A stretch of 39,814 nucleotides of DNA, from IMG/VR virus record IMGVR_UViG_3300032236_000429, positions 1-39,814 of that record. One strand, 5' to 3'. The notes beneath the pieces are model-generated. The model was not told where the DNA came from, searched no databases, and saw only the letters and a list, made by a program, of their open reading frames with translations. This document shows positions 1 to 39,814 of this stretch, in pieces. The stretch's first letter is position 1; the number at the start of each line of letters is the position of its first letter. The DNA comes from a virus. The position numbers and the translations under genes are program-made.

Positions 1-27
1 AATTGTGAGTGTGCAGCTTGGCATCAT
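1..27 (-). CDS. Start of a small ORF that crosses the window junction
   Basis: This is the 5' end of a minus-strand reading frame. It begins with ATG at 27-25, overlapping the TGA stop of the exported-protein gene (24-26), and encodes MMPSCTLTI up to base 1, which closes a codon exactly. If base 1 joins base 39814, the frame continues without a stop into 39814-39695 and gives a protein of 49 residues. Function is unknown. The stop/start overlap matches the other genes of this operon, which supports it as real. Confidence 0.55.
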
Positions 28-392
28 TTAGCCCCACAAAGCGTAACCGCCAGTGCTTCTGCATTGGAGTCCGGAACAATCGGGTCCATTGGTGTCATCA
101 TGGTTCCAGACCATGTAACCTTTCCTTGTCCTCTGTAGCCAGAATAGAACACATGATAAGTGCTTCCTGTTGTCCATCTTTTGCAGTTAATGAACTTGAT
201 AACCTTGTAAGAATGCGGCTTGTCATCCGGTGCTTCCGATATGTCAAACATGGCCCAGGCAACTATGGTGTTCTTTTGCTTCATCACTGATCTAGGATCG
301 TAATAAACTCCGCCGCCAAGATCCGTCCAGACTGCGGCATTCGCTGTTGAAGTGAGCATAAGGCTTGCAGCCAGAATTGCTTTAATGTTCAT
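24..392 (-). CDS. Exported protein, Adhesin_E-like
   Basis: A 122-residue protein with a clear Sec signal peptide: MNIK, a hydrophobic stretch, then a cleavage site near TANA-AV around residue 19. The mature part begins with WTDLGGGVYYDPRSV and ends in a VTLCG-type tail. Spacing of the GVYYDP start, a central INCK cysteine and the late PIVP...EAL...LC segment recalls the surface-adhesin E (Adhesin_E) family, small periplasmic or surface proteins of proteobacteria with no enzymatic role known to me. The two cysteines (INCK and LCG) could form a disulfide. It starts by an ATGA overlap with the zinc-ribbon gene, so it belongs to the early leftward operon, which is odd for an envelope protein. 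It could alter the host surface, for example in superinfection exclusion, but that is inference. Confidence 0.7.
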   Translation of the reverse strand: MNIKAILAASLMLTSTANAAVWTDLGGGVYYDPRSVMKQKNTIVAWAMFDISEAPDDKPHSYKVIKFINCKRWTTGSTYHVFYSGYRGQGKVTWSGTMMTPMDPIVPDSNAEALAVTLCGAK

Positions 393-562
393 TTGAGATA
401 TTCCTCCCGATTGATTTTTGACTTTCTATCCGGCATGACACCAACCCAATTACAGAAACAGCATTCCCAGTAGCGTTCTTGAATGTTCCAAATGTTCGAT
501 GGCATACCGCATACTGGACAGTAGCCGGGCAAGATGTTTGGTTGGTCAAGATCGTCGTTCAT
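389..562 (-). CDS. Small zinc-ribbon protein
   Basis: A 57-residue protein with two cysteine knuckles, CPVC near residue 16 and CCFC near residue 36, the usual layout of a zinc ribbon. The ATG at 562 is chosen over an upstream GTG at 580 because GGAG lies six bases before it. It is the first gene after the promoter at 595-623 and overlaps the exported-protein gene by ATGA. Small zinc ribbons of this kind are common in phage early operons and usually bind nucleic acid or protein. No specific function can be given. Confidence 0.65.
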   Translation of the reverse strand: MNDDLDQPNILPGYCPVCGMPSNIWNIQERYWECCFCNWVGVMPDRKSKINREEYLK

Positions 563-594
563 TGTTGTCTCCGTAATCACTTGGCTTGGTGATA

Positions 595-623
595 ATACTA
601 AGACTAGAGATTGGGCGTGTCAA
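595..623 (-). promoter_or_regulatory. Leftward sigma70-type promoter
   Basis: On the minus strand, a perfect TTGACA -35 box (618-623) is followed by a 17-base spacer and TAGTAT (-10, 595-600). Transcription would start near 588, about 26 bases before the zinc-ribbon gene start. The architecture matches the main leftward promoter at 5295-5323 (TTGACA, 17, TAGGAT). It lies in a 62-base gap between the methyltransferase-like gene and the zinc-ribbon gene, the widest gap in this part of the operon other than around the HNH cassette. Confidence 0.65.
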
Positions 624-642
624 TAGGTTTCGGTAAATTTTT

Positions 643-1227
643 TTATCCCCACTGGTTGGCCATTGCTTTAGCAATTCCAAGATACGTTCTGCTCCGTTCT
701 TTCCAGCGATCAGCGCTAGGCGCTAATTTGTTTTGCCCACTTGCTGTCTGATTGGCTCTGCGTGTCTTGTTGTTACCTGGAAGCGGATTCGATGCAACCA
801 GTAACGGTAGATTTTTTAACCATAAACACGTTTTTTTGCTTGCATCCTCTCCAAAGTGCCAAGGTTGAACAATCTGATCCGGCTTTCTAATGCGCGTCGA
901 AATAACAGACACAAGATTTTCTATGCAAATTTTTTCAACTGGCGCATCCATCAGCATCTGCACAAACTCCAGAGCATCTTCAGTCAATTTAGGATCTCTA
1001 AAACCTCTTGTGGTCCAGTGCATTCCAGACACGGCAAGATAAGTGCATGGCGGGTGAGCGATCATTAAGTCCCAGCCGTTATCCATAATGTCAAACACAT
1101 TACCAGTGTAATGATGCTTAGAATCATCTTCTGATGGCAAAAGATCACAACTCCATGCGTCATGTCCTTTTTCTCTAAAAGCCTCTCTAACGCGGCCAGA
1201 ATACTCACAAGCAACTAGAATTTTCAT
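643..1227 (-). CDS. Cytosine-C5 methyltransferase-like phage protein
   Basis: A 194-residue protein resembling a short phage family often annotated as DNA cytosine methyltransferase. Visible motifs are an N-terminal MKILVACEYSG segment (like the SAM-binding motif I), AHPPC at residues 57-61 (motif IV, with the catalytic cysteine C61) and IEN at 102-104 (motif VI). It is much shorter than a typical C5 enzyme of more than 300 residues, and no separate target-recognition domain is evident. It may protect phage DNA from restriction, or be a SAM-dependent enzyme of another kind. It starts by ATGA overlap with the upstream 65-residue gene. The family match is fairly secure; the activity is not. Confidence 0.75.
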   Translation of the reverse strand: MKILVACEYSGRVREAFREKGHDAWSCDLLPSEDDSKHHYTGNVFDIMDNGWDLMIAHPPCTYLAVSGMHWTTRGFRDPKLTEDALEFVQMLMDAPVEKICIENLVSVISTRIRKPDQIVQPWHFGEDASKKTCLWLKNLPLLVASNPLPGNNKTRRANQTASGQNKLAPSADRWKERSRTYLGIAKAMANQWG

Positions 1228-1421
1228 TGCTTTTTAACCAGCTCTCTGATTGCATTGGCGCACTCGACATAGGTCGGATGCGACTTACGTTCGGCCAGCC
1301 ATGTCGCCTCTAAAAATGAACGATTTCTGATTGCTGTAGCAATACGCTGTATATGCGCCTCATCCATCCAGTGTGCGCCTGATGTTGCGCGGGCTATCTC
1401 CATTACATCGTCTTTTGTCAT
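1224..1421 (-). CDS. Hypothetical early protein, 65 aa
   Basis: A small, predicted helical protein with no recognised domain. It has a GAGGA ribosome-binding site about eight bases before its ATG and overlaps the methyltransferase-like gene by ATGA, so it is almost certainly translated. It lies directly after the Cas4-like nuclease gene. I do not recognise a family and assign no function. Confidence 0.6.
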   Translation of the reverse strand: MTKDDVMEIARATSGAHWMDEAHIQRIATAIRNRSFLEATWLAERKSHPTYVECANAIRELVKKQ

Positions 1422-1425
1422 TTTC

Positions 1426-2472
1426 TTAATCCTCTAATCCAGCTTCTTTTGCTGATACTACTTTAGCCTCAAAAACTACGCGCAATGCTTCCGTAGTCTC
1501 ATCCGGCATAGCACATGACCGATAATCCGCGATAATCTCCTTTGAGCTATAAACACGTTCATCCGGCTCTCCATTGCGTACTGGTTGGCCTTCTATGACG
1601 TACACAGCTTCATAAGGACTCGATGATTCCATGCGCTTCCATGGAACGAGATCAGGATGCAAGACATGTCCCTCGCAACCAGTACGCTGATATTGAGCTT
1701 CGATCTTGTAGTTGTCGTACTTTGAACACGTAAACGTACTATCCGTGTTAGCTGTTGATAACGCACAGGTTCTACAATTCGCTTCCTTGGTCAGCTTTGT
1801 CTCATGGCAAAACTCATGGAAGTTGCACATTTTGCATTGATACCAGGACGGATCAGCAGACAATGGCTCTGGCATGTAATCCGACATGGCGATTTTCTTA
1901 CCGCGCTCAACGTACTTTGTAGCCAGTGCATGATCTAGCTTGATGACTTCCGTATGGATCCGATCATCGTCCTTGCAGACTGCGTAATACAGCGCATTTT
2001 CTATACCTAATCCAAGCATGTACGCTTGCATTTGCACGTAATGCTGTTCTTTTGCCAGTGCAACGCCTTTCTTGATGAGATCCTCAAAACTCTTTCTACT
2101 ATGGGTCTTAATTTCCAGTACGAGACTATGCTTTTCATATCCAGGCAGGCCAGACGTGATAATTCCATCACAGGAGCCAGAGACAAATGATCCAAAGTCT
2201 ACGCGCGTTTGACGTTCGTTAAGAATGCAGCCGATCATTTTTAGGTTCTTAATGACCTGATCCTCTTCATTGTTTCCTCTGGAAAACAAAAGCAACATTC
2301 GACCAGGAAACGCAGGAGCAACAGCCCAACGGAACTGCAAAAAAAGATAACGGTCGCAGGGATGACCAAGAAGAGAAGCGCCCAAATGTTCTCGAAAACT
2401 ATCCGCTTTCTTTTCATAGGCTTTATAGATTAACCCCGCTATGTTCTGTCTTGACTCTGGTATGGCTGTCAT
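1426..2472 (-). CDS. Cas4/RecB-type PD-(D/E)XK nuclease with Fe-S cluster ligands
   Basis: A 348-residue nuclease. The PD-(D/E)XK core reads as D102 (in SCDG), E120 and K122 (in EIKTHS), and a QxxxY-like helix around 143-151 (HYVQMQAY). Four cysteines fit the Cas4/AddB-type 4Fe-4S arrangement: C39 in the N-terminal HPCDRYLFL helix and C213, C216, C222 in YQCKMCNFHEFCH. Known relatives are 5'-3' or bidirectional ssDNA-end nucleases. With the Sak4-like ATPase and DUF669 ssDNA-binding protein in the same operon it probably supplies resected DNA for phage recombination. A cysteine-rich tail (residues 233-266) follows. The start overlaps the previous gene by ATGA. Nuclease identity is confident; the exact polarity is unknown. 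Confidence 0.85.
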   Translation of the reverse strand: MTAIPESRQNIAGLIYKAYEKKADSFREHLGASLLGHPCDRYLFLQFRWAVAPAFPGRMLLLFSRGNNEEDQVIKNLKMIGCILNERQTRVDFGSFVSGSCDGIITSGLPGYEKHSLVLEIKTHSRKSFEDLIKKGVALAKEQHYVQMQAYMLGLGIENALYYAVCKDDDRIHTEVIKLDHALATKYVERGKKIAMSDYMPEPLSADPSWYQCKMCNFHEFCHETKLTKEANCRTCALSTANTDSTFTCSKYDNYKIEAQYQRTGCEGHVLHPDLVPWKRMESSSPYEAVYVIEGQPVRNGEPDERVYSSKEIIADYRSCAMPDETTEALRVVFEAKVVSAKEAGLED

Positions 2473-2696
2473 GGCTCATTCATTCCATCTATAGTCGGAT
2501 GATAAATCACAAATGTCGCGTCTAACAAAGCGCAGACTTCCATGTATTCAGCGACCATTTTATGCAGTCCTTTGGCGTGGTTAACAGGAAAAGTTTTAAG
2601 CCCGTCGTTCATTGCATACGCAACTAGACGCATTAAGCGCCTGTCTCTCTCTTGCTCTATGTCCGTTCGTTGATCCTTTTCGACTGGAAGTTTCAT
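2469..2696 (-). CDS. Hypothetical early protein, 75 aa
   Basis: A small, charged, probably helical protein, opening MKLPVEKDQRTDIEQERDRR. It has a strong AGGAGG ribosome-binding site and its TGA overlaps the start of the nuclease gene, suggesting translational coupling. It directly follows the minus-strand terminator at 2708-2733, so its expression probably depends on read-through or on transcription that predates the HNH insertion. No family recognised. Confidence 0.6.
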   Translation of the reverse strand: MKLPVEKDQRTDIEQERDRRLMRLVAYAMNDGLKTFPVNHAKGLHKMVAEYMEVCALLDATFVIYHPTIDGMNEP

Positions 2697-2707
2697 TGTT
2701 TCCTCCT

Positions 2708-2733
2708 AAAAAAAGGCCCACTTCCTTGTGGGC
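2708..2733 (-). terminator. Rho-independent terminator after the HNH cassette
   Basis: On the minus strand a six-base stem GCCCAC / GTGGGC (2728-2733 and 2716-2721) with an AAGGAA loop is followed by C and seven T residues. It sits just downstream of the HNH endonuclease gene and only 12 bases before the next operon gene, so it should weaken transcription of the genes to its left. Confidence 0.8.
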
Positions 2734-2748
2734 ATAAGCACTGGGGGG

Positions 2749-3171
2749 TTATTTCCATTTCCTGCCTGATTTAATGTTCCAAGCATGATATTTAGAAATG
2801 CCATATTTTTCTGCGGCTTCTTTGCATTTTTTGCCGCTAGATAAAAAATCTTTTATTGATGCAACAATTTCTTTATTTAAGATTGTTGTTGATCTATTTC
2901 TGTTTTGCTCAATCAAATTAGACCATTGGCAATTTTCTGGGCAATAATTTCCATCATTATCAATTCTGTCAATGGTCAAATAATCTTTATATCCGCTTTG
3001 CTCTGCCCACAGTCTAAACTCAGCAAAACTTTCTCTCCATTCATTGCAAACGGAAATTCCTCGTAAACCATACCTATGGAATTTCTTGTCCGTTTTGCAA
3101 TAACACCTAGATTTCATGTGACACCAGATTTTATACAATCTTGTGCCGCATCCGCCATGTTTTTTAGCCAT
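2749..3171 (-). CDS. HNH homing-type endonuclease
   Basis: A 140-residue protein of the free-standing phage HNH type. The LTIDRIDNDGNYCPENCQW block at residues 65-83 is the characteristic core, preceded by a cysteine-bearing N-terminal part (IWCHMKSRCY). Residues 100-140 form a probable helix-turn-helix (CKEAAEKYGISKYHAWNI) that would help DNA binding. Such enzymes cut at a conserved site and copy themselves into unoccupied alleles. The gene looks more AT-rich than its neighbours and is bounded by a structured element upstream (3207-3259) and a terminator downstream (2708-2733), so it appears as a cassette inserted into the recombination operon. Its target is unknown. Confidence 0.85.
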   Translation of the reverse strand: MAKKHGGCGTRLYKIWCHMKSRCYCKTDKKFHRYGLRGISVCNEWRESFAEFRLWAEQSGYKDYLTIDRIDNDGNYCPENCQWSNLIEQNRNRSTTILNKEIVASIKDFLSSGKKCKEAAEKYGISKYHAWNIKSGRKWK

Positions 3172-3206
3172 AATTTACCCCTTACAGTAAATAACCTTAA
3201 ATAAAA

Positions 3207-3259
3207 TTCGCGGCGAGCCAGATAAGGTTCTGGTTTTCGGGGATCAGCCTAGCCGCGAA
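3207..3259 (-). other. Structured inverted-repeat element between SSB and HNH genes
   Basis: A perfect 8-base inverted repeat TTCGCGGC / GCCGCGAA (3207-3214 and 3252-3259) encloses a second perfect hairpin CCAGA / TCTGG (3218-3222 and 3229-3233). On the minus strand the outer stem ends in AATTTTATTT, which is T-rich but not a classic U-tract. It may be an attenuating terminator for the early operon or a leader structure of the HNH gene. It occupies most of the 100-base gap between the two genes. Confidence 0.6.
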
Positions 3260-3271
3260 AAACATTTTATT

Positions 3272-3718
3272 TTATTTCCTCTGCCATGGTGGCGTATTTG
3301 TCGTAGCCGGTTTAGCTGCTGGCTTATTCGCTGATCTAAATCCCTGTACGCGATTCTGCGCTCCGTACTTTTCAGACTCTTCAACCGTCAACTTGATGAT
3401 CAACTGACCGCCGATCAACTGATCCGTATCAGACAGCTTATCCAGTCCGATTGCGCTAATCAGTGCGCCTAACTGCTGGCGACCGACTTCCTCTGCCTTC
3501 GGATTCGGATTGCTTACGTTAAGCATTCCAAATACCACACGGCCAGCGTGAGCAGGACCAGTGATGTCATAACGTACATTGATGTATTTTCCTCCTGACT
3601 TGGAATCTTTAAGTTCCGCATTGGAGATCGTCGCCTCATAAAGGCCAGCAGGAATCGGATCATAGGTGTTAGTCTGCGCCGGTACTGAATCTAAGGTAAA
3701 AACTTCATCTAATCTCAT
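3272..3718 (-). CDS. Single-strand DNA-binding protein, DUF669 type
   Basis: A 148-residue protein that opens MRLDEVFTLDSVPAQ and contains the DUF669-type beta-rich core (YEATISNAELKDSKSGGKYINVRYDITG, here spanning about residues 27-54, followed by RVVFGMLNVSNPNPKAEEVGRQQL). DUF669 proteins are phage OB-fold ssDNA-binding proteins. The C-terminus is a proline, alanine and threonine-rich linker ending PPWQRK, so it lacks the acidic tip of bacterial SSB. It sits one small gene cluster downstream of the Sak4-like ATPase; Sak4 annealases are known to work with a phage SSB, which fits the placement. A recombination and replication role is inferred from this. Confidence 0.75.
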   Translation of the reverse strand: MRLDEVFTLDSVPAQTNTYDPIPAGLYEATISNAELKDSKSGGKYINVRYDITGPAHAGRVVFGMLNVSNPNPKAEEVGRQQLGALISAIGLDKLSDTDQLIGGQLIIKLTVEESEKYGAQNRVQGFRSANKPAAKPATTNTPPWQRK

Positions 3719-3736
3719 TGTCTTACTCCTAAAAAA

Positions 3737-4120
3737 CTACTCAGTGATTGTTTCAACGGTAAACGTAGCTCGCCCTGGCTCGGTCGTAATGGCGCGAGAC
3801 AGAACTTGCTGGACATACTCTGGCTGTTTCTTCCATGCAGATTGGATCAATTCACACTTCCAACGCGTGAAATCCTGCACTTCGATCTTTGCATCATTAG
3901 CTAGCATCAAAAACTGTTCTGGGTCAATTTTGCGATTTATGCGACATGAAGCCTTGATCTTGTAATTGCCGACGACACTAGAGACAGTGCCTTCCTCGGA
4001 ATCTTCAATCTTTAGGCATTTACGCATCTCATCTTCTAATCTGCGTCTACGAGCCACAGCGTCCTGTTCTAGCGTTTTGGCTTCCAGCCATTGCTCAGAT
4101 AAGTTTTTTAAATCAGACAT
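3737..4120 (-). CDS. Hypothetical early protein, DUF7173-like
   Basis: A 127-residue protein starting MSDLKNLSEQWLEAK. The first 45 residues are a charged helix (EQDAVARRRRLEDEMRKCLK), followed by a beta-rich part with GNYKIKASCRINRKIDPEQF, a layout common in phage recombination operons. The ATG at 4120 overlaps the upstream stop (TAATG) and has GGAAGAGG before it, so it is preferred over the longer frame starting at 4138. It lies between Sak4 and the DUF669 protein, so a role in the same DNA-processing set is likely but unproven. Confidence 0.65.
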   Translation of the reverse strand: MSDLKNLSEQWLEAKTLEQDAVARRRRLEDEMRKCLKIEDSEEGTVSSVVGNYKIKASCRINRKIDPEQFLMLANDAKIEVQDFTRWKCELIQSAWKKQPEYVQQVLSRAITTEPGRATFTVETITE

Positions 4121-4398
4121 TATGCCTCTTCCTCCCATTCAATTCGGACGCAGGCTTTTCTGCCGTAATTTGCTTGGTCTGCCCTATCTTTAGTGGACCA
4201 AAAAGTTCCATGATGCTTGATGTAAACATTCACCCACCCCTCTTTCTTCACGCGCTTGGGTTTGATGCGAAAAGTTTCAAATTCATTTAATGGCGGACCG
4301 CACGTTGGTTTCCAAACGCCTAACGCTGTTTGATACTCAATCTCCTCACCCGCCGCCCATGCTACGATCGCATCATAGTGTTTGTGTTTATTCCCCAT
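4120..4398 (-). CDS. Small phage protein of unknown function
   Basis: A 92-residue protein starting MGNKHKHYDAIVAWAAGEE. It has the pattern of a very common small phage protein: an N-terminal KH-DAI-WA-G helix, a conserved tryptophan and a FRIKP motif near residue 50. No biochemical role is known to me. The start at 4398 is supported by GGAGG six bases upstream and overlaps the previous gene by 11 bases. The longer frame from 4449 lacks such a site. Confidence 0.65.
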   Translation of the reverse strand: MGNKHKHYDAIVAWAAGEEIEYQTALGVWKPTCGPPLNEFETFRIKPKRVKKEGWVNVYIKHHGTFWSTKDRADQANYGRKACVRIEWEEEA

Positions 4399-4573
4399 CA
4401 GATTCCTCCGCATCCTTAATCGCTTCTGCTTCAGCATCCTGATAAACAATGCCAGCTTCAGCTTCTACGCGCATCAGTCGTTGATTAAGTCGGTGAATAT
4501 CACCAGCAATGCCAAGAACAACAGAGTCCAGATCATGTTCAGCGCCAGTCAGGTCAGAGATAATGAGTTTCAT
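4388..4573 (-). CDS. Hypothetical early protein, 61 aa
   Basis: A small acidic protein (MKLIISDLTGAEHDLDSV...) whose second half is a helix rich in Glu, Asp and Ala. It is stop/start coupled to the Sak4-like gene (overlap at 4570-4573) and overlaps the next gene by 11 bases. No family is recognised. A coiled-coil-like C-terminus suggests a protein partner, perhaps Sak4, but this is a guess from position only. Confidence 0.6.
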   Translation of the reverse strand: MKLIISDLTGAEHDLDSVVLGIAGDIHRLNQRLMRVEAEAGIVYQDAEAEAIKDAEESDGE

Positions 4574-5247
4574 TTAGTTACACCAGATATTTTGTTGATG
4601 ATAAAAGACAGGTCAGCTTTTTCCCATGGGTCGAGCTTTCCGGAACGATCTTTTGCGCCATAGGAAGGATCGGCCTCAGTCTGCAACATGCGAATCGTCT
4701 TTCCTTCCTCATCCTTTTCTACGCGCAGACAAAAGACTTCATCGAAGTAATACGGCAAATGCTGGCCAAGTTTAGTCCCTGGCATGCTAGGTCCGTAAAG
4801 AATGCGGCCAGACTCATCCTGCTGCTTCTCCATCTTCGCAGACATGTAGACGTTCTTACCGGACAAGTCTCTAAATGCGCGGATGAGATCCGTGACTTGC
4901 TCCTGTAGTTGTCCATACGCTTGACGAACATCCTTTGCGATTTTCTTCTCAGCACTGAGAACAACTTCCGCAATTTCTGAGATCGAGTCAATCGCTACCG
5001 ACTTGAACTCATTCGCCTCTTTGCTTGCAACAAACTGGTAAGCCTCCTTGAGACTATCCATGTTCGTAACTTCAATATAAGGAATGTCCAGGTCAGCGAG
5101 AGACAGCAAACCAGCTTCCGCAGAAATAATGATTGGGTCGGGAAGAGTTCCGATAAGCGTAGTTTTTCCACTGCCAGCTCCGCCGTAAACCAAGATTTTA
5201 ACGCCATCAGAAGCCGCGCCTCTGGTGGATTTTAGATTGATGGCCAT
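4570..5247 (-). CDS. sak4: Sak4-like RecA-fold ATPase
   Basis: A 225-residue P-loop protein of the AAA_24/Sak4 type. Walker A is YGGAGSGKTT at residues 21-30 and the Walker B region is VAIDSISEIAEVV. Sak4 proteins are minimal RecA-like phage recombinases that support ssDNA annealing together with a phage SSB. It is the first gene after the leftward promoter at 5295-5323, as expected for an early recombinase, and is followed by small genes, the DUF669 protein and a Cas4-like nuclease, making a full recombination module. GGAG lies nine bases before the ATG. The length is normal for the family. No obvious defect. Confidence 0.85.
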   Translation of the reverse strand: MAINLKSTRGAASDGVKILVYGGAGSGKTTLIGTLPDPIIISAEAGLLSLADLDIPYIEVTNMDSLKEAYQFVASKEANEFKSVAIDSISEIAEVVLSAEKKIAKDVRQAYGQLQEQVTDLIRAFRDLSGKNVYMSAKMEKQQDESGRILYGPSMPGTKLGQHLPYYFDEVFCLRVEKDEEGKTIRMLQTEADPSYGAKDRSGKLDPWEKADLSFIINKISGVTK

Positions 5248-5268
5248 GTGTTCTTACTCCAGTGTTCA

Positions 5269-5284
5269 CGCAGTAGACTCTGCG
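5269..5284. promoter_or_regulatory. Dyad symmetry, candidate operator
   Basis: An inverted repeat CGCAG-N6-CTGCG lies just downstream of the predicted leftward start site near 5288 and before the Sak4 gene. Its size (16 bases) and placement suit a repressor site for the neighbouring Cro-like protein. No second copy was found nearby, so the assignment is tentative. Confidence 0.4.
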
Positions 5285-5289
5285 CTTGG

Positions 5290-5317
5290 TTGATATCCTA
5301 GAGCAATCTGATAGGCT
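5290..5317 (+). promoter_or_regulatory. Rightward promoter for cro and replication genes (candidate)
   Basis: TTGATA (5290-5295) is a good -35 box; with a 16-base spacer the -10 is TAGGCT (5312-5317), preceded by TG at 5309-5310 as an extended -10. Transcription would start near 5324. The -10 itself is weak, so confidence is moderate. It overlaps the leftward promoter almost completely and faces it. Confidence 0.45.
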
Positions 5318-5323
5318 TGTCAA
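5295..5323 (-). promoter_or_regulatory. Main leftward early promoter
   Basis: On the minus strand a perfect TTGACA (5318-5323), a 17-base spacer and TAGGAT (5295-5300) form a strong sigma70 promoter that would start near 5288. It drives the Sak4-led operon. Its -10 shares base 5295 with the -35 of the rightward promoter, so RNA polymerase cannot occupy both. Confidence 0.75.
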
Positions 5324-5344
5324 CACTTTTGTTCAACTCATGCG

Positions 5345-5527
5345 GTGAAAGGAATGACAACTAAGGAAGCATCGGAATTTTTCGGAGGAATTAAGGCACT
5401 CGCGGATGCGCTAGGAGTATGGCCACAAGCGGTCTATGCCTGGGGCGAGAAGCCGCCAATGGCTAAACAGTATGAGCTAGAAGTAAGGACACAAGGGGCG
5501 CTGAAGGCTGATATCGCCACAAAGTAA
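5345..5527 (+). CDS. cro: Cro-like transcriptional repressor
   Basis: A 60-residue protein of the P22 Cro family. MTTKEASEFFGGIKALADALGV is the first helix of the helix-turn-helix, PQAVYAWGE the recognition helix region, and YELEVRTQGALKAD the conserved C-terminal strand. It would bind operators in the divergent promoter region and repress early transcription. The GTG at 5345 gives the full frame; an ATG at 5354 is closer to the family start but has AAAGGA directly against it with no spacing. No CI repressor is encoded on the opposite strand, where one would expect it; the Sak4 gene is there instead. Family identity is confident, the exact start is not. Confidence 0.8.
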   Translation: MKGMTTKEASEFFGGIKALADALGVWPQAVYAWGEKPPMAKQYELEVRTQGALKADIATK

Positions 5528-5538
5528 AAGAGGCTATC

Positions 5539-7515
5539 GTGATCCAAAATTCTGATTTCTTAGCGATTCTATCGGATCTAGCGCCAGATGGAACAACACT
5601 ATGGACGAATGCCTTTAATGGAGATCCAGGACTACCGCGTACGCCATGGGGTGGATCAAAATACATACCGGATCAGAGCGATGTAGACGGTCTTATCAAT
5701 CGCAACACTTATTATTCTGTTGCCGCATTGCGTCCAAAAAACGGAACGGTGCGAAGAAAGAACGCGTATTTTGATCGGCTTCTGGTTTTGGTCGCGGATG
5801 ATCCAGACATTACAAAGCTCAACGGTGAGGCCAGTTTCGTTATAGAGACTAGCCCAGGCAACTATCAGGTTGGCTTGTTCATCAAGGCAGATGATCCGAA
5901 CGCGGCCAATATCTCTGTCGTTAGCGGTCTGCTATCCGCCATGGCCAGCATTGGCCTAATGCCAGTCGATGCTTCCGGCAACAATGCAGTGCGCTATTGT
6001 CGTTTGCCTGTTGGCGTTAATCAAAAGCCAAGAGACACAGGTGACTTTGAACATCGGCTTTGCGAATGGAATCCTGAGACTGAATATAGTTTGCTTGATG
6101 CAGCAGAAGTGTTTGGTGTTAGTTTCGACTCGACACAAGATGCTATAGCCGCAAGCTCATCCTATGTGCCACAGGATAAAAAGCTGCATGATGCGGTGGA
6201 CGCAATCATATCCGGAGAGAATCTACACCAGAGCACGATCAAGGTTGCAGCAAGTCTTATCGGATCAGGTCTAAATGGCGGGGCGGCGACTAATGTCCTT
6301 CGCGCCATCATGGAGCAATCTAAGCGCAAGGTTATTGATTACAAGGTCTGGAAAGAGCGCTATGACTGCATACCGGAGGCTGTTCGATCTGCTGAGAAAT
6401 TTTCTCCAGAAGAGGAAGAAATTCTGGCCACTGGCGAATCTGAGCATGTCTATAGCTTGGATCAATTAAAGCCAGTCGAGTTTGTGATCGACGGATTCAT
6501 CAGCAACAAAATCACGGTTGTTGCCGGTCCTCCAGGTGTAGGAAAGACCAGTCTATTAGTTCCGCTATCTTTTCATGCTGCTCATTTATGCGATCCTGAG
6601 TCAGAGATTAAGCCAGTCCTTAGGCGCAGAGTGATCTATGTCACAGAAGATGCGGATCAGGTTGAACGCATAATCTATGGCATTTGTAAGCATGAGCAAC
6701 TTAAAGAGCCAGATGAAGGCTTTCGGTACTGGTTCCGAATCGAGAATGCAAGGCGCAAAAAAGGCGATGATCTAGCCTCATTCATAAAAAACATGCGCGA
6801 GAACTATTCATTAAACCTTGGACCCGATCACAATAACTATATTGTTGAGCCTTTAATAGTATTAGATACCAGTAACGCTACTATTGACTTGGATAATGAA
6901 AATGATAACGCGGAGGCTGGAAAGATTATTGCGGACATTAAAAGCGCAATAGGAAAATCTGCTGTCTGGTTAGTTGCGCATACTAGCAAGGTAACAAGCA
7001 AAACAGAAGTTGAGCAAATGTCTGCAAGAGGCGCCGGAGCATTTGAAGGCGATGCAAACGCGGTTGCTTACTTATTAAACCTAGACGGAAACAGGTTTCT
7101 AACGCTCGGTAAAAGACGTTTTGAGGCTGATTATACAGATATTAGGTTCGAGTCTTTTGCTGATTCAGAGCAAGTAACAACGCCATGGGGAACTACTCAG
7201 ACAGTACGGTATCGTTATGGCATTCCATGTATATCAAGTGCAGAAGAAAGAATAGAAATAAAAGAAGCTGGCGCAGAAGCGGCAAAGGCTCAGAAGCGAG
7301 TCTCAGTACGTCAGAAGATCCTGCAAATCCTGGCGGATGAAGGCGACATGTCCAAGAGCCAGATGCAAAAGACCCTTGGCGGAAAGAAGGAATTGAACAT
7401 GGAAGTCATTGACGACCTCATCGCTCAAGGACTCATTAGCGTATCAGCCGGTGCCAAGAATGCGATCATTCTTCATGTCGTCAATCCGCGTCCATATCGC
7501 CAAAATGACAAATAA
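5539..7515 (+). CDS. Replication protein: RepB-like primase with RepA-type helicase
   Basis: A 658-residue multidomain protein. Residues 1 to about 190 resemble a RepB-type (archaeo-eukaryotic) primase: WGGSKYIPD near the start, an acidic LLVLVADDPD strand and a VRYCRLPVGVNQK segment. A helical linker follows. Residues 310-560 form a RecA-fold AAA_25/RepA helicase with Walker A GPPGVGKTS (330-338), an IVLDTSNA Walker B strand and WLVAHTSK. The last 80 residues look like a winged helix (KILQILADEGDMSKSQMQK). The gene starts with GTG, 11 bases after cro. Directly downstream are iterons and a hairpin, so this is the likely initiator and helicase of phage replication. Overall role is confident; primase activity is inferred. 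Confidence 0.8.
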   Translation: MIQNSDFLAILSDLAPDGTTLWTNAFNGDPGLPRTPWGGSKYIPDQSDVDGLINRNTYYSVAALRPKNGTVRRKNAYFDRLLVLVADDPDITKLNGEASFVIETSPGNYQVGLFIKADDPNAANISVVSGLLSAMASIGLMPVDASGNNAVRYCRLPVGVNQKPRDTGDFEHRLCEWNPETEYSLLDAAEVFGVSFDSTQDAIAASSSYVPQDKKLHDAVDAIISGENLHQSTIKVAASLIGSGLNGGAATNVLRAIMEQSKRKVIDYKVWKERYDCIPEAVRSAEKFSPEEEEILATGESEHVYSLDQLKPVEFVIDGFISNKITVVAGPPGVGKTSLLVPLSFHAAHLCDPESEIKPVLRRRVIYVTEDADQVERIIYGICKHEQLKEPDEGFRYWFRIENARRKKGDDLASFIKNMRENYSLNLGPDHNNYIVEPLIVLDTSNATIDLDNENDNAEAGKIIADIKSAIGKSAVWLVAHTSKVTSKTEVEQMSARGAGAFEGDANAVAYLLNLDGNRFLTLGKRRFEADYTDIRFESFADSEQVTTPWGTTQTVRYRYGIPCISSAEERIEIKEAGAEAAKAQKRVSVRQKILQILADEGDMSKSQMQKTLGGKKELNMEVIDDLIAQGLISVSAGAKNAIILHVVNPRPYRQNDK

Positions 7516-7616
7516 AAAGGGAACAGCTAAACGTGTTTTTTGGCATCAAAATTATTCCAAAATGAGACACAAAAAATGTCGTTTTAGTAGTTGTTCCCTC
7601 CTAAGGAAAATAAGCA

Positions 7617-7667
7617 GGGAACAGGTCGTGAGAACTAAGATTTCTCACTAGACCTGCACCCGTTCCC
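7617..7667. repeat. Long inverted repeat in candidate origin
   Basis: Three nested arms pair: GGGAA/TTCCC (7617-7621, 7663-7667), CAGGTC/GACCTG (7622-7627, 7651-7656) and GTGAGAA/TTCTCAC (7628-7634, 7642-7648), with a seven-base loop and small bulges on the right side. The inner 13 pairs are perfect apart from a two-base bulge. There is no T-run after it, so it is not a standard terminator. The outer arm is itself an iteron word. Confidence 0.75.
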
Positions 7668-7677
7668 TTGGATGAAA

Positions 7678-7713
7678 GGAACAGCAGGGAACAGCAGGGA
7701 ACAGGGAACAGCA
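7678..7713 (+). repeat. Tandem iterons GGAACAGCA
   Basis: Four head-to-tail copies of GGAACAG (starts 7678, 7688, 7698, 7705), three of them continuing as GGAACAGCA. The first three are 10 bases apart and the last is 7, so the first three lie on one face of the helix. This is the pattern of an initiator-binding iteron cluster. Confidence 0.7.
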
Positions 7714-7757
7714 GAAACCAGCTTGCACGATCATTATCATAATGCAACAATACTTCT

Positions 7758-8123
7758 ATGATTACGCTTCAGCTTCCTTATCCGGTCTCGATGAATGCAA
7801 TCTGGCGAACCTATCGCGGGAAGCAATGCCTGACTCCGGAAGCAAGGCGCTATCGCAACAAGATCAAATACATTGCAAGCCAACACAAAGCAAAACTGAT
7901 CTCTGGTCCGGTCAGTGTTATATTAGAGCTACGGCCAAAGCTAACAATATCTGGCCGCGCTAGTAAAGTACTAATAGACCTGGATAACTGCATTAAAGCA
8001 ACACTGGACGGATTGGAAGGAATCATCATAGACAATGACAGGAACGTAAAGCGCATTTATGCCTACTACGGCGAACCTGTCGAATCCGGTGGACTAATAA
8101 TAACGATTGAGAAATATGAGTAA
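7758..8123 (+). CDS. rusA: RusA-type Holliday junction resolvase
   Basis: A 121-residue protein with the RusA pattern. N-terminal PYPVSMNAIWR is the conserved start, and the acidic active-site cluster is D74, D76 (IDLDN), D84 (TLDGLEG) and D92/D94 (IDND), with K98 as the basic partner. RusA dimers cut Holliday junctions symmetrically, here probably to resolve recombination intermediates made by the Sak4 module and branched DNA before packaging. Length is normal (about 120 residues). No clear ribosome-binding site precedes the ATG. It opens a late-early gene cluster next to the candidate origin. Confidence 0.9.
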   Translation: MITLQLPYPVSMNAIWRTYRGKQCLTPEARRYRNKIKYIASQHKAKLISGPVSVILELRPKLTISGRASKVLIDLDNCIKATLDGLEGIIIDNDRNVKRIYAYYGEPVESGGLIITIEKYE

Positions 8124-8313
8124 CGAACGCTATTTTTCCGAATATATGCCGCGCTGGAAAAGAATAGATAACCCGAATCGGATCAAAGGAATGAAAATGT
8201 TATTCAAGGAAACGAACGGGCCAGCAGTTATCGGTGTCTGGTATGAAGGCTGCAACTGGGAATGGTACTGCGGTCTACCGAAGCATTCGCCTGGGGATAA
8301 ATCTAGTGCCTAA
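8116..8313 (+). CDS. Hypothetical protein, 65 aa
   Basis: A small protein rich in Trp, Tyr and Arg (MSNERYFSEYMPRWKR, then YEGCNWEWYCGLP). The ATG at 8116 overlaps the RusA stop in ATGAGTAA, which favours this start over a TTG at 8107. It overlaps the next gene by eight bases. No family recognised. Confidence 0.5.
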   Translation: MSNERYFSEYMPRWKRIDNPNRIKGMKMLFKETNGPAVIGVWYEGCNWEWYCGLPKHSPGDKSSA

Positions 8314-8554
8314 AGCGAGACAGGATATTATCGGAATGACTATCGGATACTGGACGGTTATCTCTTCAGATCAGGATAAGCAGACGAACAACGGCATTAA
8401 GCGCGTTCTAGTAGCAAAGTGCAGATGCGGCACAGTCCGCTCAGTGTTGGAACAGAATCTTCTCAGCGGCCAGAGCAAGTCCTGTGGATGCCTCCAGAAG
8501 GAACGAGCCAGAGCGTATCAGCAACAACTCTGGGCAAAACGAAAAGCAAAATAG
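8306..8554 (+). CDS. Small cysteine-motif DNA-binding-like protein
   Basis: An 82-residue protein read from a GTG at 8306, which overlaps the preceding stop. It has KCRCG and, after about 20 residues, SCGCL (CxC...CGC), a pattern seen in many small phage proteins of the HNH and AP2 associated type, and ends in a very basic helix (KERARAYQQQLWAKRKAK). Nucleic-acid binding through a small zinc site is likely. No nuclease motif is visible, so it may be a stand-alone DNA-binding remnant. Confidence 0.55.
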   Translation: MPKARQDIIGMTIGYWTVISSDQDKQTNNGIKRVLVAKCRCGTVRSVLEQNLLSGQSKSCGCLQKERARAYQQQLWAKRKAK

Positions 8555-8565
8555 GAGTAAGCATT

Positions 8566-8877
8566 ATGTCAAGTTATGGCCAACTAGAGCTAAACGTCCT
8601 GCGATGGGCAGAGGCTCGCGGCATTCTCAAAAACGGCAATGTTCAGACTCAAATGCTGAAAGCCGTATCAGAAATGGGAGAACTATGCGATGCAGTCATT
8701 AAGCGAGACAAAGACAAGATCGTAGATGGCCTCGGGGATGTTCTGACGGTCTTAGTTATCGTAGCCGACATGGAGGGCATAGATTTACTTTCGTGCCTAG
8801 AATCGGCTTACAATGAGATTAAGGACCGGCGAGGCTATCTCAATCCAAATGGCGTATTTGTGAAGGAGACTGTCTAA
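8566..8877 (+). CDS. MazG-like nucleotide pyrophosphohydrolase
   Basis: A 103-residue all-helical protein with the MazG/dUTPase-superfamily pattern: KAVSEMGELCDAVIKRDK (the ExxE metal-binding helix), then KIVDGLGDVLTVLVIVADM (the ExxD-type second helix, here D-G-L-G-D). It would hydrolyse noncanonical or excess nucleotides to monophosphate, or influence ppGpp as proposed for some phage MazG proteins. The ATG at 8566 has AGGAG eight bases before it. It is coupled to the DUF3310 gene by a TAATG overlap. Fold assignment is good; substrate is unknown. Confidence 0.75.
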   Translation: MSSYGQLELNVLRWAEARGILKNGNVQTQMLKAVSEMGELCDAVIKRDKDKIVDGLGDVLTVLVIVADMEGIDLLSCLESAYNEIKDRRGYLNPNGVFVKETV

Positions 8878-9125
8878 TGCGTGGAGAGCCTAGCATGCAA
8901 GCAGATGCTTACCAGATCGGAGGCGAACATTACAACAGCGCAACGATCCAGCCCTGGAACGCTATCCGCGCATGGATGACAGATGACGAGTTCCGTGGCT
9001 TTCTTATCGGCAATGCGATCAAGTATCTTGCTCGCGCTGGAAAGAAAGACAACAACTCTCTGAAAAGCGATATACTGAAGGCCAGGCATTATCTCGATAA
9101 GCTCTTGGATACGCTCGATGAATGA
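8877..9125 (+). CDS. DUF3310 protein
   Basis: An 82-residue protein with the DUF3310 signature: GGEHYNSATIQPWNAI at the N-terminus, FLIGNAIKYLARAGKKD in the middle and DILKARHYLDKLLD at the end. DUF3310 proteins are widespread in phages, often near nucleotide metabolism genes; their function is not established. The start at 8877 overlaps the MazG stop and has AGGAG eight bases upstream. A second ATG at 8895 also has GGAG eight bases upstream and is nearer the usual family start, so either could be used. Confidence 0.8.
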   Translation: MRGEPSMQADAYQIGGEHYNSATIQPWNAIRAWMTDDEFRGFLIGNAIKYLARAGKKDNNSLKSDILKARHYLDKLLDTLDE

Positions 9126-9285
9126 ATTCATTCACATTTGCGCTAACTGTGAATTCTGGGAAAAGCACCGTGATAGAGCTAACAGTGGCGATTGCCTTCT
9201 TGATATTTATGGCGATGACGGTTTAGAGACTGTCAAAGCAAATGACACTTGCTCATATTGGATGAGTAGATCAGATGAGGATTGA
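9118..9285 (+). CDS. Small four-cysteine protein
   Basis: A 55-residue protein (MNEFIHICANCEFWEKHRD...). It has CANCEFW near the start and GDC...DTCSYW in the second half, so CxxC plus two later cysteines and conserved aromatic residues, suggesting a compact zinc site. Similar CxxC-W microproteins occur next to phage terminases. It overlaps DUF3310 by eight bases and ends just before the small terminase, so it is clearly within the gene string. No function is assigned. Confidence 0.65.
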   Translation: MNEFIHICANCEFWEKHRDRANSGDCLLDIYGDDGLETVKANDTCSYWMSRSDED

Positions 9286-9288
9286 ATT

Positions 9289-9687
9289 GTGATTCTCACA
9301 CCAAAACAGGAAAAGTTTGCATTAGAAGTAGCATCAGGCAAAACACAGTCTGATGCTTATCGTGCTGCGTTTAATGTTAGGCCAACAACCAAAGATACTA
9401 CCGTTAATGTTAGCGCCTCCAAACTGATGGCAGACCCTAATATATCGCAAAGGGTTGAGGAACTAAGAAAACCAATTGCAGATAAAGCAATGGTTACGCT
9501 TGAGTCACATATTGAGCGCTTAAAAGAACTTGCAATGATGGCAATAGATCAAGGTCAAATTGCTGCCGCGATCAAAGCTGAAGAACTCTGCGGCAAGGCT
9601 TCCGGTGTTTATGTTGAGAAGCGTCAAATAACCGGCGCTGACGGTGGTCCGGTTCAACATTCAATCAAGGTGAAGTTTGGAGACTAG
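9289..9687 (+). CDS. terS: Terminase small subunit
   Basis: A 132-residue protein of the Terminase_2 type. The N-terminal LTPKQEKFALEVASGKTQSDAYRAAF is a helix-turn-helix for binding the packaging site (residues 3-28), the ASKLMADPNISQRVEEL segment is the conserved second part, and the C-terminal half is a helical oligomerisation region ending in a flexible tail. It recognises phage DNA and hands it to the large subunit. The start is GTG, three bases after the previous stop. Identity is confident from the sequence and from position before the large subunit. Confidence 0.85.
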   Translation: MILTPKQEKFALEVASGKTQSDAYRAAFNVRPTTKDTTVNVSASKLMADPNISQRVEELRKPIADKAMVTLESHIERLKELAMMAIDQGQIAAAIKAEELCGKASGVYVEKRQITGADGGPVQHSIKVKFGD

Positions 9688-9691
9688 CAAA

Positions 9692-9862
9692 TTGATCCGC
9701 CTCAAAAGCTGGATCAAATCATTGATCTACGGTAAATGTTGCTTCTGTGGTGAAAGTCCCGCGCTAAATAATCCTTGGCCGTTTCGTGCGTCTGGATCGT
9801 GCTGTGATTCATGCAACGATAATTTAGTCATTCCATCACGCATACATGGGAACCACAGCTAA
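9692..9862 (+). CDS. Small CxxC zinc-finger protein between terminase genes
   Basis: A 56-residue protein with CCFC and, about 22 residues on, CCDSC, the shape of a small zinc finger. The best start is TTG at 9692, nine bases after GGAG; a TTG at 9677 would give five more residues. It lies between the terminase subunits and overlaps the large-subunit start by 17 bases. It might assist packaging or DNA cutting but there is no direct evidence. Confidence 0.5.
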   Translation: MIRLKSWIKSLIYGKCCFCGESPALNNPWPFRASGSCCDSCNDNLVIPSRIHGNHS

Positions 9863-11114
9863 ATTCCCCCCCAAGCTGAAAGGCTTATTCGATCCTTACC
9901 GCTATAAGATCCTTCATGGCGGGAGAGGCTCTGGCAAATCTTTTTCTGTGTCTGCTGCATTACTGATCCTTGGCGCTGAAAAGCCAATGCGTATTCTCTG
10001 CACGAGAGAGGTTCAGAAATCCATCAAGCAATCGGTCCATACGCTTCTTGTCGACCAAATACAGACATTAAACCTCGGTTACTTCTACACAGTAACGGAA
10101 ACAGAGATTCGTGGCTTAAATGGCACGATATTCACGTTCTCAGGTCTAGCGAATCACACGGTTGAATCCATCAAGTCGATGGCCAACATTAACATTTGCT
10201 GGATCGAGGAAGCGCAGAGCGTATCTAAAAAGTCCTGGGATATTCTCATTCCAACAATCCGCGCTGAAGAGTCTGAAATCTGGGTCACAATGAATCCGGA
10301 TCTTGACACAGATGACACATACACGCGCTTCATTGCTAATCAGGTTCCAGGTAGCTATGTCGTTCAAGTCAACTACATGGATAACCCATGGTTTCCGACT
10401 GTTCTTGAAAATGAGCGTATCCACTGCGAACGTCATAACAAGAAAGACTATGACAACATTTGGCTAGGCAAGCCAAAGACAGTAGTCGATGGTGCAATCT
10501 ACGCTGATGAGTATCAACTCATGGTTGAACAACATCGAATCAATCTGGTCACGCATGATCCGATGCTCAAGACGCATGTGGTTGTGGATCTCGGCTGGAA
10601 CGATGCAATGTCAATCATCATGGCTCAACGCGCTGGCTCTGAATGTCGCATTGTGGATTACATCGAAGAATCGTTTCAAACTCTCGACTGGTATAGCGCA
10701 GAACTCAAACGCCGCAATTACAACTTCGGCAAGATCTGGCTTCCACATGACGCAGTGCATAAAGACTATAAGACCGGCAAATCTGCCGTTGAGATTATGA
10801 CTGCGCTAGGTTGGGAATGCGAAGTTATACCAATCGGCGATGTAGAACATGGCATAAAACTAAGCAGAATGCTGTTTCCACGTGTCTGGATGGATAAGCA
10901 AAAAACTTTTAGATTACAGGAATGCCTCAAGCGCTATCGTCGCAGTATCAATCAGACTACTGGTCAACCGACTGGACCACTGCACGACGCTTATTCACAC
11001 GGAGCCGATGCATTCAGATATTTAGCAACATGCGTGGATATGTTCCGCAATGACAACATTAAGCGCAGAAAAGAGTATGATACGGGCAAATCTGGCAGCT
11101 GGATGGGCGCATAA
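9846..11114 (+). CDS. terL: Terminase large subunit
   Basis: A 422-residue packaging motor. The ATPase domain has Walker A HGGRGSGKS (24-32) and Walker B NICWIEEAQ (116-124). The C-terminal nuclease domain shows VVDLGWNDAMSI, then LPHDAVHKDYKTGKS and a final HDAYSHGADAFRY, the acidic residues of the RNase H-like fold (Terminase_3/PBSX group). It translocates DNA into the procapsid through the portal and cuts at headful length. It overlaps the small zinc protein and ends two bases before the portal gene. Circular permutation of the assembly agrees with headful packaging. Confidence 0.95.
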   Translation: MGTTAKFPPKLKGLFDPYRYKILHGGRGSGKSFSVSAALLILGAEKPMRILCTREVQKSIKQSVHTLLVDQIQTLNLGYFYTVTETEIRGLNGTIFTFSGLANHTVESIKSMANINICWIEEAQSVSKKSWDILIPTIRAEESEIWVTMNPDLDTDDTYTRFIANQVPGSYVVQVNYMDNPWFPTVLENERIHCERHNKKDYDNIWLGKPKTVVDGAIYADEYQLMVEQHRINLVTHDPMLKTHVVVDLGWNDAMSIIMAQRAGSECRIVDYIEESFQTLDWYSAELKRRNYNFGKIWLPHDAVHKDYKTGKSAVEIMTALGWECEVIPIGDVEHGIKLSRMLFPRVWMDKQKTFRLQECLKRYRRSINQTTGQPTGPLHDAYSHGADAFRYLATCVDMFRNDNIKRRKEYDTGKSGSWMGA

Positions 11115-11116
11115 CT

Positions 11117-13321
11117 ATGAACTTAGATACTGATTCAATCCTTGATTCTCTCGGCGTAGGTGGAGATGAATCAGAATCAACACAGAAGAAACTAGAAACG
11201 ATTCGCAAGCGTTTTGATATCTGTGTTGAAGCGACTGGCCAGAACAGACAGGAGATGTTGGATGACATTCGGTTTGCAAGGCTTGGCGATCAATGGCCGG
11301 AAGCTGCAAAGTACGATAGGGCTAGACCTGGCAAAGAACGCCCGATGCTCACGGTTAATCGCTTGCTCCAGTTCAGAGATCGAGTCGTCAATGAGATCCG
11401 CCAAAATACGCCTAGCATTCGTATTCGCCCCGTAACTGATGGATCAGATCAAGAGACCGCTGAAGTTCTCATGGGCATCATTCGTCATATCCAGGACAAC
11501 AGTAACGCATCCATTGCGTATGACACTGCGGTAGAGTGGCAAGTTGATACTGGTCTCGGCTATATCCGCGTTCGTAACGATTGGGCTGATGACAAGTCAT
11601 TCGATCAGGAAATCTTTATTGATCGTATTGTTGATCCCATGAAGGTCTATCTTGATCCGCATAGCAAGCAGCCTGATGGCTCAGATGCAGAATGGTGCAT
11701 TATTGCCGAAGAGATTCCAAAGGAAGATTTCAAGCGCCTATATCCAGACGTTCCGGAAACTAACTGGGAAGCAGCCGGAAATGGAGATATGCAGGGCTGG
11801 TACACGAAGGATTCAGTACGTCTAGCTGAGTATTACTACATTGAACATTCTGAAGAAGAAATCTATGACGAGGAAACTGGCCGTTCTCGTATGGCGGATG
11901 TTCGCAAGTGCATGTGGTGCAAAGTCACAGGACAGACGGTTTTAGAAGAGGCTGAGATCCCGACTAAATACATTCCGATTATTCCAGTGCTAGGTCATGA
12001 AGTCTGGGTGCAAGGTCGTCGATATTTGTCTGGTCTTGTGCGTAACGCTAAAGACGCTCAGAGGCTCTATAACTACTATCTAAGCGCAAATGCTGAGAAT
12101 GTTGCTCTTGCACCAAAAGCTCCATTCATTGGTGTTGCTGGCCAGTTTGAAACCGATCCGCGATGGGGTAGAGCTAATCAAGAATCTCTGGCTTATCTGG
12201 AATATGATCCAATATCTATTGCTGGAACACCTGTTGGTCCGCCACAAAGAGCGCAACCGCCACAGGCATCAAGCGCAATCATGCAAGCGGTTCAGTTGGC
12301 TGAAAACGACATTATGCAGTCAATGGGTATATATCAGCCAAGTCTAGGCGGCGAATCTAACGAAACGTCTGGACGCGCACTGATGCTACGCCAGAAACAA
12401 ACTGAAACTGGCAACTTCCATTATCAGGACAATCTCAACCGTTCTATCCGCCAATGCGGTCGTATCATTCTAGATATGGTTCCCAAAATATACGATAGAG
12501 CCAGAGTGATTCGTATCCTTGGCGAAGATGGCGTACCGCAGCAAGTCAATGTAGATCCGAATATGCCACAGGCCAGTGCGTATACTGACAATCCAGCCAT
12601 TGACAGCATCTACAATCCGACTATCGGAACGTATGACGTTGTATGCGACTCAGGCCCAAGCTATGCAACGAAGCGCGATGAAGCGGCTAACATGATGCTT
12701 GCTCTAACACAGGCTAATCCCAATCTGTTCAACATGATTGGTGATCTCATGCTGAAGAACATGGACTGGCCAGGTGCTGAAGAGATCAGTAAGCGCTTGC
12801 AAGCAATGCTTCCGCCGAATCTACAGCCTACTGCGGATGGCACTAAAGTAGATCCGCAAGTCATCCAAGCACAGCAGATGATGGAGCAAATGGCGACACA
12901 GATGGAACACATGTCTGCTGAAATGCAAGGATTGCAGAATGAGGCCATGCTGAAGATTCAAGAGGCAGAGCGTCAATGGTTCGATTCTCAGACCAAGCGT
13001 ATCGACGTTGAAGGTAAGCTCATGGTCACGGATCAACAGTTGCAAGCAATGGTCAATGAGAATCTTAAACTAATGCTCGGCATGGGTATGGAAGAGCTTC
13101 CAGAAGAGAATATGGAGTTTGAGTCTCTTGAGGAAACGGCTGCTCCAGGCATTCACAGTGGCGCACCACAGGTTAATCCGAAGATGGATACCGGAAGCCA
13201 GCCAGCGCAACCTAAAGCGCCTAGACAGCCGAAACAGTCAAAGCCCGGAGTAATGGCTAGGAAACCAAATATCGCTGCTCTAACTGGCGAACAGAAGCCA
13301 GAACAGCAGGATGAAATGTAA
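11117..13321 (+). CDS. Portal protein, P22 gp1-like
   Basis: A 734-residue portal, close to the P22 portal length of 725. Diagnostic segments are RPMLTVNRLLQFRDRVVNEIRQN near residue 75, the VLMGIIRHIQ helix, IPIIPVLGHEVWVQGRRYLSGLVRNAKDAQRLYNYYLS (crown-wing region, residues 287-325) and a VCDSGPSYATKRDEA block. A long C-terminal region from about residue 575 is a Gln and Glu-rich coiled coil (QMMEQMATQMEHMSAEMQG), matching the barrel of P22-type portals, followed by a proline and lysine-rich tail. Twelve copies form the DNA channel at one vertex. Identity is confident. Confidence 0.95.
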   Translation: MNLDTDSILDSLGVGGDESESTQKKLETIRKRFDICVEATGQNRQEMLDDIRFARLGDQWPEAAKYDRARPGKERPMLTVNRLLQFRDRVVNEIRQNTPSIRIRPVTDGSDQETAEVLMGIIRHIQDNSNASIAYDTAVEWQVDTGLGYIRVRNDWADDKSFDQEIFIDRIVDPMKVYLDPHSKQPDGSDAEWCIIAEEIPKEDFKRLYPDVPETNWEAAGNGDMQGWYTKDSVRLAEYYYIEHSEEEIYDEETGRSRMADVRKCMWCKVTGQTVLEEAEIPTKYIPIIPVLGHEVWVQGRRYLSGLVRNAKDAQRLYNYYLSANAENVALAPKAPFIGVAGQFETDPRWGRANQESLAYLEYDPISIAGTPVGPPQRAQPPQASSAIMQAVQLAENDIMQSMGIYQPSLGGESNETSGRALMLRQKQTETGNFHYQDNLNRSIRQCGRIILDMVPKIYDRARVIRILGEDGVPQQVNVDPNMPQASAYTDNPAIDSIYNPTIGTYDVVCDSGPSYATKRDEAANMMLALTQANPNLFNMIGDLMLKNMDWPGAEEISKRLQAMLPPNLQPTADGTKVDPQVIQAQQMMEQMATQMEHMSAEMQGLQNEAMLKIQEAERQWFDSQTKRIDVEGKLMVTDQQLQAMVNENLKLMLGMGMEELPEENMEFESLEETAAPGIHSGAPQVNPKMDTGSQPAQPKAPRQPKQSKPGVMARKPNIAALTGEQKPEQQDEM

Positions 13322-13354
13322 AGGTTCGATCCAATAATTGTAAAAGGAGTAGGT

Positions 13355-14236
13355 ATGAATGCGTCCGTTGAAGAAACTAGCAATAGCACAGTTGAAAGCA
13401 CAAATCCGACAACCGAAAGCGCCAACTTGGATTCGACAGCACCTAATGAGAATGCTCTGGAAGAATCGGAATCTGGTACTGGTGTTGAAGCGGAAGAGAT
13501 TCACGCTGAACCTGAAGGCGATACGTCGCAAAAAGATCCTTGGTATAAGCGGCGCATCGACGAACTAACGAAAGATAAGCATGAGGCTAGGCGACATGCT
13601 GAGCGCTTGGAAAAGATGCTCGAACAGCTATCCTCTCAACAGAAAGCGCCAGAGCCAGTCGCCCCAAGCATCCAGCCGCCAGATCCGAATGACTTTGCAG
13701 GAGGACAGTATGATCCACGCTACATCCAGGCTCAGCTGGAGTACACACGAGTGTCAGCGATTGAAGAGGCGAGAAAAGCTGTTGCTGCCGAATACGAGCA
13801 GCTTAGTCAAATGGAACAGCAGAAAATGGCGCAAGCCAAGCTGGAGGCTTCTGAAGCGGCTACACGGGCCAAGTTTGCGGATTACGATGCAGTTATCGAG
13901 GGCATCACTTCGGACCCCAGACTTGCTCAGAACCCCACTATCCGCCAGGCGCTACTGGGTTTGGATAATGGCCCAGAGATTGCGTACACATTGGGCAAAA
14001 ACCTCGATGTAGCGTATGAAATCTCTCAGATGAATCCGATCCAAGCGGGTATGCGTCTAGCAGAATTGATTAACAGAGCGCCTAGGCGTACATCCAATGC
14101 GCCTACACCGATTAAGCCGCTCGGTACTACTGGCGCTAATCCAGCAAAAACGCTCTACGAAATGTCGCCAGCAGAGTTTATTGCTGCGCGAAACGCTGAA
14201 GAACGCGCTAAACGCGAATCAAGAATCAAGCGTTAA
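13355..14236 (+). CDS. Scaffolding protein
   Basis: A 293-residue, highly charged, mostly helical protein located between portal and coat as in P22. The N-terminal 50 residues are Ser, Thr, Glu-rich and disordered, residues 55-95 form a coiled coil (KRRIDELTKDKHEARRHAERLEKMLEQL), and the C-terminus is basic and short (AERAKRESRIKR), like the coat-binding helix of P22 scaffold. It directs coat assembly and leaves before maturation. AGGAG lies six bases before its ATG. A terminator follows 55 bases later. Confidence 0.85.
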   Translation: MNASVEETSNSTVESTNPTTESANLDSTAPNENALEESESGTGVEAEEIHAEPEGDTSQKDPWYKRRIDELTKDKHEARRHAERLEKMLEQLSSQQKAPEPVAPSIQPPDPNDFAGGQYDPRYIQAQLEYTRVSAIEEARKAVAAEYEQLSQMEQQKMAQAKLEASEAATRAKFADYDAVIEGITSDPRLAQNPTIRQALLGLDNGPEIAYTLGKNLDVAYEISQMNPIQAGMRLAELINRAPRRTSNAPTPIKPLGTTGANPAKTLYEMSPAEFIAARNAEERAKRESRIKR

Positions 14237-14291
14237 ATACTATGATATAGAGTTATTGCCGGCGCAATGCTGGTTCTTACTCCTCCTCTCG

Positions 14292-14319
14292 GCCCAGATT
14301 AATCCTCTGGGCTTTTTTT
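14292..14319 (+). terminator. Rho-independent terminator after scaffold
   Basis: A perfect seven-base stem GCCCAGA / TCTGGGC (14292-14298, 14306-14312), a seven-base loop and a run of seven T residues (14313-14319). It ends the terminase-portal-scaffold transcript, so the coat gene needs read-through or a separate promoter. Confidence 0.9.
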
Positions 14320-14320
14320 A

Positions 14321-14329
14321 TGTTATGAT
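14321..14329 (+). promoter_or_regulatory. Extended -10 promoter for the GIY-YIG gene
   Basis: TG-T-TATGAT (TG at 14321-14322, -10 at 14324-14329) is an extended -10 element, directly after the terminator's T-run. No -35 is evident, as expected for this class. The start site would be near 14336, which is the first base of the structured leader. Confidence 0.5.
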
Positions 14330-14335
14330 TCACTC

Positions 14336-14408
14336 GCGGCAGGAGGTTCGAAACTCCGCTAGTCTAGTCAACTAGCAGCCGCATCCTCGACTACTCTTGA
14401 CTTAGAGG
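14336..14408 (+). promoter_or_regulatory. Structured leader of the GIY-YIG mRNA
   Basis: An outer stem GCGGC/GCCGC (14336-14340, 14378-14382) encloses two hairpins, GGAG/CTCC (14342-14345, 14354-14357) and GCTAG/CTAGC (14358-14362, 14372-14376), so the RNA can fold as a three-way junction. Further on, CCTC (14385-14388) can pair with GAGG (14405-14408), the ribosome-binding site of the endonuclease, four bases before its ATG. Sequestering the ribosome-binding site is a known way in which phage homing endonucleases are kept low. Confidence 0.5.
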
Positions 14409-14412
14409 TTCT

Positions 14413-15042
14413 ATGAAACAGTTCTACGTTTACATTCACAAGAAGCCTGATGGAACGCCGTTCTATGTTGGAAAGTCTGGAACGCAAAGACACAAATCTA
14501 TTTGGCGCAAACACAACCCGCATCACACAAACATTGTAAAAAAGTATGGTCCTGACAACATTATTGTTGAGTTGATTGCTTGTAGGTCTGAGTCTGAGGC
14601 ATTTGATCTTGAGAAAATTTACATAAAACAGTTAAAGGAAGCCGGATACATTCTTTGCAATCTGACGGATGGAGGCGAAGGGGTTGGAGGCTACAAAAGA
14701 ACAGAAGCAGAAAAACTAGCAAACGGCAAAAGGAAAAAAGGAAACACCTATCGCCGTGGATCAACTCACACAGAAGAAGCAAAAGAAAAGAATCGGCAAG
14801 CGCATTTAGGAAAAAAGGATACGGCCCAGACGATAGAGAAAAGAAGAAAAGCAATAACAAAACCAAGAAAATCTATCTCAGGTATCTGCATGGTTTATTG
14901 GTACAAAAGCTGGAAATGTTGGGTAGCAAAAATCAATATAGGAGGAAAACAAAAGCATCTTGGCTATTTTGATAACTATTTTGACGCTTGCTGTGCTAGA
15001 AAATCAGCAGAGCTTGAAGTTTACAAAAAATTGTTTGTGTGA
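14413..15042 (+). CDS. Free-standing GIY-YIG homing endonuclease
   Basis: A 209-residue endonuclease with three parts. Residues 1-90 are the GIY-YIG nuclease: YVY (5-7), YVG (18-20), basic residues R26/R32, E67 in FDLEKIYI, and the NLTDGGEG end motif. Residues 112-135 (RRGSTHTEEAKEKNRQAHLG) are a NUMOD3-type DNA-binding repeat. Residues 155-203 (WKCWVAKI..GKQKHLGYFDNYFDACCARKSAE) form an AP2 DNA-binding domain. It appears AT-rich beside its neighbours, typical of mobile genes. It lies between scaffold and coat, 149 bases before the group I intron of the coat gene, not inside it. It may cut intron-less coat alleles and spread the intron with it. Confidence 0.85.
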   Translation: MKQFYVYIHKKPDGTPFYVGKSGTQRHKSIWRKHNPHHTNIVKKYGPDNIIVELIACRSESEAFDLEKIYIKQLKEAGYILCNLTDGGEGVGGYKRTEAEKLANGKRKKGNTYRRGSTHTEEAKEKNRQAHLGKKDTAQTIEKRRKAITKPRKSISGICMVYWYKSWKCWVAKINIGGKQKHLGYFDNYFDACCARKSAELEVYKKLFV

Positions 15043-15089
15043 TAAATAATGCACACCAAAAGCATTCTGCCTAGATTCTTTTGCGGCCA

Positions 15090-15123
15090 ATTGAATCATT
15101 CGAGGGATCGGCTCCCATTCAAT
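15090..15123 (+). promoter_or_regulatory. Hairpin in the coat-gene leader
   Basis: ATTGAAT (15090-15096) pairs with ATTCAAT (15117-15123) and GGGA (15104-15107) with TCCC (15113-15116), with a seven-base bulge on the 5' side. No T-run follows. It lies about 45 bases before the coat start and may stabilise or control the late mRNA. The rest of 15043-15168 shows no convincing gene. Confidence 0.5.
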
Positions 15124-15168
15124 AACCAGATTAGGCAAATCTTTTATCAATTTTTTATGGAGGTTGCC

Positions 15169-16705
15169 GTGAGCAATCAGCTATTAACGATTAACCACGG
15201 TCGCGCTATTGCGTAAGCGATAGATGAAAACGGGGTGAATTGCTGGAACTCCCTTAGAGCCTAAATGCCACAACGTAGTCTGCAAAGACAAGTGTGAAGG
15301 ACTGAAAAGTTTTAGGATTGGGAAATCAGCAGCCAAGCGACTCAGGAATGAGTTGAAGGTTCAACGACTAGAGCATACCATCCAGAACGGATGATGAAGC
15401 TCCAAGAGTGCCCCGCATCCTAATAGGATGAAGATATAGTCTCATCTATGGTGAAAACCATAGGACTTCGCAATTAAAAAGGAAGTCATAAGGCATTGCT
15501 CAATGATTACAAATGAGGCGCTCAGGGTACTTACCAACCAGTTGGTATTTACTCGTGCGGTTTCTAGGCAGTACGATTCGAAATTCGCAATCGAAGGTGC
15601 AAAGATCGGTACTACTATCAATCTTCGCAAACCGCCCCGTTATGTCGGTCGTCTTGGTCCGGCACTACAGGTTGAATCTTCTGTTGAAACGTATGTTCCG
15701 TTGACTCTCGGCACTCAGTTTGGTGTCGATATGGCGTTTACTACTCAGGATCTCACGATGTCTATTAGTGATTTCTCTGATCGTTTCATCAAACCCGCTG
15801 TTGCAGCAGTAGCCAACAAAATTGACTACGATGGCCTTCAGCAGTTCTTGAACGTCTACAACATGGTTGGTACTCCTGGCGTACTGACTGGTACTCCGAC
15901 TTCAGCACAGGCACAGGCGGCTCCTTTGGCTGCTCGCGCACGTCTGAATCAGGAAGCGGCTCCGGTTGACGAAGATCGTCATATCATTGTTGATCCGACT
16001 GTGGAAGTAGGCATCGTTTCCGGTCTTACTAACCTGTTCAATCCGCAGGGAACTATCTCTCGCATCTTTGAAAAAGGCGCGCTTGGTGATAGCACTCTCG
16101 GCTTCAACTGGGCAATGGATCAGAACGTAGGCAACTTCACTGCTGGTTCATCTACTGGTTTCACCACTAGCGCACAGGCTGGCGGCTCAGTTCAGAACAA
16201 TGCTCAGACTTCTTTTGGTCTGGCTATTTCTGCTCTGGTCGGCAATCTGACTGTGGGTTCAGTATTTACCATTCCTGGCGTCTATGCGGTCAATCCGCAG
16301 AATCGTCAGTCAACCGGCGCACTGCGTAACTTCGTTGTTACCGCTGCTGCTGGTGCTGGTGCTACTAGCCTTCAGATCTTCCCGACTCCGGTATTCTCCG
16401 GTCAGTTCCAGAACGTGACTAGCGCCACTGGCTCTATTCCTTCTGCATCTGCAACCGTTATTTCCGGTGTCAACACCAATCTTCCGAACGCTCTTGCATT
16501 CCACAAGGATGCGTTTGCATTCGGTACTGCGGATCTTATTCTCCCGCAGGGTGTAGATATGGCGGGTCGCGCTTCTGCGGATGGTGTGTCTATTCGTCTG
16601 GTTCGTCAGTACGACATTAACAGCGATCAGCTGCCTTGTCGTCTGGATGTTCTTTACGGATGGTCAACCGTCTATCCAGAACTTGCTTGCCGCATTACTG
16701 GTTAA
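15169..16705 (+). CDS. Major capsid (coat) protein, P22-fold, split by an intron
   Basis: The coding sequence is join(15169-15191, 15499-16705), giving 409 residues. Exon 1 starts with GTG, five bases after GGAGG (15159-15163), and encodes MSNQLLT plus the first two bases of Ile8. Exon 2 restores the frame as ISMITNEALRVL. Homologues of this family start MANTLLTP..VTxExL, so the splice gives the expected N-terminus, whereas the unspliced frame from ATG 15503 would lack it. Further family features are the RQYDSKFA...GAKIGTTINLRKP block, the FIKPAVAAVANKIDYDGL helix and a Ser, Ala, Gly-rich insertion domain. It forms the icosahedral shell. An in-frame ATG at 15157 has no ribosome-binding site. 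Confidence 0.88.
15192..15498 (+). ncRNA. Group I intron (IA2-like) in the coat gene
   Basis: A 307-base self-splicing intron with no ORF. P1 pairs exon CGAT (15188-15191) with GTCG (15200-15203), giving the conserved U-G pair at the 5' splice site. P2 is CTATTGC-GTAA-GCGATAG (15206-15223). The P4-P6 core contains AACGGGG, then AATTGCTGGAACTCCC as in T4 introns. P7 is GACTA/TAGTC (15366-15370, 15437-15441), enclosing a P7.1/7.2-type hairpin CATCC/GGATG (15379-15393) and P8 CATCC/GGATG (15416-15430). P9 is CTATGG/CCATAG (15446-15463), P9.1 GACTTC/GAAGTC (15464-15487). The terminal G is 15498. Exon joining restores the coat reading frame. P10 is weak. Confidence 0.9.
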
Positions 16706-16718
16706 TAGGAGGTTTTAA

Positions 16719-17105
16719 ATGGCTACTAACGTAAATCCGGGTCCTAATATCGTTAATCCTACTATTATCCGTGGGGCTTCCGTTGTTTCGATTCCTTCTC
16801 CTATTGGTGTAAGCGTAACTGCAAATAGCTCTGGTGTTGCCAGAGTACCTGTGCAGGGCGTTCTTCCTGGTGACGTTGTTACGATCTCTCCGAACATTCC
16901 TCCGGCGACTGGTCTGAACATCGTTGGCTCATGGGTTGATTCTGCCAACTCAGTTACGATTGTGTATATCAACTCAACGGCTGGTGCTTTGTCTCCGGCA
17001 TCTGATACCTACAACGCTTACGTTGTTCGAGGATACCCTGTCACTTATGACTTCGGTGTTACTTACGCTAACAACACTGGCATTGTGGCCGCAACAAACC
17101 CGTAA
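16719..17105 (+). CDS. Probable virion accessory protein, beta-rich
   Basis: A 128-residue protein following the coat gene, with a strong AGGAGG site. It is Val, Thr, Pro and Gly-rich with an immunoglobulin-like feel (GVSVTANSSGVARVPVQGVLPGDVVTI) and no cysteine or signal peptide. Position directly after the coat and a terminator behind it suggest a head decoration protein made in bulk, but this is inference; no family was recognised. Confidence 0.5.
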   Translation: MATNVNPGPNIVNPTIIRGASVVSIPSPIGVSVTANSSGVARVPVQGVLPGDVVTISPNIPPATGLNIVGSWVDSANSVTIVYINSTAGALSPASDTYNAYVVRGYPVTYDFGVTYANNTGIVAATNP

Positions 17106-17120
17106 AAGGGTTAAAAGCAG

Positions 17121-17143
17121 AGAGGGGCTTCGGCCCCTCTTTT
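17121..17143 (+). terminator. Rho-independent terminator with UUCG loop
   Basis: A perfect eight-base stem AGAGGGGC / GCCCCTCT closed by a TTCG tetraloop (17121-17140), then TTTC. The very stable loop suggests it ends or trims the coat and accessory-protein mRNA, separating abundant head products from the tail genes. Confidence 0.85.
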
Positions 17144-17161
17144 CTTATCAGGAGTAAGTTA

Positions 17162-17347
17162 ATGGCTAGGCCAAGAAAAATAGTAGAATCAACATCAGAA
17201 TCTACAGATGATGTAAAATCATCCACAGAATTTCAAACTACGCGAGTCTATGATCCGACTGCGTGGTATGTACGCGAAACAGACGCATTCAGTCAGGATG
17301 AATTGGATAGATTGCTGGCTGGCGGTTGGTTAATCAAAACTGAATAG
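17162..17347 (+). CDS. Small hypothetical virion-region protein
   Basis: A 61-residue protein: a basic start (MARPRKIV), a Ser and Thr-rich linker, then YDPTAWYVRETDAFSQDELDRLLAGGWLI, a compact C-terminal motif. AGGAG precedes the ATG. Small proteins of this pattern sit between coat and tail genes in many phages. Function is unknown. Confidence 0.6.
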   Translation: MARPRKIVESTSESTDDVKSSTEFQTTRVYDPTAWYVRETDAFSQDELDRLLAGGWLIKTE

Positions 17348-17356
17348 GAAACCAAT

Positions 17357-17677
17357 ATGTCCTGGTTAGATACTCCAAATGTTCCAGTAGCCGGTAGTCG
17401 AGATATTTCTCCTTCATCTATGGCCCCGAAGGGCTATCAGCAGTTTAGAAGCGTTACTGCTCTGACTAAACTAAGTCCTCCATCTGGCGGAGCTATTGCG
17501 CTGATTCAGACTGAATCTGTTGACTTCCGTTGGACCGATGATGGATCAACGCCTAATCCGACTGTTGGAATGGTTCTTAGTGCTGGTAGCACTCTGGCGT
17601 ATACAGGCGATCTTAATAAGTTCCAGATCATCCCTGTTTCTGGTACTGGCGTTCTCAATATCAGCTATTACGGATAA
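17357..17677 (+). CDS. Hypothetical virion-region protein, beta-rich
   Basis: A 106-residue protein of alternating beta strands (FRSVTALTKLSPPSGGAIALIQTESVDFRWTDDG...). The pattern of a small beta-sandwich with a conserved RWTDDG turn and IPVSGTGVLNISYY end is common in phage structural clusters. It could be a head- or tail-decorating protein. A ribosome-binding site (AGGAA) precedes its ATG. The frame is well isolated between two neighbours, so the gene itself is likely real. Confidence 0.6.
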   Translation: MSWLDTPNVPVAGSRDISPSSMAPKGYQQFRSVTALTKLSPPSGGAIALIQTESVDFRWTDDGSTPNPTVGMVLSAGSTLAYTGDLNKFQIIPVSGTGVLNISYYG

Positions 17678-17682
17678 CAGAC

Positions 17683-17844
17683 ATGTATCAGATAGGCTGG
17701 ATGTTCTCAAACGCGCTTGGCATGTTCTATCAGGCGGCTGCTATTGTTGGAACTCCGCCTCCGCCTCCTGGATACACTGAGATCGTTACGCAATCTGGAC
17801 TCTATTTTTTAACGGATAGCGGAAGCTACATCGTCGCGAGCTAA
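17683..17844 (+). CDS. Small hypothetical protein, 53 aa
   Basis: A short frame starting MYQIGWMFSNALGMFYQAAAIV, a possible amphipathic or membrane helix, then a five-proline run and GYTEIVTQSGLYFLTDSGSYIVAS. It fills the gap between the previous gene and the 835-residue fibre, and ends four bases before the latter's ATG. No clear ribosome-binding site. It is a plausible but weakly supported gene. Confidence 0.45.
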   Translation: MYQIGWMFSNALGMFYQAAAIVGTPPPPPGYTEIVTQSGLYFLTDSGSYIVAS

Positions 17845-17847
17845 AAT

Positions 17848-20355
17848 ATGGCAACTACAACAATTTCGGCATTACCGGCTGCTACTCTTCCGCTTACTGG
17901 TACGGAAGTTCTTCCGTTAGATCAGGGTTCGACTACTTCAAAAGTCACGGTATCAAATCTGTTCAATTCTCCGGCGTATGGCGTAACAGTTACGGCCAAC
18001 ACTGGCGGAACAACGACACTAACGAACACGTCTACTTATTATCAGGTCTTTACCGGGATCTTAAACCAGATCGTTAAGCTACCTGACGAGACTACGCTCA
18101 AAGTAGGCTCTGGATTTTCGTTTCAGAACAACTCAACACAGGGATTGATTATTGAGGATTCTAGCGGCACTGTAATCTATACGATTCCTAGCGCTGGATC
18201 TATCACGGTCTATACCACGAACAATGCGACTGCTACTGGCAACTGGAATGTAACGGTCTCCATTCCTTATCAGACTTCTGCTGGCGCTGTTCATTTCGGT
18301 ACTAATGGCCTTGATATGGGTGGTGGAGCGATTCTAGCCGCGTCCATTGGTACGGTTTCGCCAAATCTGGGATATTTCACGCGCATTGGATATAACAATG
18401 CCGCTCCGGGATATACGGCTGTTACTTCCGCCTTTGGTACTACTGTACTAACAGTAAACTCCACTTATTATCAGAATATAGTTGGCTCAAGCCCTCAGAC
18501 TATCCAGCTTCCTGATGAGACTACGATTCCGGTTGGGTTTGGCTTCTGTATTTCGACTATCAGCAATACCGCCGGTGTTGTTACGGTAAGGGACGCGGCC
18601 TCTTCAACGCTAGCAACCATGCAGCCGGGTACGGTCCTTTACTTTACGTCAACGAACAATACGATTTCTAGTGGTGGCTGGATTTCAACTGCGGCTGTGC
18701 CTACTAACATGTTGAACGGCCCGATTGCTTGGGGTTCTGCACGCCTTAATATGGGTGGCAACATAATTGACAATGCCGTTATCAATCCGTCATTCCCTCA
18801 AAATGGCAACTTCTCATTGCTTACGTACACTAATCAACAGCCAAACGTAAACAATATCAGCTCGACTGGTGGAACCACTGTTTTAACATACGCTTCGGCT
18901 TATATTCAGCGGGTTACTGGCACAAATACACAAACCCTTCAGTTACCTGATGAAACCGTTGTCGGCGTTGGTTTTGGTTTTATCATCGACAATGACTCGA
19001 CGCAGAACGTAACCATTAACAATAGCGATGCGACCTTCTTGGCTACGATTGTTCCGGGGATGGCGCTTTATATCTACTCGGATCAGAGCGGCGCGGCGAA
19101 GGGTAACTGGACTGGCTATATGTTCGTTCCGGGCTTCGGCGCTAATGGGCTTATTACCTGGGGTTCTTCTGGCCTCAATCTAGGTAACAATCTGCTCGAT
19201 AACGCTCAGATTGGCTCTGTTACTCCGAACACTGGCTCATTTACGACTCTGACAACGACTGGTGTTGTAACCCACAATACGGCGACCAACAACCAGAGCT
19301 ATACCACGACTGGCGCTGGAACTATTACGATTTCTTCCGGAACTACCGGAAATATCAATAATATGGCTATCGGAGCAACGACTCCGGCCTCCGGTGCGTT
19401 TACCACTCTGAGTTACAACAACGCGGCTGAAGCGATTACGTCAACTGCAACTGCGGCTGGAACCACGACTCTTACCGCTACATCGACGTTTTTCCAGAGA
19501 TTCACGGGAACGACTACGCAGACTGTTGTTTTGCCGAGTGAAACGACGATTGCGGATGGTCTTGGATACTATATTCAGAACAACTCTACTGGCAACGTAA
19601 CCGTACAGGACTCATCCGCAGCTACTTTGCTCGTTATTCCGGCTGGTGGTGGCGCTTCTATCACGTCTTTGTCAAATGCTTCCGCTACTGGTAACTGGTC
19701 TGCTTCGGTTTCGTTAAATACAACGACCGGATCAAACTACCTCCAATGGGGAACAAATGGTCTCACTGCGGTTGGTACGACTCTAGCAATCAACAACTTC
19801 AACATCGGCGGTACGACTGCTGGTACAGGTAGGTTCACTACGCTTACGTTCACTGGCGTAGCTGCTGGCAACATCGGTGACGCATCCACGGGTAAGTCAA
19901 CTGCTGCAACGAATATCGCAGCCACAACTACGCCTACAACTGGCGGCGTTACGATGGCTTCGCAGACTGCGGCCACGACTGGAACATGGAAAGTCACTGC
20001 ATACGGTAACTTTGTCGCTGCAAGCTCCGCTACGACCCGTAACGCGGTGATTACGCCATACTGGGGCACTACTGCACTGCCAGCAATTTCCGTTGCTGTA
20101 TTGGTTTCTACGGCCAAAACAACCAACTGGTCATGTGAATTTGAGCTTGTATCCACAAGTGCTACGGCTGTCTGGACCACTGGATTTTTGACTGAGTCTA
20201 TTGTGGCCGCTGGTTTGAATATCGACCAGAATACTCCGGCATCAACCACGGTTACGACAGGCGCACAGACTCTGGATCTTAGATTCTCTATGTCAACGGT
20301 TGTAGCTGGCGATGCTTGGAACGTCACTCAGGTTGTATTCCAGCGGATTAAGTAA
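17848..20355 (+). CDS. Repetitive tail fibre, 835 aa
   Basis: A very Thr, Ser and Gly-rich fibre. After a 40-residue N-terminus (TTTISALPAATLPLTGTEVLP, a frequent phage fibre start) come four copies of a module of about 135 residues, starting near residues 50, 192, 335 and 535. Each shows a T-rich strand, a YYQ or FFQ plus TQT..LPDETT core, NNST..V.V.DSS, and G-W..G.NGL..GG ending in G..P..G.FT.L. A distinct C-terminal domain of about 140 residues (from 695) resembles a fibre tip. Such modules are typical of receptor-binding fibres. There is no signal peptide or enzymatic motif. It follows the coat cluster, not the tail cluster, which is unusual for P22 relatives. Confidence 0.75.
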   Translation: MATTTISALPAATLPLTGTEVLPLDQGSTTSKVTVSNLFNSPAYGVTVTANTGGTTTLTNTSTYYQVFTGILNQIVKLPDETTLKVGSGFSFQNNSTQGLIIEDSSGTVIYTIPSAGSITVYTTNNATATGNWNVTVSIPYQTSAGAVHFGTNGLDMGGGAILAASIGTVSPNLGYFTRIGYNNAAPGYTAVTSAFGTTVLTVNSTYYQNIVGSSPQTIQLPDETTIPVGFGFCISTISNTAGVVTVRDAASSTLATMQPGTVLYFTSTNNTISSGGWISTAAVPTNMLNGPIAWGSARLNMGGNIIDNAVINPSFPQNGNFSLLTYTNQQPNVNNISSTGGTTVLTYASAYIQRVTGTNTQTLQLPDETVVGVGFGFIIDNDSTQNVTINNSDATFLATIVPGMALYIYSDQSGAAKGNWTGYMFVPGFGANGLITWGSSGLNLGNNLLDNAQIGSVTPNTGSFTTLTTTGVVTHNTATNNQSYTTTGAGTITISSGTTGNINNMAIGATTPASGAFTTLSYNNAAEAITSTATAAGTTTLTATSTFFQRFTGTTTQTVVLPSETTIADGLGYYIQNNSTGNVTVQDSSAATLLVIPAGGGASITSLSNASATGNWSASVSLNTTTGSNYLQWGTNGLTAVGTTLAINNFNIGGTTAGTGRFTTLTFTGVAAGNIGDASTGKSTAATNIAATTTPTTGGVTMASQTAATTGTWKVTAYGNFVAASSATTRNAVITPYWGTTALPAISVAVLVSTAKTTNWSCEFELVSTSATAVWTTGFLTESIVAAGLNIDQNTPASTTVTTGAQTLDLRFSMSTVVAGDAWNVTQVVFQRIK

Positions 20356-20366
20356 GGAGCTAATCA

Positions 20367-23333
20367 ATGGCAAGCGTTTCGATTACGAATCTTCCTCCGG
20401 TTGTTACGGTTGTCCCTCCGGCTGATGTTCTTCCGCTAGTTTCCGGTGGTGTTACGACGAAAGCAACGCCAAATGATGTAGTTAATGCAGTTTTGTCGAG
20501 TCCTGGAAAGATTGGCAACATTACGCCAAGTGAAGGATATTTCTCTGTTCTATCGCTTCTTGGTGCAAACGGCATCCAGAAGGCTGTATCTGGCGTGTTT
20601 CAAGCTGCATTGCCAAGTGTTGATTACATTGGCCCGACGATTGGAAAACAGATTCAGAAAGCAGATGGCACAGGCGGATTGATTGATGCTGTATCCGGTG
20701 CTGATTTTGCGCCTCCGACGAAAGGAACGAGCATTCTATCTGGTGATAATCTCGGTGGATTTCAGAATGTCACTATCGGATCAGGTCTTGACTTTACTGG
20801 CGGTACTCTTTCATCTACGACTGCTGGCGGAACAGTCACTAAAGTATCCGTAGACACGGCAAACGGGTTTGCTGGCATTGTTCTTAATGCAGGTACTACC
20901 CCAGAAATTAGTATTTCGACCACTGTAGTCGGCATGGCCAAAGGTGATGGAACGAATCTTTTAGCCGCTACTGCTGGCATTGATTATGTTGATCCTAGCG
21001 TTCTCGCGCAGCCAAACGGCATTGCTACGCTTGATTCAACTGGTGTATTAACCGCTACTCAAATCCCGCCAATCTCGATTGTTCAGTATCTCGGTGTTGT
21101 CGCAAGTCAGGCAGCGATGCTTGCGCTAGTCGGCCAACAAGGCGACTGGTGTACGAGAAGCGATCTAGGTACGAACTGGATTATCACTGGTCCTAATCCT
21201 ACTTTGCTTTCTAGCTGGACTCAGCTTTCTTATCCGAATGCGCCAGTTACTTCTGTCAATACGCAAACCGGCGCGGTTGTTCTCTCATACAGCAATGTAG
21301 GCGCTGCTCCTGCAACAACTGGAACGTCCGTTCTCAAGGCTAACGGCTCTGGAGGATTCTCAAATGCGGTATCTGGCACAGACTATGCGCCAGCGACAAC
21401 TGGAACAAGCATTCTCAAAGGAAGCGGGACCGGCGGATTCTCCAATGCTGTAGGCGGCACTGATTACCAGACCGCGCAATCTGTAACTGGTATTGTTAAA
21501 TCATCAGGTACGACACGCACTGCTGCTGTGGCTGGAACAGACTATATTGCTCCGCCATCAGGAACATCCATTCTTAAAGCAAACTCTGGTGGAGCATTAG
21601 CCAATGCGATATCTGGAACTGATTACGCGCCAGCTACTAGCGGCACTAGCATTCTGTACGGGAACGGCTCTGGCGGCTTTTCTAATGTTACTGTTGGGTC
21701 TGGTCTTTCATTCTCTGGTGGCACTCTGGCTTCTACTTCTGGCGGCGGTTCAGTAACGACTGTCTCTGTAGTCTCCGCTAACGGCTTTGCAGGAACGGTT
21801 GCAAATCCAAGCAGCACTCCAGCTATTACGCTAACAACGTCTGTTACTGGCCTTCTGAAAGGCAATGGAACGGCTATTTCAGCGGCCACTAGCGGAACGG
21901 ATTACAGCGCAGGAACGTCTGCTCTTGCTACTGGTATTCTAAAGTCAACCACGTCCACTGGTGCGCTATCTATTGCTGTCTCCGGTACAGACTACGCTCC
22001 AGCTACGTCAGGAACGTCTATTCTCTATGGCAATGGCTCCGGTGGATTCAGCAATGTAACTATCGGAACCAATCTGACGTTCTCTGGCGGCACTCTGAAT
22101 GCGACTGGCGGTGGAGGAATGGTCTATCCTGGAGCCGGTATTGCCGTATCTACTGGAAGTGCATGGACGACCTCTAAAGCCTCTCCGACTGGTGTTATTG
22201 TCGGAACGACTGATACACAGACGCTAACCAATAAGACCTTGCTGGCATCCGGTCCTAATACCGTTGAAGCAACGTCTGGTCCAAGTTCTACGCAGTTAGC
22301 TGGCAATAGAAACAAGATCATCAACGGCGCAATGATGATTGACCAGCGGAATGCTGGGGCAAGTGTAACGCCGACGACAGATGGCACTTACACCTTGGAT
22401 AGATGGAGAGCAAGCCTTACTCAAGCGTCAAAGTTCTCTGTGCAACAAAACGCAGGATCAGTAACCCCTCCGGTTGGTTTTAATAATTACATTGGAATAA
22501 CGTCTACTTCTGCATACTCAGTAGTCTCTACTGATATTTTTGCTATTCAGCAAAATGTTGAAGGATTAAATGTATCAGATTTAAGTTGGGGAACCGTTAA
22601 TGCACAAACTATAACAATATCATTTTGGGTTTATAGTTCATTAACTGGTACGTTTGGCGGAGCATTAAACAATGGAAGCTATAATCGCAGTTATCCATTT
22701 ACATACACGATTTCATCTGCAAATACATGGCAAAAGCAAACAATAACTATTCCCGGAGACACTTCTGGAACGTGGTTAAAAACAAATGGAATTGGAATAG
22801 TTGTTGGTTTTGATTTAGGGGCGGGGTCCACATATAAAGGAACCGCAGGAGCATGGGCCGGAGCTTATTATTCATCAGCCACAAGCGCAGTCAGCGTAGT
22901 CGGAACATCTGGCGCAACCTTCTACATCACCGGAGTCCAACTCGAAAAAGGCGCTACGGTTACACCGTTTGAAAATCGCATCTATAGCGATGAGTTGGCG
23001 ATGTGTCAGAGGTATTATGCTAAATTTGGTGCTGGTTTAACTAATGGAATGATTGGAACAGGACAAGCTGGAACTACAAACACGGCACAAATAATTGTTT
23101 TTTTGCCAGTGCAAATGAGAGCAACGCCAACAGTTAGTTCTGCAAATTTAGCTGTTACAGATCATCAAGTAAATGTTTCAGTTTCTTCTGTTGTTGTTAT
23201 GTCAACTCAAACTAATTATCAGGTGGCAGCAGTAGAGGCAAGTACGGCTAATGTTCTGACACAATATAGGCCATATCAGTTAAGAAATAACAATAACGCT
23301 TCTGGATATCTTGATTATTCTTCTGAATTATAA
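20367..23333 (+). CDS. Repetitive tail fibre, 988 aa, mosaic
   Basis: The largest gene here. It begins like the preceding fibre (SVSITNLPPVVTVVPPADVLPLVSGG). Residues 90 to about 600 carry repeats of about 20-40 residues built on GTDYAPAT-GTSIL-GNG-GGFSN and NGFAG plus GLLKGNGTAI, known from many phage fibres. Around residue 640 begins a NKIINGAMMIDQRNAG segment and a carbohydrate-binding-like domain (WVYSSLTGTFGGAL...ATFYITGVQLEKG) that continues to the tip. From about base 22440 the DNA becomes visibly more AT-rich, suggesting an acquired tip. AGGAG precedes the start. A small assembly-type gene follows, as is usual for exchangeable fibre tips. Confidence 0.75.
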   Translation: MASVSITNLPPVVTVVPPADVLPLVSGGVTTKATPNDVVNAVLSSPGKIGNITPSEGYFSVLSLLGANGIQKAVSGVFQAALPSVDYIGPTIGKQIQKADGTGGLIDAVSGADFAPPTKGTSILSGDNLGGFQNVTIGSGLDFTGGTLSSTTAGGTVTKVSVDTANGFAGIVLNAGTTPEISISTTVVGMAKGDGTNLLAATAGIDYVDPSVLAQPNGIATLDSTGVLTATQIPPISIVQYLGVVASQAAMLALVGQQGDWCTRSDLGTNWIITGPNPTLLSSWTQLSYPNAPVTSVNTQTGAVVLSYSNVGAAPATTGTSVLKANGSGGFSNAVSGTDYAPATTGTSILKGSGTGGFSNAVGGTDYQTAQSVTGIVKSSGTTRTAAVAGTDYIAPPSGTSILKANSGGALANAISGTDYAPATSGTSILYGNGSGGFSNVTVGSGLSFSGGTLASTSGGGSVTTVSVVSANGFAGTVANPSSTPAITLTTSVTGLLKGNGTAISAATSGTDYSAGTSALATGILKSTTSTGALSIAVSGTDYAPATSGTSILYGNGSGGFSNVTIGTNLTFSGGTLNATGGGGMVYPGAGIAVSTGSAWTTSKASPTGVIVGTTDTQTLTNKTLLASGPNTVEATSGPSSTQLAGNRNKIINGAMMIDQRNAGASVTPTTDGTYTLDRWRASLTQASKFSVQQNAGSVTPPVGFNNYIGITSTSAYSVVSTDIFAIQQNVEGLNVSDLSWGTVNAQTITISFWVYSSLTGTFGGALNNGSYNRSYPFTYTISSANTWQKQTITIPGDTSGTWLKTNGIGIVVGFDLGAGSTYKGTAGAWAGAYYSSATSAVSVVGTSGATFYITGVQLEKGATVTPFENRIYSDELAMCQRYYAKFGAGLTNGMIGTGQAGTTNTAQIIVFLPVQMRATPTVSSANLAVTDHQVNVSVSSVVVMSTQTNYQVAAVEASTANVLTQYRPYQLRNNNNASGYLDYSSEL

Positions 23334-23334
23334 A

Positions 23335-23541
23335 ATGATTAAATACAAACAATACAAAAGTTTTAATGAAATAGTTTGTGTTATTAGGTTTCCAGATAAT
23401 GCAAGCATCCCCTTAGACCCAGCCAATACCGATTACCAGCAGTTCAAAATCGACGTAGCCAACGGAGTTCCATTAGAAGATCAAGATGGCAACGTGATGA
23501 CGCAGGATGCAGTCACCGAATTTCTCGCAACGCTTCCTTAA
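23335..23541 (+). CDS. Small tail fibre assembly-type protein
   Basis: A 68-residue protein starting MIKYKQYKSFNEIVCVIR, one base after the fibre's TAA. It carries IPLDPANTDYQQFKIDVANG, very close to the IPxDPANxDYQxxLxWVAxG motif typical of small proteins encoded after phage fibre tips. They are usually thought to help fibre folding, and the exact role here is inferred from position and motif. The first 20 residues are more AT-rich than the rest, like the fibre tip. Confidence 0.65.
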   Translation: MIKYKQYKSFNEIVCVIRFPDNASIPLDPANTDYQQFKIDVANGVPLEDQDGNVMTQDAVTEFLATLP

Positions 23542-23557
23542 CAAATAGGAAACCCGT

Positions 23558-24685
23558 ATGGCCACTCCTTTGAACATCCAAGTCACTCTGGTCCCGCCGA
23601 TTGGCGCTGTCTTAGGAGAAACGGCTGCTGGAGAGTTTTTCTACACAGGCACTAAAACTCCGGTTCCGATTTATTCGGACTCTGCATGCACTCAGGTCGT
23701 AGATCAACCGTTTTTAATTGCATCCACTGGCGAGATCTCCTATTGGGTTGCAGACAATTCATTCCTATATGATCTAACCGTAGCTGGCGGCAATCTTGTA
23801 CGCACAGAAACGATTGTCAACGTAGCGAATCTTCCAGGATCTATCTGGAATCTCGCCGAATCACTCTGGCAATATCCTGATCTCTGGAATGTCACGAATC
23901 CCGCTCTAGTCTCCACTAAGACAGCGCAAAACATTGGTCAAATGTATACGGCCAATGACATTATTCGTGCCGCTATGAGGCTCATACAGGTCTCTGCGGT
24001 GGATACGGATCTAACCGCGAATGAATTGAATGACGGGCTAGAGTCACTCAACCGTATGCTGGACTCCTGGTCAGCGGATGAATTAACTCTCTATGAAGTG
24101 ATTCGTGAGCAATTCCCATTGGTCTCTGGTCAGAATCCTTACACTATCGGCTACGGTGGAAATTTCAACACCAGTAGGCCAATGAAGATTGTGGATGCGT
24201 ATCTGATCCTTAACAACGGATCAATTCCGGTCAGTTATCCGATGCAAGTTCTTGGATATGACGATTACAACTCGATCAGGCTGAAAACTCTCAGCACGAA
24301 TTTCCCTAATTACATGTATTATCAGCCATCCTTTCCGCTGGCTGAAATCTTCATTTATCCGGTATTTGCGCCAAACGATCCTAGTACGCAAGGTCCAGCT
24401 TATATCAATATCACTAGCTGGAAACCGTTTGATATTATTCTTGATCCGACTGCTTATATGTCGTTTCCGCCGGGATATCAAGAGGCAATTACGTTTAATC
24501 TCGCAATTAGACTTGCCATGGAGTATCAGTTTGACTTGCGTCAGGACTTGATCCAGCTTGCGACAAATTCATTGAAAAGGATCAAAAGGCTTAACCAAAG
24601 AACCGTAACGCTATCAACTGATGTTGCACTGATGAATACAAGCCAATTACGATTCAATATTTACAGTGATGGATTTGGAAGGTGA
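23558..24685 (+). CDS. gp4-like DNA-stabilisation protein fused to a fibre-type domain
   Basis: A 375-residue protein with two parts. Residues 1-95 (GEFFYTGTKTPVPIYSDSACTQVV, then ISYWVADNSFLYDLTV) resemble the small N-terminal attachment domain common in phage fibres and seen at the start of the protein at 33783. Residues 125-375 match head-completion proteins of the P22 gp4 type: YTANDIIRAAMRLIQV, LNDGLESLNRMLDSWSADELT, then ISYTIGYGG-type and RPMKIVDAY segments. P22 gp4 has 166 residues, so this version is much longer. gp4 seals the portal and joins gp10. The N-terminal domain may anchor a fibre to the tail tube. It has an AGGAA site before ATG. Confidence 0.75.
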   Translation: MATPLNIQVTLVPPIGAVLGETAAGEFFYTGTKTPVPIYSDSACTQVVDQPFLIASTGEISYWVADNSFLYDLTVAGGNLVRTETIVNVANLPGSIWNLAESLWQYPDLWNVTNPALVSTKTAQNIGQMYTANDIIRAAMRLIQVSAVDTDLTANELNDGLESLNRMLDSWSADELTLYEVIREQFPLVSGQNPYTIGYGGNFNTSRPMKIVDAYLILNNGSIPVSYPMQVLGYDDYNSIRLKTLSTNFPNYMYYQPSFPLAEIFIYPVFAPNDPSTQGPAYINITSWKPFDIILDPTAYMSFPPGYQEAITFNLAIRLAMEYQFDLRQDLIQLATNSLKRIKRLNQRTVTLSTDVALMNTSQLRFNIYSDGFGR

Positions 24686-24687
24686 AC

Positions 24688-25212
24688 CTATTTGATATGA
24701 CCATAGGTTCGGCCTGTATTAATGCAAGAAACATTGCCAGAAGTGACTGATTTACCTAGTATTTCTGAAATTTCCTTGTAACCTTTTCCATTAGCACTTA
24801 AAGACTTAATGGCTCTTACTTCATCATCTGTAAATTTTGCTTGCCATTGTTTTATCCCTCTTGGGCGTTTGGCCATTCCGTCCAGAGATTGATAATAGTG
24901 TTTAAGATTATCGCTTCTAGATATCCATTCAAGATTTTCTGGAATATTATTTGTTTTGTTGCCATCAATATGATTAACTTCTTTTTTTCCTTCTGGCGGC
25001 AATCCATGAAAAGCCATGGCGACAAGGCGATGCACAAGAAAATCTTTTCTTGCATTACAAGTGGTGGTAAGCAAAAGTCTTTCATATCCTTTCTGAACTC
25101 TTGTCCACATGATAAGATCTTCTTTGTTGGGACGTATTTTTGCGATACGACCAAAGTTGGAAGCAAAGTATGGCGGAAGATTTGGAATTGGCATCCATAT
25201 TTCGTTTGTCAT
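24688..25212 (-). CDS. NUMOD4-HNH homing-type endonuclease, antisense
   Basis: A 174-residue endonuclease on the minus strand within a plus-strand gene block. The N-terminal EIWMPIPNLPPYFASNFGRI is a NUMOD4 motif (4-23). The HNH core is HRLVAMAFHG then EVNHIDGNKTNNIPENLEW (78-96), with H81 and the NK-NN pair as metal-site residues. The tail (residues 128-165, AIKSLSANGKGYKEISEILG) is a helix-turn-helix. Its stop lies two bases after the gp4 stop, so the genes converge. It appears AT-rich relative to both neighbours, consistent with a mobile gene inserted between the gp4-like and gp10-like genes. The target is unknown. Confidence 0.85.
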   Translation of the reverse strand: MTNEIWMPIPNLPPYFASNFGRIAKIRPNKEDLIMWTRVQKGYERLLLTTTCNARKDFLVHRLVAMAFHGLPPEGKKEVNHIDGNKTNNIPENLEWISRSDNLKHYYQSLDGMAKRPRGIKQWQAKFTDDEVRAIKSLSANGKGYKEISEILGKSVTSGNVSCINTGRTYGHIK

Positions 25213-25261
25213 AGCAGTTTACCTTCTGATGAAGCAAGACAGTTTGATATAGGATACCGCT

Positions 25262-27163
25262 ATGTCTGAAACAATGCAACTCCCTATCCTTGGTGCTGGC
25301 ATTGCAGGACGCGCTAGGGCTGTATCTGCTCAGAAGCGTCAGAATCTATTTCTTGAAGTTAAGCCAGAAAAGGATAAATCTAATCTTGTCGCCTATGGAA
25401 CGCCAGGGCTGAAGTTCTTTGCCTCTCTTGGCGCTAGCCCTATCCGTGGTCTCTGGTGGTATCAGGCCACTAATAGGCTCTTTGCGGTCGCATACAATCA
25501 GCTTGTTGAGATTTCACCAGACGGATATACGATCAATCGCGGTCAGCTTTCAACGACTTCTGGCACTGTCTCGATGGCGGACAATGGCCTACAGTTAATG
25601 ATCGTTGACGGTGTGAATGGCTATATCTTCACGCCTACTACTGGATCACTGACTTACACGCGCTCTGGCCGTGTTGCTACGATTTTTGAAACGCTAACGA
25701 CTCGCCAGAATGGACAGGTGATTCACGTCGCTGGGGACACTCATCTTCCTACTGGCGATTACACGGTCAGTTTGATCGAAACAAATGCGCCGGATATGAC
25801 CGCAAGCACTGAATATGTCATTCAGTCAGTTGGAACGTCTGATTTCACGCTGGTAGGCGCAACGCTCAATGAAGTCGGTGTGGTGTTCACGGCTACTGGT
25901 CCCACTCCTGGAACGGGCACTGTAACGGCTGCTAATAGCTTTCAGATTGGCGTGACTCCGACAGGAACCTTTTCCGGCACATGTACCATTGTTAATGATT
26001 TCAGAAACATCCGGTCTGCATACACTGGCGTTAATTTCCCGGTAGCGTCTACGGTCACGTTCTTGGATAGCTATTTCATCGTAAACGTGGTCGGAACAAA
26101 GCAATTCTGGCTATCAGGTCAATATGACGGATTTTTCTGGGATGCTTTGCAGTATGCAAGCAAAGAAGCCTATACGGATAATCTGCAAGCGGTGACGGTT
26201 GACAATGGCCAGCTATTGTTGCTCGGGCCTGCATCCTTTGAATACTGGCAGGACACTGGCGGCTTTCCTTTTCCTTTGCAGAGAATTGCAGGGTCTCCGT
26301 ATGATGTAGGTCTAGTCGCTTTACGTTCTGTGGCTCGATGCGCTGGTGAGACATTCTTTCTCGGCAGAGCTAGACGCGGCGGGATCTCTGTTTTGCGTTT
26401 GCAGAATTATCGTGCTGTTCCGGCATCTACTCCGGATCTTGATTATCTGTTCAATGAATATGAATCGCCAGAGGATGCGATTGCTTATTCTTTCCGTTTT
26501 ACTGGACATGAATTCTATGTCATTAGCTTCCAGGCGCAGAAAGTCACATGGATGTTTGATGCAACTTCCGAAGTCTGGTCTGTTCTAGCATCTGGCGATG
26601 ATTCAAGGCATTACAGCCAACATGCAACACAGTTTCAGAATGAGATTTTTGTATCCGATTATCGCAATGGCAATCTCTATACCTATGACACAGCGACCTA
26701 TACGGACAATGGAGACTACATTGCGAGAGAGTTGATTACGCCTCACTTTTTCGCTGGCGATTCATACAATAAATTGCATATCTACAGACTGCGCGTAGAT
26801 ATGGAACAGGGCGTAGGTGATGCCACAAGGCTTGCTCCGGCTTATTTTGATGAGTCTTTAACAACTGAAGATAAGATTGTTTTAGCAACTGAATCATCGT
26901 CTACTTTGCTTGCGGGATATGTGACTGAGCAAGTTCCAGTGATTTATAACCCGCAAATCATGTTGCAAGTCTCTCGGGATGGCGGATACACTTACGGGAA
27001 CGAGTGTTGGACTACGTTCGGCCAGGTCGGACAATATCTGAAACGGGCGGAATGGCGCAGACTAGGTGTTAGTCGAAACTATATTTTCAAATTCCGAATC
27101 ACTGATCCTGTCAAGGTGGTTATGATTAGCGCGGCTGCTTATGCAACGGAGGCATCGAAGTAA
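25262..27163 (+). CDS. gp10-like DNA-stabilisation hub protein
   Basis: A 633-residue protein with the Phage_stabilise (P22 gp10) pattern. It starts LPILGAGIAGRARAVSAQKRQNLFLE, then NLVAYGTPGLKFF; later segments are VTFLDSYFIVNVVG...LSGQYDGFFWDALQYASKEA (257-300), FEYWQDTGGFPFPLQRI and a hydrophobic end. P22 gp10 has 472 residues. Much of the extra length lies in residues 130-248, where TASTEYVIQSVGTSDFTLVG and TATGPTPGTGT recall a fibre-associated repeat module. gp10 forms the tail hub beneath the portal and binds tailspikes. The insertion probably projects outward. Start is ATG at 25262, after AGGA. Confidence 0.8.
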   Translation: MSETMQLPILGAGIAGRARAVSAQKRQNLFLEVKPEKDKSNLVAYGTPGLKFFASLGASPIRGLWWYQATNRLFAVAYNQLVEISPDGYTINRGQLSTTSGTVSMADNGLQLMIVDGVNGYIFTPTTGSLTYTRSGRVATIFETLTTRQNGQVIHVAGDTHLPTGDYTVSLIETNAPDMTASTEYVIQSVGTSDFTLVGATLNEVGVVFTATGPTPGTGTVTAANSFQIGVTPTGTFSGTCTIVNDFRNIRSAYTGVNFPVASTVTFLDSYFIVNVVGTKQFWLSGQYDGFFWDALQYASKEAYTDNLQAVTVDNGQLLLLGPASFEYWQDTGGFPFPLQRIAGSPYDVGLVALRSVARCAGETFFLGRARRGGISVLRLQNYRAVPASTPDLDYLFNEYESPEDAIAYSFRFTGHEFYVISFQAQKVTWMFDATSEVWSVLASGDDSRHYSQHATQFQNEIFVSDYRNGNLYTYDTATYTDNGDYIARELITPHFFAGDSYNKLHIYRLRVDMEQGVGDATRLAPAYFDESLTTEDKIVLATESSSTLLAGYVTEQVPVIYNPQIMLQVSRDGGYTYGNECWTTFGQVGQYLKRAEWRRLGVSRNYIFKFRITDPVKVVMISAAAYATEASK

Positions 27164-29260
27164 ATGCCAATGCCGCAACCGCCTTTTAACTCTCCGATTC
27201 AGACAGAGCCAACGATTAAGGGCGCTGTTACGATCAAACCTGTATGGCAGAATTGGTTGCAATTAGCGCAAATTTATCTGGCTAATCTCACAGGATCAGG
27301 TCCGACTTCAGCGCGTCCGACGAGCAATCTCTGGGTTGGCCAGCCGTTCTTTGATACGACTTTAGTTAAACAGGTCGTTTGGAATGGATCAGCTTGGGTG
27401 ACAAACGGCAATGACGGAACAGTTACCGCTGTTACTGGTACGACTCCGATTTCATCATCTGGTGGAACGACTCCTGATATTAGCATTACGGAAGCGAGCG
27501 CAACCGTAGATGGCTATTTAAGCGCGACTGATTGGAATACGTTTAACAATAAGCAGCCAGCCGGGACTTATGTTAATTCTGTTTCTGGAACGGCTCCTGT
27601 CGTTTCATCCGGTGGAACTTCTCCAGTGATTAGCATGGCGCAATCTTCGGCAACGGCTAATGGTTGGCTGTCTAGTGCGGATTGGAGTACGTTTAACGGG
27701 AAGCTGTCTGGATCAGTAAAACCATCGTTTATTGGCGTAGATTTCACCAACTCCGTCAATCGGCCTGTCACTGACATGCTTGGCGACCGTTTGAGCGTTC
27801 TTGATTTTGGTGTATCTGTAAATAACTCTGGCGCAGCATCGGCCAACACAACAGCGATCCAAAATGCACTGAATGCGGCTAATGTGGGTGCTGGAATTGG
27901 AGGATATGCTGGCACTGTCTATTTCCCCCCTGGGTTTTATTACATCAATGGCGCATTAAGCATTCCTACTGGTGTTAGCGTCATCGGTGCTGGCCCTGGA
28001 AGCACATACATCATCCAAAACAATTTAAGCTCAAGCATTTTCACTCTGACCGGCGCTGCCGTATGGAATTTAATCAGCGGGTTGAATTTTACTTATCCTT
28101 CGTCATCTAGCGTTGGAGATGCAATTTCCATTCAAAAAACGCTTGTTTTAATACAGGATTTTGAAATCAACAATGCAAATAGAGGCATCGCCATTTCTGG
28201 CACTTGCAACACTATTTACTGTTCAAATTTCAGAATAGCCAATTCAAAAACAGCTGGAATCCAGATTGTTGCTGGAAGCGGCCAAGAAATTTTGGACTGT
28301 TTTTTTACTCAATTTCAGATTGAGTCCGGATCAGTTAGTCCCACTGGCGATCCAAGCTATGCAACATCTGGAAACATCAGTCTCAATGGCAATGTAAATG
28401 CCAGGTTTTCGCAGGGAGAAGTTTTAAGTGGGGCCTATGCACTTAGACTTGATTCTTACGGTGGCGGGACACCAAAGTATTGCACATTTACTGACGTGTA
28501 TTTTGATAGCGGATACTATGGCGTTCCTATCAATGCCTCTATTTACAACACTTTTACGGGTTGCTGGTTTAGCGGTGGTCGCGGGGGTGGCGGGAACGGT
28601 GTTGATCTAACTTCAGCCACAGCAACATTATTTGAAGGCTGTACGTTTTTTGGAAACGGGCAATGCGGCCTAAGACTTGGTGCTGGATCAGTATTCACTT
28701 CTGTTAATGGATGCGCGTTCAACAACAACTCATCCAACAGCGCAAATAACTGGCATGGTGTTTATACTGATTCTGGAACATCCAATTACAGCATTACTGG
28801 TTGCACAATTTCAAACATTGGACCTGGCGGTGGAACACAAAACCACGGCATTTTCATTAACTCAGGCAATGTCAATTACACAGTTACAGGAAATGTAGCC
28901 ATTGGGAACGGTGCATCTGGAATTTACAACGGATCGGTTCCATCCAGCAATGGCATCATTTCAAGCAATGTAACTGATAACCTTGCAAATCTGCCAACGG
29001 GATCAGTTATCACAACGCCGGGAAGGTCGCCTGGAGTGACTTACACTAACGGATCTCTGTCTCCGCTATTTGTTTCAGCATGGTTCAATAGCACAGGAGG
29101 CAACATAGTTGTTTCCTTAACTGTCAACGGAACTACAGTGTGCGTACAATCAACAAGCGTGAACAATGGATGTACGGTTCAAGGCTTTGTGCCTCCGGGT
29201 GGAACCTATTTAGTAGGAACAGCCGGTCCGGCAAACTTTGGATCATGGGTTGAATGTTAA
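27164..29260 (+). CDS. Tailspike with right-handed beta-helix
   Basis: A 698-residue protein. Residues 1-60 are an N-terminal attachment region including NLWVGQPFFDT. Residues 85-190 hold two copies of a small repeat (TPISSSGGTTPDISITEASA, then DWNTFNNKQPAGT). From residue 205 DRLSVLDFGVSV begins a pectate-lyase-3-type start, with AIQNALNAAN and TVYFPPGFYYINGALSIPTG. Then follow Asn, Ser and Gly-rich turns of a right-handed beta-helix to about residue 640. The C-terminus forms a small beta-domain with a disulfide-type pair of cysteines. Such spikes cut surface polysaccharide. The active residues and substrate cannot be told from sequence alone. It starts immediately after the gp10 stop. Confidence 0.8.
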   Translation: MPMPQPPFNSPIQTEPTIKGAVTIKPVWQNWLQLAQIYLANLTGSGPTSARPTSNLWVGQPFFDTTLVKQVVWNGSAWVTNGNDGTVTAVTGTTPISSSGGTTPDISITEASATVDGYLSATDWNTFNNKQPAGTYVNSVSGTAPVVSSGGTSPVISMAQSSATANGWLSSADWSTFNGKLSGSVKPSFIGVDFTNSVNRPVTDMLGDRLSVLDFGVSVNNSGAASANTTAIQNALNAANVGAGIGGYAGTVYFPPGFYYINGALSIPTGVSVIGAGPGSTYIIQNNLSSSIFTLTGAAVWNLISGLNFTYPSSSSVGDAISIQKTLVLIQDFEINNANRGIAISGTCNTIYCSNFRIANSKTAGIQIVAGSGQEILDCFFTQFQIESGSVSPTGDPSYATSGNISLNGNVNARFSQGEVLSGAYALRLDSYGGGTPKYCTFTDVYFDSGYYGVPINASIYNTFTGCWFSGGRGGGGNGVDLTSATATLFEGCTFFGNGQCGLRLGAGSVFTSVNGCAFNNNSSNSANNWHGVYTDSGTSNYSITGCTISNIGPGGGTQNHGIFINSGNVNYTVTGNVAIGNGASGIYNGSVPSSNGIISSNVTDNLANLPTGSVITTPGRSPGVTYTNGSLSPLFVSAWFNSTGGNIVVSLTVNGTTVCVQSTSVNNGCTVQGFVPPGGTYLVGTAGPANFGSWVEC

Positions 29261-29276
29261 TCAATAGGAGCTAAAT

Positions 29277-29426
29277 ATGCCTCTCAAAAAAGGAAGCTCA
29301 AAAGCTACGGTGCAATCCAACATCAAGAAAGAAATTTCTATGGGAAAAAAGCCGAGCCAAGCCGCTGCGATTGCTTATTCTGAAGCCAGAAAGAGTAAGT
29401 CTAGTGCTTGCAAAAAAGGAAAATAG
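29277..29426 (+). CDS. Small basic phage protein, DUF6496-like
   Basis: A 49-residue, very basic protein, MPLKKGSSKATVQSNIKKE then MGKKPSQAAAIAYSEARKSK. This MPLKKGSS...IKKEM..GKP.KQAVAIA pattern is a common tiny virion-region protein in phages. It may be a DNA-binding head component. AGGAG precedes the ATG and its end overlaps the cupin gene by 23 bases. Identity of the family is confident; function is unknown. Confidence 0.75.
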   Translation: MPLKKGSSKATVQSNIKKEISMGKKPSQAAAIAYSEARKSKSSACKKGK

Positions 29427-29859
29427 TTCAGTTGTTCCGCATGGCGTTCTTCAGATAGAAACGCTCAAAAGCGTCATGCAGGAATCAATTAACAGGGGTC
29501 TTATGGAGGAGTATAATCCTCCTGTAGATCATTTATTTTGCAAAGGAATGTATGCGCGGCGGAATGTAGTTCCAGCCGGTATGACGATCATAACGAAAGT
29601 TCATGCCAGAGAGCATATCTGTATCGTATTATATGGGACATGTCATATCTACGATCAGGACGGAATTAAAAGCGTAGTAACCGGACCAGATATGTTCGTT
29701 ACTAAGGTCGGCACTGTTAGAGCGATCTATTGCGCGACTGAGACAAGCTGGATCAATGTTCATTGGTCAGATACGGATTCAGTGGATGAGATTGAGTCAC
29801 AGATTTTTGAAGAAACGTATGAAGATTATCAGAGGCGCTTAGAGCGTCTGGAGCATTAA
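29404..29859 (+). CDS. Cupin-fold protein
   Basis: A 151-residue protein with a double-stranded beta-helix core: ARRNVVPAGMTIITKVHAREHICIVLYGTCHIYD (58-90), GPDMFVTKVGTVRAIYCATETSWINVH, the typical cupin strands. Two H-x-H-like positions (VHAREH) may bind a metal. Similar small cupins sit between tail and ejection genes in P22-like phages, with no known enzymatic role to me. The start is best placed at GTG 29404, 23 bases inside the preceding gene; the frame is open further upstream from 29371. No good ribosome-binding site is visible other than AGAAAGAG. Confidence 0.65.
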   Translation: MLAKKENSSVVPHGVLQIETLKSVMQESINRGLMEEYNPPVDHLFCKGMYARRNVVPAGMTIITKVHAREHICIVLYGTCHIYDQDGIKSVVTGPDMFVTKVGTVRAIYCATETSWINVHWSDTDSVDEIESQIFEETYEDYQRRLERLEH

Positions 29860-29860
29860 A

Positions 29861-30688
29861 ATGGTAGGTGTAGCACTTGGAGCAGCAGCAATCGGGGCGG
29901 CAGGATCTTTAGCTGGCGCTGGAATGGGCATGGCCTCTAGCAAGTCAGCAAACGCCGCTAATCAGAAAATGATGCAACAGCTATGGGCGATTGCTCAACA
30001 GCAAAATGCACCTTATCAGAAGTTCGGTAAGGCTGGCATGAACATGTATCAGCAGATGCTACCGCAACTGTTGGCGCAACAGCAGTATCAGCAATTTACA
30101 CCAGAAATGTATAAGGAATCGCCATTGTATACGCCAATGGTGAATAACTTGGCTGAGTTGAAAGCAACTCCAGGTTATCAGTTTCAGCTTCAGCAGGGAC
30201 AGCAACAGCTAGGACAGACCGCAGCGGCTACTGGTGGATTGCTCTCTGGCGCACAACAGAAGGCGGCTAATAATTACGCTCAGAATCAAGCGTCTACTGG
30301 TTTCCAGGCTGCATGGCAAAGGGCGCAGACCGCCTATCAGAATGCGTTCAATACCTACAATCAACAATACGCTAATCAGCTTTCTGGCGCTAATGCTCAG
30401 TCTAATATGCTCGGTGATATTACGAAGATTGGCTACGGTGCAGCGAATGCTCCGACGACACAAGCGGCTGGCGTAGCTCCTTATGCAATGTCATCAAATA
30501 CCGCTAATGCTCAAACTCAAGGTGAGGGATATGGCGCAATGGGAACTGCTGCTAATCAGCTTACTGGAAACGTATACAACACTGGTGTGAATAATGGCTG
30601 GTGGGGCAACTCAGGGCCTTCTCAGTTACCTGTTGGAATGATGCCTATGTTTGGACAAAATCCAAGCTCAGGACTTAGCGGTATGTAG
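29861..30688 (+). CDS. Ejection protein, P22 gp7/internal-protein type
   Basis: A 275-residue Gln and Ala-rich protein. The first 30 residues are glycine and alanine-rich and hydrophobic (VALGAAAIGAAGSLAGAGMGM), a potential membrane-inserting segment; the rest contains repeated Q-rich helices (MMQQLWAIAQQQNAPYQKFGKAG, then FQLQQGQQQLGQTAAATGGLLSGAQQKA) and a Gly, Asn-rich tail. The layout is typical of internal virion proteins expelled with DNA to form a channel. In P22 this place is taken by gp7, gp20, gp16. The next two genes fit the same role. Assignment is by composition and position. Confidence 0.65.
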   Translation: MVGVALGAAAIGAAGSLAGAGMGMASSKSANAANQKMMQQLWAIAQQQNAPYQKFGKAGMNMYQQMLPQLLAQQQYQQFTPEMYKESPLYTPMVNNLAELKATPGYQFQLQQGQQQLGQTAAATGGLLSGAQQKAANNYAQNQASTGFQAAWQRAQTAYQNAFNTYNQQYANQLSGANAQSNMLGDITKIGYGAANAPTTQAAGVAPYAMSSNTANAQTQGEGYGAMGTAANQLTGNVYNTGVNNGWWGNSGPSQLPVGMMPMFGQNPSSGLSGM

Positions 30689-30697
30689 GAGCTGATT

Positions 30698-32083
30698 ATG
30701 CCATTAACTGAAATGTATAAAACCATGCTTGAAGCTGGAAATCCGGTGACATGGGAAAATAATCGCCAGAAGCAACTCATGGGCATGATGGAATTGCAGG
30801 AGAAGCAGCGTCAGATGCAGGATGCTCAAAAGTTGCGCGAGCTTTACTCGTCTGGACAGCCAGTTAGCCCAGAAAAGGTTATGGCCATTAGTCCTAAACT
30901 AGGCATCGAACTTCAGCAAGCTGGAAATCAAGGTTACTTGCAGAACATGCAAGCACAGAAGCTACAACGCGAACAAGAAGAATACGAATCAAAAGTCTAT
31001 GCGCAGCACATGGCCTCCGTGGCGCAAGCCTATCACGATGCGATTAAATCCGGCATGGACCCTAAAGTAGCTGAATCTAACTTTAGATGGGATGTGGGCG
31101 AAGCTCAAAAAAACATTCATCAACAATTTGGAATTTTTCCGAAAGTTGACTTTACTAAATTTAGTCCAAAAGAGATTGCGACTAGAGCGCACATGCTTGG
31201 TGTTGAGGTTCCGTGGATTAAAGAAGAGCATGAGCAAGAGGTTAGCCGATTACGATCTCAAGAAAAAATCGCTCCAAATTTCCAAGAAGCATACGGAACC
31301 ACTTCACGCAATCCGGTAACTGGAGCGCCAGAGTATATGCCTCCTGTATCCAATGCTAGACAGCCTCGCGGTACAGGTATGGGCGGTGCGCCAGCGGCTA
31401 AAATACCGAATGGTTTTAAGGAAGCTACGGCAGAAGATATTCCAGTGCTTCAACAGGCTTACGATAGCGAAACTGATCCGAATGAAAAGCAGCAAATTGG
31501 CTCATTGCTTCATCAGCTTAAACAGCAAACTTCTCAACTTCCAATGGCTAGAGGGGTAACGCCAGAAGAGAGGGGCGCGTTTAAGAAAGAGGAAAAGAAA
31601 GCTGAATTAGCGGCTGAGAAAGAAGCAACCGTAGAACAGCGTAGCGAGATTCTTTCTAGTATTCCCGATAGATCAACGATTGAAGGCTTGATTGATAAGT
31701 CAATCGGGTCTGGTATTGAACAGCAAGTCAAAGGCAAGCTAGGTCCTATGGTTGGACAGAGTTCAGAGGCGCTAGAAGCTACGAAACAACTTGACGTTAT
31801 CGCTCCACAGCTAAAAAGCATTACGAAAAGTCTGGCTGGTGCTGGAGCTATCTCTGATTTTGAACAGAAAATGATGGCCGATGCGGCTGGCGCTATTGCC
31901 GATCCGAATGTACCGCCAGAAGCTAGAAAGGCTGCATTTAGAACTTTCATGGATGTAATGGATAAGGCGAACAAAGGAAAAGCAACGACTCCTAAATCCG
32001 GTCTTGAGGTCGGGCATGAGGAAGGTGGCTATCGCTTCAAGGGCGGAAATCCAGCAGATAAATCTAGTTGGGAGAAAATCTAA
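30698..32083 (+). CDS. Ejection / internal virion protein, coiled-coil
   Basis: A 461-residue, mostly helical, Lys, Glu and Gln-rich protein (MMELQEKQRQMQDAQKLRELY...). It has a central disordered Pro, Gly segment near residues 205-240 and coiled-coil stretches at 25-110 and 275-320 (KKEEKKAELAAEKEATVEQ). No enzymatic motif. It lies between the two other candidate ejection proteins and is coupled to the next by a TAATG overlap. The gp20-like role in P22 is the closest guess; sequence similarity cannot be judged here. Confidence 0.6.
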   Translation: MPLTEMYKTMLEAGNPVTWENNRQKQLMGMMELQEKQRQMQDAQKLRELYSSGQPVSPEKVMAISPKLGIELQQAGNQGYLQNMQAQKLQREQEEYESKVYAQHMASVAQAYHDAIKSGMDPKVAESNFRWDVGEAQKNIHQQFGIFPKVDFTKFSPKEIATRAHMLGVEVPWIKEEHEQEVSRLRSQEKIAPNFQEAYGTTSRNPVTGAPEYMPPVSNARQPRGTGMGGAPAAKIPNGFKEATAEDIPVLQQAYDSETDPNEKQQIGSLLHQLKQQTSQLPMARGVTPEERGAFKKEEKKAELAAEKEATVEQRSEILSSIPDRSTIEGLIDKSIGSGIEQQVKGKLGPMVGQSSEALEATKQLDVIAPQLKSITKSLAGAGAISDFEQKMMADAAGAIADPNVPPEARKAAFRTFMDVMDKANKGKATTPKSGLEVGHEEGGYRFKGGNPADKSSWEKI

Positions 32084-33777
32084 TGTCCGGTCCCTGGGAA
32101 AATTATGCTTCTGATGAAGGTCCATGGAAAAAATATGTTGAAAAATCCTTGCCGGAGAGTGTAGGATCTGTTGAACGCTTTCTAAAAGGCGCTTCTGCTC
32201 AAGGATATAAGGGCATGATGGGCGCAAAGCGTTTAATTACAGGTCTATCTCCGGAGGAAGAAAATGCGCTCGCTGGTCACGAAGAATGGGTTAAACAAGC
32301 TGGAACGCCAGCTAAAGTCGGTCAAATGGCATCAGAAATGGCCATGCTTGCGCCATCCGCTGCTATTCCTGGCGGTGGAGTTCTCTCGGCTGCAAAGCGC
32401 GCTATTACGTCAGGCTTGCTATCTTCGCTATACGAACCTAGTGATGTTTATGGACGGGGAAAGTCGGGCGCTTTTGGTGCTGCTGGCTCTCTTGTTGGGG
32501 AATCTATACCTTATGCCGTTGGTACTGCAACACGCGCTTTAGAACCGCTTTTTGAGTCCGGTAGGACTAATGTCATCTCTCGCGCTTTACAGCGTGTAGT
32601 CGGTGAGAATGCGCCAGGAGTTGCTAGACAGCTAGAATCAACGCGCTCTGGCGTTCCCGGTGTGCAATACACTGCATCAGAAGCGGCTCCTAGCTCTGGT
32701 GGGTTAGCTGCTATGCAACGATGGGCAGAACAGGCTAATCCAGAATCTTATTTCCAAAGACGTGCAGAGAATGTCGGCGCTAGACGCATGGCGCTACAAG
32801 GCATTGCTGGATCTGAGTCAGACAAAGCGGCTGCTCTCGGAATGCGCGAAGCAGTGACTAAACCTCTGTATGAGGAAGCGATGCAGATGAGCGTTCCGGT
32901 GGATGAATCGCTCAGAGAATTGTTCAAACGTCCTAGTATGAAGAATGCGCTATCTCAGGCTCAGACCATTGCGGCAGAGCAAGGTACGCCAATTCCGGCT
33001 GATCTGATAAAAGCGATTGAATCCGGTGAAGTTCCCGCTGAAATCTCAGGTCAAGGATTGCACTGGCTGAAAGTAGGTCTGGATTCTCTTCGCGATGAGG
33101 CTAAAACTTCTCTCAGCAAAGCACAGCAAAACGCGCTCAAAGGCACTGTAAACGCTTTCGAGGATTGGCGCGGCCAGAACATTCCTAAGTATGCAGAAGC
33201 ACAGGAAGAGTTTAGACGGCTTTCTAAGCCTATTTCTCGCATGGATGTAGGTCAGTCTCTTTATGAAAAGCTGGCTCCTGCACTTTCTGATTTCGGACCA
33301 GTAACGAGAGAAAGGGCCGAATCTTTTGCCGGTGCATTGCGCGATGCAGATGTGACTGCACAACGCGCTACTGGTTTCAAAGGCGCTCGATTCTCTGACA
33401 TTATGAAGCCAAGCGACCAAGATACTTATTCTGCCATTGCATCCGATCTTTCCCGACAAGCTGAATCTTCTGGCGCAGGACGCGGAATTGGATCAAATAC
33501 GTTCCAGAATCTAGCGATGCAAAGCCTTGCAGAACGCGCAGGATTTCCAGGAACGATCATCGGTAAGACAATGCACGCTCCTTTGATTGACGTTGCTTAT
33601 ACCCGCGCAGAGCAAGCAATGCAAAGAGAGTTGGCAGATATTCTTCTTGATCCTAAAAAGACTGCGGCAATGCTTCGTAGACAGCCTGGGCCATTGCTTA
33701 GATTGCTGGAAGCTGAATATGCAAAGGCTCCTAGCAGTGTATTAGGCGCGGCTCTTGGCTCATCATTGAACAGGTAA
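32083..33777 (+). CDS. Ejection / internal virion protein (gp16-type position)
   Basis: A 564-residue protein from ATG 32083, which overlaps the preceding stop and has GGGAG upstream; a TTG at 32068 would add five residues. It opens MSGPWENYASDEGPWKKY. Residues 75-160 hold a glycine and alanine-rich hydrophobic region (MLAPSAAIPGGGVLSAAKR, SLVGESIPYAVGTATRALE) that could insert into membrane. The rest is charged and helical. Such repeated W-x-x-Y/Y-x-S N-termini appear in phage ejection proteins. The role in DNA entry is inferred from position and composition. Confidence 0.6.
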   Translation: MSGPWENYASDEGPWKKYVEKSLPESVGSVERFLKGASAQGYKGMMGAKRLITGLSPEEENALAGHEEWVKQAGTPAKVGQMASEMAMLAPSAAIPGGGVLSAAKRAITSGLLSSLYEPSDVYGRGKSGAFGAAGSLVGESIPYAVGTATRALEPLFESGRTNVISRALQRVVGENAPGVARQLESTRSGVPGVQYTASEAAPSSGGLAAMQRWAEQANPESYFQRRAENVGARRMALQGIAGSESDKAAALGMREAVTKPLYEEAMQMSVPVDESLRELFKRPSMKNALSQAQTIAAEQGTPIPADLIKAIESGEVPAEISGQGLHWLKVGLDSLRDEAKTSLSKAQQNALKGTVNAFEDWRGQNIPKYAEAQEEFRRLSKPISRMDVGQSLYEKLAPALSDFGPVTRERAESFAGALRDADVTAQRATGFKGARFSDIMKPSDQDTYSAIASDLSRQAESSGAGRGIGSNTFQNLAMQSLAERAGFPGTIIGKTMHAPLIDVAYTRAEQAMQRELADILLDPKKTAAMLRRQPGPLLRLLEAEYAKAPSSVLGAALGSSLNR

Positions 33778-33782
33778 ACATC

Positions 33783-34985
33783 ATGTCCAACGCATATCTC
33801 TCTCCGATCCTTCAAGATCCTCAGTTTAATGATGATGGTACGTTTCTAGCTGGTGGTCTGATCTGGTTCTATCAGGCCGGTACGTCTACTCCGATTCTCG
33901 CTTATACGACTCCGCTTGCAGATACGCCTTGGAGCAATCCGATTCAGCTGAATGCGCGTGGTGAGACTGGCGGGGAAATCTGGTTGCTATCCGGATCTTC
34001 CTACAAGATGGTTGTAGAAACGCCTCCGCAGTATGGACAGGCGCATGGCGTAGTGATCTCTATATTCGACAATATCACTGGTGTTAATGATCCTGGTACG
34101 ACAAGCATTGAAAACTGGGTTGCATATTCCGGTACTCCGACTTATATCAGCGCTACTAGCTTCAGCGTGACCGGCGATGCTCGATTGACGTTCTTGATTG
34201 ATCGTAGAGTCAAGATGCTGAATGGCGATTCAACGATCTTTTATGCGACTGTTGTCAGTACGACATTTGATGGCACGATCACTACGATTGTTGTTTCTCC
34301 TGACTATGGACAGGCTGTCAGCAGTCGGATTGCTTCTGTCTCTTATGGTTTCATTGAGACCGGCAATGTTTCTAGCATTCCAGTAACGGTCAACGCTGGA
34401 TCTGCTGCTGGCGGTTCGCAGTATCAAATGTGGATCGACTATAACGGATCTAATCTGGTCTGGTCGAAGAATGCTGATATTTCTAGTAGCAAATGGCCTA
34501 TTGAAGCTGCAACCGCTGATGCGTCCGGTGTTTCAAAGTTTATCGCTACTGGTACTAGCTCTGCTGATGAGGCAAGATTTACTGTTTCCTGTCCAAGCGT
34601 TAATGATACTTATATGTTCAATAATGCAGCATCCTGGGGTATCAATGGCGTAGATGGCGGCATCGGAATCTTGTATACGCGATCTACTGGCAAATTCTCT
34701 TACGGCGGTTTTACGCTTCCTGCACAGACAGGAATCAGTGGATTCTCAACGCTGCCCAACGGAATGATTATGCAATGGGGATATTCATCATCATCAAATG
34801 CTGGTGTAACGGTGACATTTCCGCAATCATTCACAAGCGCTGCTAGTTATGCTGTAACGACTGGTATTAATGGAACAACGTCTTTAAGCGTATATCCGAT
34901 CATTATTCAAAATATCAACGCCGGACAATTTGTTGCGAGACAAGCTGCTGGCGATGGTTTCTACTGGATAGCAATGGGTTACTAA
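33783..34985 (+). CDS. Tail appendage protein with gp53-type tip
   Basis: A 400-residue protein. Residues 10-95 (DGTFLAGGLIWFYQAGTSTP, NPIQLNARGETGGEIWL) are a conserved N-terminal attachment domain seen in many phage fibres and akin to that of the gp4 fusion. A beta-rich middle region and an Ig-like part follow. The end (STLPNGMIMQWGY, then VTFPQSF...FYWIAMGY) is the gp53-like fibre tip motif. It is therefore a short receptor-binding or adaptor fibre. It is the last structural gene before lysis and ends one base before the endolysin ATG. Confidence 0.75.
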   Translation: MSNAYLSPILQDPQFNDDGTFLAGGLIWFYQAGTSTPILAYTTPLADTPWSNPIQLNARGETGGEIWLLSGSSYKMVVETPPQYGQAHGVVISIFDNITGVNDPGTTSIENWVAYSGTPTYISATSFSVTGDARLTFLIDRRVKMLNGDSTIFYATVVSTTFDGTITTIVVSPDYGQAVSSRIASVSYGFIETGNVSSIPVTVNAGSAAGGSQYQMWIDYNGSNLVWSKNADISSSKWPIEAATADASGVSKFIATGTSSADEARFTVSCPSVNDTYMFNNAASWGINGVDGGIGILYTRSTGKFSYGGFTLPAQTGISGFSTLPNGMIMQWGYSSSSNAGVTVTFPQSFTSAASYAVTTGINGTTSLSVYPIIIQNINAGQFVARQAAGDGFYWIAMGY

Positions 34986-34986
34986 C

Positions 34987-35406
34987 ATGGTTACTGCAAA
35001 AGACTGTCTAGCGCGATATGGCGACCCTAGCCATGAGAAGAACATGACCCTCTGGGATGTTCCGGCAGAGTTAGAGATTGGTGTTATTCCCAAGCGTGTT
35101 TACTGTAACGAGGATCTAATCCCGCCATTGACTCAGGCATTCAAGAATCTGATCTCTACTGGTTACGTTAAAGAACTCAAGACTTGGGATGGATGTTTTA
35201 ACATTCGCAATGTTCGCGGTCGAACGAGCCAAAGTCTCCATTCCTGGGGCATTGCGATTGACATTAATGCTTCATGGAATCAGCTTGGAAAGAAGCCAAC
35301 TATGACAGAAGGATTCATTAAGTGCTTTACTGATGCAGGATTTGACTGGGGCGGAACATGGCAACGAAAAGATGGCATGCACTTTCAAATAGCAACATTG
35401 CCGTAA
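34987..35406 (+). CDS. Endolysin, M15 peptidase (VanY-like)
   Basis: A 139-residue zinc peptidase of the M15 (D-alanyl-D-alanine / L-alanyl-D-glutamate) type. The metal ligands are H85 and D92 in SLHSWGIAIDIN, and H132 in DGMHFQ. This is a lean catalytic domain with no cell-wall-binding part, as usual for phages of Gram-negative hosts. It cleaves peptidoglycan cross-bridges at lysis. A holin-like gene follows 320 bases later. No signal peptide, so it needs a holin for release. Identity is confident. Confidence 0.9.
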   Translation: MVTAKDCLARYGDPSHEKNMTLWDVPAELEIGVIPKRVYCNEDLIPPLTQAFKNLISTGYVKELKTWDGCFNIRNVRGRTSQSLHSWGIAIDINASWNQLGKKPTMTEGFIKCFTDAGFDWGGTWQRKDGMHFQIATLP

Positions 35407-35482
35407 TATGTTGCCAGTAGTCTCTATTATCGCTAAATCTGTACTACAAGCTCAAGTTTCACAAATTATTAAGGATAAATCT

Positions 35483-35716
35483 ATGAATACTCTTATTGCT
35501 TTTTTGATTAAACAACTTGCAGATGCGGTACTAGGTTCTGAAGTATTCCCCAGAATTGTTGCCGCTGTAGAGCGCTGGTCTGAAAAGAAAATATCAGGCG
35601 CAGAAAAGCGCTCTGGCGTTATTGACGAACTAGAAGTGATTGGCTTAAAACTTTCAGAGTCATTAGCCAACTTCGGTGTAGAGCTTGCGGTACAATATAT
35701 CAAAACCAAGTCTTAG
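35483..35716 (+). CDS. Hypothetical lysis-region protein, 77 aa
   Basis: A helical protein, MNTLIAFLIKQLADAVLGSE, with an amphipathic N-terminus and KKISGAEKRSGVIDELEVIGLKLSESLANFGVELA. AAGGA lies seven bases before ATG 35483, so this start is preferred over the ATG at 35408, which has none. It sits between endolysin and holin. Whether it is a lysis regulator, spanin-like or unrelated cannot be said. Confidence 0.55.
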   Translation: MNTLIAFLIKQLADAVLGSEVFPRIVAAVERWSEKKISGAEKRSGVIDELEVIGLKLSESLANFGVELAVQYIKTKS

Positions 35717-35725
35717 GAGACTGAC

Positions 35726-35905
35726 ATGAGCAAATTTGGCGTTGCATTTAATGAGCCTAGCACATGGAGAGGTGTTTGCTATCTTCTGATTGCGTTCGGC
35801 ATTCAGATTTCACCAGAATTGCAGGGAGCGATTGTAACCGCTGGCTTATCCGTAGCAGCAGCCATTGGGATTTTCGTGAAGGATAAAACCAATGAGCCGG
35901 GATGA
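35726..35905 (+). CDS. Candidate holin, 59 aa
   Basis: A short frame starting MSKFGVAFNEPSTWRGVCYLLIAFGIQI with a membrane helix (GVCYLLIAFGIQI), a short polar turn (SPELQG) and a second helix (AIVTAGLSVAAAIGIFV) ending KDKTNEPG. Two membrane segments, small size and position after the endolysin fit a class II holin, similar in outline to other phage holins that start with a PSTWRG-type motif. AGGAG lies seven bases before ATG. It overlaps the next gene by 14 bases. Confidence 0.7.
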   Translation: MSKFGVAFNEPSTWRGVCYLLIAFGIQISPELQGAIVTAGLSVAAAIGIFVKDKTNEPG

Positions 35906-36080
35906 TGAGTCACTCAAAGTAGTTGACACATCAAATGTCCTGACGAAAGAAGAGCTATTAGAGCTAAAGCGATTGGCCAGTTTATCAAAGACTGCTAAGT
36001 TTATTGTCAGTATTCTTTTTGGCGCGATCGCTTTGCTCGGTGCGGATCATTTAGTGGAGTGGATTGAACGGGCTAAGTGA
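35892..36080 (+). CDS. Small single-pass membrane protein in the lysis cluster
   Basis: A 62-residue protein: a charged cytoplasmic N-terminus (MSRDDESLKVVDTSNVLTKEELLELKRL), then one membrane helix (FIVSILFGAIALLGA) and a short HLVEWIERAK tail. The KEELLELKRLASLSKTAK-membrane-helix pattern occurs in small phage proteins encoded near holins. It could be an antiholin. Its last 30 bases overlap the end of the minus-strand exported-protein gene (36051-36323), so the two transcripts converge tail to tail. Confidence 0.6.
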   Translation: MSRDDESLKVVDTSNVLTKEELLELKRLASLSKTAKFIVSILFGAIALLGADHLVEWIERAK

Positions 36081-36323
36081 CGGAATGCTCGGGATCACTG
36101 GCACTGGAACGTAAGGCTGTAGCTGCGGCTGTATGATTCGTTGATTGCCGATTGAATAGATCGTGCTATCTCCATTTGGTGTATGGATCTGAGTTACGTT
36201 TCCAATCTGAGTAGCCGTTACTCCGTTGTCGCATAGAGTCATTTGATTCACTTGCGTACAGGTTGTGGCTAATACCAGATTAGGCATGATCGTGACCAGT
36301 ATGGTCATTGCTATAGTTTTCAT
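36051..36323 (-). CDS. Exported small protein
   Basis: A 90-residue protein with a Sec signal peptide (MKTIAMTILVTIMPNLVLA-TT) and a cysteine pair in TCTQVNQMTLCDNG. The mature part has a TQIGNVTQIHTPNGDSTIYSIGNQRII stretch and a proline-rich end. The ATG at 36323 is chosen because it overlaps the previous stop (ATGA) and has AGAGG nine bases upstream; an ATG at 36341 has none. It is the last gene of the leftward operon. It could act at the cell surface or in lysis; no family recognised. Confidence 0.65.
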   Translation of the reverse strand: MKTIAMTILVTIMPNLVLATTCTQVNQMTLCDNGVTATQIGNVTQIHTPNGDSTIYSIGNQRIIQPQLQPYVPVPVIPSIPSLSPFNPLH

Positions 36324-36793
36324 AGTTTGTCGCCTCTGCATTTGCTTTGTAGGTCTATTGAATAATTGGTGTCTGTAATAGCGGGACTACGATTGGAATC
36401 AATGATGCCGTGGTGCTTTTCTGCGTCTCGAAATCCCCATTTGTAAATTCGAGCAGTAAGTTCATCTACGCGTTTTTCACCTATAAGCGCATCCAATTCC
36501 TCCTTCGTCATCGGCTTCCGTGCTGGCAAGGGTTTGGTAACAATGAACGCCTCAGTAAATTGGTTGGCCCCGCATGCACAATCACATTCCGAAACTGAAA
36601 CCTCATAAACACAATCGCAATTTGTGCAGATAAACACTTTGCGCTGGCCCACAAGCTCATCTGATTCTGGCTCGACTTCGAGGAAAGCGCGGATGTCATT
36701 TTCTAGTCTTTCGTTACCACCATGCTCTAATAAAGAGGCCCATTCCAGATGCTCAAGCGCCTGTCTAAGTAGATCTCTTTCAACCAATGTCAT
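36320..36793 (-). CDS. Early accessory protein with cysteine cluster; paralogue of 36780-37049
   Basis: A 157-residue protein. The start MTLVERDLLRQALEHLEWASLLEHG...DIRAFLEVEPE and the RKPMTKEELDAL...IYKWGFRDAEKHHGI end match the pattern of the neighbouring protein at 36780-37049 (LLRRALVDL...DIRTYL...RKPMREQEI...AERHHDI). This pattern recurs in small phage Ea-type early proteins. The present copy carries an inserted cysteine-rich segment (FICTNCDCVYEVSVSECDCACG, residues 52-75), possibly a zinc-binding module. Function is unknown. Confidence 0.65.
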   Translation of the reverse strand: MTLVERDLLRQALEHLEWASLLEHGGNERLENDIRAFLEVEPESDELVGQRKVFICTNCDCVYEVSVSECDCACGANQFTEAFIVTKPLPARKPMTKEELDALIGEKRVDELTARIYKWGFRDAEKHHGIIDSNRSPAITDTNYSIDLQSKCRGDKL

Positions 36794-37049
36794 GATGCCG
36801 CTCCGCTAATCTAACGCCTTCCAAAATCCACTTTACGGCTTCAACTGGATACCCCCAGTTGTGAATTTCTTGTTCTCGCATTGGCTTACGCTTTTGTATA
36901 GGGATCGAATAATCCCTATTGTTGCGACAATTATTTAAGTACGTACGTATATCTTCTTTAAGCTGAAAATCGTCAGGAAGCGATTGTTCGCCGTACCAAT
37001 CGTCCAAATCTACAAGCGCACGTCTGAGCAGTTCGGTTGCGTTACTCAT
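36780..37049 (-). CDS. Early accessory protein, 89 aa; short paralogue
   Basis: A short version of the protein at 36320-36793: LLRRALVDLDDW...KEDIRTYLNN, a RKPMREQEIHNWGYPVEAVKWILEGVRLAERHHDIG end, but without the cysteine insertion. Adjacent copies with 14 bases of overlap point to tandem duplication and divergence. ATGA overlap with the NinX-like gene upstream. No function known to me. Confidence 0.65.
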   Translation of the reverse strand: MSNATELLRRALVDLDDWYGEQSLPDDFQLKEDIRTYLNNCRNNRDYSIPIQKRKPMREQEIHNWGYPVEAVKWILEGVRLAERHHDIG

Positions 37050-37372
37050 TCCATCCCCCTGCCAATCTCAGCGGCTGCACGAACGATGGCTCTACGGGTT
37101 GCCAAGAAAGGGTCATTACCGTGATGCTCAACTGCGTCATACTGAGTCTTTCCAACCCACGTTCTGTCCTTCTGCGCGTCAATTACTAGACCCAACTTCA
37201 CCGCAAGACGCAGAGCATCCGAATCAGAAGTCAAAGGGTTCCAAATATCAGCAGGTCCACGGTCTTCGCCAACACCAGTCATGCGCCAAGGCGAAGCATT
37301 CGGTGGAACGTCCCAATCAAGCTCAATCCCCGCCGCTTTCGCCGCGAGTTCTAGGAGTTCTTTGTCGGTCAT
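37046..37372 (-). CDS. NinX/DUF2591-like early protein
   Basis: A 108-residue protein with the pattern MTDKELLELAAKAAGIELDWD, WNPLTSDSDALRLAVKLGLVI and ATRRAIVRAAAEIG. This pattern is widespread in phages of proteobacteria and looks related to the DUF2591 (NinX) family of P22. No biochemical function is established. It overlaps both neighbours by ATGA. Confidence 0.7.
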   Translation of the reverse strand: MTDKELLELAAKAAGIELDWDVPPNASPWRMTGVGEDRGPADIWNPLTSDSDALRLAVKLGLVIDAQKDRTWVGKTQYDAVEHHGNDPFLATRRAIVRAAAEIGRGME

Positions 37373-37611
37373 TTTTCCTCCAGCGCTTTCAGCGCGGCTT
37401 TGACTTCATCCTCAAGCTGATCCCAATCTGATTGGCTTGCAAACCAATGTCTTAACGCTATAACCAACCCATCCACTAGGTCTGCGCGGATGTATTTCAC
37501 TTCTGAATATGCGTCTTGCTCTTTTGTGTATTCACAAATTATTTTTTCGAGTCTATCCGTGTAGCATTCAGCGTCTTCTGGATATAACCAAATCTTCTTC
37601 GGTGCGTTCAT
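37369..37611 (-). CDS. Early accessory protein; paralogue of 38809-39045
   Basis: An 80-residue protein, MNAPKKIWLYPEDAECYTDR, with VKYIRADLVDGLVIALRHWF and a helical end. The start (APKKIW) and the Y-R-DLV core match the protein at 38809-39045 (IAPPKKIWMRWGR, EYVRRDLVQKLIELM). Both belong to a common small phage early family with an unknown role. ATG 37611 overlaps the upstream TGA. Confidence 0.65.
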   Translation of the reverse strand: MNAPKKIWLYPEDAECYTDRLEKIICEYTKEQDAYSEVKYIRADLVDGLVIALRHWFASQSDWDQLEDEVKAALKALEEK

Positions 37612-37871
37612 ACTCCGTATTCCTCCCAACACTTGAAACTCATACACTCGGATGCACAGCTTACTTGCTTAAAACACGCATCACAAGGGGGTTTTGTCTC
37701 TTCGTACATTTTTATTTCCTTTGCTTCTCTAGCTCTTCTGTTGATCCTGGAGTTTTGCGCTGCTCTACAGGGCTTGCACTTAGCCTCTTGATGCGCTTTC
37801 GGAGTGTTTTTGTATCTCCAGCTATACGCATCGAGAGGCTTTAATTGCTTACATTCAGTGCAGACCTTCAT
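37608..37871 (-). CDS. Double zinc-finger protein
   Basis: An 87-residue protein. The N-terminal half has MKVCTECKQLKPLDAYSWRY and CKPCRAAQNSRI, the C-x2-C...C-x2-C layout of small phage zinc-finger proteins related to HNH/endonuclease VII N-termini but with no nuclease core. The C-terminal part has PPCDACFKQVSCASECMSFKCWEEYGV with five cysteines, possibly a second zinc site or a fused protein. DNA or RNA binding is likely. The start overlaps the upstream gene by ATGA. Confidence 0.6.
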   Translation of the reverse strand: MKVCTECKQLKPLDAYSWRYKNTPKAHQEAKCKPCRAAQNSRINRRAREAKEIKMYEETKPPCDACFKQVSCASECMSFKCWEEYGV

Positions 37872-38056
37872 CTAACGCCATTGATACGAGCATAGGCGAT
37901 ACAGCGAGCCTCTAGGCCATGTGGCTCTGTTGCAGTGCATGAGAACTTACGTTCATCTATTTCTACTGTCTTTGGTCCTGCAAGTGCCATGTAGAGCGCT
38001 GAGATCAGAAGCAACACACAGCTTGCGCCAAGCACATAATCTCTGGTCTTACTCAT
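37868..38056 (-). CDS. Small membrane-anchored protein
   Basis: A 62-residue protein with an N-terminal membrane helix (DYVLGASCVLLLISALYMALAG) and a 35-residue outer part with CTATEPHGLEARCIAYAR, whose two cysteines may pair. The ATG at 38056 has GAGG nine bases upstream; the ATG at 38071 has none. It may be an inner-membrane protein of the early operon, for example in superinfection or host takeover. No family known. Confidence 0.55.
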   Translation of the reverse strand: MSKTRDYVLGASCVLLLISALYMALAGPKTVEIDERKFSCTATEPHGLEARCIAYARINGVR

Positions 38057-38060
38057 GTTT

Positions 38061-38309
38061 TTATTCCTCATTGAAACTAATATCCGTTCTATAGAATGAT
38101 TGAACTAAGTCGCGCTCTCTGAATCTGTCCGTACTGTCTAGTTCATGGATCAGATGCTTTAACGCTTCTCTCCGGCCTTGCAGCTTTGCATGCTTAATGT
38201 TCAGCGATCCGGCCATCCATCCGAATGCACAGTCTGCCTTGTTCATACGTAATTTTGTATCTTCTTGCATTCCTTCCCAGAAATCTTCAAACGTGCGGAA
38301 TACGCCCAT
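38061..38309 (-). CDS. Hypothetical early protein, 82 aa
   Basis: A helical protein, MGVFRTFEDFWEGMQEDTK, with DCAFGWMAGSLNIKHAKLQGRREALKHLIHEL and a charged end. GAGG lies eight bases before the ATG. It follows the 83-residue gene. No recognised domain. Confidence 0.55.
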   Translation of the reverse strand: MGVFRTFEDFWEGMQEDTKLRMNKADCAFGWMAGSLNIKHAKLQGRREALKHLIHELDSTDRFRERDLVQSFYRTDISFNEE

Positions 38310-38319
38310 AATGAGATCC

Positions 38320-38571
38320 TCAGTTACAAATAGGACGATCAGCGATCTTTTTAGCGTTTAGCTGGTCTGATACATGCTTTCTCAGACTTAAATGCGCTGG
38401 ACGCTTTGGAATGAACTTGTCAGTCTCTTCGACAAATACCCAATCGAATGTCCAATTGGTGCGCTTTGGCTTGTAAATGGCTTTGATCGAAAATCCATCA
38501 TTGCAAACGATAGTCACTGAACTGCTCTTCTCCAGGATAGTTGCTTCCGGAATATCTTTTAGATGCTTCAT
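38320..38571 (-). CDS. Hypothetical early protein, 83 aa
   Basis: A basic, beta-rich protein, MKHLKDIPEATILEKSSSVTIV, then FSIKAIYKPKRTNWTFDWVFVEETDKFI. The ATG at 38571 is the only good internal start, with GGAT upstream, and places the gene 74 bases into the end of the previous gene. That overlap is long for this operon, so the start is uncertain. Confidence 0.5.
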   Translation of the reverse strand: MKHLKDIPEATILEKSSSVTIVCNDGFSIKAIYKPKRTNWTFDWVFVEETDKFIPKRPAHLSLRKHVSDQLNAKKIADRPICN

Positions 38572-38812
38572 GTTTATATCCAATGTTGTAGAAATTTCTG
38601 CAATGCCAGCCAAGAGTTTCATCACATATCTGAATCCAGTCGTCCGGCGTAAATTCGTCAATCGCTCTGTCTAGGCCAGCAAGGATAAACTTTTGCTGTT
38701 CAGCCCTGTAGCCTAAAGAGATCAGGTATAACACTTCCTCCACGATAGTTTGCATCTCAAACTCCGGTATCCTGGTGTCTAACCGCCCGCGAGACCGTGT
38801 TGTATGGTTCAT
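38498..38812 (-). CDS. Hypothetical early protein, 104 aa
   Basis: A charged protein with a helical centre (MQTIVEEVLYLISLGYRAEQQKFILAG) and a DDWIQICDETLGWHC segment. It starts by ATGA overlap with the upstream gene. Its end shares 74 bases with the next gene in another frame; one of the two may be shorter than given. No recognised family. Confidence 0.5.
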   Translation of the reverse strand: MNHTTRSRGRLDTRIPEFEMQTIVEEVLYLISLGYRAEQQKFILAGLDRAIDEFTPDDWIQICDETLGWHCRNFYNIGYKHEASKRYSGSNYPGEEQFSDYRLQ

Positions 38813-39045
38813 TCCTCGGCCTCAAAATCTTGGATTGCTTTCCACATGGACTCAACCCATTTGTCTCCTATGATTGCATTCTCAGTAAAGCCGGGAAAAT
38901 CTTCCATGAGTTCAATCAGTTTTTGAACTAAATCTCGACGAACATACTCATGGTCCAGTTCTTTATCCGCTATGCCTATCTGTCCTGGAATCAACTTAAC
39001 GGTTCTTCCCCAGCGCATCCAGATTTTTTTAGGTGGTGCGATCAT
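38809..39045 (-). CDS. Early accessory protein; paralogue of 37369-37611
   Basis: A 78-residue protein, MIAPPKKIWMRWGRTVKLIP, with EYVRRDLVQKLIELMEDF and a helical tail. It shares the APPKKIW start and R-DLV core with 37369-37611, implying duplication. Coupled by ATGA to the winged-helix gene before it. Function unknown. Confidence 0.6.
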   Translation of the reverse strand: MIAPPKKIWMRWGRTVKLIPGQIGIADKELDHEYVRRDLVQKLIELMEDFPGFTENAIIGDKWVESMWKAIQDFEAEE

Positions 39046-39434
39046 TTGATTTTTCTCAGTACATTAGCTGCATGCGTCAGGCTTTGCGCAACTTCATCGA
39101 ATAGTTCCGCTAATACGATCTGAACTGGCAACTCTGTTCTAACGCGCTGGATCTCATCTTTGATTGCAACTTTAGTTTCATTGGTTAGACGCAACAAGGG
39201 CTTTTTACTGATCTGCTCAACGTCCCAGAGAAGTACGCCAGCGTCATCGTGAGCGCTTGTAACGAGTCCTTTCTTACGCATACGGGCCAATGCTGAAGAT
39301 ACGTCTGCTCGCTCTCTAGCTGCGTTTAAAGCTGGCGTATAGCCGACTCTGACCATGCGGTTGTAAATATCAGCAGTGCTTGCAGGAAGAACAATCTGGT
39401 CCATTGCGTCTAGAATTTTTTCGATGTTAGTCAT
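39042..39434 (-). CDS. Winged-helix-type protein, possible regulator
   Basis: A 130-residue protein. Residues 1-75 read as a winged helix: MTNIEKILDAMDQIVLPASTADIYNRM (helix 1-2), SSALARMRKKGLVTSA (recognition helix) and a DDAGVLLWDV wing. Residues 85-130 are a helical tail. It may act as a transcription or replication regulator of the operon. It has no good ribosome-binding site, but a T/A-rich upstream region with a possible promoter. Start at ATG 39434. Confidence 0.6.
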   Translation of the reverse strand: MTNIEKILDAMDQIVLPASTADIYNRMVRVGYTPALNAARERADVSSALARMRKKGLVTSAHDDAGVLLWDVEQISKKPLLRLTNETKVAIKDEIQRVRTELPVQIVLAELFDEVAQSLTHAANVLRKIK

Positions 39435-39446
39435 AATAGTATTGTA

Positions 39447-39473
39447 ATTTTAGTATTAAAAGAAGATTGCCAA
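39447..39473 (-). promoter_or_regulatory. Weak leftward promoter candidate
   Basis: On the minus strand TTGGCA (39468-39473) is followed by TAAAAT (39447-39452) at 15 bases, a sub-optimal spacing. A/T-rich sequence surrounds it. It is placed upstream of the winged-helix gene, in a 153-base gap after the tiny membrane gene. The rest of the gap shows no other signal that I can support. Confidence 0.3.
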
Positions 39474-39587
39474 GCCCACACATTGAACGAGGGAGATAAT
39501 CTGGTTCCGCACTGTCTTGGCTCCAGCGATGTATCGCTCTGCTGGCTTACGTTTTTAACTAAATGCGTTATTTAAGGCTAGTACGTT

Positions 39588-39698
39588 TTACTTAATTTGC
39601 GCTTGATGGGCTAATTGAGCGTCCTCGTAGTCTTGATTGCTAATGTATGCGTATGCAACAACAAGAATTGTTGTGAGAATAATTGCTCTGATGTTCAT
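39588..39698 (-). CDS. Tiny membrane protein, 36 aa
   Basis: A 36-residue frame (MNIRAIILTTILVVAYAYIS then NQDYEDAQLAHQAQIK) with one N-terminal membrane helix or a signal anchor. It overlaps the preceding stop by ATGA (TGA at 39695-39697), as elsewhere in this operon, and has AAGGAAG upstream, which supports it despite its size. It resembles small lysis or membrane-stress peptides only in outline. Confidence 0.5.
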   Translation of the reverse strand: MNIRAIILTTILVVAYAYISNQDYEDAQLAHQAQIK

Positions 39699-39814
39699 TC
39701 TTCTTCCTTATAACTGTAAATATAGTCATACAACTTATCCAAATCATCCTCATTAATAATCGGATAAACATCAACTCCTTTGTAAATTATTGATGTTATT
39801 TCTGCTTCATCGCT
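39695..39814 (-). CDS. End of the junction-spanning ORF
   Basis: Reading from base 39814 on the minus strand, codons run in frame to a TGA at 39697-39695 and encode 39 residues (SDEAEITSIIYKGVDVYPII, then NEDDLDKLYDYIYSYKEEE). Joined to 27-1 of the window the protein is 49 residues, starting MMPSC. The content is acidic and helical; function is unknown. Confidence 0.55.
   Translation of the reverse strand, partial: SDEAEITSIIYKGVDVYPIINEDDLDKLYDYIYSYKEEE

Follow-up and report, generated by a model that had tools for sequence, protein, structure and literature searches.

A free-standing GIY-YIG endonuclease gene beside an ORF-less group I intron in a phage coat gene: probable collaborative homing and a single-base mark of endonuclease carriers

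Can a homing endonuclease gene (HEG) that stands outside an intron carry along an intron that has no reading frame of its own? The question is raised by a coat-gene locus in the stretch of DNA analyzed here (the window), a complete viral contig and IMG/VR record of 39.8 kb with P22-type portal, coat and scaffold genes (Pfam and PHROG profiles). Free-standing HEGs commonly cut a neighboring conserved gene, with co-conversion (PMC2988022, PMC6083498). Collaborative homing, in which such an enzyme moves a nearby intron, has been described for psbA of cyanophage S-PM2 (PMC6083498) and is discussed for the terminase of ICP1 (PMC10448857). An earlier note on this DNA proposed the same for the coat gene. 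The features of the locus are collected in Table 1.

Table 1. Features of the scaffold-coat interval and the split coat gene (window coordinates)
Feature	Position	Strand	Details
Terminator-like hairpin 3' of scaffold gene	14291..14313	+	1 found vs shuffle mean 1.2; weak alone
Three-way-junction element upstream of HEG (candidate)	14336..14382	+	GCGGC / GGAG hairpin / GCTAGT-ACTAGC hairpin / GCCGC
HEG, free-standing homing endonuclease	14413..15042	+	between scaffold and coat genes; 209 aa
HEG domain layout		+	GIY-YIG aa 4-78; NUMOD3-like linker; AP2-like C-terminus aa ~160-208
HEG body lacking nucleotide match to L093	14475..15019	+	exception: 75% stretch 14734-14793
Leader from HEG to coat start	15043..15168	+	resembles L093 and L043
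Coat exon 1	15169..15191	+	GTG start; MSNQLLT plus AT
Coat position -13	15183	+	A in window; 9 bp ahead of window intron site
P1 (predicted)	15188..15203	+	exon/intron CGAUU with IGS GGUCG
ORF-less group I intron	15192..15498	+	307 nt; inserted ACGAT^CTCAATG
Coat exon 2, P22-type coat protein	15499..16705	+	Pfam PF11651 1.4e-30; phrog_283 2e-67

The interruption of the coat gene matches RF00028 over the full model (90.8 bits, E 3.7e-22), that is, a group I core, with P1 (exon ...CGAU with IGS GUCG) and P2 predicted. The joined exons read VSNQLLTISMITNEALR, with the frame restored, and intronless relatives read ...LLTISMITNEAL, identical to the window; because of this match the intron ends are fixed, and the exon junction given in the earlier note is confirmed. 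Also borne out are its statements that the intron has no ORF (the longest ATG-started internal frame is 25 aa) and that the HEG lies outside it, 149 bases ahead, as measured from the ORF and intron ends. A chance match or mis-annotation is ruled out by the RF00028 hit, the intronless relatives and the predicted P1. Judged by its sequence, the intron belongs to group I and is predicted to be self-splicing, and the window has the adjacency expected of collaborative homing, a free-standing HEG next to an ORF-less intron.

The HEG product has a GIY-YIG domain above the Pfam cut-off (24.5 versus 22.6 bits, E 3e-5) and matches phrog_314, 'homing endonuclease' (3e-21). Residues Y5, Y7, Y18, G20, R26, E67 and N83 of the nuclease are invariant in an alignment of 13 relatives' HEGs, the catalytic Tyr, Arg, Glu and Asn of a GIY-YIG domain all being present. 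Of the two further domains that had been named, NUMOD3 is found by Pfam in nine of the 13 aligned relatives only, no match being listed for the window HEG at E up to 1, and AP2 falls below threshold in the window copy (E 0.007; best relative, E 1.7e-4). An AlphaFold2 model built with 13 homologues (mean pLDDT 75, pTM 0.39) has a GIY-YIG fold and an AP2-like C-terminus, and its nearest Foldseek structures, all with weak E-values, are the UvrC GIY-YIG domain 1yd6 and plant and Plasmodium AP2 domains. I-TevI and I-BmoI join a GIY-YIG nuclease to a separate DNA-binding part, as the window HEG may, but their genes lie inside the intron, whereas the window HEG lies outside (PMC2988022, PMC3943268).

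Elsewhere in the window are two endonuclease-like genes on the minus strand, at 2749-3171 (phrog_3377, HNH-type) and 24688-25212 (HNH_3, with NUMOD4 just under the Pfam cut-off). A third, at 8273-8551 on the plus strand, is probably an N-terminal piece of an HNH gene of phrog_374. The minus strand also has a match to the int-alpA RNA family (42.8 bits) at 3195-3259, immediately 5' of the HNH-type gene. Near the HEG itself, the leader has no significant fold on its own (z 0.2) and holds a motif, ATTCGAGGGATCGGCTCC..., recognizable upstream of the coat gene in the relatives inspected, with or without the HEG. The 47-nt three-way junction is a candidate unnamed structured element: its fold z is -1.0, compensatory changes were seen by eye in all three stems across eight variants, and it has no Rfam match. 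It is present without the HEG in L037 and L042, and was kept after HEG deletion in L150 and L152.

Among 74 non-identical coat loci, 13 have a GIY-YIG homing endonuclease gene in the scaffold-coat interval (HEG+), further carriers having been found later; two of these loci (L041 and L090) are near copies, leaving 12 lineages. The same slot is thus filled in 12 or more interleaved lineages of the coat, eight of them intronless; in a tree built on the 3' part of the coat gene, HEG+ and HEG- lineages are intermixed. To stand free in one intergenic slot, present in some related phages and absent from others, is what characterizes seg-type HEGs of intronless homing; the T4 seg genes likewise stand between conserved genes and are thought to cut the neighbor, with co-conversion (PMC2988022, PMC6083498), but they have no intron partner, and their enzymes have been tested experimentally. 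The HEGs share the N-terminal nuclease and have C-termini of at least five types. In L093 the flanks of the HEG are 92-100% identical to the window and the HEG body differs, a swap of one HEG for another; L150 and L152 resemble the HEG+ phage L083 with the HEG deleted in place and its 3' end left behind; and the slot of L078 holds an HNH/AP2-like gene. A related GIY-YIG HEG (L289:133-750) lies directly upstream of an apparent major capsid gene in an unrelated phage. The scattered carriers, the variety of C-termini, the swap, the deletions and these last two loci together mark the gene, as far as comparison of genomes goes, as mobile, modular and in turnover. Two additional coat scans returned mostly the same contigs, and a scan of bacterial genomes for coat relatives gave only distant coats. 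In one distant coat gene (L135:4001-5477, MW202674), annotated as two parts separated by a small ORF, the GATATAGTC intron motif was not seen; a high-GC viral contig, L223, has a GIY-YIG gene with an intron-like stretch on either side, perhaps inside a single gene.

Where the enzyme may act is suggested by the coat gene. Coat positions are numbered on joined exons from the A of the conserved Met codon as 0 (window 15503), and intron sites are named after the first base of exon 2. Across 1226 coat columns, compared between eight HEG+ and 28 HEG- intronless lineages, the top column is -13, with G in 26 of 28 HEG- and one of eight HEG+ lineages (3.2e-5); after 90% dereplication the counts are 20 of 20 and one of six (9.1e-5). 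When HEG labels were permuted, 11 of 5000 permutations reached the -13 value, a gene-wide p of 0.002 for a signal that was found by scanning and from which permutation only partly removes relatedness. The best columns in the portal, scaffold, terL and next genes reach 1.7e-3 to 1.9e-2. Two rows of the scan are doubtful, L048 (upstream DNA not visible) and L078 (HNH HEG); p is 5e-5 without both and stays at or below 1.7e-4 across removals of doubtful rows. HEG+ lineages have C, A or T at this position (codons CTC, TTA, CTT, TTC), the change is silent in most of them, and the pattern is seen in all six HEG+/HEG- sister pairs; L284, outside the scan, is HEG+ with CTT and fits. The sole intronless HEG+ lineage with G (L041/L090) has the conserved Met changed to Ser, and the exceptions on the other side are L025 and L031, HEG- without G.

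The -13 pattern has the look of a target at the coat start being shielded from the carrier's own enzyme, and the base may be one by which the shared nuclease part recognizes or cuts its site. I-BmoI discriminates alleles by one base pair, according to a title cited in these sources, and cleavage by I-TevI falls 23-25 nt away from the site of insertion (PMC2988022, PMC3943268). The HEG- coat sequences inspected by eye showed no CNNNG motif of the I-TevI type ending at -13.

Introns related to that of the window, all ORF-less, occupy four coat positions: -4 (window), +2 (L020), +5 (L043) and +104 (L082, L230, L255). Every site directly follows GAT. All six are 305-307 nt long with a predicted P1, no ORF remnant was seen in any of them, and the guide tracks the site: GUCG faces CGAU in the window and L020, GUCU faces AGAU in the +104 introns. 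Introns are often closer than their host coat genes, as in L230 and L255 (95.1% versus 75.6%) and in the window and L043 (intron core, 90.9% versus 74.6%), and those of L043 and L230 are 95.1% identical despite different sites. Moreover, between about +96 and +340 the exons of L255 and L082 match the L230/L042/L032 group far more closely than they do elsewhere, and in L043 the first 130 nt of the coat gene have been exchanged. Such exchanged tracts around introns are, on this comparative evidence, what homing at the DNA level leaves.

The explanation that best accounts for the locus, which we hold slightly likelier to be right than wrong, is that the HEG homes by cutting the coat 5' end and that the adjacent intron is copied too. 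The enzyme, encoded in the scaffold-coat gap, would cut the conserved coat 5' end of HEG-less relatives near -13 (15183), and repair off the HEG+ genome would copy the HEG with flanking DNA. HEG+ genomes would escape self-cutting mostly through the silent change at -13, with a missense mutation of the conserved motif possibly serving in one lineage and the intron possibly in others. In the window and two relatives the intron would be co-copied with the HEG, because it lies 9-18 bp from -13. The locus is probably a case of such collaborative, or trans, homing: the -13 association lies 9 bp from the window intron site, the sites at -4, +2 and +5 fall within 9 bp at the coat start of phages that all have the upstream HEG, and exon tracts have been exchanged.

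To this extent the earlier proposal is supported; an obligatory pair is not, strict one-to-one pairing being ruled out by the intronless HEG carriers and by L255, which has the +104 intron and no HEG in the slot. In the coat-search set the intron occurs in two of nine HEG+ and none of 26 HEG- loci (hand-calculated p about 0.06, weak alone), and in four of 12 HEG+ lineages against one of 27 others (p 0.025, with biased sampling). As a shield for its own genome the intron fits L043, which has both G and intron. The window and L020 are already without G at -13, so their introns are not needed for self-protection. The only other HEG+ phage with G, the intron-bearing L082, has no simple fit: it also retains the Met codon, and its +104 intron leaves the proposed target uninterrupted. 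Given the many intronless HEGs, L255 and the base already changed in the window, co-mobilization is plausible but not obligatory.

The same observations feed the most serious alternative, an unlikely one in our estimate, that the locus is a hot spot for two mobile elements independent of each other, the HEG homing alone and the intron moving by another endonuclease or by reverse splicing; adjacency would then be coincidental, both favoring conserved essential genes. The HEG is intronless in at least eight lineages, and the L255 intron need not depend on it, since L255 lacks a HEG in the slot and its examined stretch showed no GIY-YIG gene. The tract that L255 shares with L230, two phages whose introns are so much closer than their coats, excludes the -13 region. 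The same intron subfamily also occurs at other loci in about 54 other viral contigs, mostly with no recognized HEG within 2.5 kb, a soft negative because only simple motifs and one GIY-YIG profile were used; an intron-pattern scan with a longer gap gave one new match, unrelated. Against independence stand the three clustered sites, all in HEG+ phages, and the -13 column, which ties the HEG to the same stretch of coat gene.

Improbable is the view that the -13 pattern is hitchhiking, an arriving HEG bringing the donor's coat start so that the base marks a haplotype and not recognition. HEG+ pairs differ by 20% over the coat gene's first 100 nt but by 5-10% over the following 1000 nt, and patchy mosaics occur in HEG- pairs as well; this divergence was not accepted as proof of co-conversion and is no more than suggestive, since peaks turn up in HEG- pairs and in the next gene too. 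HEG+ genomes, however, show three bases and four codons at -13 on different haplotypes, and the neighboring columns are far weaker (next best, 0.009). Very improbable is a remnant of turnover, in which the intron lost its own endonuclease and the free-standing HEG arrived separately, as proposed for the ICP1 terminase locus in PMC10448857: in part of the intron subfamily there is a long interval with room for an ORF, and HEG turnover is visible in L093, L150 and L078, but the six coat introns are uniform in length and free of ORF remnants.

With homing from the scaffold-coat slot as the preferred reading, the locus would be of the collaborative kind, its enzyme being GIY-YIG and its split gene that of the coat. 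By likeness to F-CphI and the psbA intron of S-PM2 a target is expected at the intron site; F-CphI, however, has an Endo VII-type motif, its intron blocks self-cleavage and cleavage has been shown (PMC6083498), whereas the window locus pairs a GIY-YIG/AP2 enzyme with a coat gene, introns are found at several sites, and most HEG carriers have none. The window locus differs from collaborative homing as described in that self-protection seems usually to be one silent base and only sometimes the intron. T4 mobE is a neighboring free-standing HEG that moves an intron without a working enzyme, that of nrdB, as is proposed for the window HEG, but mobE is HNH and the nrdB intron keeps a defunct HEG, unlike the window locus (PMC2988022). 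In ICP1, as far as the accessible part of PMC10448857 goes, a T5orf172 HEG likewise lies beside an interrupted essential head gene, the spliced terminase, and cognate slots carry different HEGs in relatives, as here; the nuclease family and target gene differ, and a site-level protection pattern is not described there.

A broader reading is tentative and less likely than not: the partnership may have been assembled repeatedly in one phage group, a GIY-YIG HEG of modular build attacking the coat start from one constant slot, with three escape routes (one silent base, a conserved-motif missense, or a group I intron at several sites within 9 bp) and with the intron hopping between sites as its guide sequence is re-adapted. 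How a free-standing HEG and an ORF-less intron come together is called unclear in PMC10448857. The relatives assembled here show nearly every combination at one coat gene (HEG alone, intron alone, both, neither, swapped, deleted) and form an unusually informative set for collaborative homing, in which the -13 site reduces the model to a question of cleavage at a single base.
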